Part shown: positions 1 through 64,000 of the stretch, in pieces
Layout: each line of letters opens with the position of its first letter
Numbering within the stretch: the first letter of the stretch is position 1
From: Noviherbaspirillum soli
Lineage (GTDB): Bacteria; Pseudomonadota; Gammaproteobacteria; Burkholderiales; Burkholderiaceae_D
Direction: 5' to 3'
DNA length: 64,000 bases
Assembly: GCF_015352955.1 (NCBI RefSeq)
Contig: NZ_JACYOX010000010.1
Span: 62,001 to 126,000, forward strand
Position numbers and translations under genes: made by a program
The notes under the pieces: model-generated
Database searches by the model: none
What the model saw: the letters and a program-made list of their open reading frames with translations, nothing else
What the model was told of the DNA's origin: nothing

Positions 1-150
1 GTCAATGGCGAAGTCATCGGCGGCGTGGGCCTGAGCGGCGGCAACGGCGAGCAGGATACCGCCTGCGGCCTGGCGGCATTGCAGGCGCTGAAGGACGCGC
101 TGGCCGGCGAGGGCTATGACGTGATGGTCGAGGCGGACATCAAGAAATAA
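1..150 (+). CDS. GlcG/HbpS-family (DUF336) protein, C-terminal fragment
   Basis: Only the last 49 codons lie in the window; the frame is open from base 1 to the TAA at 148-150. The visible peptide carries a glycine-rich turn (IGGVGLSGGNGEQD) followed by a cysteine and a final helix (CGLAALQALKDAL), the usual end of GlcG/HbpS proteins. Some family members bind heme; many are found in catabolic operons without a proven role. The next gene starts 38 bases downstream on the same strand, so the two are probably co-transcribed. A second full-length member of the family is at 26677-27189. Confidence 0.75.
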   Translation, partial: VNGEVIGGVGLSGGNGEQDTACGLAALQALKDALAGEGYDVMVEADIKK

Positions 151-188
151 GGCAGTCCCGGCCTGGCCGGGAACGGATGGAGTGGACG

Positions 189-1208
189 ATGGCATACCAG
201 GTAATTCTGTTCAACACGGACAGCAGCTTCACGGTGCAGGACGACGAGTCGGTGCTGGACGGCGCACTCCGCGCCGGCGTGCCGCTGGCGCATGACTGCC
301 GCATGGGCGGCTGCGGCACCTGCCGCGTGAAGCTGCTCGACGGCACGGTGTCGTATGAGGACGAACCTTTTGGCCTGAGTCCGGAAGAAGCGGCCGAAGG
401 CTATGCGCTGGCTTGCCAGGCGAGGCCGCAAAGCGACCTGGTGATCCAACCGGGCGCGTCGGCCGCCATGCCGGAACCGGAGCGCCGCAGCGCCGTGGTG
501 CGCGAGGTGCGCAGCCTGTGCGACAGCGTCCGGCACCTGCTGCTGGAAGTCGAAGGCGATGCGCCGCCGGTGTTCCTGGCCGGGCAGTACATGAATGTGC
601 ATCTGGAAGACGGCAGCGCCCGCAGCTTTTCAATGGCGTCCGCCCCGAATGGCAGGCTGATCGACTTCCATGTGCGGCGCATTCCGGGCGGCAGCTTCAC
701 CGACCGCCGCCTGGCGCAATTGCGTGCCGGCGACCGGGTTGACATCACGCTGCCGCTGGGCGGCTTCCACTACCGCAGCGCGGACTACCGGCCGCTGATC
801 ATGGTCGCCACCGGCACCGGCCTGGCGCCGATCCGCAGCATCCTGCAGTCGCTGATGGACGACCCGGACTGCCCGCCGGTCACGCTGTACTGGGGCATGC
901 GCAACGAGGCCGACCTGTACCTGGACGCCGAAATCCGGGCCTGGGGCGAGAAGCTGTATGACTTCCGCTATGTGCCTGTGCTGTCGCGCCCCGAACCCGG
1001 CTGGACCGGCCGCACGGGCCATGTGCAGCAGGCGGTGGTGCAGGACCATGGCAGCCTGGAAGAGCATGCGCTCTACCTGTGCGGCGCGCCGGCCATGGTG
1101 CGCGACGCAAAGCAGCTGTTCATGGCCAACGGTGCCAGTGCCGACCATATCTATGCCGACAGCTTCAGCTTTGCCCACGAGTTGCCGGGCGAGCCGCTGG
1201 GTGCCTGA
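189..1208 (+). CDS. Ferredoxin-NAD(P)H reductase with N-terminal [2Fe-2S] domain
   Basis: A 339-aa electron-transfer protein that passes electrons from NAD(P)H through FAD to a plant-type [2Fe-2S] cluster, as the reductase component of an oxygenase or similar enzyme. Cluster ligands are Cys37, Cys42, Cys45 and Cys76 (CRMGGCGTC and ALACQ). The FAD-binding RSFSMAS motif and the nucleotide-binding GTGLAPIRSIL follow in the order of the PaaE / phenol hydroxylase P5 / CDP-glucoseen reductase group. I chose the ATG at 189 because GGAG lies six bases upstream; an in-frame ATG at 177 is possible. It is the first of three [2Fe-2S] proteins in this operon. The partner enzyme is not in the window, so the substrate cannot be named. 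Confidence 0.88.
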   Translation: MAYQVILFNTDSSFTVQDDESVLDGALRAGVPLAHDCRMGGCGTCRVKLLDGTVSYEDEPFGLSPEEAAEGYALACQARPQSDLVIQPGASAAMPEPERRSAVVREVRSLCDSVRHLLLEVEGDAPPVFLAGQYMNVHLEDGSARSFSMASAPNGRLIDFHVRRIPGGSFTDRRLAQLRAGDRVDITLPLGGFHYRSADYRPLIMVATGTGLAPIRSILQSLMDDPDCPPVTLYWGMRNEADLYLDAEIRAWGEKLYDFRYVPVLSRPEPGWTGRTGHVQQAVVQDHGSLEEHALYLCGAPAMVRDAKQLFMANGASADHIYADSFSFAHELPGEPLGA

Positions 1209-1252
1209 GCCTGGCTTCACAAACCAAAGATCAACCAGACGCGGACATCGTC

Positions 1253-1594
1253 ATGCCGAAAATCCTGTTGCACAAGAACGGCCAGGTCCACGAGGGCGAG
1301 GTGAAGGAAAACACCAACCTCGTGGTGCGGGCCGGCATCAAGCAGTTTCCCTACCCGAACCTCTCCTACAGCTGCGGCATGGGCAAGTGCGCCAGGTGCG
1401 CCTGCATCGTGCTGGCCGGCGGCGAGCATTTGCCGGCGCCGAACTGGAAGGAGAAGAAGCAGCTTGGCGACCGGCTCGACCAGGGCTACCGCCTGGCCTG
1501 CCAGCTCTGGATCAGCCATGACATCGAGCTGAGCCAGGACAACATCGATCCGGAGCTGGCAGCGCGCAGCGACGGCCTCACACGCACCGTCTGA
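1253..1594 (+). CDS. [2Fe-2S] ferredoxin
   Basis: A 113-aa plant-type ferredoxin. Cluster ligands are in SCGMGKCARC and the later RLACQ, giving the CX4CX2C...C pattern. A longer open frame starts upstream at 1079 but overlaps the reductase; the ATG at 1253 gives a family-length protein. The gene lies 44 bases after the reductase and 18 bases before the next small gene, so it is part of the same operon. It has an insertion (about residues 60-75, HLPAPNWKEKKQLGDRLDQG) that is shared in outline with the ferredoxin at 1941, suggesting the two are paralogues. Confidence 0.85.
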   Translation: MPKILLHKNGQVHEGEVKENTNLVVRAGIKQFPYPNLSYSCGMGKCARCACIVLAGGEHLPAPNWKEKKQLGDRLDQGYRLACQLWISHDIELSQDNIDPELAARSDGLTRTV

Positions 1595-1612
1595 CCGCGA
1601 GGAGCCAGCGCC

Positions 1613-1909
1613 ATGTACATCATCCTGACCAGCAAGCCCGGACAATACCGCACCGAGCCTGCGCAAGGCATGCGGCCGGTGGAACAGTACGACTACCTGT
1701 TGTGCGGCAAGAAAAGGGCGGAATTCGTGCTCGCTGAAATGACTGCCGAAGGCAAGGTCAGGATCACCGAGGAAGGCGAGGGCGGCGTGGTCAATCACGT
1801 GCCCTCCAAGTTCCTGCCGCGTTTTGCCACTATCGAGCAGGCGCGCAGCGAACTGAAGCATCTTGCGGGCTTCGGCACGCTGGAAATCGAACTGGTGCGT
1901 GTCGCCTGA
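1613..1909 (+). CDS. Unrecognised 98-aa protein between two ferredoxin genes
   Basis: I do not recognise a family. The protein is soluble, has no signal peptide or membrane segment, and is rich in charged residues; it contains one cysteine (LLCGKKRAEF) and ends in a predicted alpha/beta stretch (IEQARSELKHLAGFGTLEIELVRVA). A good ribosome-binding site (GAGGAG) precedes the ATG. It sits 18 bases after one [2Fe-2S] ferredoxin and 31 bases before another, so it is likely a component or accessory factor of the same redox system. Codon use matches the neighbours, supporting a real gene. Confidence 0.7.
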   Translation: MYIILTSKPGQYRTEPAQGMRPVEQYDYLLCGKKRAEFVLAEMTAEGKVRITEEGEGGVVNHVPSKFLPRFATIEQARSELKHLAGFGTLEIELVRVA

Positions 1910-1940
1910 CAAGGCGGCGCCCACATCCTGGAATACCGAC

Positions 1941-2240
1941 ATGATCGAAGTCACATTCATCACCAATGACAACAAGGTCGCCACCGCGCCCGACAACAGC
2001 AACCTGCTGCGGGTATCGCTGCGCGAACAGGGCGGCATTCCATTCCTGTGCGGCGGCGGCAAGTGCGGCACCTGCAAGTGCCGCATCGAGAAGGGCATCG
2101 AATATACGGACCAGGTCAAGGACAAGGAACGCAAGCACCTGACCCAGGAAGACCTGGACCAGGGCTACCGCATGGCCTGCCAGACCTTCGTGCTGGAAGG
2201 CAGCATCAGCGTGTCCTGGGTGCCGAAGAAGAAGGCATGA
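1941..2240 (+). CDS. [2Fe-2S] ferredoxin
   Basis: A 99-aa plant-type ferredoxin with cluster ligands in LCGGGKCGTC and RMACQ. Its middle part (YTDQVKDKERKHLTQEDLDQGYRMACQ) resembles the same region of the ferredoxin at 1253, so the two look like an old duplication separated by the 98-aa gene. A redundancy of three [2Fe-2S] domains (this one, the one at 1253, and that in the reductase) is unusual for a simple two-component oxygenase. The downstream permease gene starts 34 bases later on the same strand. Confidence 0.85.
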   Translation: MIEVTFITNDNKVATAPDNSNLLRVSLREQGGIPFLCGGGKCGTCKCRIEKGIEYTDQVKDKERKHLTQEDLDQGYRMACQTFVLEGSISVSWVPKKKA

Positions 2241-2274
2241 GTCCGCATCCCCGCGCAGCCTGCCTGCGGATGCC

Positions 2275-3015
2275 ATGCTGATCACGCCCGTCACCCTGTC
2301 CGTGATCGGCATGGCCTTCATGCTGGCCGGCATGGTCAAGGGCATCATCGGCATGGGCTTGCCGACGGTTGCCATGAGCGTGCTCGGCCTGCTGATGGGT
2401 ACGCCGGAAGCGGTTGCCCTGCTGGCGCTGCCGACCCTCGTCACCAACACCTGGCAACTGCTGGGCGGCCCCGGCCTGGGCCGGCTTCTGCGCCGCTTCG
2501 CGCCCTTGCTCGCCACGCTGATGGTCGGGGGGTTTCTCGGTTCCACCATACTTGCGGATGGCAGCTTCGCGGGCGGCATATTGGGCGCCGTACTGGCTGT
2601 GTATGGCGCCTTCGGCCTGCTGGCGCCGCAGTTCCATGTGCCGCCGCGGCTGGAGCGGCCGCTGGCGCCGGTGGTGGGCCTGTTGTCCGGGCTGCTGTAC
2701 GGCTCCACCGGACTGGCGGTGATCCCGCTGATTCCCTACATGGGCTCGCTGAAGCTGGACAAGGAAGAACTGATCCAGGCATTCGGCCTGGCCTTCAGCG
2801 CCTGCGCGATCGGCCTGACCCTCGGCCTGATGATGGGCGGCCGGATGCAGATGTCGGTCACATGGACATCGCTGCTGGCGCTGTTGCCGGCGATGGCCGG
2901 CATGATCCTTGGCCAGCGCATCCGCCACCGCATGCAGCCGGAAACCTTCCGCCGCTTCTTCCTTATCTGGATGCTGGTCATCGGCAGCTACATGCTGGTC
3001 AAGGCGGTGCGGTGA
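2275..3015 (+). CDS. TauE/SafE (TSUP) family permease
   Basis: A 246-aa integral membrane protein with about eight hydrophobic segments. The N-terminal half has the glycine-rich signature of the family (AGMVKGIIGMGLPTVAM), repeated in weaker form around residue 143 (GLLSGLLYGSTGLAVIPL). TSUP proteins are predicted to export sulfite, sulfonates or small organic sulfur compounds and acids. It is the last gene of the redox operon, which hints that the pathway makes or uses a small organic anion. No terminator is obvious immediately downstream. Confidence 0.85.
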   Translation: MLITPVTLSVIGMAFMLAGMVKGIIGMGLPTVAMSVLGLLMGTPEAVALLALPTLVTNTWQLLGGPGLGRLLRRFAPLLATLMVGGFLGSTILADGSFAGGILGAVLAVYGAFGLLAPQFHVPPRLERPLAPVVGLLSGLLYGSTGLAVIPLIPYMGSLKLDKEELIQAFGLAFSACAIGLTLGLMMGGRMQMSVTWTSLLALLPAMAGMILGQRIRHRMQPETFRRFFLIWMLVIGSYMLVKAVR

Positions 3016-3332
3016 AGGCTGCCGGGGAGGGCGGCAGCGCATGGCCGGGAGTGGTCGCATGAAGTGGCCCAGCCGTGCCGCGAACACTTCTTCATGATCT
3101 CTTCCGCGCTCTGAAAACAGGCCAGACCTGATTCGAGGGCCTTCCTGGCGGCATTCTGCAGCCTGCTGCTGCATTCCTGATAGGTTTTCCAGGCGCGGTC
3201 GTGTGCGCACTGGAAGTTCGCCTCCAGCACAGGCCGGGATCGGCCTTTCTGCTCATTGGGCGCATTGATGGCCTTGAATGCCAGTGTATAGTCGCAGACG
3301 ATTGCGGCGGTCTGCCCTTTCCCGCAACGCAT
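2988..3332 (-). CDS. Possible small cysteine-containing protein, doubtful
   Basis: An open frame of 114 codons reading against the neighbouring genes. Its middle part has regularly spaced cysteines (QCAHD, ECSSR, ACFQ, KCSRH, SCDHS) within predicted helices, which looks more protein-like than random shadow translation. There is no convincing start signal and the last codons run into the 3' end of the permease gene. It may be a fragment of a decayed secreted protein. Otherwise the region 3016-3592 (577 bases) holds nothing I can identify. Confidence 0.2.
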   Translation of the reverse strand: MRCGKGQTAAIVCDYTLAFKAINAPNEQKGRSRPVLEANFQCAHDRAWKTYQECSSRLQNAARKALESGLACFQSAEEIMKKCSRHGWATSCDHSRPCAAALPGSLHRTALTSM

Positions 3333-3592
3333 GCTTAAGCGGTCGCGTCACCAGCTCGGCATCGTTCCGCAATTTCGGGTACGGCGACACAGGGAGCGCG
3401 TCGATCCGCGCCGTGGTCTCCGGATGGACAAAAGTCGCATCATTTCAATGAGAACGGGAAAGTGATTTCTTGCAAGATGTGCATCTATCCCGGGTGACAG
3501 GCGTTAAAATCACAGCGTTAACACATGGCCTGTCATTGCGAATGCGATTCTGCATTCCAATGGAGCAATCACCACTAAAAGGAAATATTGCG

Positions 3593-4126
3593 ATGTCCAA
3601 CGCACGAAAAGTCTTTCTGTCAGCCGGGGTACTGGGCGCCTTAGGTTGGCTGGCTTCTGGTGCCTTGAACTTCAAGCGGGACAACGATGAATTGCCGGTC
3701 GAGCCAATAGCAGTGAATCTGACGCCTGAATTGGCGCGCCTGATCGAATTCTCAGGCAAGGTAGCGGCCGCCATCGGCGTATGCAGCGCTTATGCGCTCA
3801 GGTCAGACAATGGCGACCGGCCCATGCAGCGTGAGGACCTGATGTGGTTGTCAGATGCGCTGCACCGTTTGCAGGCGCTGGGCGCCTATATTGGCCACGG
3901 ATCGGCAGACCAGATTGTCCATGCCTGTGATGGCCTGATCGCTACTTATCAGGAGTACCGGGCGAAGGACACGAAGTCGCATAAAGCGCGCGAATGTTTC
4001 GAGCGTCATGCGCAGCGGTTTTCCGTGGAGGATGGCATTGCCATTTTCACCGCCATCCGGAACAAGGTGCTGCCACTGTCGATGCCAGCCAAAGAGGCCG
4101 ACGCAGCCGAGGCGGGTCCGGTTTGA
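3593..4126 (+). CDS. Hypothetical protein with one N-terminal membrane segment
   Basis: A 177-aa protein whose start I place at the ATG at 3593, preceded by AAAGGAAA; an open frame extends upstream to 3470 without a good start. Residues about 5-22 (VFLSAGVLGALGWLASGAL) are hydrophobic, a membrane anchor or uncleaved signal. The rest is soluble and helical with no motif I recognise. It is monocistronic, followed by 262 gene-free bases and a convergent hydrolase. Codon choice is less GC-biased than in the preceding operon, like the other genes to about 10 kb. Confidence 0.6.
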   Translation: MSNARKVFLSAGVLGALGWLASGALNFKRDNDELPVEPIAVNLTPELARLIEFSGKVAAAIGVCSAYALRSDNGDRPMQREDLMWLSDALHRLQALGAYIGHGSADQIVHACDGLIATYQEYRAKDTKSHKARECFERHAQRFSVEDGIAIFTAIRNKVLPLSMPAKEADAAEAGPV

Positions 4127-4388
4127 TGAATCCGAACGGCTGAAACGACTCCTTCAAGAATTCAGAAGCGTTTGACCATGACCAGCGGCGCGGCGGCGGC
4201 AATAAATGTGAGGTTCGGGGCTGTGACACACGCAGTCCAGGCTGGGCGTCCAGAAGCGAGTGAAAGTTGGAAAGGCAAATATTCTCGAGTCCCCCTTTTT
4301 CAAAATCAGAATACTTGTAATTTACGTTATGTAAAATGAAGTATGTCGGCGCCATCGGCAGGCTTCCCGCCTCTCCCGCCGAGGTCAT

Positions 4389-5066
4389 TCATTGAATGGG
4401 CCCACAGCGCTGCTTCGCAGATTGCCGAAAATGGATTTCGAACCAACTCGCTGCAAGCATTGCCACTTCATCCAGCGTGCCTGGTTCCTCAAAAAGATGA
4501 GTAGCTCCCGGAATGATTGCAAGCCGCTTTTCACCGGACAAGAATTCATAAGCGGTCTCATTCAACTCAATCACTCCATGATCGTCACCTCCGATGATCA
4601 GCAGACATGGCGCCCTTACGGCCGCAAGTATTTTCTGACCCGCAAGATCAGGTCTTCCGCCGCGTGAGACCAGCGCAGTGATTTCCTGTGGGTGCCTTGC
4701 GGCAACTCGGAGCGCTGCCGCTGCGCCGGTGCTGGCACCGAACAGGCCCAGCGGCAGCATCCTGGCGAAATCTTGAGCCATTAGCCACGTAACGGCGGCG
4801 TCGAGACGCTGCGTCAGCAAATCGATGTCGAATCTGGTCTGATAATGCCGATCCTCATCGACGGTCAACAGATCAATCAGCAGCGTGCCAAGTCCGGCTT
4901 GCCGGAGAAAAGTTGCGACATGGTTATTGCGCACGCTCAGCCTGCTGCTGCCGCTCCCATGTGCAAACAACACCAGTCCAATTGCGTGGGCAGGAATTTC
5001 AAGCATGCCTTCCACCTGCAGTGCATCGACCGGGATGTGTACCAGCAGATTCAAGGGGGCGTTCAT
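4389..5066 (-). CDS. Alpha/beta hydrolase, dienelactone-hydrolase-like
   Basis: A 225-aa hydrolase. It shows the oxyanion segment LFAHGSGSSR, the nucleophile elbow GASTG (Ser), an acid in IIGGDDHGV and a catalytic-type His in IPGATHLFEEP. Proteins of this type are often linked to phosphoribosyltransferase domains, but here the hydrolase is alone. I place the start at the ATG at 5066, two bases after the stop of the upstream cytochrome gene, instead of an in-frame ATG at 5102 that would overlap it. The tight spacing indicates co-transcription with the cytochrome. Confidence 0.8.
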   Translation of the reverse strand: MNAPLNLLVHIPVDALQVEGMLEIPAHAIGLVLFAHGSGSSRLSVRNNHVATFLRQAGLGTLLIDLLTVDEDRHYQTRFDIDLLTQRLDAAVTWLMAQDFARMLPLGLFGASTGAAAALRVAARHPQEITALVSRGGRPDLAGQKILAAVRAPCLLIIGGDDHGVIELNETAYEFLSGEKRLAIIPGATHLFEEPGTLDEVAMLAASWFEIHFRQSAKQRCGPIQ

Positions 5067-5067
5067 T

Positions 5068-5580
5068 CTAGTACTCGGTTGAAAAGCCTTGAAATAAGGC
5101 AACAGTACCCTGCTCTTTGCCTGTACGGCGCCGACGATCGAACAGCGAGATTGTCTTGTCTTTCGGCGGATCAGGAAACTGATAATAGAGCTGATTCAAA
5201 TACTGGCTCACTGCTTCAACGTCTTCCTCGCTCCATGTTAGGCCGGTATTGCGTTCCCACCGGCGCACCTGCGCACGAAGCGACGGCCAGTCCTTTGCAA
5301 GACGCTGGTCCCGCCAATGTACCTGTGTCGTGTGACAGGCAACGCAGTGATTCTGATAAAGCATTTCTCCTCGCCCTTCTTCAAAAGGTGCGGCCTCGAC
5401 GTCAGCAAGAGGTACTGCGAGCAAAAGGGCCAAAATGACCACGCCGTGGTTTCTCGCAAGTTCGCGAAAGTAAAATCGCCGGGCAGACGCAAATGCTGCA
5501 GCGACAGGCCTGCTTGGCCTGTACAACCGTGATCTTGCTGTCACATCGACATTTCGTACCACAGTTAAAGAGGCCATCAC
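5068..5580 (-). CDS. Small periplasmic c-type cytochrome
   Basis: A 170-aa protein with a single heme-binding motif CVACHTTQ after a hydrophobic export segment (VVILALLLAVPLADVEA). Downstream helices (LRAQVRRWERN, VEAVSQYLNQLYYQF) fit a class I cytochrome c fold, although no clear distal Met ligand is visible. The long basic N-terminus before the signal segment suggests the true start is further in, perhaps a GTG/TTG near 5470-5500; no internal ATG is available. It runs directly into the hydrolase gene. Its electron partner is not evident here. Confidence 0.72.
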   Translation of the reverse strand: MMASLTVVRNVDVTARSRLYRPSRPVAAAFASARRFYFRELARNHGVVILALLLAVPLADVEAAPFEEGRGEMLYQNHCVACHTTQVHWRDQRLAKDWPSLRAQVRRWERNTGLTWSEEDVEAVSQYLNQLYYQFPDPPKDKTISLFDRRRRTGKEQGTVALFQGFSTEY

Positions 5581-6415
5581 GACTCCCGGTTAAAGACAAG
5601 TTTCCCAAGACCGTCTCACGGCACGGCCATGGCGCTCTTTGGCGGACGGGACCGCGCACATAGTCCGAGTATTTCAGCAAGCCGGTGCGACGCCACCAAA
5701 AAGATTTTTCAGACGCACTATCATGACCGTTATGGCGATTGGTTTATACGACGCTATCCTGGATTAAGGAGCAGTCCCCGGCGAGCACAACGAATCTTCG
5801 ATAACGCCAGAGGAGCCATAAGCGCAATGTTTCATTGGCGGAAATTCATGCGTCTTCCCACCTGAGTTGATACGGCACTGCATGGGTAGGAGCTTGGAAA
5901 CTGATTTATCGCCGGTAACGCGATGGATATACGTTTGCATCTCCGACCTTCAGCCGCATGGCCCTGTTTCGAATACCAGCAAAGCAGACCTCCTTATCTA
6001 ATCTAAGCAGCTCAGGCAACGAGACTTTGCGATTCCTCAGTTTTCCTGGCCCGACCCCAACGCAGGCAGACGAGAGCATGAAAGGATGCAAAAACGCCAT
6101 CGAGCGGATATCCGAATTAACGCCAAACGACGTTTGTCTGCTGCGCCGGGCTCCATAAAATGTCATTGCTTTTCCTGCCAAGCATATATAGAGATTGCAG
6201 TAATGAATGCATGTTCGCTTAATGCATGTAACCAAAAAAAAAATCAAGGGTATCAGAGTTGCAAACCCTTTGCCGTTAATACGGAAAATGGTTTGGATGT
6301 TAATTGTTGAAATGTCCGTCCATCAGAAGTTAGAAGCTTCATAATGCTTTGCTGATGATCGGACACATTCCCATCCGACCACCATTCTTAGCGTTTTCGA
6401 CAGGAGGAGAAAAAA
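5581..6415. other. Gene-free stretch, AT-richer
   Basis: 835 bases between the divergent cytochrome and SDR genes. Short open frames exist on both strands but none has a plausible start signal or recognisable product. There is a run of nine or ten A near 6232-6242. A strong Shine-Dalgarno (AGGAGG, about 6402-6407) ends the region and serves the SDR gene. Base composition is visibly lower in GC than the operons on either side. Confidence 0.5.
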
Positions 6416-7192
6416 GTGGAAAAGAAAGTTGCTGTAATTACAGGTTCGTCATCGGGTATCGGCGCCGCTACTGCCCGCCTCTTCGCACGTCATGGCTACA
6501 ATGTAGTTATTAATTTTGCGCGGAATGCAAATGCAGCTGAGAGCGTTGCTATGGACTGCAGAGAGTATGGCGTCGAAGCATTAGTCATTCAGGCTGACAT
6601 CGCCGAGGATGCGCAATGCAGAGCGCTGGCAGATGCAGTGAATCAGCAATGGGGGCGCGCAGACGCATTGGTGAACAATGCGGGTACGACAAAGTTTGTA
6701 GCCGCGAATAATCTCGAAGGGCTTTCGGCGCAAGACTTCCACGATATCTATTCGGTTAACGTCATAGGCGCTTACCAGATGATCCGGGCCTTTGTGCCTT
6801 TACTGAAGAAATCGCCTGGCGCAGGAATCGTTAATATCTCATCAGTCGCATCGGTGATGGGGGTGGGCTCCAGCTTGGCCTATATGGCCTCGAAGGGCGC
6901 GCTTAATGCCATGACATTTGGCTTAGCAAGGTCGCTGGCCCCGGAGATAAGAGTCAACGCAATAGGCCCAGGCATGGTCGAAACGCCGTGGCTTCAGAAC
7001 GGTTTAGGTCAAGAGCAATTTGAAGCAAGGCAGCGGGCTTATGAGTCAGCGACACCGCTGGCGAGCACGATTGAGCCTGAAGATGTAGCCGAGGCAGCTT
7101 ACTGGCTGTGCACCGGCGCACTCAAAACTACCGGAGAATTCATGCTGGTCGACAGCGGATTTGCCCGTTTCAGCAAGCTTCCGCGCGGTTGA
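6416..7192 (+). CDS. SDR-family NAD(P)-dependent oxidoreductase
   Basis: A 258-aa classical short-chain dehydrogenase/reductase, probably 3-oxoacyl-ACP-reductase-like. The cofactor motif TGSSSGIG is at residues 10-17, the NNAG motif at about 88-91, the catalytic Ser in NISSVAS near 143 and the YMASK pair near 157-161. The start is a GTG at 6416, about nine bases after AGGAGG. The gene stands alone between two long gene-free stretches and its codons are less GC-biased than those of the operons elsewhere. The substrate cannot be inferred. Confidence 0.85.
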   Translation: MEKKVAVITGSSSGIGAATARLFARHGYNVVINFARNANAAESVAMDCREYGVEALVIQADIAEDAQCRALADAVNQQWGRADALVNNAGTTKFVAANNLEGLSAQDFHDIYSVNVIGAYQMIRAFVPLLKKSPGAGIVNISSVASVMGVGSSLAYMASKGALNAMTFGLARSLAPEIRVNAIGPGMVETPWLQNGLGQEQFEARQRAYESATPLASTIEPEDVAEAAYWLCTGALKTTGEFMLVDSGFARFSKLPRG

Positions 7193-8341
7193 ATCTGAGC
7201 CCACGGCGGGCAAGGTACTCTTTCCCAGGATGAGCCACTGCCTATAAAGAAAAGTGAAAAAATGGAATGGCTCATCTCGCACAGCGGCTTTTCGATAGTT
7301 GCATATCTAGTAGTGGCATAAAATCAATACTGCTATGAATTCCGGGAGCGTGCCTCGCTGCCTGCAGTCGTATACGCTACGGCATCGATCGAGTGGCATT
7401 ACGATTCGCCGCCGTAGCTGCACTCATCGACAGAGGCAATAGCCGAGCTGTCGAACTGGCCTACTTCTCAGTACAACAAAAACCCGCGGGTTCGTGGTGT
7501 GTTTTGAGGTTGCCATATCACAACATTTGTATTGTCGTATTCAAAACACTTCAGCATCGATTGCCTGCGTCCGTGCAAACAAGGACGAATTTCATAAGCG
7601 TGAAACCGCTGGTAATCCGCTTATACGGCTTTCTGTCGCACTGAATCTCAGGCACGACGGGCTGGGAGGAAGCAAATTAAATCACGCGAAAGACACGTCT
7701 TGCAGGTTAAGCACTTTTGGGCTAGCAACCCTGCCCGATTGCTGACTCAAAAGAATTTATGACGAGTGACGACGGTCAGACATCTCCATGTCCGTGCAGG
7801 CGTGGCTGAAGTTCTTTCGCGTCTAACGATCCTGGCAATGCAGAACCGCCTCTTGTGCTCATTGCCGGTCACCATGTTTTGTTTGCCCAGCCTAACTCCA
7901 ACTTCACTTTCGTAAAGTTGCCAAAAATACACGCCAGGAAAAGCATGAACAATCCCGGACAAAAGTTTATTGGTTGAAATAAGTTGTCCGATCGGAACTA
8001 GCAAAGGCTTTTTTTCACTTAGCAGTCGTTACTTCTGATTCAAGAAAAATACTACTTTTCATAAACGGCTTTTGTATTTAACGACGTTACCTGTGCCTAT
8101 GACTCTTAAGCGGAATCCTGCAGCTTTTGTGAGGAACGTGGTTGATGGCTCGCGCTTAATACTTCCAAGAAAAGGTTTGGAGAGCTTAATAATATTGCAT
8201 TAATACATTACTTAAAAGCTCCAGAAACTAGGATCCCCACAGTCTTGCAACCAAGATTTAAAAAAGTTCTCTGGCATCCCAGCCACAACTGAAGTCAGGG
8301 GTCCAGCAGAGATAAAGACCTCATTACTCTTAAGAACAATA
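7193..8341. other. Long gene-free stretch upstream of TpsB gene
   Basis: 1149 bases with no convincing gene; several 60-85-codon open frames lack start signals and do not look protein-like. The region is AT-rich, especially 8030-8340. In a typical two-partner secretion locus the TpsA exoprotein gene would be next to TpsB, but nothing here or downstream resembles a large secreted adhesin, even as fragments. Confidence 0.5.
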
Positions 8342-10024
8342 ATGGCCAAATCCTTTCGTTATTACAGAGCGTTTATCCTGACTTCCCTTTCCCTGGCACT
8401 TGCCCATGTAACTGCCTCTCTGGCGCAGTCGGTCCCTGACGCTGGTCAGATCATGCGCGAGTTGAGGCAGACAAGTCCCGGCGGGTCGAAGTCATTATCT
8501 CCGGCGAACCCTACGGAGAGGCCGGAAGAAGGCCCTGGTAACGATGTTCGAATCACAGTGACCAGGTTCGATATTGAAGGCAATACTTCCATTTCAAGCG
8601 ATGATCTGCAGGACGTCCTGACAGATCAACTCGGGCGGCAGCTCAGCCTTTCAGATCTGAAATCCGCAGCTTCCCGGCTTACCGCACTCTATCGAGAACG
8701 TGGCTTCCTGGTCGCGCGTGCTTATCTTCCCGTTCAGGATGTACAGGGCGGCAAAATTAAAATATTGATCCTTGAGGGCAATATTGCGCAGCTCCAGCTG
8801 CGCAATACGTCTTCCTTGTCCGACGAACGGGCCCAGGCATTTTTGAATCAGGCCGTGGCCGGCAATGTGATCCGCTCCGACCCAATCGATCGTGCCCTGC
8901 TGTTGTTGAATGATGTGCCGGGAATAGGTGCCGTGCGCGCGACACTGCAACCCGGCTCCTCGGTGGGCACCTCCGATCTGGTGGTGGATGTCGAGCCTGG
9001 CCCACGGGTCACAGGCAGCGTCGGCCTGGATAATTACGGCAGCCGTTATACCGGGGAAAAACGGCTGTCCGGCGCTTTTTATATCAACAATCTGGTTGGC
9101 ATAGGAGACCAGACAGTTGTCAGCGGATTGCTTAGCGACCGTAAGCTTGGATACGGAAGAGTGGGTTACTCCGTTCCTGTTGGTGGAAACGGCTTGCGCG
9201 TGGGCACCTTTGTTTCTTCGACCAAGTACGAACTGGCGCGTGAGTTTGCCGTGCTGGATGCACATGGTACGGCCAAAAACGTAAGCATTTATGCAACCTA
9301 CCCTCTAGTGCGCAGCCAGCGGGCAAATCTGACGACTTCAGTCAGCCTAGAATCGAGACGCTTGAACGACCGAATTGATGCAATCGGCGCGACAAATGAC
9401 AAGAAAGCAAGGGTATTTGGCTTGGGGCTGAGCGGCTCCTATCGCGATGATCTCGGAGGTGGCGGCCTCAGCAATTTCGATGTCTCCACCAACTTCGGCA
9501 AACTGACAATCGAATCTCCAGTAGCCCTGGCAATCGATGATATATCTGCCAAAACTAACGGCGCATATAAAAAGGTATTTATCACCGGAAACCGGCTGCA
9601 ACGGATTTCCGACAATGACTCCCTATGGCTGGCACTTAGTGCCCAGTGGGCAAGCAAGAACCTGGACTCCTCTGAGAAGTTTGTACTTGGCGGGGCAAAC
9701 GGTGTTCGTGCGTACCCACAAGGTGAAGGCATTGGTGACCAGGGGTATCTGGCATCAGTCGAATATCGCCACAATTTTAGCGAGGCCTTGCAGGCGGCGC
9801 TGTTTTACGACACAGGCTCCGTGTCGATCAATCGCGAAGTATTTGATTCGGCATCGTCCAACAAGCGCACCTTGAGTGGCATGGGACTGGGTTTCAATGC
9901 TGTCCTCGGCGGCGCCGATCTGAGGGCGTCGCTCGCGTGGCGCAGCGGTGGCGAGCCTCTCTCAGTGCCGGTCGGGACCAGCAAGTCGCCGACATTATGG
10001 CTACGCGCTAACAAGCCTTTCTGA
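8342..10024 (+). CDS. TpsB / FhaC-family outer-membrane transporter
   Basis: A 560-aa outer-membrane protein of the ShlB/FhaC/HecB type, which secretes a TpsA partner exoprotein. Residues 1-29 are a signal peptide ending SLAQ. A POTRA domain follows (about 65-145, ITVTRFDIEGNTSI to ILILEGNI), then a 16-strand barrel from about 200 with the family VRAY(P) motif near residue 455 and a C-terminal phenylalanine typical of barrel proteins (LRANKPF). Length is normal. No TpsA gene is adjacent on either side, so this is an orphan unless the partner lies elsewhere. Confidence 0.87.
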   Translation: MAKSFRYYRAFILTSLSLALAHVTASLAQSVPDAGQIMRELRQTSPGGSKSLSPANPTERPEEGPGNDVRITVTRFDIEGNTSISSDDLQDVLTDQLGRQLSLSDLKSAASRLTALYRERGFLVARAYLPVQDVQGGKIKILILEGNIAQLQLRNTSSLSDERAQAFLNQAVAGNVIRSDPIDRALLLLNDVPGIGAVRATLQPGSSVGTSDLVVDVEPGPRVTGSVGLDNYGSRYTGEKRLSGAFYINNLVGIGDQTVVSGLLSDRKLGYGRVGYSVPVGGNGLRVGTFVSSTKYELAREFAVLDAHGTAKNVSIYATYPLVRSQRANLTTSVSLESRRLNDRIDAIGATNDKKARVFGLGLSGSYRDDLGGGGLSNFDVSTNFGKLTIESPVALAIDDISAKTNGAYKKVFITGNRLQRISDNDSLWLALSAQWASKNLDSSEKFVLGGANGVRAYPQGEGIGDQGYLASVEYRHNFSEALQAALFYDTGSVSINREVFDSASSNKRTLSGMGLGFNAVLGGADLRASLAWRSGGEPLSVPVGTSKSPTLWLRANKPF

Positions 10025-10289
10025 AAACGCTGTGAACCATGCGGGCCGCTGGAGCGCTGAACAATGCTGTCCAGCGCGCTCCAGGCAGTTCATGCGGACA
10101 CCAAAGTTATTCACTCACGTTATCAATCTGGCTGCATCTGGCGAAGCGGCGGCTTTCCACGCTGGATCAGCACAAGCGTCGATAAACGAGGCTCAACGAT
10201 TTTTCTCAAGGAACAATTCCTTGCCTAAGCAGCAAAACGCTGGAAGTCGCGTCGCTTTCCGTTTATAACGTGGCATCGCCGGCGGCGCT

Positions 10290-11201
10290 GTGCCGCTGGT
10301 GAACGCTGCGAAAGGGATTGCGTTGCACATTGGCGTCTTGCTATCCGTAACAGCCTCGGTGCTGTTTGCGGTCATGTATTTCTACACCACACGCTTGAGT
10401 CCGCTGACAGGAGAGGAAATCTTCGGATGGCGGATGCTGCTGACTTTTCCGTTCGCCACTCTGCTGATGTGGCGATTCGGCGATTGGCCGCTTGCGGCAG
10501 GGATGTTCCGAAAGATGCTCACGGCGCCACGCATGCTGCTTGTTCTGCTTGCTACCTCATCGCTGCTGGCGATACAGATCTGGCTCTTCATGTGGGCACC
10601 GCTACATGGGCGCGCACTTCAGGTCTCGCTCGGTTATTTCCTGTTGCCGTTGACGATGGTGCTGTCGGGCTGGGTCTGCTATGGCGAACGGCCGTCGGGC
10701 CTGGAAAGAGCGGCGATTGTCTTTGCCGCGGCGGGCGTAGGCAACGAGCTGTATCAGGTCGGCAGCCTGTCATGGGAAACGATGCTGGTGGCGCTGGGCT
10801 ATCCGGCGTATTTCCTGCTGCGCAAAAAACATGGCATGGCGCACCTGACCGGTCTCTGGTTCGAAATGGGTCTGATGATGCCGGTGGCCGCATGGTTCGT
10901 CCTGCAACGGCCAGACGTCCTGGCCACGTTTCAACACCGCCCTACCCTGCTTCTGATGATTCCTGTGCTCGGCCTGATCAGCGCTGCGGCACTGGCCTGT
11001 TACATCGTGTCGAGCCGCTATCTGACACTGACGCTTTTCGGCCTGCTTGGATACGTGGAGCCGGTGCTGCTTGTATGTGTTGCGCTGGTACTTGGAGAGA
11101 GTATCGCGCCGCAGCAGTGGCCGACATATATGTCGATCTGGGCCGCGGTCGTGATGCTGGCCACAGGCGGCCTGCGGCACGCGCTGGCCGGGCGACGCTA
11201 G
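10290..11201 (+). CDS. rarD: RarD-like EamA-family permease
   Basis: A membrane protein of up to 303 aa with ten hydrophobic segments, matching RarD in its opening (LLSVTASVLFAVMYFYTT), in EIFGWRMLLTFPF and in WAPLHGRALQVSLGYFLLPL. RarD belongs to the drug/metabolite transporter superfamily; the substrate is unknown. The frame opens at GTG 10290 without a clear ribosome-binding site; a TTG at 10323 is an alternative. It converges on acnB, from which it is separated by a hairpin terminator. Confidence 0.78.
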   Translation: MPLVNAAKGIALHIGVLLSVTASVLFAVMYFYTTRLSPLTGEEIFGWRMLLTFPFATLLMWRFGDWPLAAGMFRKMLTAPRMLLVLLATSSLLAIQIWLFMWAPLHGRALQVSLGYFLLPLTMVLSGWVCYGERPSGLERAAIVFAAAGVGNELYQVGSLSWETMLVALGYPAYFLLRKKHGMAHLTGLWFEMGLMMPVAAWFVLQRPDVLATFQHRPTLLLMIPVLGLISAAALACYIVSSRYLTLTLFGLLGYVEPVLLVCVALVLGESIAPQQWPTYMSIWAAVVMLATGGLRHALAGRR

Positions 11202-11217
11202 CGTTGGCTCCATTGAA

Positions 11218-11241
11218 AAAGGCTTCCATCAGGAAGCCTTT
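11218..11241. terminator. Bidirectional hairpin terminator between rarD and acnB
   Basis: A perfect 10-bp inverted repeat (AAAGGCTTCC, loop ATCA, GGAAGCCTTT) between convergent genes. Read on the minus strand the stem ends in a run of five T (from GAAAAA upstream on the plus strand), so it is best suited to end acnB transcription. Confidence 0.8.
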
Positions 11242-11311
11242 GCCTTGGCCCTTGCAGCAACGGGCTGGATCAGCAGGATGAGGGAACGCGTCTCATCCTG
11301 CCATGCCTTGC

Positions 11312-13897
11312 TTATACCTTGACGGTATCCGCGACCGAGCTGAACTCTTCGAGCTTGTCGAAGTTCATGTAGCGGTAGATATCCGCCGCATTCTTGTCGA
11401 TCACGCCGGTGTGCTCCAGGTACTCCTCGCGGGTCGGGATGCGGCCCAGCGTCGAGCAAACCGCGGCCAGTTCAGCCGAACCCAGGTAGACCTGGGTATC
11501 CATGCCGAGGCGGTTCGGGAAGTTACGGGTCGAGGTCGACATCACGGTGGAGCCCTTGCGCACCTGTGCCTGGTTGCCCATGCACAGCGAGCAGCCCGGC
11601 ATTTCCATGCGGGCGCCGGTGCGGCCGAGCGTGCCGTAGTGGCCTTCGGCGGTCAGCACCTGCTGGTCCATCTTGGTCGGCGGCGCGATCCACAGCTTGA
11701 CCGGGATATCGGTCTTGCCTTCCAGCAGCTTGGAAGCGGCGCGGAAGTGGCCGATGTTGGTCATGCAGGAACCAACGAAGACTTCGTCGATCTTGGCGCC
11801 GGCGACTTCGGCCAGGGTCTTCACGTCGTCCGGATCGTTCGGGCAGGCGACGATGGGTTCGTGGATGTCGGCCAGGTCGATCTCGATGACCGCTGCGTAT
11901 TCGGCGTCGGCGTCCGGCGCCAGCAGTTCCGGCTTGGCCAGCCAGGCTTCCATCGAACGGATGCGGCGCTCCAGCGTGCGCTTGTCCTGGTAGCCGTTGG
12001 CGATCATCCACTTCATCAGCGTGATGTTCGAGGTCATGTACTCCATGATCGGGGCCTTATCCAGATGCACCGTGCAGCCGGCGGCGGACCGCTCGGCCGA
12101 CGCATCGGACAGCTCGAATGCCTGTTCGACCTTCAGTTGCGGCAAGCCTTCGATTTCCAGGATGCGGCCGGAGAAGATGTTCTTCTTGCCCTTCTTTTCC
12201 ACGGTCAGCAGGTTCTGGCGGATCGCGTACAGCGGGATCGCATTGACCAGGTCGCGCAGCGTCACGCCCGGCTGCATTTCACCCTTGAAGCGCACCAGCA
12301 CCGATTCCGGCATGTCCAGCGGCATCACGCCGGTGGCGGCGGCAAAGGCAACCAGACCGGAACCGGCCGGGAAGGAAATGCCGATCGGGAAACGGGTATG
12401 GGAGTCGCCGCCGGTGCCGACGGTGTCCGGCAGCAGCAGGCGATTGAGCCAGGAGTGGATCACGCCGTCGCCCGGACGCAGCGCCACGCCGCCACGGTTG
12501 GAAATGAAGTTGGGCAGTTCCTTGTGCATCTTCACGTCGACAATCTTCGGATACGCGGCGGTGTGGCAGAAGGATTGCATCACGAGGTCGGCCGAGAAAC
12601 CCAGGCAGGCCAGGTCTTTCAGTTCGTCGCGGGTCATCGGGCCGGTGGTGTCCTGGGAACCGACGGTGGTCATCTTCGGCTCGCAATAGGTGCCGGGACG
12701 CACGCCCTGGCCTTCCGGCAGGCCACAGGCGCGGCCAACCATCTTTTGCGCCAGCGAGAAGCCCTTGGTCGATGCGACCGGGTTCTGCGGCAGCCGGAAC
12801 AGGGTGGACGGCGCCAGGCCCAGCGCTTCACGCGCCTTGGCGGTCAGGCCGCGGCCGACGATCAGCGGAATACGGCCGCCGGCACGGACTTCGTCGAACA
12901 GCACGTCGGACTTGACCTGGAATTCGGCGATGACGTCGCCGTTCTTCAGTGCAAGGCCTTCGTACGGACGCAGTTCGATCACGTCGCCCATGTCCATTTT
13001 GGACACGTCGAGTTCGATCGGCAGCGCGCCGGCGTCTTCCATCGTGTTGTAGAAGATCGGCGCGATCTTGTTGCCCAGGCAAACGCCGCCGAAGCGCTTG
13101 TTCGGGATGAAGGGGATGTCTTCGCCGGTGAACCACAGAACGGAGTTGGTCGCCGACTTGCGGGAGGAGCCGGTGCCGACCACGTCGCCGACGTAGGCAA
13201 CCAGGTTGCCCTTTGCCTTCAGTTCCTCTATCTGGCGGATCGGGCCGACCTTGCCCGGCTCGTCCGGGTGGATGCCGGTGCGGGCGTTCTTCAGCATGGC
13301 CAGCGCGTGCATCGGGATGTCGGGACGGGTGGTGGCGTCCGGCGCCGGCGACAGGTCGTCGGTGTTGGTTTCGCCGGTAACTTTGAACACGGTCAGTGTC
13401 AGGCTCTGCGGCACTTCCGGCCGCGAGGTGAACCATTCGGCATCGGCCCAGGACTGCATGACGGCCTTGGCGTTGGCGCTGCCCTTGTCGGCCAGTTCCT
13501 TCACGTCGTGGAAGTAGTCGAACATCAGCAGGGTTTTCTTCAGGCCTTCAGCAGCCACGCCGCCAACGACGGCGTCGTCGAGCAGGTCGATCATCGGCTT
13601 GATGTTGAAGCCGCCCAGCATGGTGCCCAGCAGGCGGGTAGCCAGTTCGCGCGAAATCAGCGGGCTGGTCTCGGCGCCCTTGGCAACCTTTTCCAGAAAG
13701 GCGCTCTTGACCTTGGCGGCATCGTCCACGCCGGCCGGAACGCGGTGGGTGATCAGGTCGACCAGGAAAGCCTCTTCGCCAGCGGGCGGATTCTTCAGGA
13801 GTTCAACCAGGTCGGTGGTCTGTGCGGCGGAAAGCGGAAGCGGAGGAATGCCCAGGGACGCGCGTTCGGCGACGTGGGAGCGGTACGCAGCTAGCAT
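11312..13897 (-). CDS. acnB: Aconitate hydratase B
   Basis: An 861-aa cytoplasmic [4Fe-4S] enzyme that interconverts citrate and isocitrate (and 2-methylcitrate pathway intermediates in some bacteria). The length, the N-terminal HEAT-like domain ([16 protein letters not shown]...), and the cluster-ligand segments [13 protein letters not shown] and GCSLCMGNQ identify the B type. The gene ends in VADTVKV. It is monocistronic, with its own upstream region and a hairpin terminator. The reading frame on the opposite strand is open over the whole gene, an effect of high GC at third positions and not a second gene. Confidence 0.97.
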
Positions 13898-14241
13898 GAG
13901 AGTGCTCTCTAGATAAAGGATTAAAGGACAAGGGAATCGCCAGCGATTCCAAATTCCCCGCTATTGTACATCAACAACTCTTATATAAGACATAAGACCA
14001 GTGAGATTAGTCGGGAATTTGTAACGTAATGTGGGATTGCAACGTCGCAAGCGCGCGCGGAAACGGCAGACAGGCACGAACATCTGTCATTCGGCCCAGG
14101 GGGCCATGCTCCGACGACCGGGTACCGGTCGCAGCGCCATACCGGGCGGTAAAGGTTGCAGCCTTATTCATGAAGTTTCATCAGCAGATTCGCGCATTGC
14201 GTGAATGCAACAGCATTCTTCGCTGCGATTTCGCCGATTGG
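13898..14241. promoter_or_regulatory. acnB upstream region with palindromic operator candidate
   Basis: 344 bases between acnB and the GMC gene, both on the minus strand. A 12-bp perfect palindrome, TCTTATATAAGA, is at 13979-13990, followed by a related half-site CATAAGAC at 13991-13998. A minus-strand TACAAT (13963-13968) could be the -10 element, placing the palindrome over the -35 region. A 7-bp hairpin (GGAATCG, loop CCAG, CGATTCC) lies in the presumed 5' untranslated region at 13933-13950. I recall a similar TCTTATATAAGAC-type motif for GntR-family TCA-cycle regulators in Betaproteobacteria, but cannot verify it here. Confidence 0.5.
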
Positions 14242-15525
14242 CTAAACGCCGTCCAGGTGTTCCGCCAGCCGCCGGCCCAGGCACAGCAGCGTGACCGTCG
14301 GCGGCAGGCCCCACGCTTCGGGGATCACGGACGCATCACAGACGAACAAGCCGGCCGTCGACGTCTGCAACTGCTCGTTGACGCCCTCGCCTATCCTGAC
14401 GCTGCCGCCCGGGTGCGCGGCGAAGTGGACGCTGTTGAAGATATGCCGGGCACCCGCCTGCGCCAGGATGCGCCGCGCCAGATCCGCACCATGGCGCAAT
14501 TTCCGTCGGTCTCCCGGCTGCAGCGACTTGCTGATCCAGCGCGGCCCGATGGCGCCGCCGATCTCGTCGCGGATCTTGACCATCACGGTAAGCGTGCGGC
14601 GGTGCGCCAGGAGCCGGTCGATGCGGCCGGCCTGGGCGGCGAATCCCTGGTACATCGGCCGCGGCAAGGTCATGTCGGCCAGTGTGATGCCCTGTTCCGG
14701 CAAATGCATGCCGGCCGCCATCGGCACTTCGGCGCCGCCGTCGACATCGTCCACCGCGCCCATCACGGCAATCACGGGGTCGGCGAAATGCGCGGCACGG
14801 GCCGCGCCAAGGCCGGAGGCATGCAGCAGGCGCGGGCTGCCGATGCCGCCGCCGGCAAGCACGATGACGTCGGCGAAGCGCTGCTGCACTTGCTTGTGTC
14901 GCACGAATTCCACGCCGACCGCCCGACCGCCCCGTACGATCACCCGTTGCACCCTTGCATCCGCAACCAGTTCGGCGCCAGCGGCGACCGCTTCCTCGAC
15001 CATGTTGCGGGCTGTCCATTTCGCGCCAAACGGACAGCCATAGACACAGCGCCAGCAGCCGGCGCGGCACTTGTCGGGCAGGATCATCTTGTCGAGCTTT
15101 TGCCAGTCATGCCCGAGCGCCCGCGCCGCTTGCGCGATGCGTGCGGCCATGGGTCCGACCAGCGCGTCGGGCAGCGGCGCCATCGGTATTTCCTGCTGCA
15201 GCGCCCGCAGCGCCGGTTCCAGATCGATGCCGTATTTCGCGAACATCGGCATGGGCGGCGCCATGGCGGTGGCAAAGTTGATCGCCGAACTGCCGCCGGA
15301 GGTCACGCCGCGCACCAGCAGCGAACCGTCCGCATTGATGAATGCGCCCTTGCCCGGGACCGCTGCCATGGCGGCCATCTGGCGCAAGGTGCCTTGCAGC
15401 GGCGCGGCGCTGCCCTGTTCCAGCAGCAGCACGCGCCAGCTGCGACGCGCCAGATCGCGCGCCACGATGGCGCCGGCCGGACCGCTGCCAACGATGATCG
15501 CGTCAAGGGCTTGCTCTGTATGCAT
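14242..15525 (-). CDS. GMC-type FAD-dependent oxidoreductase
   Basis: A 427-aa flavoprotein. The dinucleotide-binding motif GSGPAGAIVARDLA is at residues 13-26, a GGSSAINFATAM segment matches the GMC second signature, and the C-terminus has an HPGGSVRIGEGVN / DASVIPEAWGLPPT arrangement seen in GMC enzymes. A cysteine-rich block (CRAGCWRCVYGCPFG, about residue 155) matches the CX3CX2CX3C segment seen in long-chain alcohol oxidase relatives. It likely oxidises an alcohol or sterol-like substrate. The protein is shorter than most GMC oxidases (about 500 aa or more). It appears monocistronic. Confidence 0.75.
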   Translation of the reverse strand: MHTEQALDAIIVGSGPAGAIVARDLARRSWRVLLLEQGSAAPLQGTLRQMAAMAAVPGKGAFINADGSLLVRGVTSGGSSAINFATAMAPPMPMFAKYGIDLEPALRALQQEIPMAPLPDALVGPMAARIAQAARALGHDWQKLDKMILPDKCRAGCWRCVYGCPFGAKWTARNMVEEAVAAGAELVADARVQRVIVRGGRAVGVEFVRHKQVQQRFADVIVLAGGGIGSPRLLHASGLGAARAAHFADPVIAVMGAVDDVDGGAEVPMAAGMHLPEQGITLADMTLPRPMYQGFAAQAGRIDRLLAHRRTLTVMVKIRDEIGGAIGPRWISKSLQPGDRRKLRHGADLARRILAQAGARHIFNSVHFAAHPGGSVRIGEGVNEQLQTSTAGLFVCDASVIPEAWGLPPTVTLLCLGRRLAEHLDGV

Positions 15526-15779
15526 GCGAGTCCGGGAAAATGGAAAAGGTGGATGCCTTGGCTTGATGGAAAATGGCGGAACGCATCATCCTGCGCGCCA
15601 TCCAGGCGGATTTTACAGAACCTGGTGCGGACGATCAGAACGAGCTTGCCGTACAGACGGTCTTAGCTGCTGTGGGCAAGCGGAAGAATCGATGAGACTC
15701 TGAAGCACAGGCGCTGCGTCGGTCGGGCTTGATCGATGCCGCCATCATGCAGACGACAGCAAATGAAGGACATCAAGCC

Positions 15780-16766
15780 ATGCTGAAAGCATTCGCATTA
15801 TGCGCACTCCTGCCGGCACTGGCCATCGCAGGCGGCTCCAATTACACCGTGGCGCCCGGCGTGTCGCGGCCAGCCGGAAAAATCAGCGAATGGAATGTGC
15901 CAACGCCCAAATTTGCCCGCGACCCGGCGCCCGCTCCCGACGGACGCATCTATATAGCCGTGATGGCGGGCAACCGGCTGGCGCGCTTCGATCCCGCCAC
16001 TGAACGCTTCGAGGAATGGGAATTGCCCGCCGGCACCCGGCCGCATGGCCTGGTAGTCGATGAACGCGGCACGGTATGGATGACGGGCAACGGCAATGGC
16101 ACCTTGCTGGAAATACCGTTCAGCAACGGTCAGCCTCAGGCAATGAAGCCGCATCCGACACCTTCCGGCGGCACGCCGCACACGATCGTGTTCGACGGGC
16201 GCGATACGCTCTGGTTTACCAACCAGTCCGCCAACAAGGTCACCCGCTACCAGCGCGGCAGCGGCAAGATGGAAGAATTCAGCACGCGCGACGGCCCGTA
16301 CGGCCTTGCAATCGACCGTGACGGCAACGTCTGGTTCTGCCAGGCCAGTGGCCAGCGGGTCGGCCGTATCGATGCACGCTCCGGCAAGATCACCGAAATC
16401 GACCTCGGCGCTGGGTCGCTGCCACGCCGCATCGCGGCCGCACCTGACAATACGCTGTGGGTAGTGCGGTACGGCGACGGCAAGCTGACGCATATCGATG
16501 CAGGCAGGCAATCCGTACTTAAAACCTATGACATGCCCGCCGGGCCACGTGGCAATCCGTACGCAGTGACCGTTGACGGGGCCGGCAAGGTTTGGGCAAA
16601 TGAAATCTCGGTCGACACCGTTTCCCTGCTTGATCCGGTTACCGGAAAATTTCAGGTATTTTCATTACCTACCAGCAATGAAGGCATACGCAAGATGATC
16701 GTCGATGCGGAAGGCAGGCTTTGGTACATGGGAAGTCATAGCGGGAAGCTGGGTGTCGTGCGATAA
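15780..16766 (+). CDS. Vgb-like periplasmic beta-propeller (streptogramin-lyase fold)
   Basis: A 328-aa exported protein. I start it at the ATG at 15780, preceded by GAAGGA, because this gives a clean signal peptide (MLKAFALCALLPALAIAGG). The body consists of repeats with the phrase DGRxxWxT/A and xGRIDxxSGKITE (for example RDTLWFTNQSANKVTRY, DGNVWFCQASGQRVGRID), the six-bladed propeller of virginiamycin B lyase relatives. Most exported members have no proven lyase activity. It sits alone, divergent from the GMC gene. Confidence 0.78.
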   Translation: MLKAFALCALLPALAIAGGSNYTVAPGVSRPAGKISEWNVPTPKFARDPAPAPDGRIYIAVMAGNRLARFDPATERFEEWELPAGTRPHGLVVDERGTVWMTGNGNGTLLEIPFSNGQPQAMKPHPTPSGGTPHTIVFDGRDTLWFTNQSANKVTRYQRGSGKMEEFSTRDGPYGLAIDRDGNVWFCQASGQRVGRIDARSGKITEIDLGAGSLPRRIAAAPDNTLWVVRYGDGKLTHIDAGRQSVLKTYDMPAGPRGNPYAVTVDGAGKVWANEISVDTVSLLDPVTGKFQVFSLPTSNEGIRKMIVDAEGRLWYMGSHSGKLGVVR

Positions 16767-17190
16767 CGCCAGCATCGCCGCGGCGTTTCCTTTCGGAAAT
16801 TTAATAATGGCAAAGATGTCGATATCCTTTCCATGTTTTCCATAGGAAAATCCTGTATTCATAGCCAATGCCAATGAAAAACTTTTTCCCTATATAAAAT
16901 CCGCCGAAACAATTTCCTAGAAAAAATAATTCCCTCGATTTAAATGCATGAAGGCATTTGTGTCCTGAATTTTTCATCCAGAGGTAACGTTGAAATCCTT
17001 AAGTTTCTACAGGTTTATAAAAAACAATGTATTACGTCACTTCTATAACTGTATTTTGTCGGTCGCCTTTACATTAATTCAAGAAATCAAAAGCCGGCTC
17101 CTGCAACCTACTGTTTTCGTAAAGAAAAACCTCGTTGGCACGGGGCTTGCTCACGAGGCGACCTCGCAAATTGTTTTACAGGAACTATTA
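16767..17190. other. AT-rich leader region of the PEP-CTERM gene
   Basis: 424 bases, visibly AT-rich, between the propeller gene and the PEP-CTERM gene. It contains the sigma-54 promoter at 17136-17151 and, further up, a short inverted repeat (TTTTCC ATA GGAAAA, 16836-16850) that could be a weak terminator or an activator site. The open reading frame beginning at 16990 upstream of the PEP-CTERM start is not used, because the promoter lies inside it. Confidence 0.5.
17136..17151 (+). promoter_or_regulatory. Sigma-54 (RpoN) promoter
   Basis: TGGCACGGGGCTTGCT matches the -24/-12 consensus TGGCAC-N5-TTGCW exactly, with GG at 17137-17138 and GC at 17149-17150 and the required 10-base spacing. Transcription would start near 17162, giving a leader of about 29 bases before the ATG at 17191. 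PEP-CTERM/exosortase genes are known to be associated with RpoN and the PrsK/PrsR regulators. Confidence 0.88.
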
Positions 17191-17769
17191 ATGACTTTTT
17201 CTTCTGTTCTCAAATCCAGCCGCAATCTGGCTGTGACCGCCGCGGTGTCTTTAGCCGCCATGTCTTCGGCTTCGGCGCTGACCCTCGACAACCTGATCGG
17301 ATCGGCGTCGCTGAGCAACTCCGGCGATCAAACAGAACTCAATGCAATCCAGAAGGCCGCTGGCGCGACGCTGACCCTGACAGACAAGGTCAGCACCGGC
17401 GCAGGCAACACCGCTGTCGCCGATACGGTGAGCGGACAATGGGTAATCGATGTCGGCAACGAGGAGCCGGGTTATTTTGTGCTCAAGTTCGGCACCGGCA
17501 ACCTTGGTGGCGATGACACCTACTTCTTCCAGAACGTCGGCGAACTCGACAAGCTGGTCTTTTCCAACGACCAGGTCAATTTCCTGACCGGCGGCTGCGG
17601 CGCCAACAACTGCAACATCGGCCGTCTGAGCCATTACACCCTGTTCGAAGGCGCAGCGGGCGGCGGCGGCGGTGCCGGCGGCGAAGTGCCTGAACCGGCA
17701 ACCGTCGCCCTGTTCGGCCTGGGCCTGCTGGGCTTCGCGGCTTCCCGCCGCAAGGCGCGCAAGGCATAA
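17191..17769 (+). CDS. PEP-CTERM sorting-domain protein
   Basis: A 192-aa secreted protein. Start at the ATG 17191, after AGGAACTATTA and downstream of the sigma-54 promoter. Residues 1-30 are a signal peptide (ending SASALT). The C-terminus has the full sorting signal: VPEPATVALFGLGLLGFAA followed by SRRKARKA, the motif, membrane helix and basic tail that exosortase EpsH/XrtA processes. A glycine-rich linker (GAAGGGGGAGGE) precedes it. The middle domain is unrecognised but contains GGCGANNCNIG with two cysteines. Such proteins are thought to be exported with exopolysaccharide. No exosortase gene is in the window. Confidence 0.9.
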   Translation: MTFSSVLKSSRNLAVTAAVSLAAMSSASALTLDNLIGSASLSNSGDQTELNAIQKAAGATLTLTDKVSTGAGNTAVADTVSGQWVIDVGNEEPGYFVLKFGTGNLGGDDTYFFQNVGELDKLVFSNDQVNFLTGGCGANNCNIGRLSHYTLFEGAAGGGGGAGGEVPEPATVALFGLGLLGFAASRRKARKA

Positions 17770-17787
17770 GCAAGGCCATGCCTCTGA

Positions 17788-17814
17788 AAACCCGCTCACG
17801 GAGCGGGTTTTTTT
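17788..17814 (+). terminator. Rho-independent terminator after the PEP-CTERM gene
   Basis: AAACCCGCTC, loop ACG, GAGCGGGTTT followed by a T run to 17814. A textbook intrinsic terminator 18 bases after the stop codon, also usable in reverse for the convergent ABC permease gene. Confidence 0.9.
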
Positions 17815-17825
17815 ATGCCCTTATC

Positions 17826-18968
17826 TCAATCCATCGTGCGCCTGTAAGTCTTCAGCCCGAGCGCCAGCACGAGCGCCGTGAACAGCAGCAGCGGCCAGAT
17901 CTGCGGCCACAATAGCGCCAGCCCATTGCCCTTCAACAGAATGCCGCGCACCAGCACCAGGAAATGGGTCAATGGCAGAAGGCTGCCCACTGCTTGCGCC
18001 CATTCGGGCATGCCGCGAAACGGGAACATGAAGCCGGACAGCAGCATGGAGGGCAGAAAGAAAAAGAAGGTCATCTGCATCGCCTGCAGCTGGTTGCGCG
18101 CAATCGAGCTGCAGGCGATGCCCAGCGTCAGGTTGGCGCAGATGAACAGCAACACCACGGCGTACAGCAGGAGCAGGCTGCCATGCATGGGCACGTTGAA
18201 TATCCAGCGCGCGGCCAGCAGGATCAGGCTGACCTGGACCAGGCCGATCAGCACATAGGGGATGATCTTGCCGGTGATGACTTCCAGCGGCGTGGCCGGC
18301 GTCGCCAGCAGATTTTCGAAGGTGCCGCGTTCCCGTTCGCGCGTCATTGCCAGGCCTGTCATCAATACCATGGTCATGGTCAGGATCACCCCCAGCAGGC
18401 CCGGCACCACGTTGTAGGCGGTAATGGCTTCAGGGTTGTAGCGGCGGTGCACCCGCAGCTCCAGCGTGCGCCCCGACTGGGCTGGCTGGACCTGCTTCCC
18501 GGGCAGGTCGGGGGCGAACAGGTTCGGGCCGAGCTGGTTCAATACCGCGATCGCGCCGCCGGTAGCCATCGGATCGGTTGCATCGGCTTCCACCAGCACC
18601 ACCGCCGGCGTGCCGCGCACCAGGTCGCGGTGCAGGCCGGGCGGAAAGGTCACGACGAATTGCACGCGCCCCTGGTCGAGCAGCCGCGTTGCCTGGCCCT
18701 CGTCGACGCTGCCCACGATGCGGAAATAGCCGCTGGCCGCCATCGCCGCGACATAGGAGCGGGCGAAAGGTCCGGGGTCGGCCATCACCACCGCGGTGGG
18801 CAGGTTCCTGGGGTCGGAATTGATGGCGAAGCCGAACAGCAGCAACTGGATCAATGGAATGCCGACGATCATGCCGAAGGTCAGCCGGTCGCGTTTCAAC
18901 TGGATGAATTCCTTGACCACGATGCCCAGCCAGCGCGACAGGGAAAAGGCCAGGACATGGCGCTTCAT
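17826..18968 (-). CDS. ABC-2 type transporter permease (YhhJ/YbhR-like)
   Basis: A 380-aa inner-membrane permease. One N-terminal membrane helix (about 28-48, FGMIVGIPLIQLLLFGFAI) is followed by a large extracytoplasmic domain and five helices from about residue 190 on, including the LATPATPLEVITGKI segment typical of the family. It overlaps the ATPase gene by ATGA, so the two are translationally coupled. It is the only permease here; Escherichia coli YbhFSR has two, so this exporter presumably works as a homodimer. Confidence 0.87.
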   Translation of the reverse strand: MKRHVLAFSLSRWLGIVVKEFIQLKRDRLTFGMIVGIPLIQLLLFGFAINSDPRNLPTAVVMADPGPFARSYVAAMAASGYFRIVGSVDEGQATRLLDQGRVQFVVTFPPGLHRDLVRGTPAVVLVEADATDPMATGGAIAVLNQLGPNLFAPDLPGKQVQPAQSGRTLELRVHRRYNPEAITAYNVVPGLLGVILTMTMVLMTGLAMTRERERGTFENLLATPATPLEVITGKIIPYVLIGLVQVSLILLAARWIFNVPMHGSLLLLYAVVLLFICANLTLGIACSSIARNQLQAMQMTFFFFLPSMLLSGFMFPFRGMPEWAQAVGSLLPLTHFLVLVRGILLKGNGLALLWPQIWPLLLFTALVLALGLKTYRRTMD

Positions 18969-19906
18969 CGGGCTGCGCCCTGGGAACCGGTGCTGCCGCT
19001 GCGCTGCATCAGGTCGATGAACACATCTTCCAGCGATGCGGGAATTTCCTTCATCGCCAGCGCCGTGCCGTCCAATGCCTGTTCCAGGCTGGCCTGCAGA
19101 CCGGCAGCGTCGCGGCCGCTGACATGCAGCGTGGCGCCGAAGCTGCTTGCCAGCTCCACGCCCGGAAGACTGCGCAGCGACTGCGCCAGGCCTGGCGGGA
19201 TGTCGCCGCTGACTTCCCAGGTATGCAGGCGCCGGCTCTCCACCACCTCCTGCGCCGTGCCCGAGGCCAGCAGCCGGCCGTCGGCAATATAGGCCAGCCG
19301 GTGGCAGCGTTCGGCTTCATCCATGTAATGGGTGGACACCAGCACGCTGACGCCGCTGGCGGATAGTCCATGGATCTGCTCCCAGAAGTCGCGCCTGGCA
19401 CGCGGGTCGACGCCGGCGGTCGGCTCGTCCAGCAGCAGCAGGCGCGGCTGGTGCAGCAGGCATGCGGCCAGCGCCAGCCGCTGCTTCCAGCCGCCCGACA
19501 GCGCGCCGGCCAGCTGGCCGCGCCGGTCCGCCAGCCCGAGCCGCGCAAGCATCGCGTCGACCGCCGCGCGCCGGCCGCGCATGCCGAACATGCGCGCGAT
19601 GAAGTCCAGGTTCTCGGCAACGGTGAGGTCTTCCCACAGGGAGAAGCGCTGGGTCATGTAGCCGACCTGGCGCTTGATCAGGGCGCTGTCGGCCATTACG
19701 TCCATGCCCAGGCAGGTGCCGCTGCCGCTGTCGGGCGCGAGCAGGCCGCACAGCATGCGGATCGACGTGGTCTTGCCGCTGCCATTGGGCCCCAGGAAGC
19801 CGAAGATCTCGCCCTCCCGCACCTGCAGCGCCAGGTCCTTCACCACGTGCCGGTTGCCGAAATGCTTGTTCAGGCCGGCCACATCGATCACCAGCGGCGA
19901 CGTCAC
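18965..19906 (-). CDS. ABC transporter ATP-binding protein (YbhF-like)
   Basis: A 313-aa ATPase with Walker A GPNGSGKTT (about 40-48), signature SGGWKQRLALA in place of the usual LSGGQ, Walker B LLLLDEPTAGVD and switch histidine in STHYMDEAERC. The signature variant SGGWKQR is common in this exporter family. Start codon is GTG at 19906, two bases after the stop of the adaptor gene. It powers drug or lipid-like substrate export with the adaptor and permease of the same operon. Confidence 0.88.
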   Translation of the reverse strand: MTSPLVIDVAGLNKHFGNRHVVKDLALQVREGEIFGFLGPNGSGKTTSIRMLCGLLAPDSGSGTCLGMDVMADSALIKRQVGYMTQRFSLWEDLTVAENLDFIARMFGMRGRRAAVDAMLARLGLADRRGQLAGALSGGWKQRLALAACLLHQPRLLLLDEPTAGVDPRARRDFWEQIHGLSASGVSVLVSTHYMDEAERCHRLAYIADGRLLASGTAQEVVESRRLHTWEVSGDIPPGLAQSLRSLPGVELASSFGATLHVSGRDAAGLQASLEQALDGTALAMKEIPASLEDVFIDLMQRSGSTGSQGAAR

Positions 19907-19907
19907 G

Positions 19908-20933
19908 TCAGCGCTCCAGGATGCGCACGTCGATCGGCAGGCCCGGCCGCAGCCGGGCGGCCTGTTCCGGCAGCGGCACGGCTTCCACCCGGAACACCAG
20001 CTTTTCCCGGCTGCCGCGGCTGTAGATCACCGGCGGCGTATATTCGGCCTGCGGCGCGATGAAATCGATGGTGCCGCGGATCGGCTGGGTGCAGCCGTCG
20101 CAGCCGGCCTCGACCGTCAGCCCGGGCCGCAGGCGGGCGAGCGCGGTTTCGGGGACGTAAAAGCGCAGGCGGCGGCGCTGGTCGGGCAACAGGCTGGCCA
20201 CCGGTGCGCCCGCAGCCACCCATTCCCCGGCACGGTAGTAGGTCTCGCTGATCTCACCGGCGGCCGGCGCCCTGACCGTCTTGCTCTCCAGCCGCCAGCG
20301 CATCTGCGCAGCCTGGGCCTGGGCTGCCAGCAGGTCCGCTTCCGCCGCGCGCACCTCGGCGCCGCGGCCCAGCGCGGCGCGGTAGGTAGCGAGCTGCTGC
20401 TGCGCCGCGTCCACCTGGCCCTGCATCTGGTCGCGCTGGCTGCGCGCTTCATCCAGGCTGGCCGGGGAAACGAAATGACGCTCCGCCAGCGACTGCTGCC
20501 GGCCCAGGCGGCTTTGCGCAAGAGACAGGCTGGCCTGTGCCGCGCGAAGGTTCGCCTCCAGCGCCGCGATTTCCGGCTGGCGACGCGGCGCGGCCAGATT
20601 GGCCAGCCGCTCCCGGGCCGCAGCGACCCGTGCCTGCGCTTCGTCCAGCGATTCCGCATCCGGGTCGCCGGCAAGGGCGAAGGCCGCCTGGCCAGGCGCC
20701 ACGCGGCTGCCGCGCAGCGCGTCCAGCGACCTGAGATAGCCGGCCTGCGGCGCGGAAAGATAAAGGAACTCGCCCTCGATATAGCCCTGGTAGAACGGCT
20801 GCCTGCTCTCGCTGCAGGCACACAGCAGGGCGGCCAATGCCGGCGGCAGACAGGCCAGCCGGCGCGGCCTGGGCCGGCGGGCGGCGCCGGTCTGTGCTTC
20901 CGGCAGGCGTTGTCTGGCGACCATGGACGGCAT
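19908..20933 (-). CDS. HlyD-family periplasmic adaptor, probable lipoprotein
   Basis: A 341-aa membrane-fusion protein, first gene of the exporter operon. The N-terminus has a basic stretch, a hydrophobic segment and a lipobox-like LCAC (about 36-39). A lipoyl-like half (FLYLSAPQAGYLRSLDALRGSRV), a long coiled-coil hairpin (about 90-210, rich in Ala, Gln and Arg) and the returning lipoyl half (VRAPAAGEISETYYRAGEWV) follow in order. It bridges the ABC-2 transporter to an outer-membrane channel, which is not encoded here. Confidence 0.85.
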   Translation of the reverse strand: MPSMVARQRLPEAQTGAARRPRPRRLACLPPALAALLCACSESRQPFYQGYIEGEFLYLSAPQAGYLRSLDALRGSRVAPGQAAFALAGDPDAESLDEAQARVAAARERLANLAAPRRQPEIAALEANLRAAQASLSLAQSRLGRQQSLAERHFVSPASLDEARSQRDQMQGQVDAAQQQLATYRAALGRGAEVRAAEADLLAAQAQAAQMRWRLESKTVRAPAAGEISETYYRAGEWVAAGAPVASLLPDQRRRLRFYVPETALARLRPGLTVEAGCDGCTQPIRGTIDFIAPQAEYTPPVIYSRGSREKLVFRVEAVPLPEQAARLRPGLPIDVRILER

Positions 20934-21027
20934 TTGCGCTGGCGCTTCATTGCTCCAGATAGGGATTAGAAACCCGATGCCCCGGCAATGACCTGATCAG
21001 GCGCAGTGTTCAGCGCTGCCAGGCGCC

Positions 21028-22254
21028 TCAGGCCATGCGCCCGCGGTTGGCCTCGATCGAGCGTGACATCTGCCGGCGCGTGGCCGGGCGTATTGCATAG
21101 TCCTTGCAGATCGTGCCGAATTCGCCGGCCACGCCGGCAATGCGATCGATCGTGGCGGCGGCCCATGCGGCGTCCAGGCTGTTGGACGCGGCCAGGCGCA
21201 TCAGGTGCGCCCGGCCGGGCGCGCGCCCTTCGCCCTCGACATCCATCTGGTGCTCGCCTCCCGGACCCTCGCAATAGCTCAGGTCATAGCAGGGCGCGAG
21301 CTTCCACGAGCAGGTATGGTCCATGCGGAAGGAAAAGTTCTTCGCATGATCGTCGCGGTTATGGAAAACCACGTTGAACACGCAGCGCTCGAAGGCCTTT
21401 TCCACCTCGCGCTCGCTGTGCGTGAAAAGGCGGGTGGCGCGCAGCAGTGTCTGGTAGCTCACGCCCGGCAGCCGGAAGTCGGCATGCAGGGCGCCGGCCA
21501 GGCTGTGCATCGGCACGCGCATGCCATCCTCGCGGTCGAAGCGCTCGATGCCGAAGGCCGCATGGCGCGGGCCAAGGTCGAAATAGCGGGTGCGGGGCAT
21601 GTCCAGGCCGCACGCCTGCGCAAGCCAGGCATAGCAGGCCTCGATGGCGCAGACTTCCCGGTGCTCGTGCCTGCCGGGAAATTTCACCAGCCACGGCGTG
21701 CCTGGCGCATCGCTGCGGGTGCTGACCGCGCTGGCGGCGACATCGTACTGCACCAGCACCTTGGGCCTGGCGCCCTGCGGGCTGCCGCCCAGCACCAGCA
21801 ACTGCTTCAGCGCGGCGGTGTCGCGGTCGGCCACCACGGCCTGCACTTCCCTGGCCAGCGCCAGCAGTTCCAGGTCCGGCGTTTCCAGGGTGCCGTCCAC
21901 GGCTGGTTCAAACGTCAGCGCGCCCATCGCGCGGTCGCCCAGGAAGGCAAGCCGGTGCAGCGGCGACAACTGATGCGGCTGGCGTTTGAAATGCCTGCTG
22001 AAGAAACGGTCCGTCAGCAGCAAGCCCCAGCCGTCGGGCAGGGCATCGGCCACCAGGCCCGGCAGCCTCGACTGGTATCCGGGAAAGCCGCCATAAGCGC
22101 CTGCCCGGAGCTTCAGATGCCGCGGCGACAGTTCGATGCCCCGGCTCAAGGCTTCCGGCGAATACTCGAAGAGCAGATGCTGTCCATTCTCGGCGAGAGT
22201 GGCCAGCGGCCAGCGCTGCCCCCAGCCGCAGAAGAACACCGCCAGCTTTTTCAT
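21028..22254 (-). CDS. hipA: HipA-family serine/threonine kinase toxin
   Basis: A 408-aa kinase-fold toxin. ATP-binding lysine is in TPWLVKFPG, the catalytic loop is HNRDDHAKNFS and the metal-binding Asp follows in PCYDLSYCEG; a GGSPQGARPK loop corresponds to the regulatory loop of HipA. Members phosphorylate a translation factor (glutamyl-tRNA synthetase in E. coli) and trigger dormancy. It overlaps the upstream antitoxin gene by ATGA, the normal order being antitoxin first. Confidence 0.88.
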   Translation of the reverse strand: MKKLAVFFCGWGQRWPLATLAENGQHLLFEYSPEALSRGIELSPRHLKLRAGAYGGFPGYQSRLPGLVADALPDGWGLLLTDRFFSRHFKRQPHQLSPLHRLAFLGDRAMGALTFEPAVDGTLETPDLELLALAREVQAVVADRDTAALKQLLVLGGSPQGARPKVLVQYDVAASAVSTRSDAPGTPWLVKFPGRHEHREVCAIEACYAWLAQACGLDMPRTRYFDLGPRHAAFGIERFDREDGMRVPMHSLAGALHADFRLPGVSYQTLLRATRLFTHSEREVEKAFERCVFNVVFHNRDDHAKNFSFRMDHTCSWKLAPCYDLSYCEGPGGEHQMDVEGEGRAPGRAHLMRLAASNSLDAAWAAATIDRIAGVAGEFGTICKDYAIRPATRRQMSRSIEANRGRMA

Positions 22255-22577
22255 TTGTCTTCCCCGGCACGGCGCCTGGCGCGCGGTGCGCGTATCCGGC
22301 TGGCCTGCTCGGCCCGCTCCATCCGGGCGATCGAGTCGATCTTCAGCAAGAGCAGCGACTGCAGTTCATCCGCCAGCCCCAGGGCGAGGACGGTGCGCAT
22401 GAAATTCTCGAAGGTGCATTTGCCCTTGCCTTCGAGAAGCTTCAGGGTATTGACGCCGATCCCGGCCCGTTGCGCCACTTCCACCTGGGACAGGCCTTGC
22501 GCCAGGCGCTGGGCGCGCAAGCGCCTGCCCAGTTCCAGGCGGATTTCCAGTTCGCTTGCGAAGCCGAAGTCGAGCAT
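22251..22577 (-). CDS. hipB: HipB-like XRE-family antitoxin
   Basis: A 108-aa DNA-binding protein with a helix-turn-helix at about 15-60 (LGRRLRAQRLAQGLSQVEVAQRAGIGVNTLKLLEGKG). It should bind its own promoter and neutralise the kinase toxin. Its tail is longer than that of E. coli HipB and strongly basic (RIRAPRARRRAGEDK). It overlaps the toxin start by four bases. Candidate operator sites are found between 22637 and 22685. Confidence 0.88.
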   Translation of the reverse strand: MLDFGFASELEIRLELGRRLRAQRLAQGLSQVEVAQRAGIGVNTLKLLEGKGKCTFENFMRTVLALGLADELQSLLLLKIDSIARMERAEQASRIRAPRARRRAGEDK

Positions 22578-22636
22578 GGGTGTGTGGTTGGGGACAGGGA
22601 AGCCAGTGTAGCAGCCGGGCGCCGTCCTGGCTCATT

Positions 22637-22685
22637 AAAAGCCTTTATTTAATCCCTAAAAGGCATTTTCCCGAGATAAAGGACT
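22637..22685. promoter_or_regulatory. Candidate HipB operator, three related half-sites
   Basis: Upstream of the antitoxin gene, an AT-rich block contains AAAAGCCTTTA (22637-22647), AAAAGGCATTT (22658-22668, inverted) and GATAAAGGACT (22675-22685, inverted). The first two form an inverted repeat, the first and third another. This arrangement fits cooperative autorepression by HipBA, though the sequence differs from the E. coli TATCC-N8-GGATA operator. The remainder of 22578-22983 up to the next gene shows nothing else. Confidence 0.5.
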
Positions 22686-22916
22686 AATTTATGGCTATTT
22701 TTTCTAAATTGCCTCGCGCCGGCCATGAGGATGAAATGTCGATTCAGGATGCGTGAATTCTTCCCGTGCATGAGCGTGCGCGAAGAACAATGGCATCGTC
22801 GGCACCTGGCCAATGCCCATGAACCGTTCGCGTCTTGCGATGCGGGCCTTCACAAGCGAAAAGGCGGAGAACAGAAGCCATTTCTTCGCCAAGACCAGAT
22901 CGCGGCACGGGAACAT

Positions 22917-23984
22917 TCATTTCGCGCTGGTTATGGCGCGGGAAAAGAAGAGGCCTGGCAGCATTGGAAGCCAGAAGCTCAATCCACGGAATAACAGGGT
23001 CGCCGCCAGCGCCACAGGAAGTGAAATGCCAGCGTGCTGCAGCGTCAGGACCGACGTTGCCTCATATACCCCTAGCCCGCCCGGCACGATGCTGATGGTC
23101 CGCAGCAGGGTGGCCGCAATGAAGCTCATGAATACGCTGGTAAAGGAAGGGATTTCACCGAATGAACAGATCAGGACCCACACGGTCGACACGTCCAGCA
23201 TCGTTATCAGAAGATGATACAAGACCCCCTTGATGATCAGCGAAGCGCTGCGGGCAAGGGCCGGATCGGCTTCCCCGAGAAGCGCAATCGCCCTTTCGAG
23301 CAGGGGAATGCGCATCAGGAAATGGGGCGCGCCGCCCTTGCGCCCGGCAAAGACGAGGGCGGCGCTTACCAGGACCACGGCGAACAGGACCAGGCATACC
23401 GCTGGCACCAGGATGAGCGGATTCACGTTCTCGCCGACTATGGCGATGCCGAGCGCGACAGCGAGCGTGAGGACGTAGGCGCCATAGTAAGAGACACCGT
23501 CGATGACGACCGATGCCATGACCGTGGCGCGGGAAATGCCGCGCAGCGCAAATGCCCGCGCGACAACCACGGTTCCGCTGAGGCCGGCCGATGGAAGAGC
23601 CTGGTCAATAAACAGCTTCGCGATACTCAGCTTGAATGCAACCAGCGAGGGCACCATATGCCCGGCAGCATGCAGAACCATGCGCCAGATGCTGCCCTGG
23701 GCGATATAGGTTCCCCCCTGCAAGACGAATGCGACAAGCAGCCACCATGGCTGGGCTCTTTCCGCCATGCGCACGAATTCCCGTTCTTCCGAGAAGTGCA
23801 GTGCAAGGACAATGGCGGCAACAAGGGTTGCGAGCCCGAGGATCCAGGAAAACCATTGCGCGGTGCGACCCGCGGCCTGGAATCCATCGCTGTCCCTGGC
23901 GGCGTTGCGCCCTGCGTTTGCCGGGTCGTGGCCAATCGGACGGGAAGGCTTTGATGGGACGGCGTTTGTATCACTATCTTTCAT
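22917..23984 (-). CDS. Lysylphosphatidylglycerol-synthase TM-domain (YbhN/UPF0104) membrane protein
   Basis: A 355-aa polytopic membrane protein. The start at ATG 23984 has AGGGAG seven bases upstream. After a soluble tail of about 45 residues come some eight helices, with the family motifs QALPSAGLSGTVVVARAFALRG (trimmed here as LPSAGLSG and RAFALRGIS) and SIVPGGLGVYEATSVL near the C-terminus. This is the flippase-like half of MprF without the synthetase domain; its lipid substrate is unknown. It is monocistronic. Confidence 0.83.
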   Translation of the reverse strand: MKDSDTNAVPSKPSRPIGHDPANAGRNAARDSDGFQAAGRTAQWFSWILGLATLVAAIVLALHFSEEREFVRMAERAQPWWLLVAFVLQGGTYIAQGSIWRMVLHAAGHMVPSLVAFKLSIAKLFIDQALPSAGLSGTVVVARAFALRGISRATVMASVVIDGVSYYGAYVLTLAVALGIAIVGENVNPLILVPAVCLVLFAVVLVSAALVFAGRKGGAPHFLMRIPLLERAIALLGEADPALARSASLIIKGVLYHLLITMLDVSTVWVLICSFGEIPSFTSVFMSFIAATLLRTISIVPGGLGVYEATSVLTLQHAGISLPVALAATLLFRGLSFWLPMLPGLFFSRAITSAK

Positions 23985-24420
23985 CCGCAATCTCCCTAGC
24001 AAGCTCTGCGCTGAAAGCGATGCCTGTCTGCCGCAGCAGCAAGACTCGGCGGTCTGGCTGCTACAGATGGTGCAAGTCCAGGGTTGGAGGGGGCTTGGCC
24101 GCAGAAGTGCACCGGTCCCGAGAAGTCTTCGCCAGATATTGCCTTGCGCAACAACCCTTCATCTGTCGGACGATGAAGATGCCGGCATGACGACATGACG
24201 ACATGAATACCGCGTTCAGAAGGCGCATTGATTTCTACCAATGGCAGTAAAGAGTCAATAAGAGAACGCCGCCGAAGCCTCGTTGGGCGCTATGTTGATG
24301 AGCTCATGCAAGCATGTGCTGCGGCAACCGTGTGGAACGACCGGCGATCCGCTGCCTGGAAAGCACCGGGCTGACGATGATTCGTCGCTACGGCAGGATT
24401 GCGGCCTTATCAGACAAAGC
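23985..24420. other. Gene-free stretch
   Basis: 436 bases between two minus-strand genes. No credible open frame, RNA gene or terminator is visible. A short direct repeat (ATGACGAC twice, about 24187-24203) is the only local structure. It presumably holds the promoter of the YbhN-like gene. Confidence 0.4.
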
Positions 24421-25857
24421 CTAGCCCGATGCGCCGCTTGCGGCCTCGTGATCATCCGTCTCCCGCGAGATGGCGGAACATGCGGGAACGGCGCGTGCGG
24501 GAAGGATCAGCGTGAAGCGCGTTTCATCGGGATCGCTGCGGACCGAGACGCTGCCGCCGTGCAGCTGTGCAATGGTGCGGACGATTGCCAGGCCCAGTCC
24601 ACCGGAATCCCCGGGCTGGTTGCGTGACGCGTCGCATCGGTAGAAGCGCTCGAACAAGTGCGGCAGATGTTCCGGCGCGATTGCATCGCCCCGATTGCAA
24701 ACGCTGATTTCCACTTGGCCATTTCGTAACGCGCTATCGATGAGGACCAGGGTTCTCTCCGCCCCGTAGCGCAGGGCGTTGGCTATCAGGTTGGCGAGCG
24801 CCCTGCGAAGAAGCTCCGGGTCGGCGCTGATCATGCCTTGCGCACGATTCATCAACGGCATCCCGCGCTCTTCGGCAAGGCCTTCGAAGTAGTCGCACAA
24901 CTGCTCTCCCAGGTCATGGAGATCAATGCCGCTGTGCCTGACAACGACCGCAGGCTGCTCGCTGCGGGCCAGGAACAGCATGCTGTCTATCATGCGCGCC
25001 AGCCTTTCATATTCTTCCTGATTCGATGCCAGCAGGCTCTGGTATTGATCGATGGTGCGTGTGCGCGCCAGGGCCTGCTGGGTCTGGCCCATCAGGTTGC
25101 CGAGCGGCGTGCGCATTTCATGCGCCAGGTCCTCGGAAAAACGCGAAAGCTGGCCAAAGCCTGCCTCCAGGCGCGACAGCATCTGGTTGAACGCAGACCG
25201 CAGGGCGCGCAACTCTGTCGCCTCACTGGCTTCGTCCAGCCGCAGATGGAGATGCTGCGAATCGATGGCGGCCGCCCGTTCAGCCAGCTCGCGCACCGGC
25301 CGCATCCCGTTCAGGCTGATGGACAGACCCAGTCCAAAGGCAAGGAGCGCGCCCGCGCCCAGGGCCAGCCCCAGTTTCATCCGGTACACGGAAAGCATCT
25401 GGTTCCGCTCGCCCAACAGCTTGCCGGCGATCAGGGTCAGGCTACCGTCGCGGCCTGGCACGCGCATCCAGGCGAGCCTTGCCGGCATGCCCGTGCGTAT
25501 GGTCTGCCAGCGTACATCCGCGTCCCCGCGCGGCAGCGCAGGCACCTGGAAGCCGGCCGGATTGATCTCGATTTGCACCTGGCCGCGATCGTCGATAATC
25601 CACAGCATGCTGTCGCGATTGCCGAGCATGTTGCCATAGAGCTGAGGCCGGCTGCGCAGCGCTTCCAGGCTCTCGGTGTCATCGATCAGGGCACGCATGC
25701 GGTCGACGCGTCCCGCGAGCGCCTGGTCATCGAGCCATGCAATCTCCTTTTCCAGGGACTGGTAAAGGTAGAGCCCGATGCCGCCCAGCAGCAGCGCGCT
25801 GCTCAGCGCGAACAGCAGCGCCAGCCGCAGGCTCAGCGCGCCTGGCCAAAGCCTCAA
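24421..25857 (-). CDS. hprS: HprS/CusS-like sensor histidine kinase
   Basis: A 478-aa inner-membrane kinase. Membrane helices are at about 10-32 and 160-183, with a periplasmic domain of about 125 residues between them, a HAMP linker, the phospho-acceptor His246 (LAHEMRTP), and the ATP-binding N, G1 and G2 boxes ([26 protein letters not shown]). It overlaps the regulator gene by ATGA. Family members sense copper/silver (CusS) or H2O2/HOCl (HprS). Adjacency to hiuH and an HprR-type box favour the HprS reading; this is inference. Confidence 0.85.
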
Positions 25858-26525
25858 GGCTGCACCTCGAGGGTATAACCCACGCCACGCACGGTGTGGA
25901 TCAGCTTCACCGGATAAGGATCGTCAATCTTGGCACGCAGGCGGCGGACGGCGACGTCGACCACGTTCGTATCGCTGTCGAAATTCATTTGCCAGACCTG
26001 CGAGGCGATATAGGTGCGCGACAACACTTCCGCTTCGCGCGATATCAAAAGGTGCAGCAGCGCGAATTCCTTGTTGGTGAGCGCAATCCGCTCGCCCTGG
26101 CGCGTGACGCGCCGCCGCAGCACGTCCAGGTGCAGGTCGGCGACCTGGAAAAGCTCGACCGCCCGTGGCGGGCCACGGCGCAACAGGGTGCGCACCCGCG
26201 CGAGCAGCTCGGCATAGGAAAACGGCTTGATCAGATAATCATCCGCGCCCAGTTCAAGTCCCCTGACCCGGTCCTCCACTGCGTCGCGGGCAGTCAGGAA
26301 CAGCACCGGCACCGAGGACTTGCGGCGAATCAGGGGCAGCAGCTGCCAGCCGCTCAGCCCGGGCAGCATCACGTCCAGGATGACCAAGTCGAATTCCTGC
26401 TCATGCACCAGGTGCTGGCCGTCGAGCCCGGTCAGAGCCACTTCCACCAGGTACCCGGATTCGCTGAGTCCCTTTTGCAGATAGTCCGCTGTCTTTTCTT
26501 CGTCTTCAACAACCAGAATGCGCAT
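25854..26525 (-). CDS. hprR: HprR/CusR-like OmpR-family response regulator
   Basis: A 223-aa regulator. The receiver has acidic residues E8/D9, phospho-acceptor Asp51 (VILDVMLPG), Thr in LTARD and Lys in LIKPFSY; the winged helix follows from about 125 ([12 protein letters not shown] ... [18 protein letters not shown]). The segment [18 protein letters not shown] is shared by CusR, CopR, CzcR and HprR. It is transcribed away from the GlcG-hiuH pair, and its likely binding site lies 52 bases upstream of its start. Confidence 0.9.
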
Positions 26526-26576
26526 GAGTTATTCCCAATGAAGCAACGCAGCTTACCCTGCCCGCCCTGTTTTTCC

Positions 26577-26594
26577 CATTACAAATCTGTAATG
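26577..26594. promoter_or_regulatory. HprR/CusR-type operator
   Basis: CATTACAAATCTGTAATG is an inverted repeat of CATTACA around four bases. From memory the E. coli HprR box is CATTACAAAATTGTAATG, differing at two central bases. It lies between divergent hprR and the GlcG-hiuH pair, placed to control both. Confidence 0.8.
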
Positions 26595-26676
26595 CAAAGG
26601 TAACCGGATTGACGGAAGGAAGCCGATAGCATGGCGCCATCAGATCAAGTCATCCGTTCAGCCAAGGAAAATCATC

Positions 26677-27189
26677 ATGTCATTCTTATCAATACGCCTG
26701 GTCACCGCCGGCTTGGCCTTCAGCATGTCATCGGCTTTTGCCGCGTCTTCTCCCCAGCCCGGGCAGCCGCTGCAGCATTCGGAGGTGTCGGCGGCACTGG
26801 CCATGCAACTGGTCGAGGGCGCGCTGGCGGCCTGCCATGCAAAGGGCCGTACTGCCGTGGCCGCAGTGGTCGACCGCGGCGGCAACCTGGTGGCGCTGCT
26901 GCGCGACGACAATGTCGGTCCGCATAACACGGTTGCGGCCCAGCGCAAGGCTTACACCGCGCTGTCGACCAAGACCGCGACAAGGCTGCTGGCCGAACGT
27001 GCACGCAACGACGCAGACAGCGCCAATCTCAACACCATCGATGAACTGCTTCTGCTCGGCGGCGGCGTGCCCCTGGTCGCGGACAGGCAGGTGATCGGCG
27101 CCATAGGCGTGGCCGCGGCCGGCGGCGCCACGATGGACGAATATTGCGCGATGCAGGCAGTCGGACAATTTTTACCTCCCACAAACTAA
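26677..27189 (+). CDS. Periplasmic GlcG/HbpS-family (DUF336) protein
   Basis: A 170-aa exported protein with signal peptide 1-22 (ending SSAFA). The mature part has the family motifs AVVDRGGNLVALLRDDNVGP and the glycine-rich GAIGVAAAGGATMDEYC. HbpS of Streptomyces binds heme and reports oxidative stress to a two-component system, which makes its position beside a putative peroxide-responsive system notable. The start ATG follows AAGGAAAA. The hiuH gene begins 15 bases after its stop, so both are in one operon under the box at 26577. Confidence 0.82.
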   Translation: MSFLSIRLVTAGLAFSMSSAFAASSPQPGQPLQHSEVSAALAMQLVEGALAACHAKGRTAVAAVVDRGGNLVALLRDDNVGPHNTVAAQRKAYTALSTKTATRLLAERARNDADSANLNTIDELLLLGGGVPLVADRQVIGAIGVAAAGGATMDEYCAMQAVGQFLPPTN

Positions 27190-27204
27190 GCAAGGAAGAC
27201 CATC

Positions 27205-27627
27205 ATGAAACATATCTGTTCAGTTATCGCTGCTGTCGCTTTATCGAGCTTGCCGGCCCTCGGGTTCGCAGCCGGCCCCGCCGCAGGCAATCCATTGAGC
27301 GTGCATGTCCTCAACCTGCAGGACGGACTGCCTTCGCCCGATGTGGACGTTGTGCTCGAGAAGCAGAATGGCACCCAATGGGGCACATTGAGCAGCGGCG
27401 TCACCGATGCGCAAGGCAGGGTGCCAGCGCTTTATCCGGAAGGAAAGAAGCTGGAAACAGGCACATACCGGGTCACATTCAAAACCGGAAAATGGTTCGC
27501 CAGCCAGAAAGGCGTTACCTTCTTCCCGGAAATTCCGGTGATCTTCAGCGTGGATGGTTCGGTTGCGCATTACCACATTCCCCTCCTGCTGAGTCCCTAC
27601 GGCTATTCGACGTATCGCGGCAACTAG
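27205..27627 (+). CDS. hiuH: Periplasmic 5-hydroxyisourate hydrolase
   Basis: A 140-aa transthyretin-like enzyme that hydrolyses 5-hydroxyisourate in urate breakdown. Signal peptide is 1-23; the mature part begins like family members (NPLSVHVLNLQDG) and ends YHIPLLLSPYGYSTYRGN. Active-site residues are in SVHVLN (His), GTYRVTFKTG (Arg) and YHIPLL (His). The terminal YRGS signature is YRGN here. E. coli hiuH is also exported and adjacent to hprRS, so the arrangement is conserved apart from the added GlcG-like gene. The 299 bases after it show nothing recognisable. Confidence 0.93.
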   Translation: MKHICSVIAAVALSSLPALGFAAGPAAGNPLSVHVLNLQDGLPSPDVDVVLEKQNGTQWGTLSSGVTDAQGRVPALYPEGKKLETGTYRVTFKTGKWFASQKGVTFFPEIPVIFSVDGSVAHYHIPLLLSPYGYSTYRGN

Positions 27628-27926
27628 CAAATTCCCGCCTGTCGGGCAACTTATCCTGGCCGAGGCGGTGGGCATCAGCCGAAGCCGTTCGGCCGCCGCC
27701 CGCCTTGCAGCCAGACCATCGTGAATTGCCCGCATCGGCGGCAACGCCGATGGCATGGCGCCGTCGCCCAGGGTCGCTTCTTGGGCGACGTCAGCAAGGA
27801 ATCGACCAATCGAAGAGGCTGGCTGGAGGCGCCATCTCCCGGGATTGCCTTTCACGCAGATCCATGCCGTTGCAGCTCACCCTTTGCCCTATCAAGTCCC
27901 GGCATGAATGCAGCGTTGGAGCGCCG

Positions 27927-29411
27927 TCAGCGCCCCCATCCGGGCGCCGTCGACATGGGTTCAGGCCTGGCGTCGGTCGGCCGCTCTCCCCCCATCGCGA
28001 CGAAAAACTGCGCCGTGTCAGCGTAGCGCTGCCCGCTTGCGCGCGCCATTCCGAGACGCGACTCCAGGTAGAGCCGCTGCGCCGTCAGCAACTGCAGCAG
28101 GCTTGCCTGCCCCGCCTCATAGCTCTGTTGCGTCAGGCTGAGCGTGGCACGCGCAACCTGCAGCGCCCTGCCCTGCGTGGCCAGCAGGCTGCCGTCCTGC
28201 TCCAGCGCTTCCAGCCGGTCGGCCACCTGGCCGAATGCCTGCAGTACTGCCTGCGCATAGTTTTCCAGCGTCGCGGCATAAGCATGTATCGCGGCGTCGC
28301 GCTGCGCTGCCAGGGCATGGCCATTGAACAAGGGGGCCAGGAGATCCGCCGCGACGCTGACGGAGGAAGCGCCGCCGAACAGTCCGGCCGGGCTGCTGGC
28401 GGTCCTTGCCCACGATGCATTGAGCGTGATGTTCGGGTAAAGCTGCGCAGCGGCGACACCGATTGCCGCGTTCGCTGCGTGGAGAAGCGCTTCCGCGGCC
28501 CGCAGATCGGGCCGGCGCCGCACCAGGTCGGAAGGCAGCGATAGTGGCAGCTTGTCCGGCAAACGCAGCGTGCTGAAGTCGAACTCCGGCGGCGCCCATT
28601 CGCCGGAGGTCTTCCCCGCTAGCACTGCCAGCGCATGCCGCGCAATGCTGGCCTGCTGCAGCAAGGGCGCCAGCAGCGTTTGGTCGGCGGCAAGCTGGCT
28701 GCTGGCAGTCAGCACGTCGAGCTGGGCCGTTTTCCCGGCGCCGGTGGAAATGCGGACCAGTTCGAGATTTCGTTCGTCGACCGCGATGATGTCCCGCACC
28801 GCGGCAATCTGCTCCAGCGCCGATGCCAGCGCGATTGCCTGCAAAACGATATTGGCGACCAGGCTGAGCCGTGCGGCTTCCCACTGCGCCTGCTGATAGG
28901 CAAGCTGCGCCTGCGCCGACTCGATGCGCCGCCGCGTGCCGCCAGACAGATCGGGCAGGAAGCTGATTGCCGGCCCGCCGCTGTAGCGATTGCCAGCCGC
29001 GCCTCTTGCGCTTGCCGCCATGGTGCTGTGCTGCCCGCTGAGCGTGAACTCCACCACTGGATACATTGCCCCGCGCGCCGCGTCCAGGAGGCTGCGCGCC
29101 TGCTCCACCGTGGCGCGTGCGCTGTTGACAGTCGGACTGGCCTCCAGGGCGCTGGCGACCAGGTTGTCGAGCGCGGCAGATCCAAAGGCTTGCCACCATG
29201 AGGAAGGCATCGCGATATCGCTTCGTATCTGCTGCGCCGGCGCGTCGCCGGCCGTAATCTGGCGTTGATCGTCGGGCGTATAGCGCATCCGGGCCGGTGG
29301 CGCGGGCGCTTCGTAGTCCGGGCCGACGGCGCAGGCCGATAGCGCCAGCGTCGAGGCCAGGGCGGCGAGGACGCTGATGCGGGAGGCCCTGCATGCAATG
29401 CCTTCATTCAT
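27927..29411 (-). CDS. NodT-family outer-membrane efflux lipoprotein
   Basis: A 494-aa TolC-like channel. Lipobox LSAC with acylated Cys27, followed by AVGPDYEAPAPP, the usual NodT/OprM opening. Two long helical-hairpin repeats (about 80-280 and 290-480) include the DLVRRRPDLRAAEALLHAANAAIG segment (motif RRRPD) and LTAQRLYLESRLGMARASGQRY. Its start overlaps the end of macB by eight bases, so it is the third gene of a macA-macB-nodT operon and supplies the outer-membrane exit duct. Confidence 0.9.
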   Translation of the reverse strand: MNEGIACRASRISVLAALASTLALSACAVGPDYEAPAPPARMRYTPDDQRQITAGDAPAQQIRSDIAMPSSWWQAFGSAALDNLVASALEASPTVNSARATVEQARSLLDAARGAMYPVVEFTLSGQHSTMAASARGAAGNRYSGGPAISFLPDLSGGTRRRIESAQAQLAYQQAQWEAARLSLVANIVLQAIALASALEQIAAVRDIIAVDERNLELVRISTGAGKTAQLDVLTASSQLAADQTLLAPLLQQASIARHALAVLAGKTSGEWAPPEFDFSTLRLPDKLPLSLPSDLVRRRPDLRAAEALLHAANAAIGVAAAQLYPNITLNASWARTASSPAGLFGGASSVSVAADLLAPLFNGHALAAQRDAAIHAYAATLENYAQAVLQAFGQVADRLEALEQDGSLLATQGRALQVARATLSLTQQSYEAGQASLLQLLTAQRLYLESRLGMARASGQRYADTAQFFVAMGGERPTDARPEPMSTAPGWGR

Positions 29412-31503
29412 AACGCAGCGCCTCGATCGGATTCAGGCGGGCTGCCTTGCGCGCCGGATAGTAGCCGAAAAAGATACCGACCAGCACGGAAAACAGGAAG
29501 CCGCCCGCGATCGACGCCGGCGATATGAGCGTGGGCCAATTCGCCATCGTCGCAATCAGCATGGTTGCCGCAATGCCGGCAAGGATGCCAGCCAGGCCGC
29601 CGACCACGCTCATGAACACGGATTCGGCCAGGAACTGCAGCAGCACATGGATGCGGTGCGCACCAATGGCCATGCGCAGGCCTATCTCGCGGGTTCGCTC
29701 CGTGACCGAGACCAGCAGGATATTCATGATGCCGATGCCGCCGACCAGCAGCGATATCGACGCCACCATGGCCAGCAGCGCCGCCATGATCCTGCTGCTG
29801 CCTTCGGCCGCATCGGCAATCTGGCTCAGGTTGCGCACGTTGAAGTCCGGCGTGTCCCCCGGCCTGATATGGTGCCGCCGTGCCAGCAGCGCATTCACTT
29901 CGGCGATGGCGGCATCGAGCTGCGCGGCCCCCGCAGCCTGGACCTGGATCTGATTCACATAACCCGTCAGCCGCGGCTGCAGGCCGAACGGATTCGCCGC
30001 TTGCGGATACTGCGCATTGGCGACGGCGGAGGTGCTGGGCGTGGCCACGCCCAGCACCTTGCGCTCGGCGGTGCTGAACGGAATCATCACAACGTCGTCC
30101 TGGTCCTGGCCGAACGCGGTCTGTCCCTTTGCCGCATAAAGGCCAACCACGCGCAGCGGAATGCCGCGCACCAGGATGGTGGCGCCGACCGGGCTGACCG
30201 CGGGCCCGAACAATTGGCGCCGCACGGTCTCGCCGATCACGGCCACCAGCCGGGCCGATTGCTGGTCATCGTTTTCCAGCATCCTGCCTTCGGCGGCATG
30301 CCAGTTGGTGATGGGCGGATAGGAGGGGGTCACGCCCTGGATTGCCGTAGTCCAGTTCTGATCCCGAAACTGCACCTGGCCCGACTGGCGGATCAGGTAG
30401 CTGACCGCATGCACATTGCGGCTCTCGCGCAGGATTGCATCGGCATCGGCCACCGTCAGGGTCGACGCGCTGCCAAAGCCGCCGCGCACGCCGCCGCTCA
30501 TGGCCGCGCCCGGCACCACCACGAACAGATTGGTGCCAAGGCTTTCTATCTGCTTGCGCACCGCCTCCTTGGCGCCCTGACCGATCGCAATCATCGTAAT
30601 CAGTGCGGCCACCCCGATGAAGACCCCGAGCATGGTCAACGCCGAGCGCGTCTTGTTGCGCCCCAGGGCCTGCATCGCCGCCGACAGGATCATCATGGCG
30701 AATGCCCAATGCGAGGCAGCGCGTCCGGCCCGGCGCGCCGCCGCCTCTCCTTCGACGCCGGCCGGCGCCGCCGGCCGTTCATCAGCGGCGCCGCCTTCCG
30801 CCCCTGCCTTGCGCTGGTCGGATACGATCTCGCCATCGCGCATCGTGACGACGCGCCGGCAATAGCTGGCAATGTCCGGCTCGTGGGTCACCACGACCAC
30901 GGTGACGCCCTCCTCCCGGTTGAGCCGCAACAGCGTCTGCATGATCTCGCGCGAGGTCTGCGTATCGAGGTTGCCGGTCGGTTCATCGGCCAGCAGCACG
31001 GCCGGCGCATTGATGAGCGCGCGCGCGATCGCTACCCGCTGCTGCTGCCCGCCGGATAATTGTGCCGGCGTGTTCTTTTCACGCGCCGCCAGGCCCAGCA
31101 TGGCCAGCATCGCGCGTGCCCTGGAAGCACGCTCGGCGCCATCGGTCACCGAAGACCCGGCATAGAACAGCGGCAAGGCGACATTGTCGATGGCGCTGGT
31201 CCGCGCGAGCAGATTGAAGCTCTGGAACACGAAACCGAGTCGCTCGCTGCGTATCGTCGCCAGTTCCGGCTCCGTCAGGCGCGCCACATCGATGCCTTCG
31301 AATCGATAGCTGCCGCTGTCCGGCCGGTCCAGGCAGCCGAGTATGGCCATCAGCGTCGACTTGCCCGAGCCCGAGGAACCCATGATGGCCACGAACTCCC
31401 CGCGCTCTATCGTCAGGCTCACGCCGCGCAGCGCATGGACATAGACATCGCCGACATGGTAGATGCGGCTCGCATTCCTGACTTCGATGCAGGCGGTTTC
31501 CAT
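29404..31503 (-). CDS. macB: MacB-family ABC transporter, fused ATPase and permease
   Basis: A 699-aa protein. Start at ATG 31503, four bases after the stop of macA; the frame is open further upstream but only inside macA. ATPase domain 1-225: Walker A GSSGSGKST, LSGGQQQRVAIARAL, LLADEPTGN. Then a linker, a membrane helix near 320 (RSALTMLGVFIGVAALITMIA), a large periplasmic domain, and three C-terminal helices (about 575-690) ending NPIEALRYE. MacB is a mechanotransmitter that exports macrolides, lipopeptides or heme-like compounds with MacA and an outer-membrane factor. Confidence 0.93.
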   Translation of the reverse strand: METACIEVRNASRIYHVGDVYVHALRGVSLTIERGEFVAIMGSSGSGKSTLMAILGCLDRPDSGSYRFEGIDVARLTEPELATIRSERLGFVFQSFNLLARTSAIDNVALPLFYAGSSVTDGAERASRARAMLAMLGLAAREKNTPAQLSGGQQQRVAIARALINAPAVLLADEPTGNLDTQTSREIMQTLLRLNREEGVTVVVVTHEPDIASYCRRVVTMRDGEIVSDQRKAGAEGGAADERPAAPAGVEGEAAARRAGRAASHWAFAMMILSAAMQALGRNKTRSALTMLGVFIGVAALITMIAIGQGAKEAVRKQIESLGTNLFVVVPGAAMSGGVRGGFGSASTLTVADADAILRESRNVHAVSYLIRQSGQVQFRDQNWTTAIQGVTPSYPPITNWHAAEGRMLENDDQQSARLVAVIGETVRRQLFGPAVSPVGATILVRGIPLRVVGLYAAKGQTAFGQDQDDVVMIPFSTAERKVLGVATPSTSAVANAQYPQAANPFGLQPRLTGYVNQIQVQAAGAAQLDAAIAEVNALLARRHHIRPGDTPDFNVRNLSQIADAAEGSSRIMAALLAMVASISLLVGGIGIMNILLVSVTERTREIGLRMAIGAHRIHVLLQFLAESVFMSVVGGLAGILAGIAATMLIATMANWPTLISPASIAGGFLFSVLVGIFFGYYPARKAARLNPIEALRYE

Positions 31504-31507
31504 CGCC

Positions 31508-32818
31508 TCACCTTGCCGGCGCAAACATGCCGGCTGCCGGCGGCCGGCCGCGAGCCGGCGCATTCGGGCGCTCGGACAGGATGACCTGCTGGCCCTCCTG
31601 CAATGCGCCGCCCAGCACCTGGCTGTACTGATCGTCATCCAGGCCCAACTGCAAAGGAACACGCTTCGGACGTCCATCAGCCAGCACCCAGACCGCGCCG
31701 GTGCGCGCCTCGCGCGCCTTGCCGCCCTCCTCGGCGTTCGCCGCATGCCGCGTGCCGCCACGACCGGCGCCGGCATCTGCGGCCAGCGATGGCGGCGCCG
31801 GCTTGAACCTCAGCGCCTGGTTCGGGACCCGCAGCGCATTGTCCACCCGGTTGGTGGTGATCCGCATCGACGCGGTCATGCCGGGCTTCAATGCCAGATC
31901 CGGATTGCTCACGGCCACCACGACGTCGTAGGTGACGACGTTTTGCACGGTCAGGGGCGCCTGCCTCACCTGCTGCACCTGGCCCCGGAACTGCCGGTCG
32001 GGATAGGACTCAACGGTGAAGGCGGCCTCATTGCCGACCCTGACCCTTCCGATATCGGACTCGCTGACGTTGGTGTCGACCTGCATCTCGGTCAGGTCGG
32101 CGGCGATCAGGAACAGCGTCGGCGTCTGAAAGCTGGCGGCGACGGTCTGGCCCTGGGTCACGTTGCGTGACACCACGGTGCCATCCACCGGCGAGGCAAT
32201 GTCGGTATAGCCCAGATTGATGCGCGCCGCTTTCAGTTGGGCGGCGCGCTGCAACAGCGTCGCCTTGTCCAGCGCAAGCTGGGCTACGGCTTGCAGGTAG
32301 GCATTGACCGACGTATCGACCGTCTCCTGGGACACGATGCCGCGCCCGAGCAGGTTGACATTGCGGTCCCGGATCTGTTGCGCATAAGCCAGGTTCGCGC
32401 GGTCCTTGGCAACCTGCGCGCGTGCGGTCGCCAGCGCCGCGTCGGCCTGATCGACGAGGCTCTGGTAGGGGCGCGGGTCGATCTTGGCGCACAACTGGCC
32501 CGCCTTGACCCGGGTATTGAAATCGCAGGAAATGGTCTGGATCACGCCGGAAACATAGGTCCCGACCTGTACCGTGGTTACCGGATTGACCGTGCCGCTC
32601 GAAATCACGACCGGGGCAATCGTGCCGCGGTCGGCAGGCGCCGTCTCGTAGTGCGGCGTTGCCCTGTCCTTCCCGCGCAGCAGGTAGGCCGCACCGGCCG
32701 TGGCGACGATTGCGGCGATGACGACTGCGGCAATCCGCATGGACCTGGCGGCAGGCCTCGCAGAGCGACGCTGCGGGCTCTCCTCTATTGCCTGGGAGGA
32801 TGCCGGAGTGCCGTCCAT
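31508..32818 (-). CDS. macA: MacA-like periplasmic adaptor
   Basis: A 436-aa membrane-fusion protein, first gene of the operon. One membrane anchor at about 28-46 (IAAVVIAAIVATAGAAYLL); lipoyl half-domains GTYVSGVIQTISCDFNTRVKAG and TDIASPVDGTVVSRNVTQGQTV (both in the MacA style, here given as parts VGTYVSGV and SPVDGTVV); a coiled coil between about 115 and 205; beta-barrel and membrane-proximal domains after. A proline/glycine-rich insertion (about 340-375) is unusual. The extended N-terminus before residue 27 may be cytoplasmic or the start may be further in. Confidence 0.88.
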   Translation of the reverse strand: MDGTPASSQAIEESPQRRSARPAARSMRIAAVVIAAIVATAGAAYLLRGKDRATPHYETAPADRGTIAPVVISSGTVNPVTTVQVGTYVSGVIQTISCDFNTRVKAGQLCAKIDPRPYQSLVDQADAALATARAQVAKDRANLAYAQQIRDRNVNLLGRGIVSQETVDTSVNAYLQAVAQLALDKATLLQRAAQLKAARINLGYTDIASPVDGTVVSRNVTQGQTVAASFQTPTLFLIAADLTEMQVDTNVSESDIGRVRVGNEAAFTVESYPDRQFRGQVQQVRQAPLTVQNVVTYDVVVAVSNPDLALKPGMTASMRITTNRVDNALRVPNQALRFKPAPPSLAADAGAGRGGTRHAANAEEGGKAREARTGAVWVLADGRPKRVPLQLGLDDDQYSQVLGGALQEGQQVILSERPNAPARGRPPAAGMFAPAR

Positions 32819-33214
32819 GGCATTGCCGTACTTGAAATCATCGATGCTCCGCGCGCTTCATCCCGAAACGATCCCTTGAAGCGTTCGACATGGCCGTCGT
32901 CGGTTGATTTTCCCGGCCGGCTGAAATCTGCCTGTGCCTGCCGATGACGAGCCTCCGGATTTAGCGCCAGCCGGCCAGTAGGCAGCCCTTGCCGATCCGG
33001 ACCTCCCGGCGGCCGGGCGGGCGTTGCCTGCGACAGTGACGACCGTCGGTTTTGCGACAGTCCGCCGGCCAACTCCGATCCGGCCGGCCGGATCGGCAAA
33101 GGATGCGCAGACATTGCGCCGGCGCGTGCATCAGCGGAAGCCATCTGCAGTATGCTGCGACGCACAGCACGGGCGGGAAGCCCGGTCCATCACCGCAGAC
33201 AAAGGATGACTACC
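32819..33214. other. Divergent intergenic region with a 22-bp palindrome
   Basis: 396 bases between divergent macA and the FMN reductase gene. A perfect 22-bp palindrome centred on GGCCGGCC lies at 33075-33096; the half sequence GCCGATCCGG also occurs at 32991-33000. A ribosome-binding site AAAGGA (33201-33206) precedes the reductase start. No RNA gene or further open frame is evident. Confidence 0.5.
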
Positions 33215-33853
33215 ATGACAACCACGGCGCCGAAGATATTGGCCTTCGCGGGCAGCGCCCGCAAGGCTTCCCTGAACAAGCGGCTGGTGCGGGTCGCTGC
33301 CGAAGGGGCGCGGCGCGCCGGGGCCGAGGTCATCGAGATCGACCTGCGCGACTTTCCGGCGCCCATCTACGACGGCGACCTGGAAGCCGAGCAGGGCCTT
33401 CCGCCCAAGGCGCGCGAGCTGCGGCAGCTGATGCTGGAGCACCAGGGCTTCCTGATTGCCAGTCCGGAATACAACGGCTCCATCCCGGCGCTGCTGAAGA
33501 ACCTGATCGACTGGACTTCCCGCGCCGTCGACGGCCAGGACGGCCTGGCCCCGTACCGCAACAAGGTGGCGGTGCTGATGAGCGCATCGCCCGGCAGTTA
33601 TGGCGGCCTGCGCGGCCTGGTGCATGTCAGGGCCATCCTCGGCAACATCGGCGTGATCGTGCTGCCCGAGCAGCTGGCGGTGGGCAAGGCGCACGAGGCC
33701 TTCAGCCTGGACGGCAGCATGCAGAACCCGAAGATGCAGCAATCGGTGGAGACCCTGGGCCGCACGCTGGCCACCACGCTGGCCAGGCTGCACGGCATCA
33801 ACCTTTACGAGGAACCGGCAGAGCGCCGGCATGATCCGGGCCGGTTGCCGTAA
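33215..33853 (+). CDS. NADPH-dependent FMN reductase / chromate-reductase-like flavoprotein
   Basis: A 212-aa flavodoxin-like quinone or chromate reductase. The FMN phosphate loop is FAGSARKASLNKRL and the SPEYNGSIPALLKNLIDW segment is the family signature; ASPGSYGGLRG is the second FMN contact. The ATG at 33215 is preferred over 33206 because AAAGGA is nine bases upstream. It is monocistronic and converges on the cobalamin region. Confidence 0.88.
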   Translation: MTTTAPKILAFAGSARKASLNKRLVRVAAEGARRAGAEVIEIDLRDFPAPIYDGDLEAEQGLPPKARELRQLMLEHQGFLIASPEYNGSIPALLKNLIDWTSRAVDGQDGLAPYRNKVAVLMSASPGSYGGLRGLVHVRAILGNIGVIVLPEQLAVGKAHEAFSLDGSMQNPKMQQSVETLGRTLATTLARLHGINLYEEPAERRHDPGRLP

Positions 33854-33999
33854 AGCCGGTCCAGCACATCAGCGCATTAGCGCATCGCAGGCCTCGGACA
33901 GGCCCAACCGGCCATGCAGATAGGGCGGCGCCGCCGCCGCGGCGATTTCCCGGCGTCCGAGGTGCTGCCATGGACCATCAGGATGCGGAAAAGGAAAGC

Positions 34000-34806
34000 T
34001 CATGGCCGGCGCGGCGTGGCCGCATGCCACTGTTCCACCAGTTGGGCGAGCTGCGGCAGGCCGCGCCGGATGGCCGCCGGTCCGGGCGACAGGATGTCGG
34101 GCGACTTGATCTCGAACACCATGCCGTTGCGGATCGCCGGGATGGCTTCCCAGCCCGGCCGCGCGGCCAGCATTTCGGGCCGGAACTTTTTGCCGCACCA
34201 GGAGCCGATGATGATGTCCGGCGCGCGCCGCACCACCTCGGCCGGGTCGGCGATGATGCGCTGCCGGGCCTCGCGGTGCAGCGCCAGGTCGGCGAAGGCA
34301 TCGGCCCCGCCGGCGATCGCTATCAGTTCGGACACCCAGCCTATGCCGCTGATCAGCGGCTCGTTCCATTCCTCGAAATACACCAGCGGCCGGGTCGGAT
34401 GGCGTTTGGCCCGCGCCGCCACCAGCCCGATCTCGAGCTGCAGCGCGCCTGCCAGCTGCTCGCCCTGCATGCGCCGGTCCACCAGCGCCGCCAGCGTGCG
34501 CACCATCCGCAGGATGCCTTCCACGCTGCGCTGGGAAAACAAGTGGACCTCCACGCCGGCCGCGGCCAGCGCATGGCACAGCTCGGCCTGCAGGCTGGAA
34601 TACGCGACCACCAGATCCGGCTGCACCGCCAGGATGCGGTCGATGCGGGCGCTGGAAAAGCCGCTGATCTTGGGTTTCTCGCGGCGCGCCTGCGGCGGAT
34701 ACACGCTGTAGCCGGAAATGCCCGCCACCAGATCCTGCGCGCCGATGGCGTACAGGGTTTCAACCGCCTCGGTCGACAGGCAGGCAATGCGGCGATAGTG
34801 GCTCAT
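34000..34806 (-). CDS. BtuF-like substrate-binding protein lacking a signal peptide
   Basis: A 268-aa protein of the periplasmic-binding-protein type used for cobalamin and siderophores (RIACLSTEAVETLYAIG, GISGYSVYPPQARREKPKISGFSS, RIDRILAVQPDLVVAYSS). It starts MSHYRRIACLS with no export signal, so it should be cytoplasmic. Its ATG overlaps the stop of btuF (ATGA), so it is the last gene of the btuCD-cobB-btuF operon. It could store or hand over corrinoids, or it could be a misread start; I see no signal sequence in the overlapping upstream frame either. Confidence 0.75.
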   Translation of the reverse strand: MSHYRRIACLSTEAVETLYAIGAQDLVAGISGYSVYPPQARREKPKISGFSSARIDRILAVQPDLVVAYSSLQAELCHALAAAGVEVHLFSQRSVEGILRMVRTLAALVDRRMQGEQLAGALQLEIGLVAARAKRHPTRPLVYFEEWNEPLISGIGWVSELIAIAGGADAFADLALHREARQRIIADPAEVVRRAPDIIIGSWCGKKFRPEMLAARPGWEAIPAIRNGMVFEIKSPDILSPGPAAIRRGLPQLAQLVEQWHAATPRRP

Positions 34807-35705
34807 GGCTGCCGGCTCCGCTTGCCGCGCGCCTCGTCGAGGCGCTCGCACAATCCGGCGATGCCGTCCAGGATGCGCGGCCCGGCCCGCGCCAGCAGGT
34901 CGGCATCGACAGTAAACAGGTTGCCGCGCTGCGCGGCCAGCAGGGACGGATACTGCTTCCAGGCCTCCAGGCCGGCGTTGTCCTGTTCTTGCTGGCCAGG
35001 CCGATTGCCCGAAACAATGACCTCCGGGTTTTCCTTCAGCACCGCCTCCACCGTCACCATGGGCGCGGTCACCGGCAGCGACGCGAAGATGTTCTCGCCG
35101 CCGCAGAGGCGGATCGCGTCGCTGGCCGTGTGGCTGCCGTTCAGGGTATAGAGCGGCCGGTCCCAGACCTGGTAGAACACCTTCACCGGCGGCCGGCCGG
35201 CATACCGGGCTTCGATTGCGGCCCGCCTGCGGTCGAAGGCGTCGGCGGCGCGCCCGGCCGCGGCGTCGGTGCCGAGCAGCCGGCCCAGGCGCCGCACTGT
35301 CGCGCCGATGTCGGCGATGCGGTGCGGCTCGCTGACATAGACCGGTATGCCCAGCTTGCGCAGCGGCTCCAGCTGCCGGGCAGCGCCGCCGAAGGGCCAG
35401 ACCACCAGCAGGTCGGGCTTCAGGGCAATCAGCCGCTCAAGGTCGATCTGGCGGTGGCTGCCGACCCGCGGCAGCGCCTTCGCTTCGGGCGGATAGTCGC
35501 TGTAGTCGACCACGCCCACCACCTTGCGTGCGCCGCCGGCCGCAAACAGCAGCTCGGTCACATGCGGCGCCAGCGACACCACCCGCTGGGCCGGCTTGTC
35601 CAGCGTGACCCTGTTGCCCTCGTCATCCTGCGCCGTGACGGCGGCGCCCGCCTGCAGGCCGTGCAGGCACAGCATGGCCAGCGCCAGCTTGATCCAGTCC
35701 TTCAT
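34803..35705 (-). CDS. btuF: Cobalamin ABC transporter substrate-binding protein
   Basis: A 300-aa exported protein. Signal peptide about 1-21 (MKDWIKLALAMLCLHGLQAG). Mature part: RVVSLAPHVTELLFAAGGARKVVGVVDYSDYPPEAKALPRVGS (the BtuF-type beginning, here seen as APHVTELLFAAG and YSDYPPEAK), DLLVVWPFGG, and NPEVIVSGN near the end. Start ATG 35705 has AAGGAAA upstream. The reading frame continues upstream without a stop into the decarboxylase remnant at 35706-36086. Confidence 0.85.
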   Translation of the reverse strand: MKDWIKLALAMLCLHGLQAGAAVTAQDDEGNRVTLDKPAQRVVSLAPHVTELLFAAGGARKVVGVVDYSDYPPEAKALPRVGSHRQIDLERLIALKPDLLVVWPFGGAARQLEPLRKLGIPVYVSEPHRIADIGATVRRLGRLLGTDAAAGRAADAFDRRRAAIEARYAGRPPVKVFYQVWDRPLYTLNGSHTASDAIRLCGGENIFASLPVTAPMVTVEAVLKENPEVIVSGNRPGQQEQDNAGLEAWKQYPSLLAAQRGNLFTVDADLLARAGPRILDGIAGLCERLDEARGKRSRQP

Positions 35706-36086
35706 CCTGTTTCCTTCCATGCCGGCAGCGCCGTTTCCGGCCGTTTCCGGCCGCTGCCATCCGGCCTCATCCGGCGGCAGGCCGCAGCGCATGCCGCCCG
35801 CGCCGCGGTTGAACAGGCGCACCCGGGTGCCGTGTCCGGCCATCGTACGCCAGAAAAGTTCGGCCCGTGCTTCAGGCCACCATTGGCAGGGCGCGCTGCC
35901 GGCTATGGCAATGCCCGCCTCGCGCAGGGCCGCCTGCAGCCGCCGCCCGGACAGCCCGAAAAACTTGCCGGTCGAGCGCGGCGCGGCCAGCCTTGGCTGG
36001 CAGAGCAGCCGCTTGGATAGCCACACCGTCAGGCGATCCGCCGGCACTATCCGCTGCGGCGCGTTCCACGCCAGGGCGCGGCTCAT
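35706..36086 (-). pseudogene. Remnant of threonine-phosphate decarboxylase (CobD/CobC type)
   Basis: 127 codons, in frame with btuF and starting with an ATG that overlaps the cobB stop (ATGA). It keeps a PLP-lysine-type segment (RSTGKFFGLSG) and a C-terminus like that of L-threonine-O-3-phosphate decarboxylase (RVRLFNRGAGGMRCGLPPDEAGWQRPE). The normal enzyme is about 330 aa; here most of the N-terminal PLP domain and about 50 residues after the lysine are missing. The enzyme makes aminopropanol phosphate for the nucleotide loop. Whether the peptide is translated as an extension of BtuF is unclear. Confidence 0.6.
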
Positions 36087-37462
36087 GCCGGCCCTCCCAG
36101 CAGCGCCGCCGCAGCCTGCGGGCAGGATGGGAAGTAGGCATGAAAATAGGAAGCTGTCAGGGAGCCGGCTCGATAAACCGCCTCGCCGCTGTCGCCCGAC
36201 GGATGCCTGCGGGCATGGCCGGCGGCGGCGATGTCGCCTTCCAGCGTCGAATAGTGGAAGGCATGGCCGCGCAACTGGCCATGCGCGGTCTGCCAGCCCT
36301 GCAGGCCCAGCGCCGCCAGCCGCGCTTGCATGCGGGTGCGGGCCGGCAGCAGCCCGGCCATTGGCCACGGCTTGCCGTCCTTGTCGACCAGGCTCTCGCA
36401 GACCGCCATCAAGCCGCCGCATTCGGCCAGCATAGGCTTGCCCTGCGCATGCGCCCGGCGCAGCGATGCCTGCCATGCGGTGCCGGCGGCCAGCGCCGCG
36501 CCATGCAGTTCCGGATAGCCGCCCGGCAGCCAGATCGCGTCGGCGTCCTCCGGCGCGGGCTCGTCGGCCAGCGGCGAGAAGTACTGGATGTCTGCGCCCA
36601 TCCCGCGCAGGCAGTCGAGGTTGGCCCGGTACAGGAAGGCAAAGGCGGCATCGCGCGCGACGGCGATCCGCTTGCCCTGAAGCAGCGGCGGCAGTATTTT
36701 GGGCGGCGCCTCCGGCAAGGACGCGGCCGGCAGCGCATCCCAGGCCGCATCGTCCAGTTGCAGCGCATCGGCCAGGCTGTCGAGCAGATCGTCGAGCGCA
36801 TCGACTTCGCCCGGCAGCACCAGCCCGAGATGCCGCTCCGGCAATGATGCCGCCTGGCCCGGCAGGCTGGCCAGCAGCGGCATATTGCGCAAGGCCTGCG
36901 CCACCATGGCGGCATGGCCGCTGCCGGCGACGCGGTTGGCGATCACGCCCGCCATCCGCACCGGGCCATAGTCGCGCAGGCCGAGCACCACCGCGCCGGC
37001 GGTCTGCGCCATGGCCGACGCATCCAGCACCGCCAGCACCGGCACGTCGAAGGCGCGTGCCAGGTCGGCCGACGAGGGCGTGCCGTCATACAGGCCCATC
37101 ACGCCTTCGATCAGGATCACGTCGGCCTCGCCGGCTGCCCGCGCCAGCATGGCGCGCGATGCCTCGGCGCCCACCATCCACAGGTCGAGGTTGTACACCG
37201 CCGAGCCGGCGGCGCGTTCCAGCATCGCGGGATCGATGAAGTCGGGGCCGGCCTTGAACACCCGCACCGCCAGGCCGCGCCGCGCCAGCAGGCGCGCCAG
37301 CGCGGCCGTGACCGTGGTCTTGCCCTGGCCGGACGCGGTGGCCGACACCAGCAGCGCCACCGCGCCGGCGCGCCGCGGCGCTGCCCTTCCATCGCCTGCC
37401 TGGCCACGGCCCTCCCGCCGGCCACGTCCTTCCTGCGCCGCATGTTCCGCGTTGTCATCCAT
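36083..37462 (-). CDS. cobB: Cobyrinate a,c-diamide synthase
   Basis: A 459-aa glutamine-dependent amidotransferase that amidates carboxyls a and c of the corrin ring. Residues about 34-50 contain the ATP loop SATASGQGKTT; the synthetase part continues GLYDGTPSSADLA and VLDASAMAQTAGAV; the class I glutaminase domain has the nucleophile in LAECGGLM and His in RGHAFHYST. I take MDDNAEH at 37462 as the start; it overlaps btuD by eight bases. A charged extension of about 30 residues precedes the domain. Confidence 0.92.
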   Translation of the reverse strand: MDDNAEHAAQEGRGRREGRGQAGDGRAAPRRAGAVALLVSATASGQGKTTVTAALARLLARRGLAVRVFKAGPDFIDPAMLERAAGSAVYNLDLWMVGAEASRAMLARAAGEADVILIEGVMGLYDGTPSSADLARAFDVPVLAVLDASAMAQTAGAVVLGLRDYGPVRMAGVIANRVAGSGHAAMVAQALRNMPLLASLPGQAASLPERHLGLVLPGEVDALDDLLDSLADALQLDDAAWDALPAASLPEAPPKILPPLLQGKRIAVARDAAFAFLYRANLDCLRGMGADIQYFSPLADEPAPEDADAIWLPGGYPELHGAALAAGTAWQASLRRAHAQGKPMLAECGGLMAVCESLVDKDGKPWPMAGLLPARTRMQARLAALGLQGWQTAHGQLRGHAFHYSTLEGDIAAAGHARRHPSGDSGEAVYRAGSLTASYFHAYFPSCPQAAAALLGGPA

Positions 37463-38240
37463 GCCGTCTTCGCTCCTGGTGCCATGCAGGAAGGAAGATG
37501 CGGCGGCCGCCGTGCTCGACGACATCGATTGCCGCGCCCAGGCATTGCGACAGCAGCTGCGCCTGCATCATTTTCCCGGCCGGGCCGGCCCGCCATGCGC
37601 CGCCGCCCATCAGCAATAGCGCATGGCTGGCAACGCCATGCGCGAGATTGAGGTCATGGCTGACCATGACCACGGTCTTGCCGGCCTGGCCGCACAGCCG
37701 CGCAAGCAGGGCCATCATGTCGACCTGGTGCGACAGGTCGAGCGCGCTGGTCGGCTCGTCCAGCAGCAGCAGCGGCGCATCCTGCGCCAGCGCGGCCGCC
37801 ATCGCCACCCGCTGCCGTTCGCCGCCCGAGAGGCTGCGCACGTCGCGCTGCGCCAACCCGGCCACGTCCATCTCGGCCAGCGCCCGCCTGGCGATCTCCT
37901 GGTCCCGTGCCGACTCCCAGTAGCCGCTGCCCTGCCACGGATGGCGCGAGGCCAGCACCACGTCGATGGCGCGGTAGCCGAAGGCGTCGTCGCGTCCCTG
38001 CGGCAGGTAGGCGCGCCGCATCGCCAGCTGCTGCGGCGGCCAGGCCTGCAGCGGCCGCCCGTCCAGGCTGGCGGCACCGGCGGCAAACGGATGCAGGCCG
38101 GCCAGCGCGCGCAGCAGCGTGCTCTTGCCGGCGCCGTTGCGGCCGATCACGCACCAGCATTCGCCGGGCCGGGCAGACAGGGTCAGCCGCTCCACCAGGG
38201 TGCGCTCGCCGATGCGCAGCGTCAGTTCATGCAGCTCCAT
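37455..38240 (-). CDS. btuD: Cobalamin/iron-type ABC transporter ATP-binding protein
   Basis: A 261-aa ATPase of the FepC/BtuD group: Walker A GRNGAGKST (33-41), LSGGERQRVAMAAAL, Walker B LLLLDEPTSALD, switch SHDLNLAHGVA. The start codon overlaps the permease stop (TGATG), and the end overlaps cobB. It energises BtuC uptake of corrinoids. The frame is open upstream, but only in the shadow of btuC. Confidence 0.9.
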   Translation of the reverse strand: MELHELTLRIGERTLVERLTLSARPGECWCVIGRNGAGKSTLLRALAGLHPFAAGAASLDGRPLQAWPPQQLAMRRAYLPQGRDDAFGYRAIDVVLASRHPWQGSGYWESARDQEIARRALAEMDVAGLAQRDVRSLSGGERQRVAMAAALAQDAPLLLLDEPTSALDLSHQVDMMALLARLCGQAGKTVVMVSHDLNLAHGVASHALLLMGGGAWRAGPAGKMMQAQLLSQCLGAAIDVVEHGGRRIFLPAWHQERRRHG

Positions 38241-39304
38241 CAGCGCTTCCTCATCTGGTGCAGTTGCAAAAGGAAGGCCGGCACGCCGATCAGCGCGGTG
38301 ATCACGCCCACCGGCAACTGCTGCGGCGCCAGCACGGTGCGCGCCAGCATGTCGGCCACGGTCAGGAAGATGCCGCCCGCCAGCGCCGCCGCCGGCAGCA
38401 GCAGCCGGTGGTCCGGGCCGAGCGCGAAGCGGCAGGCATGCGGCACGATCAGGCCGACGAAGCCGATGCTGCCGGCGGTGCCGACCGCGCTGGCCGTCAG
38501 CAGCGCCGCGCAGAAGAATAGCGCGCGGCGCAGCGCGCCGACCTTCACGCCCAGCGTGGCGGCGGCCTGGGCATGCATCGCCAGGATGTTGACGGACCCG
38601 GCCAGCCGCGCCGCCAGCAGCAGCGCCAGCAGCAGCACCGCCCACGGCAGCAGCCGCGGCGATGTCGCAGACAGGTCGCCGATCAACCAGAACACCATGC
38701 CGCGCAGCCGGCCCTCGGGCGCGACCGACAGCATCAGCGTGACCAGCGCGCCGCAACCGGACGACACGATCACGCCGGTCAGCAGCAGGAACGGGCCGTT
38801 GCCGTCGGCTGCGCCATGCCGGAAGTCGCGCCGCGCCAGGGCGTACAGCAGCAGCGCCACCGTCACCGCGCCGCCGAAGGCCGCCAGGTCCACCATCCAG
38901 GCCGCCGGCAGCAGCAGCATCGCGGCCAGCGCGCCGACCGAGGCGCCGCCGGAGATGCCCAGCACATAGGGATCGGCCAGCGGATTGCGCAGCAGCGCCT
39001 GCATCATCACGCCGGCCAGCGCCAGCATCGCGCCGGTGACGAAGCCCGACAGCGCGCGCGAGAGCCGCAGCTCCAGCAGGCTGGCCGCCAGGCTGGCGCT
39101 GTCGCCGCCGGCCAGCCCGGCCAGCCCGGCCAGCGCGCGCAGCGCGCCCAGCAGCTCGGAAGCCGGCAGCGGGACGGAGCCCACCGCGCCGGCGAGCAGG
39201 ATGCTGGCCACGGCGCAGGCAAGGAGCAGGCCCAGCACCAGCAGCGCGCGCCGGCGCCCGGCATGGGCCGGGGCGGCCCGCGACGGCGAGGGCAGCGAGC
39301 TCAT
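38240..39304 (-). CDS. btuC: Cobalamin/iron-type ABC transporter permease (FecCD family)
   Basis: A 354-aa membrane protein with about ten helices. Signatures include RLSRALSGFVTGAMLALAG, LLRNPLADPYVLGISGGASVGAL and GFVGLIVPHACR, all typical of FecCD/BtuC. It is the first gene downstream of the cobalamin riboswitch at 39481-39655, which supports corrinoid and not siderophore transport. Translation start overlaps the stop of a short open frame at 39301. Confidence 0.92.
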   Translation of the reverse strand: MSSLPSPSRAAPAHAGRRRALLVLGLLLACAVASILLAGAVGSVPLPASELLGALRALAGLAGLAGGDSASLAASLLELRLSRALSGFVTGAMLALAGVMMQALLRNPLADPYVLGISGGASVGALAAMLLLPAAWMVDLAAFGGAVTVALLLYALARRDFRHGAADGNGPFLLLTGVIVSSGCGALVTLMLSVAPEGRLRGMVFWLIGDLSATSPRLLPWAVLLLALLLAARLAGSVNILAMHAQAAATLGVKVGALRRALFFCAALLTASAVGTAGSIGFVGLIVPHACRFALGPDHRLLLPAAALAGGIFLTVADMLARTVLAPQQLPVGVITALIGVPAFLLQLHQMRKR

Positions 39305-39390
39305 CGGTGCAGCTCCAGGCCGCGTTCAATCAAGGCCATGGCGATCGGCCTGAAGCCGTCATGGGCCGGACCTGTTTGGATAGCAAGCAT
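39301..39390 (-). CDS. Possible leader peptide overlapping btuC start
   Basis: A frame ending with TGA that overlaps the btuC ATG (ATGA). The last 29 codons from the ATG at 39390 (MLAIQTGPAHDGFRP...ERGLELHR) look protein-like; the frame extends upstream into the riboswitch to a TTG at 39507. No ribosome-binding site is evident for the internal ATG. It might couple btuC translation to the riboswitch-controlled leader, or be chance. Confidence 0.25.
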   Translation of the reverse strand: MLAIQTGPAHDGFRPIAMALIERGLELHR

Positions 39391-39480
39391 GAAATGGTCA
39401 ATGGCGAATTTTCCGGCCTGCCTCCCCGCAAGCCGGATTACCAGGAAGGCCAGGGCCCGTTGCGGCTCTTGTCTTCCCCC

Positions 39481-39655
39481 TGTCCTGGCCGGTATCCGGG
39501 CTGACAAGGCGGACCGCCCTGCCTTCCCGCGCTTGTCGCACAGTGGCTTTCAGGACGGCCGTCGCATGCAGCATGCGACGCTTGCTTACCGTTGCGGGGG
39601 CAGCACACGTTGATCTCGCGACGTCGATCGCCGATTGCGTGTTTCCCGTTTGACT
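39481..39655 (-). ncRNA. Cobalamin riboswitch
   Basis: Read on the minus strand the conserved blocks appear in order: ACGGGAAACACG (about 39638-39649), GTGCTGCCCCCGCAACGGTAA (in part, near 39590-39606), AAAGCCACTGTG (about 39540-39551), CGGGAAGGC, and the B12-box-like CAGCCCGGATACCGGCC (about 39487-39503). This is the AdoCbl-type aptamer. It lies between cobC and btuC and should repress btuCD-cobB-btuF when cobalamin is plentiful. The remaining leader to btuC is about 176 bases; part of 39656-39756 holds nothing else. Confidence 0.93.
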
Positions 39656-39756
39656 GCGGACATGGACATGTCCGCGGGCACCAGAACGGCGCTATTGTAA
39701 TCGGCCGCTTGACAATCAACCAAACGAATTGACCAGGCGCGGTTTCGAAAAGGCAA

Positions 39757-40317
39757 TCAGCACCCGGTTGCGCAGTCGGCAATCACCAGCTCGCCATAGG
39801 CGATCCGGTGCGGCGCGCTGGCCGCCGCGATGGCCATGCCAGCGGGGCTGTCATGTGCCGGCGCCGCCAGCAGCAGCCGGATCACGCCGGCATGGCAGAC
39901 CAGCACTGCGTCCCGCCCATCGGTTTTTAGCCCGTCGTGGAAGGCTTTCACGCGCCGGGCGACGTCCAGCACCCGCTCGCCGCCGCCGGGCCGATAGGTC
40001 GTCATGCCGGCGGCCCAGGCATCCACCTCGCTGCGCGGGATGCTGTCCCAGGCCTGCATTTCCCAGGCGCCGAAGTCCATCTCCAGCAGCCTGGCGTCGT
40101 AGCGCACCGTGGTGCCCAGCGCGCCGGCGAGGAGCCCGGCCAGCGCCGCGCAGCGCGCGGCCGGGCTGGACCAGAGTACGGCATCGCGCGGCAGCCGCGG
40201 CGCCAGCGCGCTGGCCGCCTGCGCCGCACGTTCGACAGGCACCGCCAGGTCGCTGCGGCCATAGCAGATGCCAGTGGCGACCTCGGGTTGCGGATGGCGG
40301 ATCAGGTAGAGCCGCAT
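39757..40317 (-). CDS. cobC: Alpha-ribazole phosphatase (histidine phosphatase family)
   Basis: A 186-aa enzyme that removes phosphate from alpha-ribazole phosphate in lower-ligand assembly. The phosphoglycerate-mutase-type motif is LIRHPQPE (His8; the usual RHG is RHP), with LEMDFGAWE and the second active His in LVCHAGVI. Start ATG 40317 lies four bases after the cobS stop. An open frame continues upstream but only as a shadow of cobS. Confidence 0.88.
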   Translation of the reverse strand: MRLYLIRHPQPEVATGICYGRSDLAVPVERAAQAASALAPRLPRDAVLWSSPAARCAALAGLLAGALGTTVRYDARLLEMDFGAWEMQAWDSIPRSEVDAWAAGMTTYRPGGGERVLDVARRVKAFHDGLKTDGRDAVLVCHAGVIRLLLAAPAHDSPAGMAIAAASAPHRIAYGELVIADCATGC

Positions 40318-40321
40318 TGCC

Positions 40322-41122
40322 TCAGCGCCCGACCATGGCCAGCAGGCCAAGGTAGAACAGGACCTCGGCCACCTGCTGCACGGCGCCCAGGCAGTCGCCG
40401 GTATAGCCGCCCAGCCGGCGCAGGAACATGCGCGCCATCCATAGGGTGCCGCACAGCGCCAGCAGGCAGGCCAGCAGCGCGCCCTGCCAGGCCAGCAGGC
40501 CGGCCGCGCACAGCGCCAGCAGCGGCGCCGCGCCGGTGCACACGGCAATCGCGAATTCGCCATTGCTCATGCGGGTGGCCAGCGGCTTGGCCTTGCCTTC
40601 ATGCCGGGCGTAGGCCATCAGCCGGATCAGCGAGCCCGACAGCAGGCGCGACAGCGGATGCGCGGCCAGCAGGCTGGCCGCGGCAGTCCATGCCGGCAGG
40701 CTGGCGAGCGCCGCGATCTTCAGCGCCAGCATCAGCATGATGCCGATCGCGCCGAAGGCGCCGACGCGCGAGTCCTTCATGATTTCCAGCGTGCGTTCGG
40801 CGGTGTAGCCGCCGCCCATGCCGTCGCAGACATCGGCGAAGCCATCCTCGTGAAAGGCGCCGGTGAGCAGGATGCCCAGCGCGGTCGACAGCAGCGCGGC
40901 CACCGCGGGCGGCCATAGCTGCGCCGCGGCGGCATGGGCGGTGGCGGTGGCCAGGCCGACGATCAGGCCCACCGCGGGGAAATAGCGCGCCGCATGATGC
41001 AGCCACTCGGGATCGAAGCCCACCCGCTGCGGTATCGGTATGCGGGTGAAGAACTGCAGGGCCACGAAGAACAGCCGCACCTGGTGCTTCAATGCCGGTG
41101 CCACGCCGGCCGGCCGGCTCAT
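40322..41122 (-). CDS. cobS: Adenosylcobinamide-GDP ribazoletransferase (cobalamin synthase)
   Basis: A 266-aa integral membrane enzyme joining adenosylcobinamide-GDP and alpha-ribazole. Motifs: FFTRIPIP, GAFHEDGFADVCDGMGGG with the metal-binding acidic cluster, LEIMKDSRVGAFGAIG. Start ATG 41122 overlaps the cobT stop (ATGA). Confidence 0.95.
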   Translation of the reverse strand: MSRPAGVAPALKHQVRLFFVALQFFTRIPIPQRVGFDPEWLHHAARYFPAVGLIVGLATATAHAAAAQLWPPAVAALLSTALGILLTGAFHEDGFADVCDGMGGGYTAERTLEIMKDSRVGAFGAIGIMLMLALKIAALASLPAWTAAASLLAAHPLSRLLSGSLIRLMAYARHEGKAKPLATRMSNGEFAIAVCTGAAPLLALCAAGLLAWQGALLACLLALCGTLWMARMFLRRLGGYTGDCLGAVQQVAEVLFYLGLLAMVGR

Positions 41123-42159
41123 GCCCGGGCCGCCCTGTTGCTCACCGCGGCCGACTCGAAGGTCGACATCTCGCAGAGGAAGCCCGCTGCCGCCCGCACC
41201 AGCGGCAGCGCCAGCGCGGCGCCGCTGCCTTCGCCCAGCCGCATGCCCAGCTGCAGCAGCGGCCGGCCGCGCAGGTGCCGCAGCAGCTGCGCATGGCCAT
41301 GCTCGCCCGAGCAGTGGGCAAACACGCAGTAGTCGAGCACGGCGGGCTGCAGGCGCGCCGCCACCAGCAGGGCGCTGCTGACGATGAAGCCGTCGACCAG
41401 CAGCACCATGCGCCGCTCTGCCGCCTTCAGCATTGCGCCGGCCATCATCGCGATCTCCAGGCCGCCGAAGGTAGCGAGCACATCCAGCGGCGCCGTCACG
41501 TCCCGGTGCAGCGCCACCGCGGCTTCGATCACGGCCGCCTTGCGGCGCACGCCGTCGGCGTCCAGGCCGGTGCCGGCGCCGACGCAGTCGGCCAGCGGCA
41601 GGCCGGTCAGCTTGTGCATCAGGGCCGCGGCCGAGGTGGTATTGCCGATGCCCATTTCGCCTAAGGCCAGCAGATTGCCTGGCAGCGCATCGGCCAGCGC
41701 CTGGCCATGCGCCAGCGCCGTCTCGCATTGGGCCGCGCTCATTGCCGGCTCGCGCGCGAAATTGCGGGTGCCGGGCGCGACCTTGCGGTCGGTCAGGCCG
41801 GCAAGCGCGCCGAACTGGTGGTTGACCCCGGCATCCACCACCTGCAGCGCGCAGCCGTTCTGGCGCGCGAACACGTTGATGGCCGCGCCGCCGCCGAGGA
41901 AGTTGGCCACCATCTGCGCCGTCACGCTCTGCGGATAGGGCGAGACGTTTTCCGCGACGATGCCATGGTCGGCGGCAAACACCAGCATCGCAGGCCTGTC
42001 GATGCGCGGCTGCACGGTGCGCTGGATCAGGCCCAGCTGCAGCGCCAGGTCTTCCAGCATGCCCAGGCTGCCGGGCGGCTTGGTCTTGGCGTCGATGGCG
42101 GCGGCAAGCCGGCTGGCCAGGGCGGCGTCGGCAATGGCATCTACTGTCGGGATGGGCAT
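41119..42159 (-). CDS. cobT: Nicotinate-nucleotide-dimethylbenzimidazole phosphoribosyltransferase
   Basis: A 346-aa enzyme that activates dimethylbenzimidazole to alpha-ribazole phosphate. Signatures: KPPGSLGMLEDLALQLG, VFAADHGI, NFLGGGAAINVFAR, and EMGIGNTTSAAAL, plus the catalytic Glu near the end in LGMRLGEGSGAALALPL. First gene of cobT-cobS-cobC. No second riboswitch is visible upstream of it. Confidence 0.96.
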   Translation of the reverse strand: MPIPTVDAIADAALASRLAAAIDAKTKPPGSLGMLEDLALQLGLIQRTVQPRIDRPAMLVFAADHGIVAENVSPYPQSVTAQMVANFLGGGAAINVFARQNGCALQVVDAGVNHQFGALAGLTDRKVAPGTRNFAREPAMSAAQCETALAHGQALADALPGNLLALGEMGIGNTTSAAALMHKLTGLPLADCVGAGTGLDADGVRRKAAVIEAAVALHRDVTAPLDVLATFGGLEIAMMAGAMLKAAERRMVLLVDGFIVSSALLVAARLQPAVLDYCVFAHCSGEHGHAQLLRHLRGRPLLQLGMRLGEGSGAALALPLVRAAAGFLCEMSTFESAAVSNRAARA

Positions 42160-42512
42160 GAAGGAAGGGTCGGAAGAAAGCGTGGAGTGTAGAAGCGCCG
42201 GCGGGCAGCGTCAAATCAGGCGCGCGGGCGACGGCCAGAAGAGGGGCACGCCGCTGCGCTGATAGTGCCGGCAGCGCTTGCCGTAAGCGGCGGCCGGCCG
42301 CGCCTCTTCTGCACAAGGCATCCGGGCGACGCTGGCCCGGCAGCCGCGCTGGCTGCCGCTTGGCTGCAAGGCGTCAATGCACGCGTCGACAGGCGGCGTG
42401 GCAACGGGTTCCGGCGCCCGGCGCCAGCATGCGCCGGGGAGGACTGCCATCAACCCACCCGCCCCCGCCGTGCCCATAAAATGAGCCTTTAACCACAGCC
42501 ATGGAAAGCCCG
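42160..42512. other. Intergenic region upstream of cobT and the broken hydrolase
   Basis: 353 bases between divergent genes. An open frame of 88 codons on the minus strand (42211-42477) ends with YGKRCRHYQRSGVPLFW and has four cysteines, but no start signal or family I recognise. The rest should hold the promoters of the two divergent units; no riboswitch, operator or hairpin stands out. Confidence 0.35.
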
Positions 42513-43372
42513 ATGCCGCACGCCACCCGCATCCTGCGCCTGCCCGGCGACGGGCTGGAACTGCATGTCGAAGTCACCGGCGAGGGCAGCCCGGTGGTCC
42601 TGCTGCATGGCTTCCCGGAGAGCGGCCACTCGTGGCGCCACCAGGTCGGGCCGCTGGCCGAGGCCGGCTATGCGGCCTGGGTGCCCAACCTGCGCGGCTA
42701 TCCGCCGTCTGCCGTGTCTGCGGGGCAGGAGGACTACCATCTGCGCCGGCTGGCCGCGGACGTGGCCGCCATCGTGCGGGCCAGCGGCCATGCGCGCGCC
42801 CATGTCGTTGGCCATGACTGGGGGGCATCATCGCATGGACATTTGCCGGCCTGTATCCGGCGCTGCTGGACAAGCTGGTCATCCTGAATGCGCCGCACAT
42901 GGCGATCTATTCGGGCAGGGTCTGGCGCAGCAGCCAGCTGCTGCGCAGCCTGTATGCGGTGTTCTTCCAGCTGCCGCTGCTGCCGGAAGCGGCGATCTCG
43001 GCCATGGACTACCGCATGATGCGCGAGATGTTTGCCCGCCTGCCGCTGCAGAACGCCGCCTTCGGCCCCGAGGACATCCAGCGCTACGTGGATTGCCTGT
43101 CCCGGCCCGGCGCGCTCAAGGCCGCGCTCGACTACTACCGGGAAAACATGCGCAGCGACGGCATGGCGCTGGCGGCTTCGGTGCATACCGATGCCAGCAC
43201 GCTGGTGATCTGGGGCGACCGCGATCCTGCTCTTGGGGTGTTCCTGCTCGAAGGCCTGCCGCGCTATGCGCCGAATGCGCGCATCCGACGCATCGGCAAG
43301 GCCAGCCACTGGGTGCAGAACGAGGCGCCGGCCGAGGTCAACCAGGCCCTTCTGCGGTTTCTGAAGCAATGA
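42513..43372 (+). pseudogene. Alpha/beta hydrolase (epoxide-hydrolase-like), frameshifted
   Basis: Two open frames together make one complete hydrolase of about 286 aa. The first (from ATG 42513 or 42501) has VVLLHGFPESGHSWRHQ and DYHLRRLAADVAAIV and reaches the nucleophile region VVGHDWG; the second resumes as IIAWTFAGLYPALLDKLVILNAPH and runs to FLKQ, with WGDRDPALG and ASHWVQNE. The frames join at a run of six G (42820-42825) where seven are needed to read GHDWGG. It is a one-base deletion or a sequencing error in a homopolymer. Confidence 0.82.
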
Positions 43373-43414
43373 TGCCGGCGGCGCGCTGGCACGCACAGCC
43401 GGCGAAGGAAAGGT

Positions 43415-44398
43415 TCAGTCGAGCTTGATCTGGGCGTCGGAAATGACCTTGCCCCATTGCGCGATCTCGGCCTTGAACCAGGCGCCGAACTCGTCCGGCG
43501 TATTGGTCTGGGGCTCGGCGCCCTGCCCGGCCATCTTCTCGCGCACGTCGGGCATCTTCACGATGCGGGCCATCTCGGCATTGAGCTTGTTGATGATGGG
43601 CTTGGGGGTGCCGGCCGGCGCCATCACGCCCTGCCAGCTGCCGGACACGAAGCCCGGCACGGTCTCGGCGATGGTGGGCACGTTCGGCAGTTGCGGCAGC
43701 CTCCTGGCGCTGGACACCGCCAGGAGGCGCAGCTTGCCGTCCTTCACATGCGGATAGGTGGCCACCATGCCATTCATGGTCACGTCGATCTGGCCGCCGA
43801 CCAGGTCGGTGATGGCCTGGGCGCCGCCCTTGTACGGAATGTAGCCCCATTCGGCGCCGGTCTTCTGCGCAAACAACACGCCGGCCAGGTGGGCCGCGCT
43901 GCCGGTGCCGGCGGCCGCCGCGAAATTGACCTTGCCCTTCTGCGCCTTCGAATAGCTGACCAGTTCCTTCACCGACTGCACCGGCATGCCGGGATAGGTC
44001 ACGAGCAGATGCGGCGAATAGGCCAGCAGCGTCACCGGCGCCAGGTTGGCGGTCGGGCTGAACGGCAGCTTGGGATAGAGCGTCGGGCTGATCGCCAGGT
44101 TGCCCACGTCCATCAGCAGCAGGGTGTAGCCGTCGGGCTCGGACTTGGCGACCAGGTCGGCGCCGATGTTGCCGTTGGCGCCGGCGCGGTTTTCCACCAC
44201 CACCGGCTGGCCCCAGGCGTCGGTCAGCTTCTGGCCTACCATGCGCGCCAGCACGTCGGAGGTGCCGCCGGCCGGGAACGGCACCACGATGCGGATCGGC
44301 TTTTTCGGATAGCCGGCGGCGGCGTCCTGCGCGGTGGCGGCCGTGGTGGCCAGGAAGCCGGCACAGGCGGCGGCCAGCAACGCTGCGGTTTTCATCAT
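43415..44398 (-). CDS. Bug/TctC-family tripartite-tricarboxylate-transporter binding protein
   Basis: A 327-aa periplasmic binding protein. Signal peptide about 1-23 (ending TTAATAQ); mature part YPKKPIRIVVPFPAGGTSDVLARMVGQ, VVENRAGANGNIGAD and PTIAETVPGF are the standard Bug signatures. Start at 44398 with GGAGA upstream; ATG 44395 is equally possible. Members bind carboxylates such as citrate, aromatic acids or nicotinate. No TctA/TctB permease is adjacent. The divergent LysR gene probably controls it. Confidence 0.92.
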   Translation of the reverse strand: MMKTAALLAAACAGFLATTAATAQDAAAGYPKKPIRIVVPFPAGGTSDVLARMVGQKLTDAWGQPVVVENRAGANGNIGADLVAKSEPDGYTLLLMDVGNLAISPTLYPKLPFSPTANLAPVTLLAYSPHLLVTYPGMPVQSVKELVSYSKAQKGKVNFAAAAGTGSAAHLAGVLFAQKTGAEWGYIPYKGGAQAITDLVGGQIDVTMNGMVATYPHVKDGKLRLLAVSSARRLPQLPNVPTIAETVPGFVSGSWQGVMAPAGTPKPIINKLNAEMARIVKMPDVREKMAGQGAEPQTNTPDEFGAWFKAEIAQWGKVISDAQIKLD

Positions 44399-44558
44399 CT
44401 TCGTCTCCAGTGGTCTTGCGGGCTTGCATCGGAATGGCCCGATGCAAGACGGTCTTTGTCTGCGGCCTGTCTGTGCAGCGCCTGTGGACCGATTATAGGC
44501 ATCGCATCGATATTCGTCTAAGCTAGAAAATGGATCCATCCATGCGGGAATTGAATCG

Positions 44559-45485
44559 ATGATTGAACTGTTCCAGATCAGGTGCTTCGCGGCGGTCGCC
44601 GAGGAACTGCATTTCGGCCGCGCCGCCGCCCGGCTGTTCATGACCCAGCCGCCGCTGAGCCGGCAGATACAGATGCTGGAGCAGGCACTGGGCGTGCAAT
44701 TGCTGGAGCGCTCCAGCCGCAGCGTGCGCCTGACGCCGGCCGGCCAGGCGTTCTACCGCGACAGCACCGCCGTGCTGGCCATGACCAGCCAGGCGGCAGA
44801 CACCGCGCGCCGCATTGCCAGCGGCGATGCCGGCCGGGTGGTGCTGGGCTACACCGCGGTTGCCGGCTATGCGCTGATACCGGAACTGGTGGCGGCGCTG
44901 CAGAAGCGCTTCCCGGCGGTTGACATCGTGCTGCGGGAAATGGTGTCGTCCGACCAGCAGCAGGCGCTGTCCTCGCACGGCATCGACCTCGCCTTCCTGC
45001 GCCCGCTGATCTCCGGCGAGGCTTTCGGCTATGCGCTGGCGTCGAAAGAGCCGCTGCTGCTGGCGATTCCGGCCAGCCATGCGCTGGCCGCCAGGCCGCG
45101 CCCGGCGCTCAAGGACCTGGCGGGACAGGACTTCATCATGTACGACCCGGTGGAGGGAAGCTACTTCCACCAGAAGATCGCCAGCCTGTTCGCCGCCTCC
45201 GGCGTCGCGCCGCGCTATGTGCAGCAGATCGCGCAGACCCACACGATACTGGGCCTGGTGCGCGCCGGCATCGGCATGGCCATCGTGCCGGCATCGGCCC
45301 AGTCGCTGCGACTGGAGAACATCGTCTACCGGCCGTTGTGGCGTAGGGATGCGGTGGCCGAACTCTACATGGCATGGCCGCTGGCGCATCGCAATCCGGC
45401 GCTGGATGCGGTCAGGGACTTCGCGCTCGGCTGCCTGGCCGGCCAGGGCGGCATCGCCGCGCCGCGGCTTCCGCCCGCACGCTGA
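44559..45485 (+). CDS. LysR-family transcriptional regulator
   Basis: A 308-aa regulator with winged HTH at 1-60 (FQIRCFAAVAEELHFGRAAARLFMTQPPLSRQIQMLE in part as HFGRAAARLFMTQPPLS) and a substrate-binding domain from about 90. It is divergent from the Bug gene with 160 bases between, the usual arrangement for a LysR activator and its target. The domain is closest in look to BenM/CatM-type regulators of aromatic catabolism (LPELVAALQKRFP, GIDLAFLRPL), inference only. Confidence 0.9.
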   Translation: MIELFQIRCFAAVAEELHFGRAAARLFMTQPPLSRQIQMLEQALGVQLLERSSRSVRLTPAGQAFYRDSTAVLAMTSQAADTARRIASGDAGRVVLGYTAVAGYALIPELVAALQKRFPAVDIVLREMVSSDQQQALSSHGIDLAFLRPLISGEAFGYALASKEPLLLAIPASHALAARPRPALKDLAGQDFIMYDPVEGSYFHQKIASLFAASGVAPRYVQQIAQTHTILGLVRAGIGMAIVPASAQSLRLENIVYRPLWRRDAVAELYMAWPLAHRNPALDAVRDFALGCLAGQGGIAAPRLPPAR

Positions 45486-45631
45486 ATCATTGACTGCCGG
45501 CAAAGGTTCTGGCCGCGCCGGCGCCTTCCCGTGATTTCACGCATGGCTGGTGTGCGCGCAGCCAGAACCATGGGCTTGGCACAGGACTCGAATTTTCAAT
45601 GGATGACGCCATATGCCATCCCATCTTCCCG

Positions 45632-46165
45632 ATGAAACAAACCATGCAAAAACTGACCGCGAAACTGTTGTTGACCCTTGTTGCATGCACCCTGGTCGTG
45701 CCGGAGTCGTATGCGAAGCGCCTGGGCGGCGGCCGCTCGGTGGGCCGCCAGTCCCAGGTGGCGCGGCAGCGTGCCGCGCCACCGCCGCCACTGGCCAGGC
45801 CGCGCCCGGCGCCCCCGGTAACGCCTCCTGTCGCGCAGCCGCGCGCGGTGCGGCCTCCTTATGTCGGACCGGCGCCGGCGCAGGTGCAGCGGCGCCCGGG
45901 CAGCTCGCTGGGCGGCATGTTCGGCGGCGCGTTGCTGGGCCTGGGCCTGGGCTCCGTGCTTGGCTCCAGCCATGCACAGGCACAGGCCGCGGCCGAGCAG
46001 GAAGCGGCGCTGCAGGAGGCTGCACGGCAGGAAAGCGCAAGGCTGGAGGCGGAGAAGCGGCAACAGGAAGAGGCGACTGGCGCAAGCGCTCAGGGCGCCA
46101 CGTCCGCCGGCGCCGGCGAAACGCCGGCCGCGCCGGCGGCACCATCCGCATCCGGCAACTGGTGA
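45632..46165 (+). CDS. Secreted Pro/Ala/Gln-rich protein resembling the N-terminus of Tim44-like proteins
   Basis: A 177-aa exported protein; start at MKQTMQKL (45632) or MQKL (45644) gives a signal peptide ending ESYA. The following KRLGGGRSVGRQSQVARQR and proline-rich linker, then a glycine-zipper helix (GGMFGGALLGLGLGSVLG), are like the leading part of bacterial Tim44-domain membrane proteins, but the Tim44 domain itself is absent; instead there is an Ala/Glu/Gln-rich coiled tail. The stop codon lies within the first copy of a heptamer repeat. Confidence 0.65.
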   Translation: MKQTMQKLTAKLLLTLVACTLVVPESYAKRLGGGRSVGRQSQVARQRAAPPPPLARPRPAPPVTPPVAQPRAVRPPYVGPAPAQVQRRPGSSLGGMFGGALLGLGLGSVLGSSHAQAQAAAEQEAALQEAARQESARLEAEKRQQEEATGASAQGATSAGAGETPAAPAAPSASGNW

Positions 46166-46216
46166 TTGGTGATTGGTGATTGGTGATTGGTGATTGGTGA
46201 TTGGTGATTGGTGATT
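46161..46216 (+). repeat. Heptanucleotide tandem repeat, 8 copies of GGTGATT
   Basis: Eight perfect copies of GGTGATT run from 46161 to 46216. The first copy supplies the TGA stop of the preceding gene (46163-46165). Seven is not a multiple of three, so slippage would change downstream frames, but the stop in copy one protects the encoded protein. Confidence 0.95.
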
Positions 46217-46297
46217 GGCAGGCCGTACAGACCCAGCCTGCCGCAGGCCAGGCTTCACGCCAGCCTGCAGCGGGCATCAGCGGATCGGAGGACCAGC

Positions 46298-46621
46298 ATG
46301 CGACACAATGCACGCCCGTTGTTCTGCATCGCAGCCATCGCGCTGCTTTCCGGATGCGTCACCCGCACGGTGGAGATAAGGCCGGTCGCTCCCGTGGTGG
46401 AGTCGCGCGCCGCGCCGGTGGTTTCGCGCGGCGCCATGGCTGCGCCGCCAGTGGCGCCGTCCCTGCCCCAATTGAGCGGCGCCAGCGCCGTGTCGCGTCA
46501 GCAGAGTTCGGGCGGGGCCGACGAAGCGGCAACACCGCCTGGCGTGCAGGTCGAGGCCGTCATCCCGGGCGTGTATTCCGGCCGCTCGCTGTCGTTCGAA
46601 AGGGACGCAGCGACGAAGTAG
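46298..46621 (+). CDS. Small lipoprotein of unknown function
   Basis: A 107-aa protein. The start is fixed by GGAGG seven bases before ATG 46298. Lipobox LLSGC with acylated Cys20; the rest is low-complexity, rich in Ala, Pro, Ser and Val, ending in VQVEAVIPGVYSGRSLSFER. The frame is open upstream through the heptamer repeat but that part is not needed. It probably sits in the outer membrane. No family recognised. Confidence 0.72.
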   Translation: MRHNARPLFCIAAIALLSGCVTRTVEIRPVAPVVESRAAPVVSRGAMAAPPVAPSLPQLSGASAVSRQQSSGGADEAATPPGVQVEAVIPGVYSGRSLSFERDAATK

Positions 46622-46631
46622 CAGGTATTGC

Positions 46632-47867
46632 TCAGGCCGGCAGCAGTTGCGGCGCCCGGCCCATCTGCAGGGCCTGCATGCCGGCAGCGGCCGGCTCTTC
46701 CGCCTCCAGCCTGAAGGCGCCAACCACGCTTGCCAGCACGGCCGCCTGCTGCTGCAGCGCCGCCGCGGAAGAATTGGCCCGCTCCACCAGCGCGGCATTC
46801 TGCTGCGTCACCTGGTCCATCTGCGCAATGGCTGCATTGACCTGCTCGATCTCGGCAGTCTGCTCGCTGCTGGCTGCGCTGATGTCGGCCAGGATCTCGC
46901 TCACGGTACGGGTGCTGGCAACGATCTCGTTGATGGTCTGGCCTGCATGCTGGACGCGGTTGCCGCCTTCCTTCACCTGACCGACCGACGCTTCGATCAG
47001 CACCTTGATTTCCTTGGCGGCGCTGGCCGAGCGCTGCGCCAGGCTACGCACCTCGCTGGCCACCACCGCGAAGCCGCGGCCGTTCTCGCCGGCACGCGCC
47101 GCTTCCACGGCCGCGTTCAGCGCTAGGATATTGGTCTGGAACGCGATGCCATCGATCACGCCGATGATGTCGACAATCTTCTTCGACGATGCGCTGATGG
47201 CTTCCATGGTGCCGGCCAAGTCGGCCACCGCGTTGCCGCCCCTGGCCGCCAGACCCGAGGTGGACGTCGCCAGCGCATGCGCCTCGTGTGCGCCGTCGGC
47301 ATTGCGCTTCACCCGGCTAGTCAGTTCCTGCATGCTGGCCGCGGTCTGCTGCAGCGAGCTGGCCTGCTCCTCGGTGCGGGAAGACAGCTCCAGGTTGCCC
47401 GACGCGATCTGGTCGGATGCCAGCATGATGGCGTCGCTGGTGTCGCGAATCTCGGTAACGACGTCGGTCAGCTTGTCTTCCATCGCGCCCAGGCCGCGCA
47501 GCAGGCGGCCGAAGTCGCCGCCGCGGTCGCTGTCAAATTCCTGGCTGAGGTCGCCCGAGGTCACGGTGTCGGCAATCAGCACGGCCTGTTCCAGCGGCTG
47601 CGCGGTGCTCCACCTGAGCCACAGCGCGCCACCCACCCCGGCGGCCACCGCCAGCAGGCCGGCGGCCAGCATCAGCATGCGCGCCGATGCCACGTCCGCA
47701 GCAAGCGCGGCGGTCTTGTTCGCGGCAACAATGGCTTCCAGCTTCGATGGATCGCCCAGTTCGCCCAGTTGCAGGGCGCCGGCGGCGATGCCGCACAGGC
47801 TCAGGGCGAGGACCGTAGTAAAGCTGATGCCGATACGCGTGCCGATCTTCAGATCGTCGAGTGCCAT
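46632..47867 (-). CDS. Methyl-accepting chemotaxis protein with reduced sensor domain
   Basis: A 411-aa chemoreceptor. Start [13 protein letters not shown] at 47867. TM1 about 12-32, TM2 about 64-84, then HAMP and the signalling domain, with the hairpin tip ([23 protein letters not shown]) intact. Only about 30 residues lie between the two membrane segments, where related receptors have a four-helix bundle of about 150. No C-terminal pentapeptide tether. It is transcribed alone, convergent with the lipoprotein gene. Confidence 0.88.
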
Positions 47868-48465
47868 TGTGTCTCCTGTATTGAATGATTTCTGTTGCGC
47901 CTGCCTGATTCTGGGCATGCCAGATTAGCTTTTTGCAATAAGTTGTCTGGCGGAAATACATTATTTCACAAAATCGTTCATCGCTTCCTGATTCTCCGGA
48001 AATAAACCCGGTTACAGCCGCTAGCGGTGGCCATGAGACGAGGAAGGCCTGGCAGGGCCGGTGCGGCCGAAGCGCGTTGCGTCTCAAGCAGTCCGAGCGA
48101 AGGCGGGCTGTCGCTGACGGACCCTGTCGATCTTTGCCATCGCTGCCCAATCGGTGGCGAACCCGTCGTGAGCGCTACTGCTCGGCTGCCCGAGAAGCGA
48201 GATCGTGCCTGGGACGGACGGAAACCCCTGCCATGATGGCCTATTATCCAGACAGTGAATTACACCGTGAAAACTCCACATGCATGTACAAGCCATCACC
48301 AGGTTTTCCTCCAGCTGCAGCAAGCCATTTTTTCCTGGCCACGCCCGGAAAACATGACCGTCAAGATTTTATTAACCATTTGGTTAATTGAAACCCTTTC
48401 CAGCCGGCACGCCAGCGGGTATCCTTGCCGCTTTCACCATCGTTTCAACCAGGCAGCCAAGGCCA
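47868..48465. other. Intergenic region with TetR-type operator
   Basis: 598 bases between the divergent chemoreceptor and TetR genes. The near-perfect palindrome at 48371-48388 is listed separately. The 48000-48360 part has short open frames on both strands, none persuasive. No RNA gene is recognised. Confidence 0.4.
48371..48388. promoter_or_regulatory. Operator palindrome upstream of TetR gene
   Basis: ATTAACCATTTGGTTAAT, two 8-bp inverted arms around two bases. Similar TTGACCA-N2-TGGTCAA sites are bound by RutR-like TetR regulators. It lies 77 bases before the TetR start and likely mediates autoregulation. Confidence 0.75.
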
Positions 48466-49128
48466 ATGAGCGATCCCATTCCTGAAGACACGGCCGATGC
48501 GCCTGCCGGCTTGACCGCCCGCAACGCGGCGCGCACCCGCCAGGCCATCATCGACGCGGCCACCGGTGAATTCGCCGCCCTCGGGCTGGGCGGCGCCCGC
48601 ATCGACGCCATCGCGGCGCGCGCAGGCCTGAACAAGCGCCTGCTCTACTACTACTTCGGCAACAAGGAAGCGCTGTTCCAGGCGGTGCTGGAGCGCGCCT
48701 ATCAAAACATCCGCAGCGCCGAGCGCGAACTGCGGCTCGACGAAATCGACCCGGTCGAGGCGATACGGCGGCTGGTGTCCTTCACCTGGCATTACTACGT
48801 CAAACATCCGGAATTCCTCACGCTGCTCAACAGCGAGAACCTGCACCAGGCCGCGCACCTGAAGAACTCGGCGCAGATACAGGCAATGAATTCGCCGCTG
48901 ATCCAGAGCCTGGACCAGTTGCTGGAACGCGGCCGCGCCGCCGGCCTGTTCCGCGGCGGCGTCGATCCGCTGCAGCTGTATATCTCGATTGCGGCGCTGT
49001 CCTTCTTTTATCTGTCGAACCGGCATACGCTGTCGGTGGTGTTCGGGCGCGACCTGCAAAGCCCGAAGGCCGAGGCCCAGCGGCTGTCGCACATGACCGA
49101 ACTGGTGCTGGGTTACGTTCTGCGCTGA
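48466..49128 (+). CDS. TetR-family transcriptional regulator (RutR-like)
   Basis: A 220-aa regulator; start at ATG 48466. The HTH lies at about 25-70 (ARTRQAIIDAATGEFAALG ... LNKRLLYYYFGNKEALF). The C-terminal domain contains FTWHYYVKHPEFLTLLNSEN, common in the RutR-type subgroup. Overlaps nothing; the binding-protein gene starts 32 bases after its stop, so both may be one operon controlled by the palindrome at 48371. Confidence 0.88.
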   Translation: MSDPIPEDTADAPAGLTARNAARTRQAIIDAATGEFAALGLGGARIDAIAARAGLNKRLLYYYFGNKEALFQAVLERAYQNIRSAERELRLDEIDPVEAIRRLVSFTWHYYVKHPEFLTLLNSENLHQAAHLKNSAQIQAMNSPLIQSLDQLLERGRAAGLFRGGVDPLQLYISIAALSFFYLSNRHTLSVVFGRDLQSPKAEAQRLSHMTELVLGYVLR

Positions 49129-49160
49129 ATAACAATACGACTGATCAAGGGAGAAACAAC

Positions 49161-49958
49161 GTGCCAACCATTTTCTCAGGCAAGCAATGCAGCCGGAGCC
49201 GGACTGTGATCGCCGCATTGCTCCTGCTGGTCACGACGCTGGCCGCCTGGCTGCCGGCCGCCGCGGCGGACATGCGCCTTTATGCAGCGGCCGGCGTGAA
49301 GGCGCCGCTGGAGCAGGTTGCGCGCGACTTCGAAGCGGCCACCGGCCATCGCGTCACGCTGCTGTTCGATACCGCAGGCGCCGCGGAGCAGCGTTTCCTC
49401 GCTGACCCGGCGGCAACATTTCTCGTGACCACCCAGGCCAGGCTGCAGGCGGCCGAGAAGGACGGGCGGCTGCGTAATGGCATGACCAGCGTGATCGGCG
49501 CCACCGTCGGCGGCCTGGCCGCGCCGCCCGACGGCCCGGGGCCCGCGATCGCCACGTCCGAGCAGTTGCGCGCCGCGCTGCTTGCCGCGCCGCGCATCGC
49601 CTTTTCCGACCCGGCGCGCGGCGCCACCGTGGGCAAGCATTTCCTGATGGTGATCGAGGAACTCGGCATACGCGAGCAGGTGCTGCAGAAGGCCACGCTG
49701 GCCAGGGACGGCGTCGAGACCATGCACCTGGTCCTGGAAGGAAAGGCCGACCTCGGCGTGACCCAGATCAGCGAAATCGTCCAGGCCGATCCGCGGGCAT
49801 TGCTGGGCCCGTTCCCGGACCGGTTCGACCTGGCCACCACCTATGCGTTGTGGCTGAGCGCGGATGCCGCGCCCGAGGCCAGGGCATTCGCCGCGCTCGT
49901 CACCAGCGCCGCCGAGCGTGCGCGGCTGCGCGCGCATGGCCTGCGCCCGCCCGAATAG
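49161..49958 (+). CDS. ModA-like extracytoplasmic substrate-binding protein
   Basis: A 265-aa exported protein starting at GTG 49161 after AAGGGAGA. The signal peptide runs to about residue 36. The mature part resembles molybdate-type binding proteins (DMRLYAAAGVKAPLEQVARDFEAATGHRV, ISFSDPARGATVGKH-like segment FSDPARGATVG, KADLGVTQISEI). Many such ModA relatives are of unknown substrate. It follows the TetR gene closely. No ModBC transporter genes are nearby. Confidence 0.78.
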   Translation: MPTIFSGKQCSRSRTVIAALLLLVTTLAAWLPAAAADMRLYAAAGVKAPLEQVARDFEAATGHRVTLLFDTAGAAEQRFLADPAATFLVTTQARLQAAEKDGRLRNGMTSVIGATVGGLAAPPDGPGPAIATSEQLRAALLAAPRIAFSDPARGATVGKHFLMVIEELGIREQVLQKATLARDGVETMHLVLEGKADLGVTQISEIVQADPRALLGPFPDRFDLATTYALWLSADAAPEARAFAALVTSAAERARLRAHGLRPPE

Positions 49959-50416
49959 CACGGCCGGCGTCTCCATGCGATGCACAGCACCGGTGCGGGC
50001 CGCGCTGAATTCAGCCCGCTCGAATTCAAGAAACGCTATGCCGGTCAGGTGTTCTGGTGACGCAGGCAAGGCCGGCGAGCCCGGCGCCGTACACGGAGAG
50101 GTCCAGGCAAAACACGCCTGCGTCCCAACGCCCTGCTGAAAGCATCCGTTACGCTTCCTGCACAAAAGACCAGCCGCAATGGCGGCATGCCATATCGCGA
50201 GCGCCACGGTAGCCGCCGCGCCCTTGAACCTGATTTGCTGCCTTGCGCCCGCTCAACGCGTCGGCTCATGGCAATCGGCGCACCGCACTCTCCCTGGGCG
50301 CCGTACGATTGCGCGCAAAGTGTCCTCGCCGATGTCGGATTAGCCTGACCGCGGCACACATCGCCGTAAGCGCCGCTTCATCCGGCCTGCATGCATTGAT
50401 CGGGGAGGAACCAGCT
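49959..50416. other. Gene-free stretch
   Basis: 458 bases before the DUF1622 gene. No recognised coding sequence, RNA or hairpin; a GGGAGGAA ribosome-binding site at 50402-50409 closes the region. Confidence 0.4.
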
Positions 50417-50794
50417 TTGTTCGCTCAAGTCGAGGAAACCGTACAGTCCAGCGTTGAATGGCTGCGCCTGATGGTGGAAACCCTGGGCGCCATCGTGATT
50501 GCCGTCGGCGTGGTGGTTGCCGTGATCGGGCTGCTGCGCCAGATGCGCAATGCGCAGTCGGCCGGCTTTGGCGCGGTGAGGCTGTCGTTTGCCCGCTACC
50601 TGACGCTGGCGCTGGAACTTCAGCTGGCGGCCGACATTTTATCGACGTCCGTGGCGCCGACCTGGGAGCGTATCGGCAAGCTGGCGGCGATCGCCATCAT
50701 CCGTACCGCGCTGAACTATTTCCTGAGCAAGGAAATGGAACAGGAAAGCAAAATGACCAGGCCGGCGGAAGCCAGGCCAAACATCCCGCCATGA
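50417..50794 (+). CDS. DUF1622 family membrane protein
   Basis: A 125-aa protein with two or three hydrophobic segments (LGAIVIAVGVVVAVIGLLRQM, KLAAIAIIRTALNYFL). I place the start at TTG 50417, which lies eight bases after GGGAGGAA; the frame is open to an ATG at 50243 but that part looks non-coding. The conserved RLSFARYLTLALELQLAADIL is typical of DUF1622. It overlaps the next gene by ATGA, forming an operon with the HPP and antiporter genes. Confidence 0.78.
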   Translation: MFAQVEETVQSSVEWLRLMVETLGAIVIAVGVVVAVIGLLRQMRNAQSAGFGAVRLSFARYLTLALELQLAADILSTSVAPTWERIGKLAAIAIIRTALNYFLSKEMEQESKMTRPAEARPNIPP

Positions 50795-51344
50795 GCGCGC
50801 GCCGCAAGCGCGTCGGCCTGAAGGGCGAACTGCTGCCGGCTTTCATGCCGATGGCGACCGTGGTGCTGGCGCTGGTCGCAGCGCCGAGCAATCAACGGCT
50901 GCTGTTTGCGTCGCTGGCCTCCAGCGCCTTTTTGATCTATCTCGGTCCGGAACATGCGGTCAATCAGGTCGGGACGCTGCTGCTGGCGCAGATCGGTTCG
51001 GCCGTGATTGGCCTTGTCTGCTGGCAGTGGCTGGGGCCGGGCTATCTGTCCGGCGGCCTTGGCATGGTGCGTGCCACCGGCCTGATGATCTTCAGCGATG
51101 CCATGCATCCGCCAGCGGTCTCCAGCGCACTAAGTTTTGGCCCGAGGTCGGGCGATGCCGGCAACCTGCTGCTATGTTGCTGGCGGTCGGCATTACGGCG
51201 CTGCTGGTGGTCGTGCAGCGCATGGCGCTGTGGACCCTGCGCCGGGTCAGCCGCCACGACAAGGCCTGCGGCCATGCGCATCCTGTCTGGCGCACCGGGA
51301 ACAACAAGGGAGCTGCATGCTTGATATCGCCGCGATTTTTCTGA
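50791..51344 (+). pseudogene. HPP-family membrane protein, probable frameshift
   Basis: The frame from ATG 50791 encodes helices with the HPP signature DAMHPPAVSSALSFG and reads SGDAGNLLL, then turns into a Cys/Trp/Arg-rich shadow ending at TGA 51324. The overlapping frame continues the expected helix (LLAVGITALLVVVQRMALWTLRRVSRHD) and ends at 51344. The switch falls near 51172-51178 and equals a one-base deletion. It lies between DUF1622 and the antiporter gene. Sequencing error is an alternative. Confidence 0.7.
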
Positions 51345-52564
51345 CGCTCACCGCCGTACTGGCCTATCTGAACCGCAGGTTCATCGGCTTTCCCGCCACC
51401 ATCGGCGTGATGATCATTGCACTCGCGCTGTCGCTGGTCACGATCGGCCTGGATGCGCTGGGCTTTGGCGTATTGCGCGACTTCGAGGAATCGCTGCTGC
51501 ACAGGGTGGACTTCTCGGACCTGCTGATGGAAGGCATGCTGTCGCTGCTGCTGTTCGCCGGCGCCCTGCACGTGGACCTTAGCGAACTGCGGGCCTACCG
51601 CTGGCAGATCGGCCTGCTGGCCATCATCGGCACCATGGCCTCCACGCTCGTCGTTGGCCTGCTGCTGTGGCTTGGCCTGTCCTACACGCCGCTGGCAATG
51701 CCGCTGACGTATTGCCTGCTATTCGGCGCGCTGATCTCGCCGACCGACCCGATCGCCGTGATGGGCATACTCAAGTCCGCCGGGGCGCCAAAGAACGTGG
51801 AGCTGGTGATTGCGGGCGAATCCCTGTTCAACGACGGCGTCGGCGTGGTGCTGTTCTCCCTGCTGCTGTCAGTGGTTCACAGCGGCAAGGTTCCCGGCTT
51901 CGCGGAAGGCGCGCTGCTGCTGCTGGAGGAAGCCGGCGGCGGCATCGTGCTGGGACTGGTCATCGGCTATGCCACCTATCGCATGCTCAAGAGCATCGAC
52001 AGCTACCAGGAAGAAGTCCTGATCACGCTGGCGGCGGTGATCGGCGGCTATGCCCTGGCCAGCACGCTGCATGTGTCGGGACCGCTGGCGATGGTGGTAA
52101 TAGGCCTTATCATCGGCAACCATGGCAGGGCGCTGGCCATGTCGGAACAAACCCGCCGCCACGTCGACATGTTCTGGGAATTGATCGACGAAATCCTGAA
52201 CGCGGTGCTGTTCGTGCTGATCGGGCTGGAAATCATCGTGATCACCAGTGCGCATGGCTTGCTGACGGCCGGCCTGATTGCCATCGGTGTCACGCTGCTG
52301 GCCCGCGTGCTGACCGTGGGCCTGCCGATCCGCCTGCTGCGCTTCATGTTCCGTCTGCCCGCAGGCGCCTGGAAAGTGCTGACATGGGGCGGCCTGCGCG
52401 GCGGCATTTCAGTGGCGCTGGCACTCTCGCTCCCGGCGGGGCCGCAGCGGGACATCATCGTCGCGCTGACCTACATGGTGGTGGTGTTCTCGATCCTGGT
52501 ACAGGGCCTGACGATCGGCAAGGTAGTGCGAAGCAGCATTGAGTGCGCATCGCCGCCGCATTAG
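51317..52564 (+). CDS. NhaP-type Na+/H+ antiporter (CPA1)
   Basis: A 415-aa membrane protein with about 12 helices. Typical segments: SLLLFAGALHVDLSELRAYRW, GALISPTDPIAVMGILK, GESLFNDGVGVVLFSLLL (ion-binding Asp), and WGGLRGGISVALALSLP. Start ATG 51317, with AAGGGAG upstream. It probably exchanges Na+ or K+ for protons. Last gene of its operon. Confidence 0.92.
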   Translation: MLDIAAIFLTLTAVLAYLNRRFIGFPATIGVMIIALALSLVTIGLDALGFGVLRDFEESLLHRVDFSDLLMEGMLSLLLFAGALHVDLSELRAYRWQIGLLAIIGTMASTLVVGLLLWLGLSYTPLAMPLTYCLLFGALISPTDPIAVMGILKSAGAPKNVELVIAGESLFNDGVGVVLFSLLLSVVHSGKVPGFAEGALLLLEEAGGGIVLGLVIGYATYRMLKSIDSYQEEVLITLAAVIGGYALASTLHVSGPLAMVVIGLIIGNHGRALAMSEQTRRHVDMFWELIDEILNAVLFVLIGLEIIVITSAHGLLTAGLIAIGVTLLARVLTVGLPIRLLRFMFRLPAGAWKVLTWGGLRGGISVALALSLPAGPQRDIIVALTYMVVVFSILVQGLTIGKVVRSSIECASPPH

Positions 52565-52668
52565 GGCATGCAGCGCAAGTCGCTTGTCGATACCAATGTG
52601 GCCTGCAAGGGCGGCACGCCGGCCTGGAACGATCTGCTGGGACACGTCGCGCTTTAGTCCAGGAACGT

Positions 52669-52759
52669 GCTGTTGCTGCTACTGTGGCTGTGCTTGTGAC
52701 TGTTGCTGTTGAGGTGGCCGTTGCAGTTGCTGTTGAAGTGGCCGTTGCAGTTGCAGTGA
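52669..52759 (+). repeat. GTTGCN-type hexamer tract, copy A
   Basis: About 90 bases made of degenerate hexamers of the type GTTGCN/GTTGAA/GTGGCC, with the phrase GTTGAAGTGGCCGTTGCAG near the end. A similar tract (62424-62478) precedes copy B of the structured element. Confidence 0.75.
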
Positions 52760-52775
52760 AGTCCCGTTGAGCGCG

Positions 52776-53138
52776 CCGTGTCAGCGGTGCCCGGAGCGGG
52801 AAAAGGTGCGGCGTCTGTCTGAGCCAAGCGCAGCTTGGCGAGTTTAGCCGCGCCCCGCTCCGGGCACCGCTGGCACGGGCACCCCGCGCAGCGGGGCGCG
52901 ATCACCGGGTCGCCTTTTTTTGGTTACTTTTTTTTGGCGAAGCAAAAAAAGTGACCCGGCCGCCGGGACGGACTCCCGGCTTGTCTCCACGGCAGTGCAA
53001 CCGCCTTGCGTCACCCGGCAAGACACGGGCAGCACCGGCGCTTTGGCTTTGGCTTTGGCTTCGGCTTCGGAAAACAGGTAAATGCAAAGCCTTTGCTTGA
53101 TCGACCAACGGCGGAATGCCCCTTCAGGGTATTCCGCC
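52776..53138 (+). repeat. Multi-hairpin intergenic element, copy A
   Basis: Stem I pairs 52776-52800 with 52854-52878 (25 bp with one G-T pair) and encloses a small hairpin GCCAAGC-GCA-GCTTGGC. A CCCCGC-GCA-GCGGGG hairpin follows, then stem III (52922-52934 with 52944-52956, loop GGCGAAGC), a GCCGGGA/TCCCGGC hairpin near 52960-52980 and, after a 53040-53068 GGCTTT tract, a terminal hairpin 53110-53138 (GGCGGAAT...ATTCCGCC). Copy B at 62497 has the same parts in the same order. Confidence 0.85.
53040..53069 (+). repeat. GGCTTT hexamer tract
   Basis: About five units GGCTTT/GGCTTC within repeat copy A, between its hairpins. It is absent at the corresponding place of copy B, where a 22-bp tandem repeat is found instead. 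Confidence 0.75.
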
Positions 53139-53266
53139 CTACGACAGACGCCGCACCTTATCCGCTTCAGGCATCGCCGTGACGGCGCGCTCAACGGGAT
53201 TTCACTGCAACGGCAACCGCAACCTGCCCCAGCCGCAGCCCGCCATGCAGCCCACCCGTACACGCT

Positions 53267-54619
53267 TCAGCTGGCCTGCTGCCCCGCAGCCCCAATCGCC
53301 CTGCTCCCGGCATACACCCCAAACCGTATCCGCACCAGCAGCCCGCCAAGATCGGACCGGTCCAGCGTCACCGATGCGCCGTGGCGGCCGGCGATGGCCT
53401 TGACGATGGCCAGGCCCAGGCCGCTGCCGCCGGGGGGCGAACCGGGGACGCGGTAGAAGCGGTCGAATACCCGCTGCCGGTCCTGCTCGCCAATGCCGGG
53501 ACCGCTGTCCTCGATGGTCACCACACCCATGTTGCCCTCGGCCTGCAGCGTCACTCGCACCGTGCCGTTTTCCGGGGTGTAGCGCACCGCATTGTCGAGC
53601 AGGTTGCGCAGCATGATCTGCCAGCCTTCGGCGTCCCCCACCACTTCCATGTCGCGCACGCCCTCGTACTGGATCTCGATGTTCTTCACCAGCGCAAAAC
53701 GCGCGGCGTCGCCTGCCGCCAGTTCCAGGCAGGCCGGGATGTCGACCCGCTTCACCACCCCGCTCTGCAGCGGCGGGTCCTGGCGCGCCAGGTTGAGCAG
53801 CTGCTCGACCAGCCGCGAGGCGCGGTCGATGCCGCCCAGCAACCGCTGCGCGCCCTGCATCCGGGTTTCCTCGTCCTTGGCGCGCATCAGCGTCTGCACC
53901 TGCAGCCGCAAGGCCGTCAGCGGCGAACGCAGCTCATGCGCGGCGTCGGCCACGAAACGCTGCTGCGATTCCAGCGCATGCGACAGCCTTGTCAGCAGGG
54001 AATTGAGTTCCGACGTCAGGCCGGATACCTCCGTGGGCACGCCGCGCTCCGAGACCGGCGCCAGCGAACCAACGTCGCGGTTGGTGAGGTCCTCGCCGAT
54101 GCGCTTCAGCGGCGACAGCGCGGCGCTGACCACGCCCCAGGTCGCCAGCAATAGCAACAGCGAGGTCGGTATCGTCGGCGACAGCGTCTTAAGCGCCAGG
54201 CTGGTCGCCCGGTCGCGCCGCACCTCCATGTTCTGCGCCACCTGTATGGTGCGGCCATGCGCCATCAGCGCATACACCCGCCAGTCGCCATCGGCCAGCG
54301 CCACGGTGGAGAAGCCCGGCCCTTCCTGCTTGGGCGGAAAGTGCGCCACCGAGGACTGGTAGCGCTTGTTGCCGTTCTCGTCCCAGACCTGGATCGCGAA
54401 ATCGTAGGCATCGTCATTGCCGACGCCATGGCGGTACCAGTCCCATTCCTGGAAGTCGCTGTCCTGCAGCGCCGAGGCCATCTGCTGCATGTGGTAGTCG
54501 AACAGCTTGTTGGCTTCGTGGCGGGCGGCGCCGTAGGACGTGGCGAACTGGATCACGGCCGCCACGATGATCTCCGCGCCCAGCAGCAGCAGCAGGCGCA
54601 CCCGCAGCGAACGCATCAT
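53267..54619 (-). CDS. QseC/TctE-like sensor histidine kinase
   Basis: A 450-aa inner-membrane kinase. TM1 about 6-28, periplasmic domain about 30-145, TM2 about 150-168, HAMP, phospho-acceptor His228 (ADAAHELRSP), and N, G1, G2 boxes (NLLDNAVRYTPENG, EDSGPGIGEQ, GGSGLGLAIV). Start ATG 54619 overlaps the regulator stop (ATGA). It is the last gene of the metal-efflux operon, so the signal is probably a metal or the related envelope stress. Confidence 0.9.
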   Translation of the reverse strand: MMRSLRVRLLLLLGAEIIVAAVIQFATSYGAARHEANKLFDYHMQQMASALQDSDFQEWDWYRHGVGNDDAYDFAIQVWDENGNKRYQSSVAHFPPKQEGPGFSTVALADGDWRVYALMAHGRTIQVAQNMEVRRDRATSLALKTLSPTIPTSLLLLLATWGVVSAALSPLKRIGEDLTNRDVGSLAPVSERGVPTEVSGLTSELNSLLTRLSHALESQQRFVADAAHELRSPLTALRLQVQTLMRAKDEETRMQGAQRLLGGIDRASRLVEQLLNLARQDPPLQSGVVKRVDIPACLELAAGDAARFALVKNIEIQYEGVRDMEVVGDAEGWQIMLRNLLDNAVRYTPENGTVRVTLQAEGNMGVVTIEDSGPGIGEQDRQRVFDRFYRVPGSPPGGSGLGLAIVKAIAGRHGASVTLDRSDLGGLLVRIRFGVYAGSRAIGAAGQQAS

Positions 54620-55275
54620 GTCTTGCCGACCATGTAACCCAGGCCGCGCACATTGATCACGATCTGCTGGCCCAGCTTCTTGCGCAGGCCGTGGATGTAG
54701 ACCTCGATCGCATTGCTCTCGACTTCGCCGGACCAGCCATAGAGCCGTTTCTCCAGCTGCTCGCGCGACAGGATCGCGCCCGGGCGCAGCACCAGCGCTT
54801 CCAGGATTTCCCATTCGCGCGCCGACAGCATCACCTGCCGGCCCGCCAGCTGCACCTCCCGGGTGTCGATATGCACCATCACGTCGCCGTTGCGGTAGAC
54901 CCGCTCGAAGCCGCCGCGCACCCGGCGCATCAGCGCTTCCAGCCGGGCGATCAGCTCGTCGAGGTCGAACGGCTTGACCAGGTAGTCGTCGGCGCCGCTG
55001 CGCAGGCCGTGCACCTTCTCGGCCACGGTGTCGCGCGCGGTCAGCACCAGCACCGGCATCGCATTGCCCTCGGCCCGCAGCTTGCGCAGGATGTCGACGC
55101 CGTCGCGGTAAGGCAGGCCGAGGTCGAGCAGCATCGCGTCGTACGGCCGGGTCGCCAGCGCGGCCTCGGCCTGCATGCCGTCCTTGACCCAGTCGACCGA
55201 CAGATTCTCGCTTTCCAGCGCGATCTGGATGCTCTCGCCGATCATTTCATCGTCTTCCACCAAGAGTATCTTCAT
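54616..55275 (-). CDS. QseB/PmrA-like OmpR-family response regulator
   Basis: A 219-aa regulator: receiver with E8, D9 and D10 region, phospho-acceptor Asp51 (AMLLDLGLPYRDG), LTARD and LVKPFDLDEL, then a winged helix (AREWEILEALVLRPGAILSREQLEKRLYG; EVYIHGLRKKLG). It lies 107 bases after the efflux pump gene and is translationally coupled to the kinase. A tandem half-site of the kind bound by such regulators is at 61099-61116 upstream of the operon. Confidence 0.92.
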   Translation of the reverse strand: MKILLVEDDEMIGESIQIALESENLSVDWVKDGMQAEAALATRPYDAMLLDLGLPYRDGVDILRKLRAEGNAMPVLVLTARDTVAEKVHGLRSGADDYLVKPFDLDELIARLEALMRRVRGGFERVYRNGDVMVHIDTREVQLAGRQVMLSAREWEILEALVLRPGAILSREQLEKRLYGWSGEVESNAIEVYIHGLRKKLGQQIVINVRGLGYMVGKT

Positions 55276-55382
55276 TGCTCCCCCCGCTTCTCCTGCTCCT
55301 CTTGCCTCTTCCGCGCCGGGCCGGCGCGGCCAGCCATGGCGCCGACATTACCATGGCCGCCGGCGCCGGCATACGTCCCGCC

Positions 55383-58300
55383 TCAGACGCCGTCGTCGCC
55401 CTTGTGGTTGCCGGTGTCGTCGAACCACTGGTACAGGGCCGGCAGCACCACCAGCGTCAAGAGCGTCGATGTCACCAGCCCGCCGATCACCACGATGGCC
55501 AGCGGCCGCTGCACTTCCGAGCCCGGTCCGGTGGAGAACAGGAAAGGCACCAGGCCCAGCATCGCCACCGTGGCCGTCATCATCACCGGCCGGAAGCGCG
55601 AGGTCGCGCCGAGCTGGGATGCTTCCCGCAGCGGCGTGCCGGCCCGGCGCAGGCTGCGGATATACGACACCAGCACCACCCCGTTGAGCACGGCGATCCC
55701 CCACAGCGCGATGAAGCCCACCGAGGCCGGCACCGACAGGTATTCGCCGGCGATGAACAGCCCGAAGATGCCGCCGATGGAGGCGAACGGCAGCACCATG
55801 ATGATCAGCGTGGCCAGCTTGAGTGAGCCGAACAGCAGGAACAGCAGGAAGAAGATGGCGGCGATCGTCACCGGCACGATGATGGACAGGTGGCCCAGCG
55901 CCCGCTCCATGTTCTGGAACTGGCCGCCCCACTCCAGCCTGTAGCCTTCCGGCAGCGCCACCTGCTTCTCCACCGCCGCGCGCAGTTCGGCCACGAAGCC
56001 GCCGAGGTCGCGGTCCTTCACGTTTACGCCCACCACGATGCGACGCTGCGCCGCCTCGCGCGAGATCTGCGCCGGGCCGTCATGCACGGTGATGCTGGCC
56101 ACGTTTTCCAGCCGCACCGCCGCGCCGTCGGCGGTGGTGATGAGCTGCGAGCGGATCGCCGCGACATTGTTGCGGAAGGATTCCGGCAGGCGCACCACCG
56201 CGTTGTAGCGGCGGGTGCCCTCGTACACCTCGGTGGCGACCTTGCCGCCGATCGCGGTCTCGATCACGTCGTGCACGTCGGCCACGTTGATGCCCAGCCG
56301 CGCAATCGCCTGGCGGTTGATGTCCACCGACAGATATTGCTGGCCCGCCACCTGCTCCACCCGCAGGTCGTAGGCGCCGGCCACGCCGCGCGCCACGCGG
56401 GCGATTTCGTCGGCCTTCTTCTTGAGCATGTCGATGTCCTCGCCGAACACCTTCACGGCCACGTCGGAACGCACGCCGGTCACCATTTCATCGACCCGGT
56501 CCGAGATCGGCTGGGCCATCACGATCTGCACGCCCGGCAGCTGCAGCAGCTTCTTGCGGATTTCCTCGGCGATGTCGTCCTGGTTCCAGCCGTCCGGCCA
56601 CTCGTCGCGCGGCTTCAGGCTGACGATGGGCGTGGACTCGTTCTGGCCCTGCGGATCGGCCGGCGATTCGCCGCGGCCGACCGAGGACACCGCCGACTTC
56701 ACGCCCGGCACCGTCATCACCAGCGCCATCGCCTTCTGCTCCATCCGGATCGATTCCTCCAGCGATATGTTGGGCACGCGGTTGATGCCCGGCACCACCG
56801 ATCCCTCCTTCATCTCCGGGATGAAGGCCGTGCCCAGCAGCGGCACCACCGCCAGCGAGCAAAGGAACACCACCAGTGCGCCGATGAAGGTTTTCTTCGG
56901 CGAATTCAGCGCCGCCTGCAGCAGCGGCAGGTAGGGTTTCTTCATCGCCGAGATGAGGCGGGTGTCATGCTCGCCCTCGCCCGGCTTGACTTTCAGCAGG
57001 TAGGACGACAGCACCGGCGTCAGGGTCAGCGACAGCAAGAGCGAGATGAACAGCGCGATCGCGATGGTATAGGCCAGCGGCGCGAACATCTTGCCTTCCA
57101 TGCCCGACAGCGTCATCAGCGGCAGGAACACCAGGATGATGATGCTGATGCCGAAGATCACCGGCGTGGCCACTTCCATCACCGCCGGCAGGATCTGCTG
57201 CAGCTTGTTCTGCTGCCCGGCCGGCCGCGCCAGGTGGACGTGGGCGTTTTCCACCACCACCGCCGGGCCGTCCACCATCAGGCCGATGGCAATGGCCATG
57301 CCGCCCAGCGACATCAGGTTGGCGGACAGGCCGAAATGATTCATCACGATGAAGGTCAGAAGCGGCGTCAGCACCAGCGTGGCCACCACCGCCAGCGACG
57401 AACGCACGTCGCCCAGGAACAGGAACAGCACCACCACCACCAGGATCACGCCCTCGATCAGCACCTTGATGACAGTCTGCAGAGCCGAATCGACCAGCTC
57501 GGAGCGGTCGTAATAGGACACGATGCGCAGGTCCTCGGGCAGCATGCCCTTGTCGTTGATTTCCGCCACCCGTTCCTGGATGCGCGACACCACTTCCTTG
57601 GCATTGCCGCCGCGCAGCATCATCACCACGCCGCCCACCGACTCGGTCACGCCATTCTTCACCAGCGCGCCGACCCGCACGTCGTGGCCGATCTGCACGT
57701 CGGCCACGTTGCGTATCATCACCGGCACGCCGCCGCTTTCCTTGAGCACGATATTGCGGATGTCCTCGGTGTCGCTGATCAGGCCCAGGCCGCGGATCAG
57801 GTACTGCTCCGCGAACTGCGGCAGCACGCCGCCGCCCGAGTTGGCATTGTTCAGCGCCAGCGAACGGTAGACTTCCTGCAGCGTGATGCCGTAGTGGCGC
57901 AAACGGTCCGGGTTCACCAGCACCTGGTACTGCTTCACATAGCCGCCCTGGGAATTGATCTCTGCCACGCCCGGTATCGAGCGCAACAGCGGCCGCACCA
58001 CCCAGTCCTGGGTATTGCGGCGCCGTGTCAGTTCCTCCACCGACAGCGTGCGGTCGCCATCGTCGGCGCGTTCCAGCGTGTACTGATAGACCTCGCCCAG
58101 GCCGGTGGACACCGGCCCCAGTATGGGCGTGACATTCTGCGGCAGCCGCTGGCCAATTTCAATCAGGCGCTCCATCACCAGCTGGCGCGCGAAATAGACA
58201 TCGGTCTGGTCAGTAAATACCAGCGTGATCAGCGACAGCCCGGCCTTGTTCAGCGAGCGGATCTCGGTCATGGCCGGCAAGCCTGTCATCGAGATCTCGA

Positions 58301-58505
58301 TGGGCGCCGTCACCAGCCGTTCGACTTCCTCGGGCGAGCGGCCCGGCGCTTCGGTGGCGATCTGCACCTGCACGTTGGTGACATCGGGAAAGGCGTCGAC
58401 CGAGAGTTTTCTGGCCGCATTCAGGCCAAAGGCCATCAGCACGAACGCCAGCACGACCACGACCAGGCGCTGGTTCAGGGCGCCTCTGATAAGGGATTGG
58501 ATCAT
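55383..58505 (-). CDS. czcA: CzcA/CusA-family heavy-metal RND pump
   Basis: A 1040-aa inner-membrane proton-driven pump. It starts MIQSLIRGALNQRLVVVVLA and has the two large periplasmic loops and 12 helices of the family; the proton-relay helix near residue 400 reads AIAIGLMVDGPAVVVENAH, with the second Asp and the Glu of the relay present but the first Asp of CzcA-type pumps replaced. This resembles monovalent-metal or less well defined HME subgroups. It ends LYQWFDDTGNHKGDDGV. Start at 58505 lies seven bases after the adaptor stop. Confidence 0.9.
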   Translation of the reverse strand: MIQSLIRGALNQRLVVVVLAFVLMAFGLNAARKLSVDAFPDVTNVQVQIATEAPGRSPEEVERLVTAPIEISMTGLPAMTEIRSLNKAGLSLITLVFTDQTDVYFARQLVMERLIEIGQRLPQNVTPILGPVSTGLGEVYQYTLERADDGDRTLSVEELTRRRNTQDWVVRPLLRSIPGVAEINSQGGYVKQYQVLVNPDRLRHYGITLQEVYRSLALNNANSGGGVLPQFAEQYLIRGLGLISDTEDIRNIVLKESGGVPVMIRNVADVQIGHDVRVGALVKNGVTESVGGVVMMLRGGNAKEVVSRIQERVAEINDKGMLPEDLRIVSYYDRSELVDSALQTVIKVLIEGVILVVVVLFLFLGDVRSSLAVVATLVLTPLLTFIVMNHFGLSANLMSLGGMAIAIGLMVDGPAVVVENAHVHLARPAGQQNKLQQILPAVMEVATPVIFGISIIILVFLPLMTLSGMEGKMFAPLAYTIAIALFISLLLSLTLTPVLSSYLLKVKPGEGEHDTRLISAMKKPYLPLLQAALNSPKKTFIGALVVFLCSLAVVPLLGTAFIPEMKEGSVVPGINRVPNISLEESIRMEQKAMALVMTVPGVKSAVSSVGRGESPADPQGQNESTPIVSLKPRDEWPDGWNQDDIAEEIRKKLLQLPGVQIVMAQPISDRVDEMVTGVRSDVAVKVFGEDIDMLKKKADEIARVARGVAGAYDLRVEQVAGQQYLSVDINRQAIARLGINVADVHDVIETAIGGKVATEVYEGTRRYNAVVRLPESFRNNVAAIRSQLITTADGAAVRLENVASITVHDGPAQISREAAQRRIVVGVNVKDRDLGGFVAELRAAVEKQVALPEGYRLEWGGQFQNMERALGHLSIIVPVTIAAIFFLLFLLFGSLKLATLIIMVLPFASIGGIFGLFIAGEYLSVPASVGFIALWGIAVLNGVVLVSYIRSLRRAGTPLREASQLGATSRFRPVMMTATVAMLGLVPFLFSTGPGSEVQRPLAIVVIGGLVTSTLLTLVVLPALYQWFDDTGNHKGDDGV

Positions 58506-58512
58506 GTTGGCG

Positions 58513-59715
58513 TCACTCGCTGAGCAGCATGCGCTTGCGTTCGTTGTTGAGATGGAAGGCGCCTTCGACCACGACCCGGTCCTCCGCCTTGAGCCCGCTT
58601 TCAACCGGGCGCACGCCGGCGAATTCCGGCCCCAGCTTGACCTTCACCATGCGGAAGCGGCCGTTGCCCTCGTCCTTCAGCACATGGTCCTCGTCGTTCT
58701 CGCGCACCACCGCGCCGGCCGGCACCGCCAGCTTGTCCACCGGGCGGCTGGCGATCAGCATCGTGGCCAGCATCGCCGGCTTGAGCATCCGCTCGGGATT
58801 GTCGATCTCGGTGCGCACGGTGACGGTGCGCCGTTCGGCATCGACCGTTGCGCCCACATACACCAGCTTGCCTTCCAGGCGCTGGTCGCCCAGCGCGGGC
58901 ACTTCGATCTGCACGCTCTGCCCGACCTTGATGCCATTGATCTGCTGTTCCGGCACCTCGGCCACCACCCAGACCCGCGACAGGTCGGCGATGGTAAACA
59001 GCATGTCGGCCGGCTGGGTCACCTGGCCCAGCGCAACCTTGTGCTCCACCACCACGCCAGGCGCGGTGGCGATGATCTGCGAGGTCGAATTGATGGTGCC
59101 GCTCTTGCCCAGCGCGCGGATGGCGCCGGCGCTCATGCCCTGCACCCGCAGCTGCTCGGCGGCGGCGCGCTTCTCCGCCTCGGCAATCGCCAGTTCGCTT
59201 TCCCGTTTCTGCAGCTCGGCCGAGCCGATCACGTCCGCCGCCAGCAATTGCCTGGCGCGCTCGACATTGCGCTGGTTCAGCTTGGCGCGTGCATCGGCGC
59301 TCAGGTAGGCGAGCTGCGAGGTGCCGAGCTCGGTGCTGTTGAGCTGGGCCAGCAGGTCGCCGGCCTTCACGCTTTCGCCGCGCGTCACGTGCAGCTGGGT
59401 CACGCGGCCGGTCACGTTGGCGCCGATCCGCGCCAACCGGTATTGATTGAAGTCGACATGGCCGGCGATGCGCTCGGTATGGCTGATCGGCACAGTGGTC
59501 GCCTGCTTGACCACCAGCTCGCGCTGGATTTCGGCGCTGGCCGTCACCAGGGTCGGGTCCTTGCGCTGCGGCTGGGCATCCTTGGTCGCGGCGGCGTTTG
59601 CGGTGCCGGCGTCCTTTGAAGCGTCGCATGCGCCCAGCAGGGCCAGCGGCAGCAGCAATGCTGCGGCGCGCAGGCCGGCCCTGCCGCGTGCCATCGGGAA
59701 TGGGAAAGCGTTCAT
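58513..59715 (-). CDS. czcB: CzcB/CusB-family metal-efflux adaptor lipoprotein
   Basis: A 400-aa membrane-fusion protein. Lipobox LLGAC with Cys30; then a long lysine/alanine-rich spacer, the lipoyl part GHVDFNQYRLARIGANVTGRVTQLHVTRGESVKAG (seen here as VTGRVTQLHV), a coiled coil (about 150-205) and the returning half (ATAPGVVVEHKVALGQVT). No N-terminal His-rich or Met-rich metal motif is evident. It overlaps nothing and is 6 bases from the tolC-like gene. Confidence 0.9.
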   Translation of the reverse strand: MNAFPFPMARGRAGLRAAALLLPLALLGACDASKDAGTANAAATKDAQPQRKDPTLVTASAEIQRELVVKQATTVPISHTERIAGHVDFNQYRLARIGANVTGRVTQLHVTRGESVKAGDLLAQLNSTELGTSQLAYLSADARAKLNQRNVERARQLLAADVIGSAELQKRESELAIAEAEKRAAAEQLRVQGMSAGAIRALGKSGTINSTSQIIATAPGVVVEHKVALGQVTQPADMLFTIADLSRVWVVAEVPEQQINGIKVGQSVQIEVPALGDQRLEGKLVYVGATVDAERRTVTVRTEIDNPERMLKPAMLATMLIASRPVDKLAVPAGAVVRENDEDHVLKDEGNGRFRMVKVKLGPEFAGVRPVESGLKAEDRVVVEGAFHLNNERKRMLLSE

Positions 59716-59720
59716 CGTCG

Positions 59721-60998
59721 TTATTCCTGATTCAGGGTTTGAATATCAATCAGCGCCGCGCGGCGCTCGAAGCGGGCAGAGATCAGCTCGTTGCGGGCGC
59801 TGCGGTAGACACGCTGCGCATCGAGGTAATCGAGGATGCCGCGCTCGCCGAAGCGATAGGCCGCCTCCGCCACCCGCAGCGCGGCCTCGGCCTGGCGGAT
59901 GATCCCGGATTCCAGGGCGCTGACCTGGTTGGTGCCGATCTGGTATTGCTGGTAGGCGTTGGAGAGCTGCTGGCGCAGGTCGAACTCGGCCTGTTCCTGC
60001 TCGAACTGCAGCCGCGACAACTGGGCGGAGGCTTCCGCCACCGGGCCGCGCCGGCGGTCCCAGAGCGGAATGGTGACCGTGACGCCGAAGCGGGTGCTGC
60101 GCACCTCCGGGTCTTCGTCATAGCCGGCGCGCAGCGTCACGGCCGGCGTGCGCAGCGCGCGCTCCAGCCCGAGCTGCTCGCGCCCGCGCACGGTCAGTGC
60201 GCGGGCCCGCGCCAGGCCGGCATTGCGCTCCAGCACCTGTGATTCCAGCGTGGCCAGCGGCGGCAGTTCGGGCAGGGGCTCGATCTCGGCATTGACCCCG
60301 AAATTCGGCGGCAGCACATTGCCCACGCTGTTGCGCAGCGCGGCCTTGGCCTGTTCCACCCGAAGCCGCGCGCTCTGCGCCTGCTTCTGCGCATTGAGCA
60401 GTTCAGCGTCGGCGCGGATGATGTCGTAGCGCGGCGCCTCGCCGGTGGAGACCCGCACCGACACGCGTTCCCGCACCTGTTCCGAGGTTTTCAGGTCCTG
60501 CTCGGCGGCTTCCAGTTCGGACTCGCGCCGCAGCACATCGTAGTAGCGCAGCTTGACCATGCGCACCAGTTCCTGCCGCGACACCCGCAGCTGCGCCTGC
60601 TCCGCGCTCAGGCCGGCGGTGGCGGCATTGATGCGGGCATTGCGCTGGCCCGGCAGGTCCAGCCGCTGCGCCAGCGTCAGGCCATGGGTATTGCCCGCGA
60701 TCGCGGTTGGAACCCGGGCGCGCTGCGATCCGTTGGACCATTCGACTTCAGGATTCGGATAAGCGCGGGCGGTATCGATGGCCGCGGCCGCGCCATTGAC
60801 GCCCTCGGCTGCCGCCCGCAGCCGCGGATGCTGCTCCTGCGCCAGTCCCACCAGCTGTGACAGCGAATACCTTTCCTGCGCCTGGAGCGGCGCGGCAAGG
60901 CAGAACAGCGCGCCGACGCACAGCGTCAGCCGCAACAGGGAAGCGGCCGCGCGCCGCGCGGCCAGGGGTTGGTCATTGCCTGACATTGTTGTTGGCAC
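59721..60998 (-). CDS. czcC: CzcC-like TolC-family outer-membrane channel
   Basis: A 425-aa channel. The signal peptide ends near LQAQERYSL; two helical-hairpin repeats follow, with ARAYPNPEVEWSNGSQ in the first and LDYLDAQRVYRSARNELISARFERRAALIDIQ in the second. It is the first gene of the efflux operon. Start at ATG 60998; ATG 60986 is also possible. Sequence is of the CzcC and not the NodT type (no lipobox). Confidence 0.9.
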   Translation of the reverse strand: MPTTMSGNDQPLAARRAAASLLRLTLCVGALFCLAAPLQAQERYSLSQLVGLAQEQHPRLRAAAEGVNGAAAAIDTARAYPNPEVEWSNGSQRARVPTAIAGNTHGLTLAQRLDLPGQRNARINAATAGLSAEQAQLRVSRQELVRMVKLRYYDVLRRESELEAAEQDLKTSEQVRERVSVRVSTGEAPRYDIIRADAELLNAQKQAQSARLRVEQAKAALRNSVGNVLPPNFGVNAEIEPLPELPPLATLESQVLERNAGLARARALTVRGREQLGLERALRTPAVTLRAGYDEDPEVRSTRFGVTVTIPLWDRRRGPVAEASAQLSRLQFEQEQAEFDLRQQLSNAYQQYQIGTNQVSALESGIIRQAEAALRVAEAAYRFGERGILDYLDAQRVYRSARNELISARFERRAALIDIQTLNQE

Positions 60999-61098
60999 TC
61001 CATATGCGCTGCCGGTGCAGCTTTGCGAGAAAGGGATGGGTGCGCTACGGCCGGCTGCCGCCGGGCGCGCTCACGACGCTGCGCATGGTAATGATGAA

Positions 61099-61116
61099 AA
61101 CTTAGGGGGAACTTAG
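61099..61116. promoter_or_regulatory. Tandem regulator box upstream of metal-efflux operon
   Basis: AACTTAG occurs twice at 61099-61105 and 61110-61116, 11 bases apart, one helical turn, as in PmrA/QseB-type direct-repeat boxes. It lies about 100 bases before the czcC start on the template for minus-strand transcription. Likely bound by the regulator at 54616. Confidence 0.6.
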
Positions 61117-61270
61117 AACGCCTGAGGAGACGCGTGGAGCGCTCTCTGGCCGGGCGTGCCGGCGCGTGGAAAACCAGTCCTGGCGGGATTGAAGCCGCGT
61201 GAGGCGATCGCCTCCACGGAGGCAATCACCTGGGGCCGAGAGGATGGCGGCACGCCGCCTTCAGCACAAG

Positions 61271-61290
61271 AAATGCCCTTCCGGGCATTT
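61271..61290. terminator. Hairpin terminator downstream of the Met-rich peptide gene
   Basis: AAATGCCC, loop TTCC, GGGCATTT, flanked by AAG on one side and TTCTT on the other, so usable on either strand. It closes the small gene at 61433-61612. Confidence 0.75.
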
Positions 61291-61432
61291 TCTTGCCCGG
61301 AAACAGCCTGTCTGCCCTGCAAGCGCCACGTCGTGTTTGGTGTGCGGATGCAGTGGCAGGTGCCGACGCTGGCCTGGCGTCACGGGTTGCCGATGGTGCT
61401 CGGGTGCAGGCGTCGCGCAGGCGGCCCTGCCG

Positions 61433-61612
61433 TCAGCCGCCCATCATGCCCCGGCACGCCGCCAGCATTGAAGAGAACGCGCCCTGAAAGGGCAGGCCGC
61501 CCATCATGGCGCCGTGCATGAAGAGCATGCCGAAACTGCCCAGCACGGCGAGCGCGCCGATCGCCGCCAGCACGATGACTACAACTCGCACCGCTCCCGG
61601 CCCTGTGTCCAT
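61433..61612 (-). CDS. Small Met-rich membrane peptide
   Basis: A 59-codon gene with a strong ribosome-binding site (AAGGAG, about six bases before ATG 61612). The peptide has one membrane helix (RVVVIVLAAIGALAVLGSFG) followed by FMHGAMMGG, a short loop, and a C-terminal SSMLAACRGMMGG. Eight Met, one His and one Cys in 59 residues, clustered after the helix, suggest a soft-metal ligand. It is encoded just upstream of the RND metal-efflux operon and has its own terminator. No family recognised. Confidence 0.68.
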   Translation of the reverse strand: MDTGPGAVRVVVIVLAAIGALAVLGSFGMLFMHGAMMGGLPFQGAFSSMLAACRGMMGG

Positions 61613-61690
61613 TGCAAGCTCCTTGTTTGCGCTTCATCGCTCCTGTTAGGCAGCGGATCTGACACGAGGTTCGCTGCGCAGTTCAGGATG

Positions 61691-61744
61691 CAGCAGATAA
61701 GGCAAAAGCCGGCGTGCGTGCGCCGGCTTTTGCCTTATCTGCTG
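61691..61744. terminator. Perfect 24-bp hairpin downstream of the DUF4148 gene
   Basis: Left arm 61691-61714 and right arm 61721-61744 are exact reverse complements, loop TGCGTG. The core AAAAGCCGGCG...CGCCGGCTTTT is a standard terminator, but the arm continues another 13 bp. It lies 63 bases after the DUF4148 stop on the minus strand. Confidence 0.8.
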
Positions 61745-61806
61745 TTTCGGTCCGGCCGCCCTGCAGGGCGCGGCCGGTTGCTGCTTCAGAGCGGATTGAC
61801 TGCTGC

Positions 61807-62109
61807 TCAGCCGCCGAAGTAGGTGTCGTTCACATCGCCGTAGTGGCGGTTGGACGCGGCCTTGATGGCTTCGGCGCGCACTTCCTGGCGGCTCCGGCTG
61901 CTGGCGGCGTAGACCGTGTCCTGGCCGTCATGCTGGCGCTGGACGATGGCGCCTTCCGAGGCGGCCTGGGCCAGGTCCTGGCGCACTTCGGCACGGGTCA
62001 GGCGGGACTGGAAGCCGGCGTCCGGGGCGACGAATTCGGTCTGCTGGGCAAAGGCCGAACCGGCGGCGGCGAAGACGGCAACTGCGGCGATGAGGTTCTT
62101 GACGTTCAT
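61807..62109 (-). CDS. DUF4148 domain protein
   Basis: A 100-aa small exported protein (signal MNVKNLIAAVAVFAAAGSAFAQ) of the Burkholderiales DUF4148 family. The conserved part LTRAEVRQDLAQAASEGAIVQRQ is visible, and the end is DVNDTYFGG. Start at ATG 62109, after TTGGAGAACACC; the frame is open upstream, but only without a start. A minus-strand TATACT near 62231-62236 may be its -10 element. Function unknown. Confidence 0.88.
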   Translation of the reverse strand: MNVKNLIAAVAVFAAAGSAFAQQTEFVAPDAGFQSRLTRAEVRQDLAQAASEGAIVQRQHDGQDTVYAASSRSRQEVRAEAIKAASNRHYGDVNDTYFGG

Positions 62110-62423
62110 GGTGTTCTCCAAATAAAGGTTAGGGAAGCGGGCACGGCGGTCAAGGCATTCAAGAGTCAAGTCTGCCCGTCGGGTCCTGCTTCGGTGAACC
62201 GCACTTGCTGGTGCGTTCATCGATGGACACAGTATACTCACCCTTCCGGCCGCAATAAACAGCATCGGAATCAATGAACCATTTCGTTTTCAGGAATAAA
62301 GCTGGAGTGGCAGGCTTGGAAGGCAGATCCATCGCGAGCCAGAATGCGTCCCGCGATGTGCGGAGGATTGCATCCGGCTCCTGCCCGTATAAATTGACTA
62401 GGTTTACAAGGAAGCATGGCTTC

Positions 62424-62478
62424 CGCCGCTGCCGTTGAAGTGGCCGTTGCCGTTGAAGTGGCCGTTGCCGTTGCTTTT
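62424..62478 (+). repeat. GTTGCN-type hexamer tract, copy B
   Basis: CCGTTGAAGTGGCCGTTG is present twice in tandem, followed by CCGTTGC. It precedes element copy B as the tract at 52669-52759 precedes copy A. Confidence 0.75.
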
Positions 62479-62496
62479 GAATCCCCGTTGAGCGCG

Positions 62497-62926
62497 CCGT
62501 GCCGGCGATGTCTGAAGCGGGAAAAGGTGCGGCGTCTGTTTGAGTGGAGCGAAGCGGAGCGAGTTTAGCCGCGCCCCGCTTCAGGCATCGCCGGCGCGGG
62601 GACCCCGCGTCAGCGGGGCGCGATCATCGGGGTCGCCTTTTTTGCCTCCTTTTTTGGCGAAGCAAAAAAGGAGGTCGCCCGCCGGGGCGAACTCCCGGCC
62701 TGGTCATGATGGGAGGACATGCGCATTGGGTCATCAGGGTAGAGACGTCCCTGCGAAGGAGCAGTCAGCCCCCCGCGAAGCAGCAGTCAGCCCCCCGCAA
62801 AGCAGCAGTCAGCCTCAATTTGAAAATCCAGCAAGAGCAGGAGCGACGGTGCCCCGCGAAGTCACCCCACCCGACTACTGTGCCGTCGGTATGGTGCGGC
62901 GGAATGCCCCTGCGGGGTATTCCGCC
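62497..62926 (+). repeat. Multi-hairpin intergenic element, copy B
   Basis: Stem I pairs 62497-62521 with 62575-62599 (25 bp with two G-T pairs). Then CCCCGC-GTCA-GCGGGG, stem III (62645-62655 with 62664-62674, loop GGCGAAGC), a GCCGGG/CCCGGC hairpin near 62680-62700, a 22-bp tandem repeat, and a terminal hairpin 62898-62926 (GGCGGAAT...ATTCCGCC). Order as in copy A (52776-53138). Confidence 0.85.
62761..62814 (+). repeat. 22-bp tandem repeat inside element copy B
   Basis: Two full units (62761-62782 and 62783-62804, differing at one position) and a partial third, beginning GCAGTCAGCCCCCCGC. Copy A has no counterpart. Confidence 0.85.
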
Positions 62927-63005
62927 CTACGTCCTAAGCCATGCGCCATGCGCGGGCACCTTGCGCTCCGTGCTACTCGATTAAAAAACCAGGACCGAAC
63001 CCGCC

Positions 63006-63863
63006 CTATCCCTCGTACCGCCGCCCCCGCTCCAGAATCCCGGCCGTCCCCAGCACCCCATTGAGCGCATCAAAGTCCAGCATGCGCCCCGCATTGCCCT
63101 GGTTGCTGCCAGCGTCATGCAACTGCCTGAAGTAGGCGTCAAGCGCATGCGCCACCGCCCGCACCGTGCCGCCCGGAAAAATCGCCAGCCGGTAGCCGAT
63201 CTCCTGCAGTTCCTGCGCATCCTTCAGCGGCGTCTTGCCGCCTTCGACCATATTGGCCAGCAGCGGCGCCCTGGCGCCGAAGCGCCCGGTGACGATGCGC
63301 ATCTGCTCCACGTCGCGCACGGCTTCGATGAACAGCACGTCGGCGCCGGCGTCGAGATAGGTCTCGGCGCGGTCCAGCGCCGCGTCGAAACCGTCGACCG
63401 CCACCGCGTCGGTGCGGGCAATGATCAGGGTCTGGTCCGAGGCCCGCGCATCCAGCGCCGCCCGGATCTTGCCAGCCATCTCGCCGGCGCCGATCAACTG
63501 CTTGCCGTCCAGGTGGCCGCAGCGCTTCGGGCTGGTCTGGTCCTCAAGCTGGATCGCCGACGCGCCGGCGCGCTCGAAGCGCCTGACGGTGCGCTGCACG
63601 TTCAATGCATTGCCAAAGCCGGTGTCGGCATCGATGATCACCGGCAGCGCGGTGCGCTCGCGTATCGCGGCCATGGTGTCGCAGACCTCGGCGAAGCTGA
63701 CCAGGCCGATGTCGGGCGCGCCCAGCCGGGTGTAGGCAATGCTGGCGCCCGACAGGTACAGCGCCTCGAAGCCGGCGCGCTCGGCCATCAGCGCAGAGAA
63801 GGCGTCATAGACGCCAGGCGCGATCAGGATGCGCTGCTGTTGCAGCCTTTGTTTCAGGGTCAT
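63006..63863 (-). CDS. Isocitrate lyase/PEP mutase family enzyme
   Basis: A 285-aa enzyme. The family signature SPKRCGH is present, with the Mg-binding DADTGFGN and active-site loop start APGVYDAFSALMAE. Members include 2-methylisocitrate lyase, oxaloacetate decarboxylase, carboxyphosphonoenolpyruvate mutase and 2,3-dimethylmalate lyase. Start at ATG 63863 with GGAGGAGAC upstream. It overlaps the stop of a LeuD-like gene (ATGA), so these enzymes are likely in one pathway. Confidence 0.85.
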   Translation of the reverse strand: MTLKQRLQQQRILIAPGVYDAFSALMAERAGFEALYLSGASIAYTRLGAPDIGLVSFAEVCDTMAAIRERTALPVIIDADTGFGNALNVQRTVRRFERAGASAIQLEDQTSPKRCGHLDGKQLIGAGEMAGKIRAALDARASDQTLIIARTDAVAVDGFDAALDRAETYLDAGADVLFIEAVRDVEQMRIVTGRFGARAPLLANMVEGGKTPLKDAQELQEIGYRLAIFPGGTVRAVAHALDAYFRQLHDAGSNQGNAGRMLDFDALNGVLGTAGILERGRRYEG

Positions 63864-64000
63864 GTCGTCTCCTCCTTGTGTTTCTGCTGCTGCGCCAGGC
63901 GTTTCTTCAAATGCGGCAGCAGGCCGCCGTCGTCCACCATCGCCATCAGGAAGCCGGGAATCGGCTCGCACGCCAGCGTCACGCCCTGCTGCGGCAACAG
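63860..64000 (-). CDS. LeuD-like dehydratase small subunit, C-terminal fragment
   Basis: The final 46 codons of a gene entering from beyond the window. The peptide ACEPIPGFLMAMVDDGGLLPHLKKR matches the end of isopropylmalate-dehydratase-type small subunits (the F-L-x-D/E-GGL-P-HLKKR tail, in part FLMAMVDDGGLLPHLKKR). It overlaps the lyase gene by ATGA. In Eubacterium barkeri, DmdAB dehydratase and the ICL-family dimethylmalate lyase form such a pair; that reading is inference. Confidence 0.7.
   Translation of the reverse strand: MLPQQGVTLACEPIPGFLMAMVDDGGLLPHLKKRLAQQQKHKEETT

Follow-up and report, generated by a model that had tools for sequence, protein, structure and literature searches.

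Two intergenic sequences in a 64,000-nucleotide stretch of the Noviherbaspirillum soli genome (hereafter the window), copies A and B, can each be folded into a long imperfect hairpin. This locus raises the question of what maintains the fold and what kind of element carries it. Copy A sits between a converging Na/H exchanger gene and sensor-kinase gene, and copy B is flanked by a DUF4148 gene and a PEP-mutase-like gene, both in the same orientation. The place orthologous to copy B in a second species of the genus also has the element (L213:1408-1590). The original prediction described a stem with compensatory base changes, at positions 52776-52800 with 52854-52878 in copy A and 62497-62521 with 62575-62599 in copy B, and our re-examination confirmed both placements. 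The two stems differ at seven positions, with no incompatible change among them. Along the left arm, from copy A to copy B, positions 8 (A-T to G-C), 12 (G-C to A-T), 17 (C-G to T-A), and 19 (G-C to A-T) change on both sides, and positions 4 (T-A to T-G), 6 (T-G to C-G), and 15 (C-G to T-G) change on one side and keep their pairing through G-T. The MFE z-scores against dinucleotide shuffles are -8.0 for copy A and -6.7 for copy B. Because none of 200 shuffles was equally stable for either copy, chance folding is excluded. These stems mark out about half of a structured unit, and in copy A the element runs on to approximately position 52980. The features of both copies are as follows.

52670..52758, + strand: degenerate hexamer array of copy A, with GTTGCN / TTTGAAGTGGCC units, abutting the outer element end (sequence reading)
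52763..53198, + strand: whole unit of copy A, a complete first half and an inverted second-half remnant, with edges CCCGTTGAGCGCGCCG and its reverse complement
52776..52878, + strand: stem I of copy A (52776-52800 / 52854-52878), around the apical domain (sequence, covariation)
52801..52804, + strand: A-rich one-sided bulge, AAAA, with ATAA, AACA, or ATCA in other copies and taxa (by eye)
52816..52845, + strand: apical core, TGTCTGAGC, then a hairpin with a GNA loop, then GCGAGTTT; nearly invariant and recurring across phyla
52882..52896, + strand: GC-rich hairpin CCCCGC-GCA-GCGGGG (folding, covariation)
52910..52914, + strand: predicted pseudoknot strand S1, TCGCC, with its partner at 52936-52940 (complementarity tests)
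52915..52921, + strand: pyrimidine linker L1, which is predicted to lie on 52944-52950 as the third strand of a U.A-U triple helix
52922..52956, + strand: A/T hairpin S2 (52922-52935 / 52944-52956) (sequence, covariation)
52936-52943, + strand: loop of the A/T hairpin, GGCGAAGC, with S1' at 52936-52940
52962..52980, + strand: short hairpin GCCGGG/CCCGGC closing the 3' end of the half-element (sequence reading)
53143..53220, - strand: inverted remnant of the second half of copy A, truncated to its outer arm
62497..62599, + strand: stem I of copy B (62497-62521 / 62575-62599), a single half
62633..62674, + strand: predicted pseudoknot of copy B, with S1 at 62633-62637, L1 (T6) at 62638-62643, S2 at 62645-62655 / 62664-62674, and the loop at 62656-62663 (pattern of other copies)

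Each half is about 200 nt long and contains several hairpins, in the order of stem I with its A-rich bulge, a second stem, the apex TGTYTGAG...GCGAGTTT, the GC hairpin, and the A/T hairpin with the loop GGCGAAGC. Within the genus, the element is usually a composite of about 650 bp, in which (GTTGCN)n arrays border two convergent halves. In 129 of 138 own-genus rows, which include repeat views of the same place, two or more exact tandem GTTGCN units occur within 160 nt beyond the element end. The element ends are only approximate because these arrays blur them and the intergenic sequence at empty sites is too diverged. A deletion has reduced the second half of copy A to 53143-53220. A kink-turn reading of the apical core was rejected, by reasoning alone, as a misfit to the standard consensus. 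GTAG-tagged REP-like palindromes of the form GGCGGAATGCCCC...GGTATTCCGCCCTACG are found at 53110-53143, inside the deleted second half of copy A, and at 62898-62931, downstream of copy B. A short imperfect tandem repeat of the GCAGTCAGCCCCCCGCGAA type (62754-62816) is also located downstream of copy B.

A search of the own genome (G000) with copy A, in which 40 of 133 candidates were scored, gave 72 matches. The first 40 are long half-element copies, and the remaining ones are short and mainly involve the self-complementary stem. The covariance-model search found at least 42 half-copies in each of G000, the second species of the genus used for orthologue comparison (G015), and G055. Among 35 G000 stretches, 14 have two long facing halves (together about 650 bp), 19 have one long half, with many of these ending at a contig end, and one is the window with copies A and B. 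At the 38 G015 places that carry the element, there are two convergent halves in 31 cases (seven of them split by an inserted IS) and a single half in seven. In other genera, the halves can be divergent (L056, by eye). One AT-rich ORF of 261 aa with no Pfam match (L072:1828-2613) lies between two divergent element copies about 1.1 kb apart.

Based on flanking genes, the G000 sites comprise 12 tandem, six convergent, and one divergent (n = 19 scored; contig-end copies and copy B unscored), and the G015 sites comprise 20 tandem, 12 convergent, and one divergent (n = 33 callable; five not callable), with gene orientation taken from our own codon-score gene calls. These two sets are not independent, as many sites are common to both species. 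The baseline of window intergenic regions of at least 100 bp has 11 tandem, four convergent, and three divergent, such that the expected divergent share rests on 18 regions. In a convergent composite, a gene reading in from either side meets a half in the folded orientation.

The original prediction held that the folded form is maintained, as RNA or as cruciform DNA. Larger alignments, all from one genus (A1-A3, with A2 and A3 fitted to the covariance model), bear out the maintenance. Alignment A1 contains 42 of 43 references drawn from 28 sources, with one place seen twice dropped. RNAalifold on 42 copies gave 65 pairs, 14 of which have two-sided changes. Across 57 copies from two species, 98.7% of the cells pair, compared with 39-49% when the partners are slid, and 21 of the 65 pairs have two-sided changes, compared with 3-5 in the slid controls. 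Between 20 orthologous half-copies of G000 and G015, which were hand-picked where flanks match (the remaining shared sites, most of them interrupted at contig ends, were omitted), 149 of 1289 compared pairs differ. These include 53 that changed on both sides (eight expected if the sides were independent), 70 that changed on one side and are still paired, and 26 that are broken. The differing pairs contain 74 G-T and only five A-C combinations. For the A-type halves, the counts are 17 both, 36 one side, and seven broken (G-T 36, A-C 1), and for the B-type halves they are 36 both, 34 one side, and 19 broken (G-T 38, A-C 4).

The two strands also differ in stability. Among 120 unique copies from several taxa, the + strand is more stable in 96 and the minus strand in 24. 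The 60-nt arms of these copies pair at a mean of -53.7 kcal/mol, compared with -28.5 when each left arm is combined with a right arm from a different copy. These copies were found by one exact core pattern, and the core itself is no evidence in this test; for pair counting, the real arms were attached to a core whose variable base was fixed as A. The G-T/A-C asymmetry and the + strand stability indicate one folded strand, either RNA or single-stranded DNA, rather than a symmetric cruciform. Of the two forms proposed originally, the cruciform is thus not supported. Structure on one strand is well supported by these sequence comparisons, and evolution appears to maintain the folded + strand.

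An explanation without structural selection is that palindrome correction or gene conversion between arms or copies has kept the pairing. The high copy number and the close inverted halves are compatible with such a process, as is the uneven identity among orthologues (84-86% for L044/L224 vs 93-97% for several others). However, correction is strand-symmetric and gives Watson-Crick pairs, and palindrome correction alone is insufficient because G-T far exceeds A-C. Moreover, such processes cannot yield the parallel third-strand matching or the fixed core in distant phyla that are described below. This explanation is disfavoured, and we consider it very improbable.

Downstream of stem I, the A/T hairpins of different phyla were placed side by side, and two regularities were apparent. 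First, a nearby upstream segment has the sequence needed to pair with the loop; second, the pyrimidine linker reads as a mirror of the hairpin's purine strand. In a first test with 44 unique cases, the mean matched run was 4.7, compared with 2.9 for swapped hairpins. A second set comprised 110 unique hairpins with a purine-starting 3' arm, from 176 cores outside the own genus (the own-genus loci L052-L054 were left out). In this set, an S1-loop match of at least 5 nt is present in 58 hairpins, compared with 20.7 on average and at most 31 in 500 loop shuffles. Among the 78 hairpins with an S1 of at least 4 nt, 52 have six or more consecutive parallel T-A/C-G matches (mean 17.8 and maximum 25 for the controls). 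When the purine strand has an early G, 23 cases match only in parallel, one only in antiparallel, 24 in both, and 25 in neither or with a linker too short. The single antiparallel-only case (L136) would fit in parallel if the register were moved by one base (by eye). A scan independent of the core found 234 such arrangements vs 12 in reversed sequences, with repeat views included in these counts. For the 111 unique arrangements with G in the purine strand, 28 are parallel-only, three are antiparallel-only, 34 are both, and 46 are neither, the last class including many with mis-assigned S1.

Among the 57 own-genus copies, 48 match exactly, two do not, and seven fall outside the search pattern. 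The seven include L230, L233, L234, and L244, which have a compensated S1 pair, CCGCC/GGCGG; L233 also has a mismatch in the linker and L234 has one in the hairpin. The other non-fitting copies are L035 with a mismatched S1, L047 without the hairpin, and L213, which is broken. Of 126 cores from named genomes, 81 have a qualifying hairpin and 51 have an S1 of at least 4 nt, some of which are falsely assigned; the pseudoknot is therefore not universal. The two marks of an H-type pseudoknot, namely pairing between the loop and the upstream segment and covariation of this pairing, were both found at the sequence level. The A/T hairpin is predicted to be part of such a pseudoknot, in which the upstream TCGCC would pair with the loop GGCGA. 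The third strand runs in parallel, with T opposite A and C opposite G, as in a U·A-U/C+·G-C triple helix. This match between the linker and the purine strand suggests that the tail is probably triple-stranded in many copies.

Alternatively, the element may be a bidirectional intrinsic terminator only, with the GC hairpins and T-runs stopping transcription that arrives from either side, and the pseudoknot match may simply result from the presence of hairpins and T-tracts. Most sites are tandem or convergent, one site has a plain GC hairpin instead in the other species, and the S1 of copy A can alternatively pair with an upstream GCGA. Terminator-like sites are present on both strands of copy A (two vs 1.2 expected by shuffling). 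However, the C residues of the linker fall where the purine strand has G, in parallel, and a U-tract needs none. In addition, S1 covaries with the loop across taxa, and a terminator could do without a fixed 20-nt core capping a long hairpin. A role as a terminator alone is therefore judged unlikely by us, although it deserves consideration.

The taxonomic spread of the element is broad. The statement in the original prediction that similar sequences exist in other proteobacteria holds and extends to other phyla. The covariance-model search that it called for gave matches (E <= 0.001) in 29 of 60 genomes of the family and 37 of 185 genomes of the class, with the own genome included. The exact core TGTCTGAGCGNAGCGAGTTT has at least 120 matches in 257 billion bases on both strands, where about two are expected by chance according to our own estimate. 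Record titles among the 80 matches listed include Pseudomonadota, Bacteroidota, Bacillota, Fusobacteriota, Desulfobacterota, Bdellovibrionota, Nitrospirota, and a Thermotoga MAG; these correspond to about eight phyla as assigned from the names in the titles, and the MAG bins may be contaminated. Isolates among the matches include Fusobacterium gastrosuis, Sphingobacterium haloxyli, Parabacteroides massiliensis, and Clostridium sartagoforme. The arms vary between taxa and those around TGTCTGAGCGNAGCGAGTTT are paired, while the core is constant. A blastn search with a 224-base half-element found no match in plasmid (E 1e-5) or phage (E 0.01) records, in a search that is blind to distant copies and may have left out plasmid or phage records near the own genome.

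For known RNA families, Rfam release 15 gave no match at the gathering score in the window except for a cobalamin riboswitch elsewhere (39470-39700, minus strand), and in 18 loci of other taxa only 6S RNA in L134 reached this score. MicroRNA-type matches around copy A were all below the gathering score and were taken as generic matches to long hairpins. Literature searches by sequence string, peptide, and subject found no description in open-access PMC papers. One text match to the element string was a paper on apple fruit. The element apparently represents an undescribed repeat family that extends across several bacterial phyla.

The element itself lacks coding capacity, and candidate mobilisers were sought among its neighbors. 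For a mobiliser in cis, ORFs of at least 90 aa within 2.5 kb of the core were collected from the loci L052-L170 in which the core pattern is present. An all-against-all comparison of these 1199 ORFs revealed no recurring mobile-element family in the 25 largest clusters, all of which are housekeeping proteins or ORFs over the element itself. Y1 transposases were rejected as the mobiliser, as these are present in 53 of 60 genomes compared with 29 of 60 for the element and do not track it; G055, G031, and G058 have the element and no Y1 match at E 0.001. Reverse transcriptases were also rejected, with a presence in 25 of 60 genomes and none in G015 despite its at least 42 copies.

The folded + strand may be DNA rather than RNA. 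Under this explanation, single-stranded DNA would be the substrate of a transposase or hairpin enzyme, comparable to REP-RAYT or IS end-TnpA. The apical caps are GNA in 26 of 37 cases and GNNA in four, and GNA caps are also typical of stable DNA mini-hairpins. One folded strand and composites with inverted halves are likewise compatible. Furthermore, in L102, L120, L127, and L161, the core and arms are located between 13-bp IS66-type terminal repeats (GTAACTATTCAGC/GCTGAATAGTTAC) in a MITE-like arrangement of about 200 bp (search allowing up to two mismatches; L124 has a variant pair). Such repeats were not seen around own-genus copies. Nevertheless, one DNA strand of a composite folds only one half, yet the G-T preference occurs in both halves (36:1 and 38:4). 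The absence of any tracking by Y1 genes also argues against this explanation, and to our knowledge there is no ssDNA precedent for a triplex pseudoknot. We regard an ssDNA element as rather unlikely.

Among known repeats, REPs are dispersed, high-copy extragenic palindromes that form inverted pairs and are mostly downstream of genes (PMC3733652). The present element is similar to REP/BIME/REPIN with RAYT and to TIRtrons in high copy number, inverted pairs, and location mostly 3' of genes (PMC3733652). These similarities, together with the one Y1 gene in the genome, raise the possibility of an ordinary REP/BIME or REPIN family moved by RAYT. However, each half is about 200 nt with several hairpins, compared with 20-40 nt for REPs, and no GTAG or CGTC tag is found at the foot of stem I (by reading). 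The Y1 gene (L042) adjoins a GGGGTCAG-type repeat instead of this element (by eye), and element presence does not track Y1 transposases. Compared with REPs and TIRtrons, the unit is much longer and has multiple hairpins, a core that stays fixed in several phyla, and a predicted pseudoknot. The element is not a REP because the tag, size, and transposase link all fail, and no Rfam family applies in the window or in the 18 loci of other taxa; we give the REP explanation hardly any credence.

Other comparisons are also instructive. Like MITEs and ERIC-like intergenic palindromes, the element is non-autonomous, intergenic, and folded, and in the four loci named above it is bounded by IS66-type repeats. 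Unlike these elements, it has a conserved core and a covarying pseudoknot. The telomerase RNA pseudoknot has the order S1, pyrimidine linker in the major groove, S2, S1', and S2', with U.A-U triples. The element is predicted to share this topology and these triples, but it has no template and no linked reverse transcriptase. Triple-helix elements of the ENE/dENE type include one in Arabidopsis Evade, a mobile-element RNA (PMC12501189). The likeness is a predicted major-groove U.A-U triple helix in a mobile-element RNA that could protect the 3' end; the differences are the H-type pseudoknot, the A-strand in cis, the lack of a poly(A) tail, and the bacterial host (PMC12501189). By analogy, the closest parallels in action may be REP/BIME for the dispersal and ENE-type triple helices for the fold.

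Most likely, the element is a non-autonomous mobile repeat that acts as a structured RNA downstream of genes. Comparison of the copies points to a long imperfect hairpin with free but covarying arms, a near-fixed core, a GC hairpin, and a pseudoknot/linker match in many copies. Beyond these, action of the + strand as RNA, formation of the triple helix, and protection or ending of transcripts would be involved. Transcripts from neighboring genes would run into the element and fold as RNA, forming an H-type pseudoknot with a U.A-U / C+.G-C triple helix. The resulting compact 3' end of the mRNA may block 3' exonucleases, and the GC hairpin with the U-run may terminate transcription. In the own genus, the convergent halves would provide a correctly oriented copy for transcription from either side. 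New copies would be made in trans by some mobiliser and would settle 3' of genes, where a structured 3' end may be tolerated or useful.

The joint explanation, in which a dispersed non-autonomous element is copied in trans and its + strand is selected to fold with an RNA pseudoknot, appears to us somewhat better than an even bet. The points in its favor are the covariation, the strand asymmetry, the S1-loop and third-strand matches, the CCGCC/GGCGG copies, the few divergent sites, the two empty places in G015, and the spread. The points against it are the 26 of 149 broken orthologue pairs, the non-universal pseudoknot, the early-G purine strands that match both ways or neither way, the GNA caps, the failure to find a mobiliser, the low present activity, and the small baseline for divergent gene pairs. 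A bolder version, which we consider improbable, is that the element is a pan-bacterial mobile RNA and a counterpart of SINEs, with the core binding a universal machine and with a 3' pseudoknot of the telomerase/ENE type. Under this SINE-like reading, the element may spread via an RNA intermediate and the hexamer arrays may be products of the process.

If the preferred explanation of a mobile repeat acting as RNA is right, many bacterial genomes share a common dispersed element that is a structured RNA without an Rfam family. Its predicted triple-helix pseudoknot would then be a bacterial analogue of the triple helices that protect RNA in eukaryotic transposable elements. It would become testable how an element without genes occupies several phyla with the same 20-nt core and whether the element sets the 3' ends of the mRNAs of its neighbors.

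Regarding mobility, both flanks lie on a single G000 stretch for 10 of the 38 G015 places and on two contig ends for two more; for the remaining places, one flank or none matched among the G000 stretches compared. Because at least 10 of 38 places are common to both species, the element is not very active now. Two G000 composites have no counterpart between matching G015 flanks. The C38 composite is located between convergent genes; in G015, about 60 bp separate its flanks, and this gap holds a plain GC hairpin. For the C6 composite, the gap in G015 is about 800 bp and contains other sequence with no half-element match. At these two G015 places (C2:678033-678094 and C1:1710365-1711161), the intergenic sequence is too diverged to place the element ends, and short terminal repeats with a target duplication were not definable in the own genus.

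The A/T hairpin is also a site of insertion in the own genus. An IS66-family element (DDE_Tnp_IS66) of 1495-1496 bp is located exactly in the GCTTCGCC/GGCGAAGC loop at seven of the 38 G015 places (L226:3057-4552, L215, L219, L221, L222, L229, and L236). The 8-bp loop flanks this IS as a direct repeat in five loci and is inverted in L221 and L236. Several G000 contigs end at the same loop position, which suggests that the same IS is present at those ends.

At the G015 place corresponding to copy A, the antiporter gene adjoins a hydantoinase-like gene (named by eye), and the G000 relative of the latter gene adjoins another composite. At 255-257 kb of G000 contig C27, the flanks of one composite correspond to two G015 composites (L233 and L234), which is consistent with an inversion between inverted copies. 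Composites thus sit at rearrangement breakpoints. Finally, the flanks of L249 (G015 C2) are found on different G000 contigs, at C83:39397 and C38:227874 (L253 and L254), and these two places are without the element and both have a short GTTGCAGTTGC array.
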